Shown: piece after piece, positions 1-20,109 of the stretch
How the letters are laid out: the number at the start of each line of letters is the position of its first letter
Position numbering within the stretch: position 1 is the stretch's first letter
Origin: a virus
Length of the DNA: 20,109 nucleotides
Virus record (IMG/VR): IMGVR_UViG_3300001749_000016
Span: 1-20,109 of that record
Reading direction: 5' to 3' (one strand)
Notes under the pieces: generated by a model
Databases searched by the model: none
Seen by the model: the letters and a program-made list of their open reading frames with translations, nothing else
What the model was told of the DNA's origin: nothing
Program-made: the position numbers and the translations under genes

Positions 1-2204
1 CAGGCGGCGCATTCGGGGACTTGCACCATGCGCGCACCGGTTACACCCGAGATCGGATTGTTTGCTGGGGTGTTCCAAAACAGATACGTCGCTTCCAGAT
101 AGGCGCGCTGGATCGCGTCGTCGCGCCAGCCGCGTGAGAAGTAGGGCGTGAAGCTCTCCGAGGATTTCGGATCGAAAAACACGTTCGGCTGGTTGGTGCC
201 GCGATCAATGGCGGGGCAACCAAGTTCGGTGAACCAGATCGGTTTGGACTGTGGCACCCATGTCGTCGGCGTCCCGCTTTCCACCCCGCCCGGGCGGTTG
301 AAATGCTGCTCGGTCCACCAAGCGCGCAAATCCTTATACCGGAACACCCAAGGCTTCGCGGCCGCGTCGTCGCCTATAGGCGTCCTGATCTGTGCTACTC
401 TGTCGCCAAGGCTGGCGTAAAACCAGTCAAACCCCTCTCCGCTGGTGATGTTCGATTGCAAATAGCCCCGGTCGTAGATCGCCGGTGTCAGAGCCGCATC
501 GGCATGATCGAACCCATCGCGCCAGTCCGACAGCGGCATGTAGTTATCGATGCCGATGAAATCGACATTGGCGTCCGACCAGAGTGGATCGAGGTGGAAG
601 AAGACATCGCCGCTGCCGTCTGCTGGATGATGCCCGAAGTATTCCGACCAGTCGGACGCATAGCCGATCTTAGGCCCAGCGCCGAGGATGGTGCGCACAT
701 CGGCTGCGAGGGATTTGAACGCGGTTACGGCAGGATAGGTGCTGCCCCCAGAGCGGATCGTGGTCAAGCCAGGCATTTCCGAGCCGATCAGGAAGGCGTC
801 GACGCCCCCTGCCGCTTTGCACAGATGCGCATAATGCAGGATCATCCGGCGCAGGGACCATTCTCCAGCTGCGCCGGTCCAACTGACAGTACTGCCTGAT
901 ACGCTGAAACTGGCGGGCGTAGCATCGCCGAAGATTGCTGACACTTGCGCGGCCGCCGCAGCGGTTTTGTCCACCGATCCTGCATAACTTGCGGCTGCTG
1001 AACAGGTGATCCGCCCCCGCCAGGGGAATGTCGGCTGGCCCGAGGTGGCGGCATTGTCACTGTAGGGGTTCGGTAGGGTGTTGCCGGGCGGCACATCCAT
1101 CAGGATGAACGGATAGAAGGTGACGCGCAGCCCGCGCGCCTTCATTTCCCGGATTGCCTGCACCACAGAAAAGTCCGCCGGGGTGCCGCCATAGACGGGA
1201 CGGCCCTCTGCATCTCGGCTGACCAGAAAGGCATTGGTGCGCGAAACGCCATTCACAATCCAAGCCGATGGCGTGGTGGTCTTCGCGGCAACCTCGACAC
1301 CCGGCCGCACCTTGCAGTTCCCGGCGCGCAGGTCATCGCCGAACCACGCCACCACCAAGCTGACGCTTTCGACCGCAGGGGCCATGGATTGCAGGCGATC
1401 CAGCGCCACATTGATGTCGGCGGTGTCGGAAATGGCGTTCAGGTTTTCAGCAACGGTCGCGCCACCCGCGCCGGAGGATTTCCTGACCGGCGCGGTGGCA
1501 TAGCTGAACTCGCCCGAGGCCGGGATCAGCGTGACGGCCTTTACCAGCCCCTCGGCCGTGTCCGCATCTGCAATAGGCCTGAACACCTCAAAGCTGATCT
1601 GCGGCAGGCGATTGCCGAAACCGCTGAGGTCCAGTTCCTCGAACACCACATAGGCGGTTCCGCGATAAGCGGGCGTGTTGGCCGCGCCCATCCTCGCCGC
1701 GATGAACGGATCGGGACCTTGCGCCTCGTTGCCGGAATACCAGCGCCAGGTAACGCCGGAGAGGTCCATCGGCTTGCCGTCGGCCCAGACGCGCCCGATG
1801 CCGGTGATTGGCCCCTCGCACAAGGCGACCGCGAAGCTTGCGTAGTACAAATACTCGGTTGTCTTGACCTTGCCGCCGCCGCCGCCCTTGCCGCCGCCCT
1901 GCGTCGTTGTCTTTGTCTCCTCGCGGAAATCCGTGGCCCAGATGATATTGCCGCCGATACGCATCCGGCCATAGAGGCGTGGGATGACCGCCCCTTCGGT
2001 GGAGGATGTGATGCGCAAGCTGTCGAGCCGCGCTCCTTCGATCCGTTGCGTCGGGGCCAGCGATGACACGATCCAGTTGTCGACCGCCGAGCCGATGGTG
2101 GAGCCGACGAAGCCGCCGATGGCCGCGGCACTGACGCCCAGAATACTGCCGCCGATGCTGCCGCCAATCGCGGAGCCGACAGCACCGAGAACCAAAGTTG
2201 CCAT
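1..2204 (-). CDS. GTA gp15-like baseplate 'megatron' / host-specificity protein (partial, 5' part)
   Basis: The frame starting at the ATG at 2204 stays open to the window edge (734 codons, C-terminus missing). The N-terminus is Gly/Ala-rich and hydrophobic (about residues 1-45), as in lambda gpJ/GTA gp15 tail-tip proteins, and a Gly/Lys linker sits near residues 98-113. From about residue 318 the sequence resembles the GTA TIM-barrel (glycoside-hydrolase-like) domain, with segments VYGGTPADF, RVTFYPFILMDVP, SDWSEYFGHHP (Glu521) and IWFTELGCPAID (Glu660). Glu521 and Glu660 are candidate acid/base residues. In RcGTA this protein forms the distal baseplate and contacts the host envelope; a glycan-cleaving role of the TIM domain is inference. 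It starts 10 bases after the NlpC peptidase gene, completing the GTA order g12-g13-g14-g15. Confidence 0.9.
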   Translation of the reverse strand, partial: MATLVLGAVGSAIGGSIGGSILGVSAAAIGGFVGSTIGSAVDNWIVSSLAPTQRIEGARLDSLRITSSTEGAVIPRLYGRMRIGGNIIWATDFREETKTTTQGGGKGGGGGKVKTTEYLYYASFAVALCEGPITGIGRVWADGKPMDLSGVTWRWYSGNEAQGPDPFIAARMGAANTPAYRGTAYVVFEELDLSGFGNRLPQISFEVFRPIADADTAEGLVKAVTLIPASGEFSYATAPVRKSSGAGGATVAENLNAISDTADINVALDRLQSMAPAVESVSLVVAWFGDDLRAGNCKVRPGVEVAAKTTTPSAWIVNGVSRTNAFLVSRDAEGRPVYGGTPADFSVVQAIREMKARGLRVTFYPFILMDVPPGNTLPNPYSDNAATSGQPTFPWRGRITCSAAASYAGSVDKTAAAAAQVSAIFGDATPASFSVSGSTVSWTGAAGEWSLRRMILHYAHLCKAAGGVDAFLIGSEMPGLTTIRSGGSTYPAVTAFKSLAADVRTILGAGPKIGYASDWSEYFGHHPADGSGDVFFHLDPLWSDANVDFIGIDNYMPLSDWRDGFDHADAALTPAIYDRGYLQSNITSGEGFDWFYASLGDRVAQIRTPIGDDAAAKPWVFRYKDLRAWWTEQHFNRPGGVESGTPTTWVPQSKPIWFTELGCPAIDRGTNQPNVFFDPKSSESFTPYFSRGWRDDAIQRAYLEATYLFWNTPANNPISGVTGARMVQVPECAA

Positions 2205-2214
2205 GTGCGGGGTC

Positions 2215-2661
2215 TCAGCTTTTGGGAAACAGGAAAGCGAAAGCGATGCGCCGCCGCCAGGATGGGGTGAGCGGTTCCTCGACCACGCCCAGCCGCTCAT
2301 AGGAATGGATGAAGCGGTCAGGCGCGGTCAGGATCCCGACATGCTTGGCGATGGCGCGGGGTGCCATGCGGAACAGGACCAGCGCGCCGGGACCTGGCTC
2401 AGACGGGGCGATTTCCGGCATCATCGCTCGTGCTCCCTCGGCCAACACTTCACGTGGTCCGGTCTCGCCCCAGTCCCGGCTGTAGGGCGGGATCGGGAAT
2501 GGCTCTGGCCCGACAACCTCGCGCCAGATGCCGCGCGCCAGCCCAAGGCAATCGCAGCCGACGCCTTTGAGGCTGGCCTGATCATGGTAGGGCGTGCCCA
2601 GCCATGATCGCGCCGTGGCGACGACGCGGGCAGGGTCGGCCCCGGTTTGAGAATGGCTCAC
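2215..2661 (-). CDS. NlpC/P60-family tail peptidase (GTA gp14-like)
   Basis: 148-residue protein of the phage cell-wall peptidase type found beside DUF2163 genes in GTAs and related phages. The family cleaves peptidoglycan peptide stems; in the tail tip it is thought to open the wall locally for DNA entry. Visible motifs: GCDCLGLARG, with Cys38 in the position of the NlpC nucleophile, AKHVGIL with His107 as the catalytic His, and His119 in FIHSYE as a possible third residue. The start is GTG at 2661, overlapping the upstream DUF2163 stop in a GTGA junction, which suggests translational coupling. The next gene begins 10 bases downstream. Length is normal for the family. It is distinct from the lysis-cassette lysozyme and is more likely a structural entry enzyme than a release enzyme. 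Confidence 0.9.
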   Translation of the reverse strand: MSHSQTGADPARVVATARSWLGTPYHDQASLKGVGCDCLGLARGIWREVVGPEPFPIPPYSRDWGETGPREVLAEGARAMMPEIAPSEPGPGALVLFRMAPRAIAKHVGILTAPDRFIHSYERLGVVEEPLTPSWRRRIAFAFLFPKS

Positions 2662-3542
2662 AGGACACTTCCTTCATGACCACCGTCCTGGCTGGCATAG
2701 CGCAGCACCGCGTCTTGGCCGGGGATGCTGGGGAAGCCTCGGAAATTGACAGTATTAGCGAACTTCGCGCTGCAGATGGCGATGCGTTTGTCGCAGCCTG
2801 CGCGGGCGATGAAGCTGTCGCCCTCGGCGATGGCGCGCACGGGCGCTTCCAGCAGGGTCAGAGTGACGATGCTGTCATCCAGCCCATGCGTCAGCACTTC
2901 GGTGATGCGCCCGGCATTGGCCCCGCTTGTCCATGTCAGGGTGCCAGAGCCAAACCATCCTGCGTCAAACCCGGCGAGGCCCGAGGCCATGAATGCCCTG
3001 TCGCGCAACAGATCGGTCACGACGCCTGTGCCTTTGTAGATGGCGTTTTCCAGATCAACTCCGCAGCGCGCATCCCCAAGTGCCGCATCGCATCCCGCCT
3101 GAAACGTCCGCCCCACCGTCTGGCCCAGCACATGCGCCAGCGAGCGGACCTCGGCGACAAAAGCCATCCGCCCACGCCGGATTTGACCCACCGCACCCCG
3201 GCGCAGCAGCACCCGCTGGCCCGTGTCGGCCCAGTTCACCCGCCACAGCTCCACCGCCGCATTGTCCCAGCGACCATCAAGAATGTCGGTCTCGGTGATG
3301 CGGTCGGACGTCAGCACCCCTGTTGCGTCCTGCGCGTCGACGGCCAGATCGGAGCCAGCACGGATTTCTGAGGCGGCAAACCCGCTTTCTGGTTCAAACG
3401 TGGTGCCATCGAAGGCCAGCGTGCGATCATGATCGGTGAAGCCCAGTGCCACACCGTCTGCGCGTGATATCCGCCAGCACCAAGCGAGCGTGGTGGTGCC
3501 ATCGTCGAGATGGGCTTGCAGGTCAGGGGAGAGGGTTTTCAT
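2658..3542 (-). CDS. DUF2163 tail hub protein (GTA gp13-like)
   Basis: 294 residues from the ATG at 3542. This start is chosen because it makes an ATGA overlap with the stop of the Rz1-like gene; the in-frame extension upstream to 3593 is unlike the family. The N-terminus (KTLSPDLQAHL, then TLAWCWRI and GFTDHDRTL) and the C-terminal AGCDKR...NFRGFPSIPG segment are hallmarks of the DUF2163/phage BR0599 family, which forms the hub under the distal tail protein. Four cysteines (151, 160, 250, 257) are spaced as two pairs. Lambda gpL, the functional counterpart, carries an iron-sulfur cluster in its C-terminal domain, so these are candidate cluster ligands (inference). Normally it directly follows the DUF2460 gene; here the whole lysis cassette lies between them. 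Confidence 0.92.
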   Translation of the reverse strand: MKTLSPDLQAHLDDGTTTLAWCWRISRADGVALGFTDHDRTLAFDGTTFEPESGFAASEIRAGSDLAVDAQDATGVLTSDRITETDILDGRWDNAAVELWRVNWADTGQRVLLRRGAVGQIRRGRMAFVAEVRSLAHVLGQTVGRTFQAGCDAALGDARCGVDLENAIYKGTGVVTDLLRDRAFMASGLAGFDAGWFGSGTLTWTSGANAGRITEVLTHGLDDSIVTLTLLEAPVRAIAEGDSFIARAGCDKRIAICSAKFANTVNFRGFPSIPGQDAVLRYASQDGGHEGSVL

Positions 3543-3781
3543 CGGCAGGTTCCTGTCATGCGGTCGTCGAGATCGGCGATCCAGTCCGCCCAATCGCTTG
3601 GCACCTCTGCGACTGTCTCAGCAGAGGGCTTGGCAAGGCGCGCTTCGCCGTAGGAGGCGCAGCCAGCATCACCAGGCATTGTCGTTGTCGCGCAGCCTGT
3701 CAGCAGGAGCGCCAGCATCGCGCCCGTCGCGAACCGCCTTGCGTCCGGCGTCCATCCGGTCTTTCTGATCGCGTCGCGCAT
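3539..3781 (-). CDS. Rz1-like outer-membrane spanin lipoprotein
   Basis: 80 residues from the ATG at 3781. A basic N-terminus is followed by a hydrophobic stretch and lipobox LLTGC (Cys30 would be the lipidated +1 residue). The mature part is about 50 residues, with a short periodic C-terminus (SDWADWIADLDDRM). The gene begins inside the preceding Rz-like gene in another frame and overlaps it by 113 bases, the classic embedded/overlapping Rz/Rz1 arrangement; the protein would be the o-spanin that pairs with the inner-membrane spanin to disrupt the outer membrane. A shorter start at 3718 gives only an eight-residue signal before the Cys and is less likely. Its stop overlaps the DUF2163 start (ATGA). 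An unlipidated alternative is unlikely because the lipobox is clear. Confidence 0.8.
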   Translation of the reverse strand: MRDAIRKTGWTPDARRFATGAMLALLLTGCATTTMPGDAGCASYGEARLAKPSAETVAEVPSDWADWIADLDDRMTGTCR

Positions 3782-3899
3782 CCTGCCAGGCCTCCTCTCG
3801 TCCAGTGCGTTTGCCTTCCGCGCGACCCAGCAGGCGGCCGAGGACGACACCCCCGACCGCGCCCAGAGCCGCGACCAGCCAGATCAGGAGCTCAGCCAT
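3669..3899 (-). CDS. Rz-like inner-membrane spanin (short)
   Basis: 76 residues. One N-terminal membrane segment (about residues 3-23, with GxxxG-like glycine spacing) is followed by a highly charged, probably helical region rich in Arg, Asp and Glu, the architecture of an i-spanin. It is short compared with lambda Rz (about 150 residues), so the periplasmic coiled coil would be only about 50 residues. The function call rests mainly on context: the lipoprotein gene starts inside it in another frame, and a GH24 lysozyme lies upstream. Its ATG overlaps the end of the 33-codon membrane gene (the TGA of that gene lies within ATGGCTGA). If it is not a spanin, it would be an unassigned small membrane protein. 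Confidence 0.68.
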   Translation of the reverse strand: MAELLIWLVAALGAVGGVVLGRLLGRAEGKRTGREEAWQDARRDQKDRMDAGRKAVRDGRDAGAPADRLRDNDNAW

Positions 3900-3993
3900 C
3901 GTCCCGCTCCCCGCGTGCCGCGGCGACGCAAAGGCCGACGATCAGCACGCCGAGGCAGCCGCCCATGACCAGACCTGCGAGGAACTCAAGCAT
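3892..3993 (-). CDS. Tiny single-pass membrane protein (33 aa)
   Basis: A 33-codon frame from the ATG at 3993 to the TGA at 3892. It encodes a short N-terminus, one glycine-rich hydrophobic helix (residues 4-26, ending GLCVAAARG) and a charged tail ERDDG. It overlaps the upstream gene by 8 bases and its stop lies inside the start region of the Rz-like gene, so it closes an otherwise 86-base gap between two genes in an operon with almost no gaps. The pattern (glycine-rich helix, Cys, then Ala-Ala and a basic/acidic tail) resembles tiny phage proteins of the DUF3789 kind, but I cannot confirm membership. Function unknown; a role in lysis timing is possible from position only. Confidence 0.55.
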   Translation of the reverse strand: MLEFLAGLVMGGCLGVLIVGLCVAAARGERDDG

Positions 3994-4216
3994 CGCCACG
4001 GAACCCGCGCTCGATCCGGTCGCGCAGGCCGATCAGGCCAAGCCCGAGGAACATCAGCCCGGCCGGGGATGCATCGGCGGAGCCTGCCAGCAGCGCGACC
4101 AGGCGAGACAGCTCAGCAAGCGGGCCGGTGGCGGGCAGCAGGATAGATGCCACGCCGGTGAGAATGGCGAGACACCCCGCCCACCAGGTCAGGGAATTGG
4201 GACGGATATAGCGCAT
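3986..4216 (-). CDS. Small lysis-cassette membrane protein, two predicted TM segments
   Basis: 76 residues with a hydrophobic segment at about residues 12-30, a second at about 51-64 (LMFLGLGLIGL) and a basic/acidic tail (RDRIERGFRG). It starts one base after the end of the lysozyme-gene stop region (the stop ends at 4221, the ATG is at 4216), with a GGAGAA Shine-Dalgarno-like sequence inside the end of the lysozyme gene. Position right after the endolysin and before spanins suggests a second holin or antiholin-like factor, but no family motif is recognised. The codon use and GC content match the neighbours. Confidence 0.65.
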   Translation of the reverse strand: MRYIRPNSLTWWAGCLAILTGVASILLPATGPLAELSRLVALLAGSADASPAGLMFLGLGLIGLRDRIERGFRGDA

Positions 4217-4220
4217 GGGA

Positions 4221-4880
4221 TCAGGTTCTCCGGATCAGGCTGGAAAGGAAGGTGGCCAGCCGAGCGAGCCAACTGGTCTCTGCGGCTGGCGTGGATGGGA
4301 TAATGGGTGGCGGTGGCGTGAGGGCCGGGCGCAAGAGCGCCAGCGCCTGGTCTTCACTCAGGAGTCGAACAGGTCGGGAGAAATCGACGCGTCCCGATCG
4401 GTCCACCGCCCAGACCGGGATGGTGCCGCCCGGATAGCGACCATGGAGGAACAGATCGCGCTCCGCCTCGCGGCGTGGAATGATCGCGGCGGGCTTGCGC
4501 CATCCCATGAAGGCCTGCGCAGCCGCCTCGCGGTCGCCTGCGTTCAGATGGCGTGTCAGCTTGGCACGTGCGATACCGCCCGTGTTGTAGTGAAAGCTGA
4601 CCAGCGCATCGAATTCATGCGGTGCCAGCGGTACCATTACGGCCTGCCGCACCTCGGCCTCGCAGGTCTGAATGTCGGCGCGGAACACCCGGAATGCCTC
4701 CCGGATCGCGGCATCGAGATCGGCGGGCATCCCGCGCGGCATGCCGATCGGATCAGGCGAACCGGCGGCGGCAGTATGGCCGATGCCGAAGGTCCAGACG
4801 TTTTTCACGTCTGTATAGGGCCCGGGCACGAGGCCTTCGTGCCGGGCGAGGGCCAGAAGGCCCCGGTCAGTCATGTGCAT
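4221..4880 (-). CDS. Phage endolysin, GH24 (T4-type) lysozyme
   Basis: 219 residues. The catalytic pattern of T4-type lysozymes is present near the N-terminus: Glu15 in RHEGLVPGPYTD, Asp24, and Thr30 in WTFGIGHT, with the same spacing as T4 Glu11/Asp20/Thr26. FDALVSFHYNTG further on matches the conserved second-lobe motif. The enzyme cleaves the N-acetylmuramyl-glucosaminyl bond of peptidoglycan. There is no N-terminal signal-anchor, so export presumably depends on the holin. The last ~60 residues are Pro-rich followed by an amphipathic helix (WLARLATFLSSLIRR), an extension beyond the catalytic domain that could be a membrane-associating tail. Two starts, at 4880 and 4874, are equally plausible. 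It lies in the lysis cassette 4 bases after the preceding small membrane gene. Confidence 0.93.
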   Translation of the reverse strand: MHMTDRGLLALARHEGLVPGPYTDVKNVWTFGIGHTAAAGSPDPIGMPRGMPADLDAAIREAFRVFRADIQTCEAEVRQAVMVPLAPHEFDALVSFHYNTGGIARAKLTRHLNAGDREAAAQAFMGWRKPAAIIPRREAERDLFLHGRYPGGTIPVWAVDRSGRVDFSRPVRLLSEDQALALLRPALTPPPPIIPSTPAAETSWLARLATFLSSLIRRT

Positions 4881-4884
4881 GGTT

Positions 4885-5016
4885 TTACCCGAGAAGTGAG
4901 AGGAGCAAGATCAGGACGGCGACAACGAAGCCGATGCGGATGCGGTGGTTGAAGGTCAGGCCCGGATCGGCAGCGTCGCTGCGCAGGATGCGCGCAAGGC
5001 GGAGGAGATCATGCAT
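4885..5016 (-). CDS. Small single-TM protein (43 aa)
   Basis: The 43-codon frame from the ATG at 5016 overlaps the last 8 bases of the holin gene. The protein has an amphipathic N-terminal half (MHDLLRLARILRSDAADPG, then basic residues) and a C-terminal hydrophobic segment of about 16 residues (FVVAVLILLLSLLG), so it is a candidate C-tail-anchored membrane protein. The same frame is open upstream to 5196, but that extension is Arg/Ser/Pro-rich and looks like a shadow of the holin gene, so the short form is preferred. The lysozyme starts 4 bases downstream. No family recognised; an antiholin or holin accessory role is only inferred from its position between holin and endolysin. Confidence 0.6.
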   Translation of the reverse strand: MHDLLRLARILRSDAADPGLTFNHRIRIGFVVAVLILLLSLLG

Positions 5017-5359
5017 CGTTATCGCCGCCTTCCGTGTGGCGCATCCGGACGAGGACGATCTCGATAAAGGCTGGTCCGAAGACGCCCACAAGATAGGCCG
5101 CCGATCCCGCAGCCCCGCCCGCAGGGATTGCCTCCGGCGGCAGGCCGAGCCACGCGGTGATGACCGCCATCGACAGGCTGCCCATCCCGGCCGCAATCAA
5201 CCCGCCGAGCAGTATGTGGCGCAGCGCGTCGCGCAGGCGCATCCTTGTTGTCAGCGCGTTTGTTGCGCCGCCCAGCGCACCCCAGGCGGCAAGGATGACG
5301 GCGGTTGACGCGGCCAGCTCGCGCAACACTGCGGCCAGAAAGCGGGTCTCTTCATTCAT
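5009..5359 (-). CDS. Phage holin (three predicted TM segments)
   Basis: 116 residues. It has a short charged N-terminus (MNEETRF), hydrophobic segments at about 12-32, 48-68 and 78-102, and a charged C-terminus (RMRHTEGGDNDA). Size and topology fit a class I holin, and the sequence looks like the LydA/phage_holin_3 type (residues AAWGALGGATNAL and LRHILLGGLIAAGMG). Holins form the inner-membrane lesion that releases or activates the endolysin; the GH24 lysozyme gene lies just downstream. The start overlaps the DUF2460 stop (ATGA), so the cassette is translationally coupled to a tail gene. Family assignment is from memory of the fold type; the holin role is well supported by context. Confidence 0.8.
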   Translation of the reverse strand: MNEETRFLAAVLRELAASTAVILAAWGALGGATNALTTRMRLRDALRHILLGGLIAAGMGSLSMAVITAWLGLPPEAIPAGGAAGSAAYLVGVFGPAFIEIVLVRMRHTEGGDNDA

Positions 5360-5982
5360 CTGCGGATCTCCAGCAGCGGGATGGATGCGATGGATCCGAG
5401 CCGTTCGATATCGAGGGTGATGTCGAGCGTGTCGGTGTCGAAGCGGACGGGCACGTCGAAGGCGAAGCCTGCGGTGATGGCCACGCCCGCGCCGGGGGCG
5501 GCGTCGAAACTTACAACGCCGGTGGCGGTGTCGACGCCCCAGCCCGACATCTGTTCGACCCCGCCCAGCGCGATACGCACGCTGTCCGCGACGGGCTTGG
5601 CGATAGCGCGGGTCCAGGCCTGCGCGCCGGAGGTGTAGTGCTTCAGCAATGCAAAACTGGTGACAATACCGTCGCTGGTGCCGATGAGCTGGTCGGTTGG
5701 GGTCACGGGTTGCGACGGCAGGTTGGATTTGTAGTCGGCCCAGTCCTTGTAGCGAAACCCGTGCAGTCGACCGTTCCGCGCCTCGAAGAAGGCGACCACG
5801 GCTGCCAGATCGTCCGCACGGCGGATGCCATAGGCCACATCATAGCGGCGGCGCGAATTGGCCCAGCTGGCGTTGCGCTCTTCATCGCCCGAAGCCAGTT
5901 CCACAATCTGCGTGCGCCGTTCGGGCCCACCGCGTGCGCCGCGACTGATGTTGTCGGGAAACCGGACCTCGTGAAACGCCAT
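5356..5982 (-). CDS. DUF2460 distal tail protein (GTA gp12-like)
   Basis: 208 residues from the ATG at 5982, which shares one base with the tape measure stop (TGATG); a GTG one codon upstream is possible but less likely. The N-terminus AFHEVRFPDNISRGARGGPER and the FFEARNGRLHGFRYKDWADYKS segment are characteristic of the DUF2460 family (TIGR02217), which in RcGTA forms the distal tail ring at the tube end. Full length for the family. In GTA-like systems the next gene is DUF2163; here the holin gene follows by ATGA overlap and DUF2163 is displaced by about 1.8 kb. Confidence 0.93.
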   Translation of the reverse strand: MAFHEVRFPDNISRGARGGPERRTQIVELASGDEERNASWANSRRRYDVAYGIRRADDLAAVVAFFEARNGRLHGFRYKDWADYKSNLPSQPVTPTDQLIGTSDGIVTSFALLKHYTSGAQAWTRAIAKPVADSVRIALGGVEQMSGWGVDTATGVVSFDAAPGAGVAITAGFAFDVPVRFDTDTLDITLDIERLGSIASIPLLEIRR

Positions 5983-8429
5983 CACATGCCCCTCCGACCG
6001 AGGGACACCGCCCGGGCAATATCCGCCGCGACCTGTGTGCGGGATTGCCGGAAGCTTTCGGCATCGCGGGCGTTGATCGTGACGGAGATATTCGAGGCTG
6101 CACTCGCCCCCTGTCCATATCCAGCAGCCTCACGACGGGAGAGGACGCGTTCACCTCGTTGCAGGATCGCCGGAACTTCGTCGGGTTTGATGCCAGCCCA
6201 GCCACCGGAATGCATGCGTGGTGCGCCTGCGAAGGCCAGCGCAGGGACCATGCGGCCCGGGCCCGGCGATCCGACCGTGCCGCCAGCATGCAAGATATCT
6301 GCGAACAACCCGCCCGCACCGCCCAGCGCGCCAGAGAGGGCGTTGGCGATGGGACCAAGGATGAACCGCCGCGCGGCCAGTTTGGCCAGATCGGCGATCA
6401 TCGACGTAACGAGGTCGCGGAAGTCCAGTTTGCCGGATTTGACGAACTCGCCCACGGCGTTCTCGGCGCTTTGGAACGCGCCAACCAATGTCTGGCCGAT
6501 ATCGCCTCCAATATCGCGCGCCTTGGCGGCATAGTCGGCGAGTGCCGCCGTCATCGCGCCCCAGCCTGTTGCCGCCTGTCCGGCACCGGCAGCAGCAGCC
6601 GCACCGGCATTGCGGGCAGCACCACCTGCGCCATCCGCTGCGGTGGTGGTGTCATTCAGCCCGGCCGCCAGCGCATCGGCAGAACTGGCGGCATCGGCCA
6701 GTGCAGCTTCCGCCTCTGATCCGGTCCCAGTCACCGCGTCACGCAACGCTTGCCAACTGGCGAGCGGTCGACCTGCGGCATCTGCCAGCATCCCCGCCGC
6801 CTCGCGATATCCATCGGCGCGGGCGCGCGCATCGTCGGCCATTGCGCCAAGGCCAAGGTCTGGCGGTTCAAGATAGGTGCGCGACAGCGCGGCGGAAAAG
6901 GCATCCGCTGCAGCCGCCCCTGCAGCCGTCGCGGCACCCTCGAAGGGGTTGCCGATCCGCGCCAGTCCCACAGGATCCAGCGTGCCGATCCGCACGCCGC
7001 CCTCACCCGTTGCCCACTCCGGCAGCAGCGCCAGCGCCGCATTCAACCCGGTGATGAAAGTGTTGATGCGGGTGACGACGCCGTTCAGCATCGCCTCGAC
7101 GCCCGAGATCAGCCCGTTCGCCGCCTGGAATGCGAAGTCACCGATGGCTCCCGGCAGACTGCCCCAGATCGCCACGGCGGCATCATAGGCCCCCCGGAAA
7201 ATCGCCGCTGTCCGGTCGCCGAAGCTGACCACGCCCGCGATGGTGCCCTCGAGCGCCGAAAGTCCGGACGCCTTCAGGCTCTCCCAACTGGCCGACATGT
7301 TGGCAAAGGCGGCATCCAGCCCCAGCTCCATTCGGGACCACACCTCCTTCGCAAGATCGCCCAGCAGCTGGAACGCCTCACCGACGCCGCCGACCTTGGT
7401 CACCAGTTGCGAGAATTGATAGACCAGCTCACCCGCACCGACGATCATCGCGCCGATGCCGGTGCGGATCAGCGCACCGCGCAGAACAACCAGTGCCGTG
7501 GCGACCCCGCGTACCGACAGGGCGGCTGCCGCCATGCCCGCAACCCAGCGCCCGGCCATGATGCCTGCGAACGTCGCGGCATAAGTGGTCAGCCGCCCGA
7601 TGTTGTCAAAGAGTGCCTTGATCGCGATGCCCACCGGCCCGGTGGTGCGCGCGACGCTGGCCAGCGCATTGGCCACGGCCTCCAGTGCCGGAGCGGCCGC
7701 AACCGCGAGTTGGTTCGAGACGCCGCGCCAGATCAGCCCCAGCCGCGAAATCGCATCATTGGTGCGTTCGATCTGGTCAGCATCCTGCTCAGAAACCACC
7801 ACCCCGAAGGCAAGCACGTCCTCGGTTGCCTGGCGCAGAGTCGCTGTATCAATCCGCGACATGGCGATGGAGCCTTCCTCGCCGAAGAGCTGCCCCGCAA
7901 CGGCGGCGCGCTCAGCCGCAGGCACGAAATCCGCGATGGCGGCGTTGATCGCGCCGACGCGCTGATCAAGCGGCAAGTCGATCAGGTCAGAGGCGGAAAG
8001 CCCGAGCCGGTCCAACGCGTCTGCCGCGGGGCCAGTCCCGGCGGCCGCCTGGCTGAGGCGGCGTGTCAGATCCTTGGTCGCCTGTTCGATCCCGGACATC
8101 GACACGCCCGCCAACTCGCCCGCGCGCTCCAGCGTCTGGATCGAGGCGACCGTCGTCCCGAGTGATTGCGCCAGCTTGGCCTGCGCATCGACGGTCTGCA
8201 GCCCGGACCTGATCATCGCTGCCCCGGCTGCGGCCAGTGCAGCCGTGGCGGCAGCGGCCGCCAGCGTGGCGCGGCGGGCAAATGCGGCGACGCGTGCATT
8301 CGCAAGATCCATCTCGCGCGACAACCGCCCGAACCCGCGCGCCCCGGCCTCACCGACGCCTTCCAGCTCGGCGCGTACCTGGCGGCCGCCTTCCGCCACG
8401 AGGCGCACGGAGACCCTTTTCTCAGCCAT
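5982..8429 (-). CDS. Tail tape measure protein (lambda-type C-terminus)
   Basis: 815 residues from the ATG at 8429, preceded by GGAAG and overlapping the end of the frameshifted chaperone frame; an in-frame ATG at 8453 is less likely. Tape measure features: Ala/Gly-rich helical sequence, hydrophobic helices (about residues 50-75 and in the middle third around 290-345), and long helices in the Ala-rich C-terminal half. The region LDFRDLVTSMIADLAKLAARR, then RMHSGGWAGIKPDEVPAILQRGERVLSRRE, resembles the C-terminal segment of lambda-family tape measures. The protein sets tail length and is ejected ahead of DNA. It is much longer than the roughly 220-residue RcGTA tape measure, so the tail should be correspondingly longer than a GTA tail. 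Largest complete gene in the window. Confidence 0.93.
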   Translation of the reverse strand: MAEKRVSVRLVAEGGRQVRAELEGVGEAGARGFGRLSREMDLANARVAAFARRATLAAAAATAALAAAGAAMIRSGLQTVDAQAKLAQSLGTTVASIQTLERAGELAGVSMSGIEQATKDLTRRLSQAAAGTGPAADALDRLGLSASDLIDLPLDQRVGAINAAIADFVPAAERAAVAGQLFGEEGSIAMSRIDTATLRQATEDVLAFGVVVSEQDADQIERTNDAISRLGLIWRGVSNQLAVAAAPALEAVANALASVARTTGPVGIAIKALFDNIGRLTTYAATFAGIMAGRWVAGMAAAALSVRGVATALVVLRGALIRTGIGAMIVGAGELVYQFSQLVTKVGGVGEAFQLLGDLAKEVWSRMELGLDAAFANMSASWESLKASGLSALEGTIAGVVSFGDRTAAIFRGAYDAAVAIWGSLPGAIGDFAFQAANGLISGVEAMLNGVVTRINTFITGLNAALALLPEWATGEGGVRIGTLDPVGLARIGNPFEGAATAAGAAAADAFSAALSRTYLEPPDLGLGAMADDARARADGYREAAGMLADAAGRPLASWQALRDAVTGTGSEAEAALADAASSADALAAGLNDTTTAADGAGGAARNAGAAAAAGAGQAATGWGAMTAALADYAAKARDIGGDIGQTLVGAFQSAENAVGEFVKSGKLDFRDLVTSMIADLAKLAARRFILGPIANALSGALGGAGGLFADILHAGGTVGSPGPGRMVPALAFAGAPRMHSGGWAGIKPDEVPAILQRGERVLSRREAAGYGQGASAASNISVTINARDAESFRQSRTQVAADIARAVSLGRRGM

Positions 8430-9089
8430 CGCGGCTTCCTTCCATCTGTTCATTGAGTTTGCGCACCATCACCGCCTCGATCTCGGGCAGCAGTTCGGCG
8501 GCGATCAGGGGGTCGATGCCCAGCGCCTGTGCGAGCGCCAAGGCTGCGCCCATGTCCCAGCCCAGCACTGAACCGTGGGTGACCCGCAGCTGACCGCCAA
8601 GACGGCCGACGAGGTCCCAGACCTGCCAACCGTCTTGCGTTTGGGGCTGGTTCAGTCGGGCGGGGCAGTCCTGGCAATGCCCTTCGCAGGCCGTGCAATA
8701 GGTGTCGCCCCCGCCGAAGGACCACTCGGCGAGGGCGCGGAGGCGTTTTTTTCCTGATCCAGCAGCAGACCGCGCGCGACGTATTGGGTCTGGAACGCCT
8801 CGAAGACCGGCCAGATTTCCAGAAGGGCGTCGATGCCGTCCGGTGACACGTGCACAATTGTGCCCATGGCATCACCCACGCCCTCCCAATCCAGAACGGC
8901 GCGACGGGCCACGGACTTGGCCATGACCAGCGCCAGCTCTTCCGGGCTGGCATCTTCGGGCAAGGCCTCGAGGGCGGCATCGGCGCGGGCAGACACCATC
9001 AGGGCAGTAGTCAACGGCGCGACCTGCAAGCGCAGGCCGGGGGCAAGCTCCAGCCATTCAGGGGCGGCGGTCAGGTTCAGTCGGATCAT
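8422..9089 (-). CDS. Tail assembly chaperone fusion (gpGT-like) made by -1 ribosomal frameshift
   Basis: Reading 115 codons from the ATG at 9089, slipping -1 at A AAA AAC (8751-8745), and continuing in the new frame from 8745 to the TGA at 8422 gives a 222-residue fusion. The extension is 107 residues, with a cysteine cluster (TYCTACEGHCQDCPARL) followed by a well-formed helical segment (WQVWDLVGRLGGQLRV, GWDMGAALALAQALG, then AELLPEIEAVMVRKLNEQM). The only ATG in this frame that could start it independently lies late (8553), giving just 43 residues and cutting off the Cys cluster and first helix. The frame fills exactly the 220-base gap between the chaperone stop and the tape measure. In lambda, gpG and gpGT are made the same way and act before tail tube polymerisation. 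The fusion itself is an inference from sequence. Confidence 0.8.
8652..9089 (-). CDS. Tail assembly chaperone, zero-frame product (gpG-like)
   Basis: 145 residues from the ATG at 9089, which shares one base with the tail tube stop (TGATG). In-frame codons upstream to 9128 overlap the tail tube gene and are not needed. The N-terminal ~110 residues look like a compact helical protein (MIRLNLTAAPEWLELAPG, then EELALVMAKSVARRAVLDWEG), typical of a phage tail assembly chaperone located between tube and tape measure. After the slippery site at codons 114-115 the zero-frame protein changes to a low-complexity Ser/Pro/Ala/Gly tail of about 30 residues, the kind of disposable end expected for the unshifted product. 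It presumably coats the tape measure and recruits tube subunits. Family identity is from position and size rather than a specific motif. Confidence 0.8.
   Translation of the reverse strand: MIRLNLTAAPEWLELAPGLRLQVAPLTTALMVSARADAALEALPEDASPEELALVMAKSVARRAVLDWEGVGDAMGTIVHVSPDGIDALLEIWPVFEAFQTQYVARGLLLDQEKNASAPSPSGPSAGATPIARPAKGIARTAPPD
8706..8751 (-). promoter_or_regulatory. Programmed -1 frameshift signal: slippery heptamer plus stem-loop
   Basis: On the minus strand the heptamer A AAA AAC occupies 8751-8745 in the correct phase (zero-frame codons AAA AAC). A 7-nt spacer (8744-8738) is followed by a 12-bp stem: CGCCCTCGCCGA (8737-8726) pairs with TCGGCGGGGGCG (8717-8706), with a single G-U pair and an 8-nt loop. 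Slippery heptamer, 5-9 nt spacer and a strong hairpin are the standard elements of -1 frameshifting in bacteria and phages, and the position inside the tail chaperone gene is where lambda and many other tailed phages have one. Confidence 0.82.
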
Positions 9090-10030
9090 CAGTAGGCCTC
9101 GATATCGTTGATCAGGGTTGCGGTGCACATGCGGCCGGGGCTGGCGGCTTTCGCAGCTTGCCAGTCGAAGGTCGCCTGCACGCCCTGCGGCCCGGAAATC
9201 TCGATCCGGGGGCGCGGCAGGTAGACGGCGTGCACGGTGAAGGTGAAGCTCTCGCCGGACGGCAGCACATAGGCGAAGCTGATCTCGCAGGGATCGCCGT
9301 TGATCGCCTGGTCCACCAGCGTGCTGTCGGCAAAGCGGACTTCGATCCGGCCGGTGAGGGCTGCGATGGATGGGTCCGCCCCGTCGATGCGGCCGTCCGA
9401 GCGGATGGTTTCGATCCGGTCGAGGTTGTTGGCATAGGTGATTTCTGCCGAGACCACATTCCCCAGCGCAGAGCCATTCCTGCTGATCGCGCCGTTAAAA
9501 TGGCCGAACCGCTTCAAGGCCAGATCGGCAGGCGTGCCTGCACTGGTCGTTGTGGCGATGGTCTCGCCCTGCGCCACCAGCCGGGCGGTGGCCGTCAGCA
9601 GGCCCGAGCGTTGCACCTGCCAGGACAGCTGATCCAGCACGCAGCCGGAATACATCGCAAAGCGCGGCACCTCGGGCATGCCGGTCTCGATGGACATGCT
9701 GGGCAGCGTCCATGATCCGGACTGAAACTCATGGGTCCAGGGTGCCGCAGCGCCCGTGGTCGTGGGATCGCCGAAGGCTGCCTTCAGCCAGAACCCGAAG
9801 GCCTCGGCGTCGAGCGGCACAACGACATCGCCGTCCGCCGTTACCGCGTCCTTGATCGGGGCCAGGGGATCGCGGCCGTAGCCCAGCAGTTCTGAATTGA
9901 GCAGCGGCTGTTCTGATCCCAGCGAGGTGCTGGCGAAGGGCATCTTCGTGAAACCGCTGACGGGGGGCGTTCCATAGGTCGTCTCGAACGCAAGCGCCAT
10001 CTGCGCCCGCGCCCCTTGGGCTCGTGCCAT
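9089..10030 (-). CDS. Tail tube (major tail) protein
   Basis: 313 residues from the ATG at 10030, chosen because GGAGAAAG lies just upstream; the in-frame ATG at 10042 lies within that ribosome-binding sequence. The sequence (ARAQGARAQMALAFETTYGTPP, then FTKMPFAS and LGYGRDPLAP) is typical of long phage tail tube proteins with a conserved YGTPP motif, and the rest is beta-rich with TLPSMSIE and IEVRFADSTLVDQAINGDPCEISFAYVLPSGESF. The protein polymerises as hexameric rings around the tape measure. It lies between the terminator-like gene and the chaperone, the normal position. At over 300 residues it is longer than lambda gpV (246), suggesting an additional surface domain. Confidence 0.88.
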   Translation of the reverse strand: MARAQGARAQMALAFETTYGTPPVSGFTKMPFASTSLGSEQPLLNSELLGYGRDPLAPIKDAVTADGDVVVPLDAEAFGFWLKAAFGDPTTTGAAAPWTHEFQSGSWTLPSMSIETGMPEVPRFAMYSGCVLDQLSWQVQRSGLLTATARLVAQGETIATTTSAGTPADLALKRFGHFNGAISRNGSALGNVVSAEITYANNLDRIETIRSDGRIDGADPSIAALTGRIEVRFADSTLVDQAINGDPCEISFAYVLPSGESFTFTVHAVYLPRPRIEISGPQGVQATFDWQAAKAASPGRMCTATLINDIEAY

Positions 10031-10055
10031 GTCTTTCTCCAAATTATGTGGGATA

Positions 10056-10478
10056 TCAGGCCAATGGGCCGGTGGTGGTGTAGTGCAGGACGACGGTGAT
10101 CACTGCGGCCTTGAGGGCCGCCGCGCCTTCAATGGGCAGATCCACCGAGGCCGGGGCCTCGGGTTCAACCCAATCGCAGAGACCGCCCAGCGTGCGGTCG
10201 GCTTCAAGCTCGGTGCCGATAGTGGCGATCAGGGTGTCGAAAGCCGTGGCCTGGTCATTCGGGGTTTGGACCACGACCTCCAACTCTGCGCGATGCTGGT
10301 AATGGTAGCGCAGCGGCGACATCGTGACCTCCGGCTCGCCTGGCTGGCCATCGCGCAGGATGATCAGCCCGGTTGGCGGGATCCGCTCAGGCAGCACCTC
10401 GTCGCGCAGGACGAGGGCGGCAAGCGGCTGCAGCCGCGCCTGCAGCGCGGCAAGGACCGTTTCGCGGGTGGTGGGCAA
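10056..10478 (-). CDS. Tail terminator-like minor tail protein (gpU position)
   Basis: 140 residues from a TTG start at 10478, with AGGAG at 10493-10489. The frame also stays open to another TTG at 10520, but that extension (RIWPWPQQRSQL) overlies the likely ribosome-binding site. The product begins PTTRETVLAALQARLQPL and includes LPERIPPTGLIILRDG and LRYHYQHRAELEVVVQ, features I associate with alphaproteobacterial phage proteins sitting just before the tail tube gene (sometimes mislabelled acyl-CoA transferase in databases, from memory). Size and position match lambda gpU, which caps the tail tube. Its upstream flank is not the preceding late gene but the antisense cargo gene, so its transcription must run through that region antisense. 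Confidence 0.72.
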   Translation of the reverse strand: MPTTRETVLAALQARLQPLAALVLRDEVLPERIPPTGLIILRDGQPGEPEVTMSPLRYHYQHRAELEVVVQTPNDQATAFDTLIATIGTELEADRTLGGLCDWVEPEAPASVDLPIEGAAALKAAVITVVLHYTTTGPLA

Positions 10479-10590
10479 TTCTAGTTGACTCCTCTGTTGC
10501 GGCCAGGGCCATATGCGCAAAGGAGCGGGATATTGATCGCGACATAGTGGCTTTCTTGCTTGGAAATAACGTCAGTTTAGGAGAAGATAT
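10479..10590 (+). promoter_or_regulatory. Short intergenic region upstream of the cargo gene; possible own promoter
   Basis: 112 bases between the TTG starts of the gpU-like gene (minus) and the cargo gene (plus). A TTGACT element at 10485-10490 could be a -35 box, but the best -10-like sequence downstream (CATATG, 10510-10515) is 19 bases away and poor. A strong ribosome-binding site AGGAGA (10579-10584) sits 6 bases before the TTG at 10591, which is why that TTG is chosen as the start. No terminator hairpin is seen. The promoter call is weak; the ribosome-binding site is clear. Confidence 0.35.
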
Positions 10591-11703
10591 TTGGTTAACG
10601 TCGCCATCGGTTTCTTGTCGCTTCTCATAATTCTGTGGGGTGCCTATTCGCTATTCTGTATTCTAATTCCGCTAAAGCCATTTCGTTCGCGCGGCAGGGC
10701 CGCCGGTTCATTTGGGGCTTCGGTCTTGGTTTTATTTTCGGTAGGTCTGGTTCTGTCAGCGATCGATCCTTCTCCTAAGGCGCAAATTGCTACCGAGCAA
10801 ACGGTGGCGTTGGACGAACCTGCGGCAGTCGAGCCATTGATGGAAGCTGAGGCAGACACGGCACTCACCAAGAATACGGAATTGTCGAACAATATACCGG
10901 CACCATGCGGAGACGGAGGAATTGCGTTCGGCGATGTAGTCGCGGTTGATGGCGAGTCTGAGCTCCATGAGACGCCAAGTTTGGAAGCCCCAAAGATTAG
11001 GAACGAAAAAGCGTCCCTTGCACTTGGCAAAGACCATTTCCATCAGATTGACAATTCAACGACTGTCAGGCGTCTTTGTGCTCAAAGCGATTGGACCGAG
11101 ATCCAGATAGTCACACCTGACTGGCTGACTTTTGTAAAAGGTTGGGTGCCCAACACGGCACTTAGAGAAATTGAGCTGACAGGCGATGGGGCCCGTGTGT
11201 ACGTCGAAGCGGATTTCTACTGGGATGATGATACCTCTAAATATAAGGCCCAGATCATTGCCGTAGTGAACAAGATTGCGCGTGAAAACGCAAAATGCGT
11301 TCCAATTGACCCATCCTCTGTCGCGAAATCATCTTCGCGCAGCAAGCCAAGTGATCCCGTATTCTTTGTAACGTGCGGCTCTGGTACCGACGTTTTTAAC
11401 GTGTGGTTTCGCCCAAAGGACGCCGACGCAGGTGAAGTATTTGCTGCGCGTCAGCCGCTCGCCCGGAACGCGGCTGCCGATTCTTGTGAAATGGCAGCAA
11501 AGCGGGCGGCAACGCACCCTTCGACAGTTTCGTTTTCGCGAGTCTGGGATTTAGCGTATATGCCGCATGCATCGGGGCGTGCTCGGGTCGTTTCCTCATT
11601 TACAGCTAAAAACGCCCTCAATCTCGAATTAAAGTACCGGATAGACTGCCTTTTTGACGGGGCTAATTTGATAGACGTCAATATCGCGGAGAGTTTTGAT
11701 TGA
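10591..11703 (+). CDS. Antisense cargo (moron) gene: membrane-anchored SH3-like protein of unknown function
   Basis: 370 residues from a TTG start with a strong ribosome-binding site. Two hydrophobic segments (about residues 5-28 and 42-58) separated by a basic loop (KPFRSRGR) suggest a double-pass or hairpin membrane anchor. An acidic linker (65-100) leads to an SH3b-like beta region (about 112-192: GDVVAVDGESELHETPS, WTEIQIV, FVKGWVPNTALRE). The C-terminal ~165 residues are an unrecognised domain with conserved-looking cysteines (236, 262, 299, 353) and segments FFVTCG and HPSTVSF. The gene is the only plus-strand gene inside the late operon. Hand counts of three lines in it give 42-43% GC twice and 62% once, below the phage average. 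A lysogenic-conversion or superinfection-exclusion function is plausible for a moron but is inference. Confidence 0.85.
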   Translation: MVNVAIGFLSLLIILWGAYSLFCILIPLKPFRSRGRAAGSFGASVLVLFSVGLVLSAIDPSPKAQIATEQTVALDEPAAVEPLMEAEADTALTKNTELSNNIPAPCGDGGIAFGDVVAVDGESELHETPSLEAPKIRNEKASLALGKDHFHQIDNSTTVRRLCAQSDWTEIQIVTPDWLTFVKGWVPNTALREIELTGDGARVYVEADFYWDDDTSKYKAQIIAVVNKIARENAKCVPIDPSSVAKSSSRSKPSDPVFFVTCGSGTDVFNVWFRPKDADAGEVFAARQPLARNAAADSCEMAAKRAATHPSTVSFSRVWDLAYMPHASGRARVVSSFTAKNALNLELKYRIDCLFDGANLIDVNIAESFD

Positions 11704-11768
11704 GTAGTGTGCGAAACTTTTGACGCGCATCGTTTCTCATTTGAAGTTGTGGGTAGCAATAAGCACTC

Positions 11769-12401
11769 TTACAATGATATGGGCTCCGTCCATCTTGCCA
11801 CGATCAGCCCGGGCACGCCGTCCGCTGCTCGCTCAGCATCCCGCGCCAGATCCAGCCGCTTGCGCAGTTTGACCTGCGGCACCAGCAGGAAGATCGTCAC
11901 GGTGGTCAGCCCGCGGCCTGTCTTTGATCTGCTCGCCACAGCGCGACCTTTGGTATTCAGCCGTCCCTCGGCCACCAGCAGGCTCGGTCCCCGGCGCCGA
12001 TAGACGAACCGCAGGCGCAACCCCGTGCTGCGTTCCCATTCGCCGGGAGTGATGCGGCCGCCCTTGGTGCTTTTCCCGGCGGCGCGCGTGGGGATGGCCA
12101 GCCAGAACCCATCCTTGGACCGGATCAGCGGCCCAGTGTTATGCGCACCGATTATGACTGGTGCCTTGGACCAGACGAGTGCCGCTGCGTTCAGGCTGTT
12201 GCTTGATTTCGGAAAGGTCTGACTGCGGATCGAATTTGCCAGTCGTCGGCCCAGACCAGCGCCTGTGATCTGCGCCCGCCAGTCGGATTTCAAGCCGCTG
12301 CCCGCCTCGCGCATGGCGGCCGACACTGCTTTTTCCCCAGCGGCGATTTCTGCCTGCATCATGGCGACGAGGTCTGGATCGAACGCAATCTTCAGTTTCA
12401 T
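11769..12401 (-). CDS. DUF6441-like neck/minor tail protein (gpZ position)
   Basis: 210 residues, starting at an ATG that overlaps the upstream gene's TGA (ATGA). N-terminus MKLKIAFDPDLVAMMQAEIAAGEKAVSAAMREAGSGLKSDWR and the central segments GPLIRSKDGFWLAIPT and LRFVYRRRGPSLLVAEG fit the DUF6441 family seen in head-tail connection regions of alphaproteobacterial phages; it is basic and helical, as in HK97 gp10/lambda gpZ-type tail-completion proteins. The last codons (EPISL, then TAA) are AT-richer than the rest, so the extreme C-terminus may have been altered where the cargo gene was inserted. Normally the gpU-like gene would follow directly; here 1.3 kb of cargo separates them. Confidence 0.72.
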   Translation of the reverse strand: MKLKIAFDPDLVAMMQAEIAAGEKAVSAAMREAGSGLKSDWRAQITGAGLGRRLANSIRSQTFPKSSNSLNAAALVWSKAPVIIGAHNTGPLIRSKDGFWLAIPTRAAGKSTKGGRITPGEWERSTGLRLRFVYRRRGPSLLVAEGRLNTKGRAVASRSKTGRGLTTVTIFLLVPQVKLRKRLDLARDAERAADGVPGLIVARWTEPISL

Positions 12402-12712
12402 GATGGCCGAAGGTCCAGTGACCAGATCAGGCGCTCGCGATCGCGCATCGGCTCCCCCTGAACGGTGTAACTGTCCGCGCCGATCACGATCAGATCGCCA
12501 AGGCGGGGGTCTGGCAGGTCGTACACGCGCACGTCCACCATCATCGTATCACTGACAAAGCGCCCAGCGCCGAATTCGGTGATGCGATCCGGGGCGCGGC
12601 GGATGACGGGGATCGGGCGTTCCTCGGATGTGGTGGCGGATATCCAGAGAGCTGCAATCGCCATGGACGGGTGCGTGAATATCCTGTCCACGGCGGCGGC
12701 GAAGACGGTCAT
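12398..12712 (-). CDS. FII-like head-tail connector protein
   Basis: 104 residues from the ATG at 12712, 10 bases after the capsid stop and preceded by GGGA; a longer in-frame start at 12751 would overlap the capsid gene by 29 bases and adds only low-quality sequence. The C-terminal half (LPDPRLGDLIVIGADSYTV, then RLIWSLDLRPS) matches the GDxLxIG...W/V beta pattern of lambda FII, which provides the attachment surface for the tail on a filled head. Length (104 versus 117 in lambda) and order (directly after E) agree. No FI-like gene lies between, unlike lambda. Confidence 0.7.
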   Translation of the reverse strand: MTVFAAAVDRIFTHPSMAIAALWISATTSEERPIPVIRRAPDRITEFGAGRFVSDTMMVDVRVYDLPDPRLGDLIVIGADSYTVQGEPMRDRERLIWSLDLRPS

Positions 12713-12722
12713 GACGGTCCCA

Positions 12723-13745
12723 TCAGTTCGAGGTGTGAAGGCGGATGGCAATGCGTGGCCGCTTGTTCACCGGCAGGATCGAGGCCTCGGTCATCAGGTC
12801 GATCCAGCGGCCTTTCTCGTCCAGATGCTGGCGGGCATAGAGCGGCAGGCCGATGGTGTTCGCCGCTTCCAGCAGGTTTGCAGGCCCGCCATAGGTAGTG
12901 AACGTGTCCATGGTGCCGAGTGGGAACGCGATGCCCTCGCTGGCCGGGACCAGCCGTTCAGTGGCTTTTGTCGAGAGGGTCACGGTGCCGGAATATTCCT
13001 CGAACACGATCCCTGCGAAGGGGAAGTTGCGGCGCACATCTTGGCGCAAGGGCTGTGCGCCGGTGGCCGCGTAGAACTTGTAGGCCTCCTCGGTCTTGGG
13101 ATGCGCGATCAGCTTGTCGAAGAATTCCCGGCTGACGAGGGCATGCACGTCCGACATGCTTTCGCCCAGCAGATTGTCTTCGATGGACCGCAAGACCTCG
13201 CGGACCTTGCCCTGCACGTTGGTGCCCGCGGTGCCCAAAACGAAGTCCACCGAGATCTGCGCAAGGCCGAACTCGGTGAAGTAGTTGTAGAGCGTCGTGC
13301 CCGCACCATCTTTGACGATGCCGCGCAGCGCATTCATCTCCATGTATTCGCGGGTCTGGGCGTGCTTGCGGCGCATCAGCATCAGCTTGCGGTTCATCAC
13401 CTCGACCAGCGGGTCGGCGCCATCGAAGACGCCCAAGCTCGGCTGGCCCTGAATGTCACCCGGCAGGATGACGTCGTCATGCGGGATCCACGGCAGGGCG
13501 AAGGACCGCATGGACCGGCCCTCGCGTGTCCCGACCGTTGCCGGGCCACCCAGCGGCACCGAGGGCAGCAGGTTAAGCACCCCCTCGTGTTGCTCTATGA
13601 TCACCGACCGCTGGCTGACGCCTTCAAAACGGAAGAGGCCGATCTGGCCGAGGCGGGTGTAAAGGTTGGGCAGGATGTTGATGGCCTGCGTCATCTCGGC
13701 CAGCGAATAGCCGCCAGCGTCAAAGGGATTGCGGACAAGAGTCAT
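12723..13745 (-). CDS. Major capsid protein (lambda gpE-like)
   Basis: 340 residues, almost identical in length to lambda gpE (341). Recognisable features: NPFDAGGYSLAEMTQAIN at the N-terminus, RFEGVSQRSVIIEQHEG, ALPWIPHDDVILPGDIQG in the region equivalent to the lambda E loop, a central helical MRRKHAQTREYMEMNALRG, and a C-terminal LPLYARQHLDEKGRWIDLMTEASILPVNKRP. The protein forms the icosahedral shell of the prohead. It lies directly after the decoration protein gene, 33 bases downstream, as in lambda. Strong family call. Confidence 0.95.
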   Translation of the reverse strand: MTLVRNPFDAGGYSLAEMTQAINILPNLYTRLGQIGLFRFEGVSQRSVIIEQHEGVLNLLPSVPLGGPATVGTREGRSMRSFALPWIPHDDVILPGDIQGQPSLGVFDGADPLVEVMNRKLMLMRRKHAQTREYMEMNALRGIVKDGAGTTLYNYFTEFGLAQISVDFVLGTAGTNVQGKVREVLRSIEDNLLGESMSDVHALVSREFFDKLIAHPKTEEAYKFYAATGAQPLRQDVRRNFPFAGIVFEEYSGTVTLSTKATERLVPASEGIAFPLGTMDTFTTYGGPANLLEAANTIGLPLYARQHLDEKGRWIDLMTEASILPVNKRPRIAIRLHTSN

Positions 13746-13778
13746 GGGGTGCTCCGGGGGATGAAGGGGGAAAGGGCG

Positions 13779-14159
13779 TCAGACGCCATCGCGGGCGATG
13801 ATGTTAACGGCGGCCAGTTGGGCGATCTTGGCGGTGATCTTGGTGCCGTCATCGACTGTGGCGTCATAAGCGAGGCCCGCGCGCGAGACGATCGAGGGGC
13901 CACGAGCGACCACGATGCCGGTGGCATCCGCCAGTGTGGCGTCGACGGCATAGAGCAGCACGGCGGTTGCGGTCTGGGCACCATCAGTGCCGCCGCTGGT
14001 GGCCAGCTTGTACTTACCGCTGGCGGTAATTTGGCCGAGCACCGAGCCGACCGGATAAGGCATGCCTACCAGCAGGGTCACGGTTTCGCGGGTGTAGTTC
14101 GGGTTGACCTCATATTTGAGGACGTCGCCCATGCTGGGCTGTTCCGTCAGGACGGGCAT
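13779..14159 (-). CDS. Head decoration protein (lambda gpD-like)
   Basis: 126 residues; lambda gpD has 110. The sequence LLVGMPYPVGSVLGQITASGKY, then ATAVLLYAVDATLADATGIVVARGP matches the beta-rich gpD fold (PF02924), with the typical N-terminal disordered arm (MPVLTEQPSMGDVLKYEVNPNYTRETVTL). Trimers of this protein add to the expanded capsid surface at three-fold sites and stabilise it against internal DNA pressure. It sits between the protease/scaffold gene and the capsid gene, in the lambda order. Confidence 0.93.
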   Translation of the reverse strand: MPVLTEQPSMGDVLKYEVNPNYTRETVTLLVGMPYPVGSVLGQITASGKYKLATSGGTDGAQTATAVLLYAVDATLADATGIVVARGPSIVSRAGLAYDATVDDGTKITAKIAQLAAVNIIARDGV

Positions 14160-14196
14160 TGGTCAGTCTCCATATGTTGGGAGTTTGGGTGCGAGA

Positions 14197-14586
14197 TCAG
14201 TGCTTGGCGTCGGTCGCGGCTTTCTTGGCGGCAGCGATGATCGGGCTGTCTTTTGCGGCCGCCGCCGCCGGGGCGGTGGCGACAATACCAGCCGCATCGC
14301 TGCGGGCGGCGAGGTCGGCTAGCACGCGGGCGCGCAGAGCCTCGGGTTTGATGCCGCGCGTGACGGCGTCGGCCGCATCGATGGTCACACCGAGCCGGGC
14401 CGCCTGCGCACAGACCTGCGCCACTTCGGCGGCCTCGGCGCGAATGGCCTCGGCGGTCATCGCGGTGGCGTCGGGCGTCACCGCAGTTTCTGCAATGGGC
14501 GGTTCGGGCGTGCTCGCAGCGACTGGAGCCGCGGGTGCGGCAGTGACTGAATCCGGGTTTGGAGTGTCTGTGGGCGTGTTGGTCAT
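14197..14586 (-). CDS. Nested scaffold protein (lambda Nu3-like), in frame inside the protease gene
   Basis: An internal in-frame ATG at 14586 (residue 315 of the protease) is preceded by AGGG with a 7-base gap, a good ribosome-binding site. Independent initiation would give a 129-residue product: a disordered Thr/Pro/Ala-rich N-terminal part and a helical Ala/Glu-rich C-terminal part (AMTAEAIRAEAAEVAQVCAQAARLG). In lambda the scaffold Nu3 is made exactly this way from the end of gene C and shares its C-terminus. That both products are made here is inference from the start site and precedent. Confidence 0.6.
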   Translation of the reverse strand: MTNTPTDTPNPDSVTAAPAAPVAASTPEPPIAETAVTPDATAMTAEAIRAEAAEVAQVCAQAARLGVTIDAADAVTRGIKPEALRARVLADLAARSDAAGIVATAPAAAAAKDSPIIAAAKKAATDAKH

Positions 14587-15528
14587 CTGTGGACCCTTTT
14601 TACTGGTGGGATTGGAGCCGCGTGGCGCGGCGGCGAAGGCGTGGAAGGCGGTGACGGGATCGGCGATTTCGTCCGCCAGACCTGCCGCGATGGCATCGGC
14701 CCCGCGGAACACGGCGGCTTCGGTGGCAAGCGCTGCGGCATCGGACAGGCGATCTCCACGACCGGCCGCGACGGTTTCTGCGAAGAGAAAGCGGACCACC
14801 TCCAGCTCACGCTGCATCTGGTCGTGTATGGCCTCGGGCAGAGGCTGATACGGGTTCGCGTCGATCTTGTGCGAACCGGCATGGATCAGCGTGACCGCGA
14901 TGCCCTTCTGATCCAGCGCCCCGCTCATATCAGTGTGCAGCGCTACGACGCCAATGCTGCCGACCGCACCGGTGCGGGGCAGGATGATCCGGTCGGCCTG
15001 GGAGGCGAGGACATATCCAGCGGATAGCGCATGTTCGGCGACAAAGGCGTGGACCGGCTTTTGCGCCCGGGCGGCTCGGATGCGGTCTGCCAGATCAAAG
15101 GCCCCGGCGACTTCGCCACCGAAGCTGTCGATGTCCAGCGCAATGCCGTGAACGGCTGGGTCGGCCAGCGCTGCCTGCATCTGCGCGGCAATCCCTTCGT
15201 AAGACGTCAGGCCGGAGGATTGGCCGATCCAAGCGCCACGGTGCACCAGTGTGCCCGCGATTTCGATAACGGCGATGCCTTCAATCATTGTAAAAGGCTG
15301 GTTGCCGTTGCGCTGATGACACTGGGCAAGATCATCACCGAACAGCGATGGCCGGGCAGCAAGGGGAGCGTGTTCGACCTCCCCAGAGGGCAGATCGACA
15401 CCTTGAAAGGTGACTTCTTGCCCGGTGATGCGCGGCCCTAACCCTGACAGGAACGCCAGCGCCTTGGCCGGATCCACCATCAGGGGCGTGTTGAACGCGC
15501 GCTGGGCGATCTGGGCGTGGTGCATCAT
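14197..15528 (-). CDS. S49-family prohead protease with C-terminal scaffold region (lambda gpC-like)
   Basis: 443 residues (lambda gpC 439). S49/SppA-type protease core at about residues 82-300: SFGG (135-138) as the oxyanion/nucleophile-proximal loop, AEHALSAGYVLAS with Ser169 as the nucleophile, and GSHKIDANPY with Lys221 as the general base, a Ser-Lys dyad. A Ser/Thr/Pro/Ala-rich linker and helical scaffold-like tail follow from residue 315. It trims the scaffold and itself during head maturation. The start overlaps the portal gene stop by four bases (15525-15528). Confidence 0.94.
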   Translation of the reverse strand: MMHHAQIAQRAFNTPLMVDPAKALAFLSGLGPRITGQEVTFQGVDLPSGEVEHAPLAARPSLFGDDLAQCHQRNGNQPFTMIEGIAVIEIAGTLVHRGAWIGQSSGLTSYEGIAAQMQAALADPAVHGIALDIDSFGGEVAGAFDLADRIRAARAQKPVHAFVAEHALSAGYVLASQADRIILPRTGAVGSIGVVALHTDMSGALDQKGIAVTLIHAGSHKIDANPYQPLPEAIHDQMQRELEVVRFLFAETVAAGRGDRLSDAAALATEAAVFRGADAIAAGLADEIADPVTAFHAFAAAPRGSNPTSKKGPQMTNTPTDTPNPDSVTAAPAAPVAASTPEPPIAETAVTPDATAMTAEAIRAEAAEVAQVCAQAARLGVTIDAADAVTRGIKPEALRARVLADLAARSDAAGIVATAPAAAAAKDSPIIAAAKKAATDAKH

Positions 15529-17024
15529 TTGCCCTCCTTGGTGTCGGGTTTTTCATCAGCGCTGTCATCTGCTTCGTCGTCGTTGGCGCTGTTATGTTGG
15601 TCGTCGCCATTGCCCTTGGCCGCACCCGGCCCCTGTGCCGGGGATCCCGGACGGCGGAAGTCGAGGCCCAGCGCCAGTTCGCGTTTGCGCTCGGCAGCGA
15701 TTTCGCGGTCGACCTGTTCGGCGTCATAGCCGCGCTCCGAGATGGCCTGCGTTCGGGATTTCAGACCCGCTTCGATCTGTAGGATCTCGGCAGAGGCGTC
15801 CTTCATCGGATCAACCCAATCCCACTTTGTCGGCAGCCAGGCGCAGGCCTGATATTGGCGGCGCTGTTGGTCATATCCCGGCAGGTCCAGCGCACCTGAC
15901 AGCACGGCGGTGTCCATCCAGCGCACCCAAACGGCACGGCAGAGCTGATAAACCAGCACGCCATGCTGCCAGGCCGAGATGCGGCGGCGGAATTCGATTA
16001 GCGAGATGCGCGTGTTGGAGAAGTTGCCCTTCGCCGTATCCCCCGTCAGATAGCCGTAGGGGATGCCCAGCGCGGCTGCGATTTGCAGCAGGGTCCGGTA
16101 TTGGAACAGCTCGTAGGTGCCGCCCGAGTCTGGCGTCGCTGGGGTCGACACATCCTCGCCGGGATCAAGCCGCACCACCTGACCGGGCTCAACTTCCAGA
16201 TCCTCATCGGTCGGTTCCAGCGGCGTTTCCGGCGCGGGCGAGGTGATGAACATCGCGAACATCGCCGCGATCTTTTTGCGCTCCAACTCGGCATCGTCGT
16301 AGAGGTCGAGCGTGAACAGTTTCACGATGGCGGCGGCGAACCGCGACACGCCGCGTAACTGCCCAGCTTCCACCGGGTCCAGCACATGGATGACGTCTGC
16401 GGCCGGGACGCGGACGGTTTCGCCTGCGAGGCCGGGATCGGTCAAATCACCCGGATGGCGGCGCAGGAAGTGATAGGCGACGCGGCGACCGATGCCATCG
16501 AACTCGATGCCCTGCCGGATCAGCCCGGCGCCGGGCAGTTCGCGGTTCATGTCGAGCGGCAGCATCTCGGCAGGCAGCATCTGCAACTGGATTGGCACCG
16601 TTAGGCCGTCCTCGGCGCGGCGTGGCCGGATGCGAAAGAACACTTCGCCTGACAGGAACACCTCACGGGCGGCCCGCCGCTGCAGCCCGTAGAAGTCGGT
16701 CAGCCCTTCGGCATCAGCGTCATCGGTCCAGGCCAGCCAGAGCGCTTGCAGCTCTTCTTTCTTGGCAGCGTCCGTGATGGACGACGAGGGCTTGATGCCG
16801 TCGCCGACGACATTGCTGGCGAAACTCTCCACTGCATTCGCCGCATAGCCATTGTTGCGGACCAGCCAGCGGGCGCGGGCGGTGATGGTGTCGCCCGAGG
16901 CGGCGATCAGCGTATTCACATGGGCGCGGCTGGCCCGAAACCCACGCAGGCGACGATGCGCCTGCGCGGCATCGAACCCCCCGATGATCGAGCCGATGCG
17001 CTGACGGAAGGCCTCAAACGCCAT
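15525..17024 (-). CDS. Portal protein (lambda gpB-like)
   Basis: 499 residues (lambda gpB 533). The lambda-type portal features are clear: DTITARARWLVRNNGYAANAVESFASNVVG, the LQRRAAREVFLSGEVFFRIR segment, AADVIHVLDPVEAGQLRGVSRFA, the LLQIAAALGIPYGYLTGD segment and the NFSNTRISLIEFRRRI motif. A dodecameric ring at one capsid vertex, it is the DNA gate and docking site for terminase and connectors. The final ~40 residues are acidic and probably disordered (EADDSADEKPDTKEG). The start is 3 bases after the gpW-like stop, and the stop overlaps the protease start. Confidence 0.95.
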   Translation of the reverse strand: MAFEAFRQRIGSIIGGFDAAQAHRRLRGFRASRAHVNTLIAASGDTITARARWLVRNNGYAANAVESFASNVVGDGIKPSSSITDAAKKEELQALWLAWTDDADAEGLTDFYGLQRRAAREVFLSGEVFFRIRPRRAEDGLTVPIQLQMLPAEMLPLDMNRELPGAGLIRQGIEFDGIGRRVAYHFLRRHPGDLTDPGLAGETVRVPAADVIHVLDPVEAGQLRGVSRFAAAIVKLFTLDLYDDAELERKKIAAMFAMFITSPAPETPLEPTDEDLEVEPGQVVRLDPGEDVSTPATPDSGGTYELFQYRTLLQIAAALGIPYGYLTGDTAKGNFSNTRISLIEFRRRISAWQHGVLVYQLCRAVWVRWMDTAVLSGALDLPGYDQQRRQYQACAWLPTKWDWVDPMKDASAEILQIEAGLKSRTQAISERGYDAEQVDREIAAERKRELALGLDFRRPGSPAQGPGAAKGNGDDQHNSANDDEADDSADEKPDTKEGK

Positions 17025-17027
17025 GGA

Positions 17028-17243
17028 TCACAGGCCTTTCGAGGCGACGGTGCCCCAGCGCCTGCGACGCGGGGTGCCGGTAGTGGCGGTGGCAATCCGG
17101 GTTTCCAGATCACTGATCGCGTTCGCCAGCTCCGCGTCTGAGCCGTAAGTGATCGACTTGCCGTCATAGCTGACCGAGCGGACGCCCGCGTAACGCGCCT
17201 CCTGCAGCGCGGCCAGCAAGGCGCGCATCCGTTCCAGATCCAT
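17028..17243 (-). CDS. gpW-like head completion / head-tail connector
   Basis: 71 residues (lambda gpW 68). The sequence begins MDLERMRALLAALQEARYAGVRSVSYDGKSITYGSDAELANAI: a helix, a short beta hairpin around YDGKSITYG, and a second helix (DAELANAISDLETRI), which is the gpW fold, followed by a basic tail (TPRRRRWG). The protein binds the portal after packaging and prepares the site for FII. The start is 1 base after the terminase stop (TGAGATG), and it lies between terminase and portal as in lambda. Confidence 0.9.
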   Translation of the reverse strand: MDLERMRALLAALQEARYAGVRSVSYDGKSITYGSDAELANAISDLETRIATATTGTPRRRRWGTVASKGL

Positions 17244-17244
17244 C

Positions 17245-19290
17245 TCAATCCCTCATGAAGTTCGGTGTGTAGGCCCGGCGTTTGCGCCGTGGCGTCGTTG
17301 GTGTTCCCGCCTTGGGAGGGGCGGGTGCTGTCTGTTCGGTCGGTGCCGCCTGCTGAGGTGCTGGGCGGGTTTCCACCCCAGCCTGCGCTTCCAATCTGCG
17401 CCATGTCGCCTCATCCCAGCGATCCGCGCCCATGATCCACGCGGCCGCGCGGGCATAGACTCGGCAGTCCAGCGCCTCGTTCCTCTCTCGCATCTTCTGC
17501 CATTCGGGGTGGGCGTAACCGCGCTTGTTGCGCACCGTGACCAGCTGTTCGGCCACCAGCTGCTTGAGCCATTCGGTGTCGATCCAGTCGGGCAGATGCA
17601 CGGTGCCAGGGGCGTCGAGCACCCCAAGCGAACGGTCTTCATCCGAGGGCCGCTCCAGCCGCAGGTAGCGATACGTCTCGGTCTTGAACGTCGCCGTTGC
17701 CACAGACCAGAGCCGTGCGCCCCGGCGCAGACGTTTGCCGCCAATGGTTGCGTCGACAAAGGTCGGGCCCGACACCGGCGTCGCGCGGTTAAAGCCCTCA
17801 AGGCCTTTGACGGGTGCGACCTGATCAAATCCCTGCGCTCGCGCCCAAGCATAAACGGCGGCGGCCTCATAGCCGGTGTCGATGGCCAGCTTGCCGATCA
17901 CCATTACAGCGCCGTTCGCGCAGACCCATGTGCGCCCCAAGAGGGCGGTCAGCTTGTCCCAGCAGGCCGGATCGTCTGGACCACCGGCAATGACGATGTG
18001 ATCGACGAGCCAGCTTGTCCTGTCCCGACCCCAGGCCCAGACATCGATCTCGATCCGGTCTTTCTGCACATCGACGCCAGCGGTCAGGAACAGACCGCCT
18101 GCCGGGATCTGCGCGCCAGCGTAAGCCTCGCGTCGCTCTGCCAGCCGCTGCCATTCCGGCGCATCGCCAGACTCGACCCATGTCTCGCCCAGCAGGGTGT
18201 TGCGGGCCGCGCGCAGCATCTCCTCCGAGCCTTGCGCCGCCAGCCAGTCCCGCGCGATCTGCTGCCAGCTTTTCCAGCCCAGCGGCGAATAGAGCGCCGA
18301 GAGGTGGAAGCCGGTGGAATGCGGGTCGGCGGACACAGCCGTCGCTCGCCACTCACCGCACTCCAGCATCTGCGTTTTGTGGTGCTCTGCGATAGGCTTC
18401 TCGCAGCCCTCGCAATGATAGGCAGCGGTATCGGGCCGTCCCTTGTCCCAGCGCAGCCGTTCAAACCGCAACCACTGCATCGCGCTGCAGTGTGGACAGG
18501 GCACAAAGTACCGGCGCTGATCGCTGGCCTCGAACTCCCTTTCAATGCGCGACAATCCCCGGATCGTGGGGGTCGAGACCATGAACACCTTGCGCCGGTG
18601 CGAGAAAGTCGTCGTCCGTGCTTCGGCCAGAGTGACAGGATCGCCTTCCTCGTCGGCCGAGGCCGGATAGGCGTCGACCTCGTCGAGGAAGATGTAGCGC
18701 GCGGGCATGGACCGCAGGCCAGTGGCCGAATTGGCACCGGTCAGAACCAAGATACCGCCCGGAAACTCCTTGGACAGCATCGAATTGCCCGCATCACGCG
18801 ACCGGGCAGGCTGTACCCGTTCCTTCAGCGCCGGACTGTCCTCGATCAGCGGGTCGATCCGCCCGCGCGAGGTGCGTTTCGCCATCTCCACCGTCGGCAG
18901 CACCGTCAGCATCGGACCCGGCGCGTGGTGGATGACAAAGCCGATCCAGTTGTTGCCCGCCTCGGTCGCGCCGACCTGTGCGGCCTTCATGAAGCTGATG
19001 CGCTGCGCCGGGTGGCGGGGCGACAGCGCATCCATGATCTCGCGCAGGTAGGGCGTGCGGGCGGTGCGGTATTGCCCGGGTTCGGCGCTGGCCCGCGACG
19101 ACAGCTTGCGATGCTGATCTGCCCATTCCGACACCGTCAGGTCCGGATCTGGGCGCATGCCGCGACGCCAGGTCCGCAGGATATCCTCGGCCCCGTCAAA
19201 GGCGAGATCGAGGTCTGCGGTCAGGTCATGGTCACCCTCATCCAAGCGAGACCTTGAGATCGGCAAGGGCATCGAGTTGCGCTCTGACAT
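17245..19290 (-). CDS. Terminase large subunit (GpA family)
   Basis: 681 residues (lambda gpA 641). The ATPase half has a deviant Walker A-like KAAQVGATE (102-110), Walker B YIFLDEVD (199-206) and coupling motif STPT (239-242). A zinc-ribbon-like insert has CPHC (265-268) and CEGC (293-296). The nuclease half opens with FLTAGVDVQKDRIEI, where Asp407 is a candidate metal ligand. It cuts concatemers and translocates DNA into the prohead. The chosen ATG overlaps the small subunit gene by 53 bases and is preceded by GGAAA; a TTG near 19245 is an alternative. The C-terminus is Pro/Ala-rich and basic. Confidence 0.95.
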   Translation of the reverse strand: MSERNSMPLPISRSRLDEGDHDLTADLDLAFDGAEDILRTWRRGMRPDPDLTVSEWADQHRKLSSRASAEPGQYRTARTPYLREIMDALSPRHPAQRISFMKAAQVGATEAGNNWIGFVIHHAPGPMLTVLPTVEMAKRTSRGRIDPLIEDSPALKERVQPARSRDAGNSMLSKEFPGGILVLTGANSATGLRSMPARYIFLDEVDAYPASADEEGDPVTLAEARTTTFSHRRKVFMVSTPTIRGLSRIEREFEASDQRRYFVPCPHCSAMQWLRFERLRWDKGRPDTAAYHCEGCEKPIAEHHKTQMLECGEWRATAVSADPHSTGFHLSALYSPLGWKSWQQIARDWLAAQGSEEMLRAARNTLLGETWVESGDAPEWQRLAERREAYAGAQIPAGGLFLTAGVDVQKDRIEIDVWAWGRDRTSWLVDHIVIAGGPDDPACWDKLTALLGRTWVCANGAVMVIGKLAIDTGYEAAAVYAWARAQGFDQVAPVKGLEGFNRATPVSGPTFVDATIGGKRLRRGARLWSVATATFKTETYRYLRLERPSDEDRSLGVLDAPGTVHLPDWIDTEWLKQLVAEQLVTVRNKRGYAHPEWQKMRERNEALDCRVYARAAAWIMGADRWDEATWRRLEAQAGVETRPAPQQAAPTEQTAPAPPKAGTPTTPRRKRRAYTPNFMRD

Positions 19291-19774
19291 GGGTTTCCAG
19301 CACCCTCTGCAGGATCGCGGCCTCGATCATCACCGGTGAGCCGGATTGCTTTTCCACCTCCGATGCCACTTCAGCTGCCATCAGCGCTGCCACGCGGGAT
19401 GGCCATGTGACCCACGTATCGCGTTCCTGACGTGCCAAACGAAACACCAGCGTCTCGGCGCGCGCCCGATCGACCAGCGTGCCCTTCTTCTTCTGGATTG
19501 CCAGCTGGCGTTCCTGCGCCTGATAGACGGTCAGCGCAGTGCGGGCCTTCAGGTATGACGAGCTGTCAGCTGGACCGCTGAATGCGGTATCGCCGCCAGT
19601 GCTGCGCCGCTTCTGGTCCGGATCCGTCATCTCCGCCCGGCGCACATCGGACGCGGCGGCCTTGATCGACCCGTCCTTGTAGACCACCAGCCGACCGGCC
19701 TTGCGCGCCTTCTGGATCGCCCCACGCGACAGACCGGAATGGGTGGAGTATTCGCGTTCGGACATACCTTCCAT
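19238..19774 (-). CDS. Terminase small subunit (Nu1-like DNA recognition)
   Basis: 178 residues (lambda Nu1 181); an alternative ATG at 19765 would give 175. The N-terminus has a winged-helix/HTH-like region (SEREYSTHSGLSRGAIQKARKAGRLVVYKDGSIKAAASDVRR) for cos/pac site binding, then a flexible Ser/Gly linker, then a helical domain (SYLKARTALTVYQAQERQLAIQKKKGTLVDRARAETLVFR) characteristic of small terminase subunits. It is the first gene of the leftward late operon, next to the divergent intergenic region. The cos/pac site it binds should lie close by, but I could not locate it. Confidence 0.87.
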   Translation of the reverse strand: MEGMSEREYSTHSGLSRGAIQKARKAGRLVVYKDGSIKAAASDVRRAEMTDPDQKRRSTGGDTAFSGPADSSSYLKARTALTVYQAQERQLAIQKKKGTLVDRARAETLVFRLARQERDTWVTWPSRVAALMAAEVASEVEKQSGSPVMIEAAILQRVLETHVRAQLDALADLKVSLG

Positions 19775-19896
19775 GCGATCGTATTGACCTCAAGATATTG
19801 TAACTAAACGGAAATAGTCATCTTATTCAGTTGATTACACTCGTCTGTTGAGCGATTCTCGGATCAGGAAATCACCCCCCGATCGGAGACACGCCC
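19775..19896. promoter_or_regulatory. Divergent intergenic region between the late operon and a plus-strand operon
   Basis: 122 bases, noticeably AT-richer than the surroundings. For the plus strand, TTGATT (19831-19836) and GATTCT (19854-19859) with a 17-base spacer are a weak sigma70-like pair, and GGAGA (19885-19889) is a well-placed ribosome-binding site for the gene at 19897. For the minus strand, TACAAT (19802-19797) is a possible -10 box, but no convincing -35 lies 16-18 bases upstream. It probably carries promoter(s) and perhaps part of the cos region. Confidence 0.45.
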
Positions 19897-20079
19897 ATGA
19901 CCATCGCCCAACGATTCAACGCCGAGGCCGTACGCCTGCTACCGCACATGACGACAGACCTTGCCGTCGACCCTGCGATCACCACTGCGGGTGAGATCGA
20001 CGAAGTCGTCTTTCGCCGCAGCGAATTCCTCGGCGGGATGGCCTGCGCGATCCTCGCGATGATCGAAAAGCAGGAATGA
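19897..20079 (+). CDS. Small hypothetical protein (60 aa)
   Basis: 60 residues from the ATG at 19897, preceded by GGAGA with a 7-base gap. The sequence (MTIAQRFNAEAVRLLPHMTT, then AITTAGEIDEVVFRRSEFLGGMACAILAMIEKQE) is mostly helical, soluble and without a recognised motif. It is transcribed away from the late operon and is followed 10 bases later by another start, so it opens a separate operon. I do not recognise the family. Its strand and position next to the terminase suggest it belongs to the phage early or accessory region. Confidence 0.7.
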   Translation: MTIAQRFNAEAVRLLPHMTTDLAVDPAITTAGEIDEVVFRRSEFLGGMACAILAMIEKQE

Positions 20080-20089
20080 GGACAAGGAC

Positions 20090-20109
20090 ATGACCGCCAT
20101 CACCACAAT
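20090..20109 (+). CDS. Start of a further plus-strand gene (truncated by the window edge)
   Basis: An ATG at 20090, preceded by GAGGA with a 7-base gap, opens a frame (MTAITT...) that runs off the window after six codons. Tight spacing to the previous stop suggests the same operon. Nothing can be said about the product. Confidence 0.5.

What the first reader, a model, noticed from the sequence alone, without database searches (positions are those of the whole stretch)
8706..8751. Textbook -1 frameshift cassette in the tail assembly chaperone gene
On the minus strand an in-phase A AAA AAC heptamer (8751-8745) is followed by a 7-nt spacer and a 12-bp GC-rich stem (8737-8726 pairing with 8717-8706, one G-U pair, 8-nt loop). 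Slipping -1 opens a 107-codon extension that ends inside the tape measure start region and has no usable early start codon of its own. Frameshifted G/GT chaperones are known from lambda and many tailed phages, but the heptamer here differs from lambda's G GGA AAG and the extension is not an obvious lambda gpT relative.
Basis: partly seen in the sequence, partly recalled or inferred. Interest (0 to 1): 0.75.

Follow-up and report, generated by a model that had tools for sequence, protein, structure and literature searches.

The report
Frameshifted tail assembly chaperone, Rhodobacteraceae phage
A small phage gene uses a well-known ribosome slip signal to make a longer second protein that probably helps build the phage tail; comparison of about 190 related sequences supports the signal strongly, but it is one more example of a widespread and already described trick.

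Summary
On the minus strand an in-phase A_AAA_AAC (8751-8745), a 7-nt spacer and a 12-bp hairpin lead into a 107-codon -1 extension ending at 8422. It is not chance. Among 188 distinct homologous loci, 169 carry A_AAA_AAC at the position, 15 G_GGA_AAC and 1 A_AAA_AAA. In a set fetched through the upstream protein only, 59 of 60 carry A_AAA_AAC. The hairpin keeps 95.5% of its pairs (40-57% when slid), and its silent sites are constrained. The extension evolves as protein in the -1 frame. In 144 of 188 loci that frame has no start codon before the conserved cysteines. The upstream product is a tail assembly chaperone (PHROG 313; nearest solved structure HK97 gp13). The extension carries Pfam DUF7697, and a profile comparison relates it to DUF1799, which is frameshift-encoded in the same way. 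This is a lambda G/GT-type cassette. The same two heptamers were published for Caulobacter phages phiCbK and Colossus, and close Rhodobacter phages are already annotated with a joined gene. Modestly new: DUF7697 and DUF1799 are the frameshift-encoded T domain, and the DUF7697 branch has four invariant cysteines, perhaps a metal site.

The parts
8652..9089 (-). G-like tail assembly chaperone, zero frame, 145 aa; ATG at 9089 overlaps the stop of the tail tube gene
   Evidence: PHROG 313 tail assembly chaperone, E 1.1e-24; model nearest solved structure HK97 gp13 2ob9, Z 4.7
8745..8751 (-). slippery heptamer A_AAA_AAC, in phase
8738..8744 (-). 7-nt spacer
   Evidence: shorter in some relatives whose hairpin pairs in another register
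8706..8737 (-). 3' stimulatory hairpin, 12 bp (13 bp in the predicted minimum-energy fold), GC-rich
8422..8745 (-). -1 frame T-like extension, 107 codons plus stop
8662..8694 (-). CxxCxxxCxxC, four cysteines invariant in 38 diverse relatives, possible metal site
   Evidence: alignment
8431..8577 (-). Pfam DUF7697 part of the extension
8652..8744 (-). zero-frame tail of G after the slip site, predicted disordered, dual-coding stretch
   Evidence: pLDDT under 50 from residue 115
9089..10042 (-). tail tube protein directly upstream
   Evidence: PF18906, E 7.8e-62
5982..8429 (-). tape measure protein directly downstream
   Evidence: PF09718 E 1.6e-21; PHROG 8462 E 8.2e-218

Best explanation
This is a lambda G/GT-type tail assembly chaperone gene. 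Most ribosomes finish G (145 aa). A minority pause at the hairpin and slip back one base on A_AAA_AAC, then read 107 codons of the -1 frame to make GT (222 aa). By analogy with lambda, G coats the tape measure protein and the T part recruits tail tube protein. Shown by sequence evidence: the signal, its conservation, coding selection in the -1 frame, the lack of another start in most relatives, and gene order. Inferred: that slipping happens in the cell, its efficiency, and the roles of G and GT.
For: Heptamer position kept in almost all of 188 loci, with a swap to G_GGA_AAC in 15. In a set fetched by G alone, 59 of 60 have it and 58 of 60 keep 11-12 of 12 stem pairs. Variation peaks at zero-frame position 3 upstream (0.42) and at -1-frame position 3 downstream (0.395 in the T-only part); third positions in the paired stem average 0.13 against 0.33 elsewhere, Mann-Whitney p 0.004. 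Stem 95.5% paired against 40-57% slid, two pairs with changes on both sides. In 144 of 188 loci the -1 frame has no ATG/GTG/TTG before the fourth conserved Cys. G is a tail assembly chaperone by PHROG and, weakly, by fold. Extension model pLDDT 89.4; nearest viral models include tape measure chaperones of phages F20, W011D and Loki. Closest isolated phages, RcKemmy and RcMeacham, are annotated with a joined gene at the same place.
Against: No expression, proteomic or reporter data. A_AAA_AAC is less shift-prone than A_AAA_AAG in E. coli (review). Two loci have broken heptamers (L073 AGAAAAC, L283 GGGACAC), and one prophage has an extra A that fuses the frames. Part of the first locus sets was fetched with patterns inside the stem region, which inflates amino-acid conservation there. 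Structural matches are weak in absolute score, and compensatory changes in the stem are few.
Confidence: 0.95

Rival explanations
1. The downstream frame is a separate small gene (DUF7697) started at GTG 8568 or ATG 8553, and the heptamer is incidental.
For: Pfam and PHROG hold only the C-terminal half as a family of its own; Nostoc phage Nsp-JY21 lists two separate chaperone genes.
Against: The 59 codons before that start are conserved as -1 frame protein, with four invariant Cys. No Shine-Dalgarno is seen before the GTG or ATG (sequence). The heptamer and hairpin would have no reason to be kept.
Confidence: 0.03
2. The frame change is made by RNA polymerase slippage on the A7 run, not by the ribosome.
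For: A run of seven A at 8752-8746.
Against: Fifteen relatives use G_GGA_AAC at the same position with no long A run; the hairpin follows at a ribosome-type spacing and is kept.
Confidence: 0.02
3. The two frames are remains of a broken single gene (an indel or sequencing error) in this record.
For: One relative, Roseisalinus antarcticus (L003, L088, L290), reads G and T in one frame through an extra A.
Against: The split arrangement is nearly universal in about 190 distinct loci and selection acts on both frames.
Confidence: 0.005

Closest known systems
phiCbK gp93/gp94 and CcrColossus pre-tape measure chaperones (PMC3556154)
   Same: Alphaproteobacterial phages, same place before the tape measure gene, slippery sites AAAAAAC and GGGAAAC, the same two heptamers found here; a Colossus chaperone is among the best fold matches of G.
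   Different: phiCbK-like phages are large prolate siphophages; sequence relation of their extension was not tested here.
Rhodobacter capsulatus phages RcKemmy, RcMeacham and relatives
   Same: About 40% identical G and extension, already annotated as overlapping and joined tail assembly chaperones.
   Different: Slip site G_GGA_AAC instead of A_AAA_AAC.
Phage lambda G/GT
   Same: Position between tube and tape measure genes, in-phase heptamer, -1 extension ending at the tape measure start.
   Different: Heptamer G_GGA_AAG; no lambda gpT family was hit by the extension.
Acinetobacter phage Loki gp12/gp13 and the DUF1799 group
   Same: AAAAAAC slip site (PMC5313236); remote homology of the extension to DUF1799 proteins (hhalign E 2.4e-7), themselves behind A_AAA_AAC or G_GGA_AAC.
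   Different: In most of the DUF1799 loci the zero frame stops right after the heptamer, and the four-Cys module is absent.

Membership tests
Lambda-type G/GT frameshifted tail assembly chaperone | Gene lies between tail tube and tape measure genes | tested here: met
Lambda-type G/GT frameshifted tail assembly chaperone | First product is a tail assembly chaperone by family or fold | tested here: met
   PHROG 313 E 1.1e-24; 2ob9 HK97 gp13 top solved match, Z 4.7 over 93 residues, modest; viral chaperone models
Lambda-type G/GT frameshifted tail assembly chaperone | In-phase X_XXY_YYZ near the 3' end of G, conserved | tested here: met
Lambda-type G/GT frameshifted tail assembly chaperone | Downstream frame is coding, conserved and lacks its own start | tested here: met
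   no start before the fourth Cys in 144 of 188 loci
Lambda-type G/GT frameshifted tail assembly chaperone | Fusion made at a low ratio to G; needed for tail assembly; both absent from virions | not testable with these tools
   needs expression or phage genetics
Pfam DUF7697 | Scores above the curated cut-off | tested here: met
   98.6 bits against 27
Pfam DUF1799 | Scores above the curated cut-off | tested here: not met
   13.2 bits against 26; only remote homology by profile comparison
Lambda gpT sequence family | Sequence match of the extension | tested here: inconclusive
   no lambda gpT family hit in Pfam, PHROGs or NCBIfam; no direct profile comparison with gpT was made
Zinc-binding CxxC/CxxC module | Four candidate ligand cysteines conserved | tested here: met
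   invariant in 38 diverse sequences
Zinc-binding CxxC/CxxC module | Binds metal | not testable with these tools
   needs purified protein

The most novel reading that the evidence does not exclude
The DUF7697 branch of T domains carries a metal- or redox-binding four-cysteine module at its start, encoded only after the frameshift, so that tail assembly depends on a metal-bound T domain; the DUF1799-type T parts examined here lack it. With it, two Pfam families of unknown function (DUF7697, DUF1799) become one frameshift-encoded T-domain superfamily.
Probability: 0.45. Interest if true: 0.35.

Novelty: new member of a known kind. Interest (0 to 1): 0.22.

Why it matters
It gives strong comparative evidence for a programmed frameshift in a very common Rhodobacteraceae prophage tail module, and it assigns a likely role to two Pfam families of unknown function. 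The family databases hold only the second half of the extension, so the fusion protein and its cysteine module are missing from them.

Tried and rejected
PDB search with the extension model gave nothing significant. Sequence search of solved structures gave no chaperone for G or for the extension (two chains with names like designed proteins match the C-terminal helices at E 1e-4, taken as chance). Rfam has no family here. An upstream Shine-Dalgarno-like stimulator was considered: CTGGA at -12 to -8 is largely kept in the close group but not in the G_GGA_AAC groups, so it is not claimed. The exact register of the hairpin is not universal: the HW group pairs in a shifted register with a shorter spacer. 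No paper in the held library links DUF7697 or DUF1799 to frameshifting.

Full report
What is in the sequence. The window is a 20,109-base virus record, GC 64%, with a head-and-tail module on the minus strand. The tail tube gene (9089-10042) is followed, with overlapping stop and start, by a 145-codon gene (8652-9089), and then by the tape measure gene (5982-8429). Inside the 145-codon gene lies A_AAA_AAC at 8751-8745, in phase, a 7-nt spacer, and a 12-bp stem with an 8-nt loop. Slipping back one base opens 107 codons that end at 8422, overlapping the tape measure start by 8 nt.

Is it more than chance. XXXYYYZ strings are common in this GC-rich window, but this is the only in-phase one with Y = A or T in the 16 minus-strand genes checked, and the 45 nt after it are in the most stable 0.27% of the window (fold z -2.9). 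Conservation is much stronger evidence. I collected 280 usable loci, 188 distinct, from viral contigs, named bacterial genomes and isolated phages. The heptamer is A_AAA_AAC in 169, G_GGA_AAC in 15 and A_AAA_AAA in 1, with three broken or low-quality cases. One of the 169, Roseisalinus antarcticus, has an extra A so that G and T are read in one frame and the heptamer is out of phase. Because several searches used peptide patterns inside the stem region, I repeated the test with loci fetched by the upstream protein only: 59 of 60 have A_AAA_AAC, the exception being the same Roseisalinus locus, and 58 of 60 keep 11 or 12 of the 12 stem pairs.

Which frame is coding. In the ungapped close group (105 nonredundant sequences) variation upstream peaks at the third position of the zero frame (0.42 against 0.14 and 0.11). 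Downstream, in the T-only part, it peaks at the third position of the -1 frame (0.395 against 0.11 and 0.09). In 144 of 188 loci the -1 frame has no ATG, GTG or TTG between the last stop and the fourth conserved cysteine, in some with a stop immediately before the heptamer, so independent initiation at a usual start codon cannot make the conserved part. In two distant loci the zero frame stops one codon after the heptamer (L248, L249), so the rest of G is dispensable there.

The hairpin. Third positions of the -1 frame that lie in paired stem sites vary 0.13 on average against 0.33 elsewhere (p 0.004); the remainder of the dual-coding stretch varies 0.30, so dual coding alone does not explain it. 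The fourfold sites that pair with G show only C and T, which keep the pair. On 44 distinct sequences 95.5% of cells pair, against 40-57% when the partner is slid, and two pairs show changes on both sides. This is modest covariation. A more distant group forms a hairpin in the same place in a shifted register.

What the proteins are. G matches PHROG 313, tail assembly chaperone. Its model (pLDDT over 90 for 89 residues) is ordered to residue 113 and disordered from residue 115, exactly where the slip site ends. The nearest solved structure is HK97 gp13 (2ob9, Z 4.7, modest), and among the best viral models are tail assembly chaperones. The extension carries Pfam DUF7697 (1.8e-28) and is predicted with confidence (pLDDT 89.4, pTM 0.80). 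It has no solved relative; its nearest viral models include tape measure chaperones (E 0.018 to 1.4). All 38 diverse extensions share KR, W, G-x-G and four cysteines, C18, C21, C25, C28. Single sequences repeatedly touch DUF1799 below its cut-off, and profile comparison with eight DUF1799 proteins gives E 2.4e-7 over 45 columns. Those eight lie behind in-phase A_AAA_AAC or G_GGA_AAC. In phage VarioGold a DUF1799 protein lies between the chaperone and the tape measure gene, and Vibrio phage Marilyn shares chaperone and DUF1799 protein (PMC9658991). The two Pfam families are thus best read as one T-type group.

Mechanism. Shown by sequence: signal, conservation, selection and context. Inferred: ribosomal -1 slip by the Lys and Asn tRNAs at A_AAA_AAC, stimulated by the hairpin, giving a minor GT product. 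The lambda model, in which G binds the tape measure protein and T binds the tube subunit (reviewed in PMC5009743), is taken over by analogy. A_AAA_AAC is weaker than A_AAA_AAG in E. coli, which fits a low yield; two tail chaperone genes tested in another study gave 6-7% (PMC3711429).

What is known. G/GT frameshifting is widely conserved in long-tailed phages. [quoted passage not shown] Rhodobacter phages with about 40% identity are annotated with joined genes at this place, and their describers mention the usual frameshift (PMC8601537). The finding is therefore a new member of a known kind. What seems unreported in the held literature is the identity of DUF7697 and DUF1799 as the frameshift-encoded part, and the invariant four-cysteine module.

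Noticed in passing
L003 2482-2495, L088 and L290 (Roseisalinus antarcticus CECT 7023): One extra A at the slip site puts G and T in a single frame: a natural in-frame fusion, a decayed prophage gene or a homopolymer sequencing error.
   Followed up: partly
10591-11703 +: A lone 370-aa plus-strand ORF sits inside the otherwise minus-strand head-tail module, with no Pfam match; it looks like an inserted moron gene.
   Followed up: partly
3986-5359 -: A phage lysozyme gene (4221-4880) and small ORFs lie between DUF2460 (5356-5985) and the hub genes (2658-3548 PF09931/PF09356, 2215-2661 NlpC/P60), so a lysis cassette interrupts a tail-tip module that from memory resembles that of the Rhodobacter gene transfer agent.
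   Followed up: partly
L369, L374-L378, L380, L381: DUF1799 loci: in most, the zero frame stops at or just after an in-phase A_AAA_AAC or G_GGA_AAC, with DUF1799 continuing in the -1 frame; a possible general annotation fix for this family.
   Followed up: partly
L073 and L283: Broken heptamers (AGAAAAC, GGGACAC) with hairpin and extension intact; either reduced slipping, sequencing errors or decaying prophages.
   Followed up: no

Follow-up and report, generated by a model that had tools for sequence, protein, structure and literature searches.

Lambdoid phages carry morons, which are autonomous genes of foreign composition that lie between late genes and are missing from the same place in relatives. 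These genes are reportedly the subject of a review by Cumby et al. from 2012, which is cited in PMC4148982. In the Pectobacterium phage-plasmid Drgb1, a Shedu-like gene annotated as a defence gene is located inside the tail operon, on the opposite strand and between tail genes (L223:19261-20151, corresponding to NZ_KP942676.1 34260-35150). Small loci of high turnover, located between conserved genes, have been described in P2 phages and P4 satellites (Rousset et al. 2022, PMC9122126). These loci measure about 1-5 kb, adjoin cos or sit between the repressor and integrase genes, and contain genes for reverse transcriptases and other defence systems alongside unknown genes; more such loci are predicted to exist in other prophages (PMC9122126). 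Here, we describe a variable-cargo slot between the DUF6441 gene and the tail-terminator gene in the late operon of a family of alphaproteobacterial prophages. The stretch of DNA analysed, hereafter referred to as the window, is a whole IMG/VR record of 20,109 bases. The gene that occupies the slot in the window has the traits of a moron, namely atypical composition, a location between late genes and absence from relatives; unlike the case of the lambdoid morons, all 114 distinct close relatives compared have an insert at this one junction. The locus resembles that of Drgb1 in having a gene on the opposite strand inside late genes, but the Drgb1 case concerns another phage and another junction, flanked by genes for tail assembly and for the tail fibre, and it is a single one. 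With the P2 and P4 hotspots (PMC9122126), the slot shares the character of a small variable locus between two conserved phage genes (0.3-3.2 kb here). In contrast to them, it splits two overlapping late head-tail genes in an alphaproteobacterial prophage family, and it is known here from sequence alone. A literature search on prophage hotspots, anti-phage defence, morons and DUF6441, made mostly through listings and including a term search of PMC11409702, returned no report of a slot between DUF6441 and the tail terminator and no papers on DUF6441. The terms 'hotspot', 'moron', 'defense' and 'cargo' are absent from PMC8224337. The kind of locus is known from P2 and P4, and its site in an alphaproteobacterial head-tail operon seems to be undescribed.

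The window is a late-gene fragment on the minus strand. Its genes are arranged in the order terminase small subunit (19238-19774), portal, protease, decoration, capsid, attachment, DUF6441, tail terminator, tube, chaperone, tape measure and tail genes. The tail region past the tape measure includes an endolysin-like gene (phrog_7, 4221-4880, minus strand) and a glycoside hydrolase-like gene (phrog_2913, 5356-5985, minus strand). A gene-transfer-agent origin was considered and set aside in view of the gene content known from such agents. The sole plus-strand break in the late operon is the cargo gene at 10591-11703, which encodes 370 amino acids, starts with TTG and has a ribosome-binding site, AGGAG, at 10579-10583, 7 nt 5' of the start codon. 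This agrees with the first-pass annotation, which had described a lone plus-strand gene with its own ribosome-binding site and a non-ATG start. The reading frame is a real gene, since full-length relatives, with identities of 55% and 56%, are found in two other genomes. The upstream anchor in the late operon is the DUF6441 gene (11769-12401, minus strand; PF20039, E 4.6e-46), and the downstream anchor is the tail-terminator gene (10056-10478, minus strand; phrog_4204, E 9.7e-43), which has its own ribosome-binding site. The start of the tail terminator is most likely the TTG at 10478, since nearly all sister genes start at this place with ATG, GTG or TTG directly before CCCACC or a sequence close to it. 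With this start, the borders of the slot, from the DUF6441 stop to the tail-terminator start, are exact at 10479-11768, and the same segment is marked by a drop in GC and by homologous intervals in relatives. The GC content of the slot is 50.8% versus 65.3% in the rest of the window, where the lowest value of any other 1290-bp stretch is 61.1%. At third positions, GC amounts to 51.5% in the cargo gene and to 73-84% in nine late genes used for comparison, and the visibly lower GC noticed at first sight is thus borne out.

The relatives of the slot were collected from viral contigs as 157 loci (L019-L175), which came from 80 + 80 rows for the two flanking genes, with three loci in both. This sample represents the most similar relatives of the flanking genes, and several contigs are present twice. 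Both anchors were found in 145 of the 157 loci, 12 loci with one anchor missing were dropped, and merging of identical slots left 114, the window included. Every one of these 114 distinct slots is filled, so that two conserved anchors enclose a variable interval. The inserts have sizes of 342-3229 bp with a median of 1.13 kb, which agrees with the size of about 1-5 kb expected of a hotspot, the small ones being below 1 kb. The GC content of the insert is below that of its flanks in 114/114 slots, with a mean drop of 12.8 points. Neighbouring junctions in the same loci rarely hold 200 bp or more: this was seen for capsid-attachment in 3/83, for attachment-DUF6441 in 1/102 and for terminator-tube in 8/108. 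The slot is therefore specific to one junction. Among the sampled loci, the cargo gene of the window was matched only in the window itself and in its own copy, L001, and it is absent from the other 113 distinct slots. The idea that every relative might carry the gene at this position, at a matching GC content, is therefore at odds with the comparison, and the foreign, lower-GC cargo proposed in the first-pass annotation holds, with exact borders. In the comparison with sister prophages, which the annotation had suggested, the nearest relative of the window by flank DNA (L170, 86.7%) has an unrelated gene of 312 amino acids in the same place. What did not hold is a single insertion event, given that the slot is filled in all distinct relatives with ever-changing cargo.

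An independent sample consisted of 295 genomes from the family of the Defluviimonas genome, in which DUF6441 was matched in 81 and the terminator in 80. Pairs of the two genes were formed from 128 DUF6441 rows and 118 terminator rows, with short fragments left out and three identical copies in G273 counted. This gave 118 pairs on the same contig, of which 99 are filled (at least 320 bp) and 19 are empty (less than 100 bp), and the inserts reach 5.4 kb. Occupancy follows the relatedness to the window: 93 of 98 pairs are filled when the DUF6441 identity is at least 70%, versus 6 of 20 below this value. In the empty sites of five genomes (L208-L212) and of the phages RcKemmy and Sc-Yong805-1, the DUF6441 and terminator genes overlap by 4-7 nt according to an extrapolated alignment, with stop and start codons having bases in common. 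Thus, the statement that the two flanking genes are normally adjacent stands for distant relatives such as these phages and fails for close ones, in which 93/98 pairs are at least 320 bp apart. The simplest reading is that the overlap of the two genes by a few bases is probably the ancestral state, and that the junction would have been opened in the nearer clade, the close relatives of the window phage, where one or a few foreign genes of lower GC were inserted. In one of the genomes with an empty main slot, L209, extra DNA of 536 and 825 bp is found at the attachment-DUF6441 and terminator-tube junctions, respectively, and part of the 825 bp may belong to a longer tube protein. In the plasmid pRA03 (L217:6001-11204), a prophage of the same family ends directly after DUF6441 and is followed by a recombinase gene and repABC; this break is another rearrangement at the junction of the slot.

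The contents of the slot change rapidly. Cargo reading frames were called by length and not with a gene finder, which makes their strands and counts approximate. The 148 frames of at least 100 amino acids fall into 102 BLASTP clusters. When only the longest cargo of each slot is considered, the 114 slots hold 76 unrelated clusters, of which 58 are singletons, and the Chao1 estimate for these main-cargo clusters is about 214. Cargo is common to both slots in 4/4 pairs with flank identity of at least 95% and in 1/7 pairs at 90-95%; with 6/7 pairs in the latter range differing in cargo, turnover is above that of the flanks, as in a hotspot. A search of the slot edges for a recombination signal gave no motif that is general across slots, and for this reason we claim no integron- or att-like mechanism. 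Some stretches of edge sequence recur in several slots whose cargo differs, for instance GTCTGC-AATGCGGAC after DUF6441 and GGTATTACCTTTAGCA before the terminator. Short edge sequences in common on both sides, around different cargo, were seen in L055, L060, L062, L070, L097, L099, L109 and L115. Such common edges hint that cassettes could be exchanged by recombination within them, and we infer that cargo is replaced faster than the flanks probably through recombination in the conserved flanks or in these edges.

Known anti-phage systems are present among the cargo, as a minority of the 95 cluster representatives scanned out of 102. Two were individually confirmed: the reverse transcriptase DRT9, which L145 matches with E 4.7e-162 over 506 residues, and PD-Lambda-2_B, which is matched in L083 with E 1.2e-35. 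Other matches, with one member each, are to a PvuRts1I-like or methyl-directed nuclease, Abi_C, HipA, QueC, mad2, NERD/PglW, HNH and a CdiA-type C-terminal domain. The non-defence matches, also of one member each, comprise LysR and HxlR regulators, AI-2E and TauE transporters, a globin, a dehydrogenase, a polysaccharide lyase and an integrase core. For the greater part of the cargo, a defence function is not recognisable, and in the cargo set A2 (n=50) only 6 PADLOC models had a match, with one member each. Because defence matches stand beside regulators, transporters and enzymes, the slot is best described from its sequences as a mixed cargo site with defence among its contents, and not as a pure defence island. 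With 76 main-cargo clusters (Chao1 about 214) that are mostly without recognised function, it provides a ready source of candidate genes for lysogenic conversion and defence in the Rhodobacterales, where few such genes are known. The two conserved flanking genes can serve as anchors for PCR or for searches.

The orientation of the cargo is variable as well. In 70/114 slots, the longest cargo runs against the direction of the late operon (antisense), and in 44/114 it runs in sense; when counted by cluster, the numbers are 49/76 and 27/76 (binomial p 0.015), and no cluster was found in both orientations. The antisense orientation is thus favoured yet optional, and silencing by the late transcript, which the first-pass annotation had put forward as the regulatory logic, cannot be a general principle. 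In the window, a scan for one type of promoter found no sigma-70-like promoter on the plus strand between 10400 and 11850, and no terminator-like site was found on the plus strand 3' of the cargo stop. The slot poses the question of how tail-gene expression is kept when foreign and often reversed genes are located between late genes that normally overlap.

The occupant in the window is predicted to be a membrane-anchored envelope protein. Its structure was modelled with a mean pLDDT of 76.9 and can be described as composed of an anchor, a linker and two domains. The anchor (residues 2-57; 10594-10761, plus strand) consists of two hydrophobic helices, at residues 2-25 and 34-57 in the model, where the pLDDT is only about 56-79; the hydropathy peaks are at residues 8 and 40. 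The helices are connected by a basic loop, KPFRSRGR, and according to the positive-inside rule the rest of the protein, including the SH3-like and C-terminal domains, would be outside the cytoplasm because this loop is basic. A linker that is disordered in the model (residues 58-105) leads to a small barrel (residues 107-196; 10909-11178, plus strand). In the predicted model, this barrel has the SH3 fold and aligned to SH3 domains with Z-scores of 8.3-9.2 over 62-70 residues and root mean square deviations of 1.6-4.2, the best alignments being to SH3 domains of bacterial envelope proteins and of an endolysin. Since no Pfam family, SH3 included, was matched at E 0.1, the domain is named SH3-like only. 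The model supports the two N-terminal helices and the SH3-like domain that had been read from the letters.

The C-terminal domain (residues 204-368; 11200-11694, plus strand) has an alpha/beta structure, and its Cys236, Cys262, Cys299 and Cys353 are invariant in 9/9 aligned relatives. Together with Cys106 and Cys163, which by inspection are kept in L002, L003, L007 and the temperate Pseudomonas phage VW-6S, there are six cysteines after the anchor, conserved as pairs in these four relatives, a number that would fit three disulfides. The second half of the domain (residues 291-368) shows a helix-on-sheet arrangement that resembles those of cystatin and NTF2, with best Z-scores of 7.2-7.4 over 72-77 residues; these values are at the level of a common arrangement, and the likeness may reflect only this. 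Residues 210-364 match phrog_29597 with E 5.7e-8. The occupant is similar to this and related unnamed PHROGs in its C-terminal domain and differs from phrog_29597 by the added N-terminal helices and SH3-like domain. A search of this domain, which had been recommended at the outset, led to relatives in several prophages and phages. The protein gave no usable match in Pfam, NCBIfam or PADLOC, and a Foldseek search against the PDB gave none at E 0.001 or better. Weak matches to a pyruvate dehydrogenase model (E 0.092) and, in the search of solved structures, to ribosomal protein L9 (E 0.25) were judged to be due to chance.

Full-length relatives of the occupant are found outside tail operons, in the Defluviimonas genome (L002, 55% identity) and in Pseudogemmobacter bohemicus (L003, 56% identity). 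The former has an integrase and a reverse-transcriptase gene as neighbours, the latter a serine-type recombinase and a DUF559 nuclease. A direct search of viral contigs with the gene found none outside the window, and when viral contigs were scanned with the relatives, L007 and L008 were the only matches. Among the 295 family genomes, five matched a four-row profile, two of them in the N-terminal part only, and two matched the C-terminal domain. Beyond L002 and L003, relatives in 6/8 of the sources tested extend by sequence into the C-terminal domain, and this domain occurs in a Neisseria prophage, a Helicobacter prophage, a Burkholderia phage, a Pectobacterium phage-plasmid and phage VW-6S. 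The VW-6S relative has the SH3-like and C-terminal domains and a lipobox, and its gene, in the sense orientation, has tail genes on one side and the tape measure gene on the other. Signal-peptide-like starts were noticed by eye in L006 and L007, and a lipobox in VW-6S and in an unannotated frame of Bcep176; L004 is also among the relatives with a signal peptide or lipobox. The Bcep176 frame (L005, plus strand, about 6001-6207) encodes a small protein that has a lipobox and the second half of the C-terminal domain, and it is antisense to the annotated gp24-gp26. In L008 (5194-7066), judged by eye, a C-terminal-domain relative is located right behind a repressor-like gene and is followed by a secreted nuclease-like gene and then an integrase, an arrangement that is a possible envelope exclusion operon.

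Taken together, the reading that we favour is that of a hotspot slot of Rhodobacterales-type prophages, whose occupant in the window is an envelope exclusion protein made in the lysogen; we assign a probability of roughly 0.7 to this reading as a whole. The slot is a variable-cargo (moron/defence) hotspot of prophages, as evidenced by its location, occupancy, turnover, composition and some defence genes. The occupant would be translated independently and, by prediction, consists of two membrane helices, the SH3-like domain and the disulfide-type domain, the latter two outside the cytoplasm. Its likeliest role would be to be made by the prophage in the lysogen and to guard the envelope against other phages by superinfection exclusion. 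This role, suggested by the slot location, the membrane anchor, the disulfide-type domain and the company of the relatives, is tentative, with a chance slightly below even; against it stand the missing PADLOC, Pfam and NCBIfam matches of the protein, the plus strand on which the scan recognised no promoter, and the VW-6S relative beside the tape measure gene, which would suit a virion-related role too. A bolder version is doubtful, namely that the slot is dedicated to the exchange of defence genes in a large prophage family, with an estimated pool of more than 200 cargo families that are mostly unrecognised, and that the occupant is the first of a new class of anti-phage proteins acting at the envelope, whose anchored SH3-like domain, together with a disulfide-linked domain of the cystatin/NTF2-like type, would block the tail or incoming DNA in the periplasm. 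Ranking next after the exclusion role for the occupant is a rather unlikely function as a general lysogenic-conversion gene, in a slot as described, that would serve the host in envelope stress or in surface or peptidoglycan maintenance. A host fitness gene is conceivable because many cargoes, the regulators, transporters and enzymes listed above and QueC included, resemble such genes, and the best alignments of the SH3-like domain are to domains from cell-wall proteins; however, proteins related to the C-terminal domain are found mainly in prophages and phage-plasmids, and the gene, with 5/295 profile and 2/295 C-terminal-domain matches, is rare in a way unlike a housekeeping envelope gene.

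The remaining explanations are further from the observations. That the junction is merely a tolerant boundary of the head and tail modules, where anything accumulates with no selection for cargo, would agree with cargo that is very mixed and often unrecognisable. This is improbable in view of the 93/98 close pairs that are occupied, the long intact reading frames, the known defence genes in slots and the far fewer inserts at neighbouring junctions. The VW-6S arrangement is the sole fact that favours an accessory virion or tail-assembly factor, inverted in the window by chance; the gene lies on the strand opposite to the late operon with foreign composition, is missing from 113/113 other slots and has relatives, L002 and L003, that are not in tail operons, which makes such a factor quite improbable. 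Hardly any weight is left for a one-off insertion in the window phage with antisense silencing as its logic. The window alone shows exactly such a picture, and antisense cargo is indeed commoner (49 versus 27 main-cargo clusters), but the one-off part is already contradicted by the 114/114 filled relatives, and the 44/114 longest cargo frames in sense speak against the silencing. For the favoured reading, the recombination route, the lysogen expression, the extracytoplasmic location and the protective role remain putative.

The two-helix anchor of the occupant, with a KPFR(S/T)R loop, is also found in the same bacterial family on otherwise unrelated proteins (L017:1432-1788 and L018:769-1809, both on the minus strand). 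A truncated copy of the gene, which comprises the first 146 positions followed by a stop, adjoins endolysin-like genes in L016 (1489-1938, plus strand).
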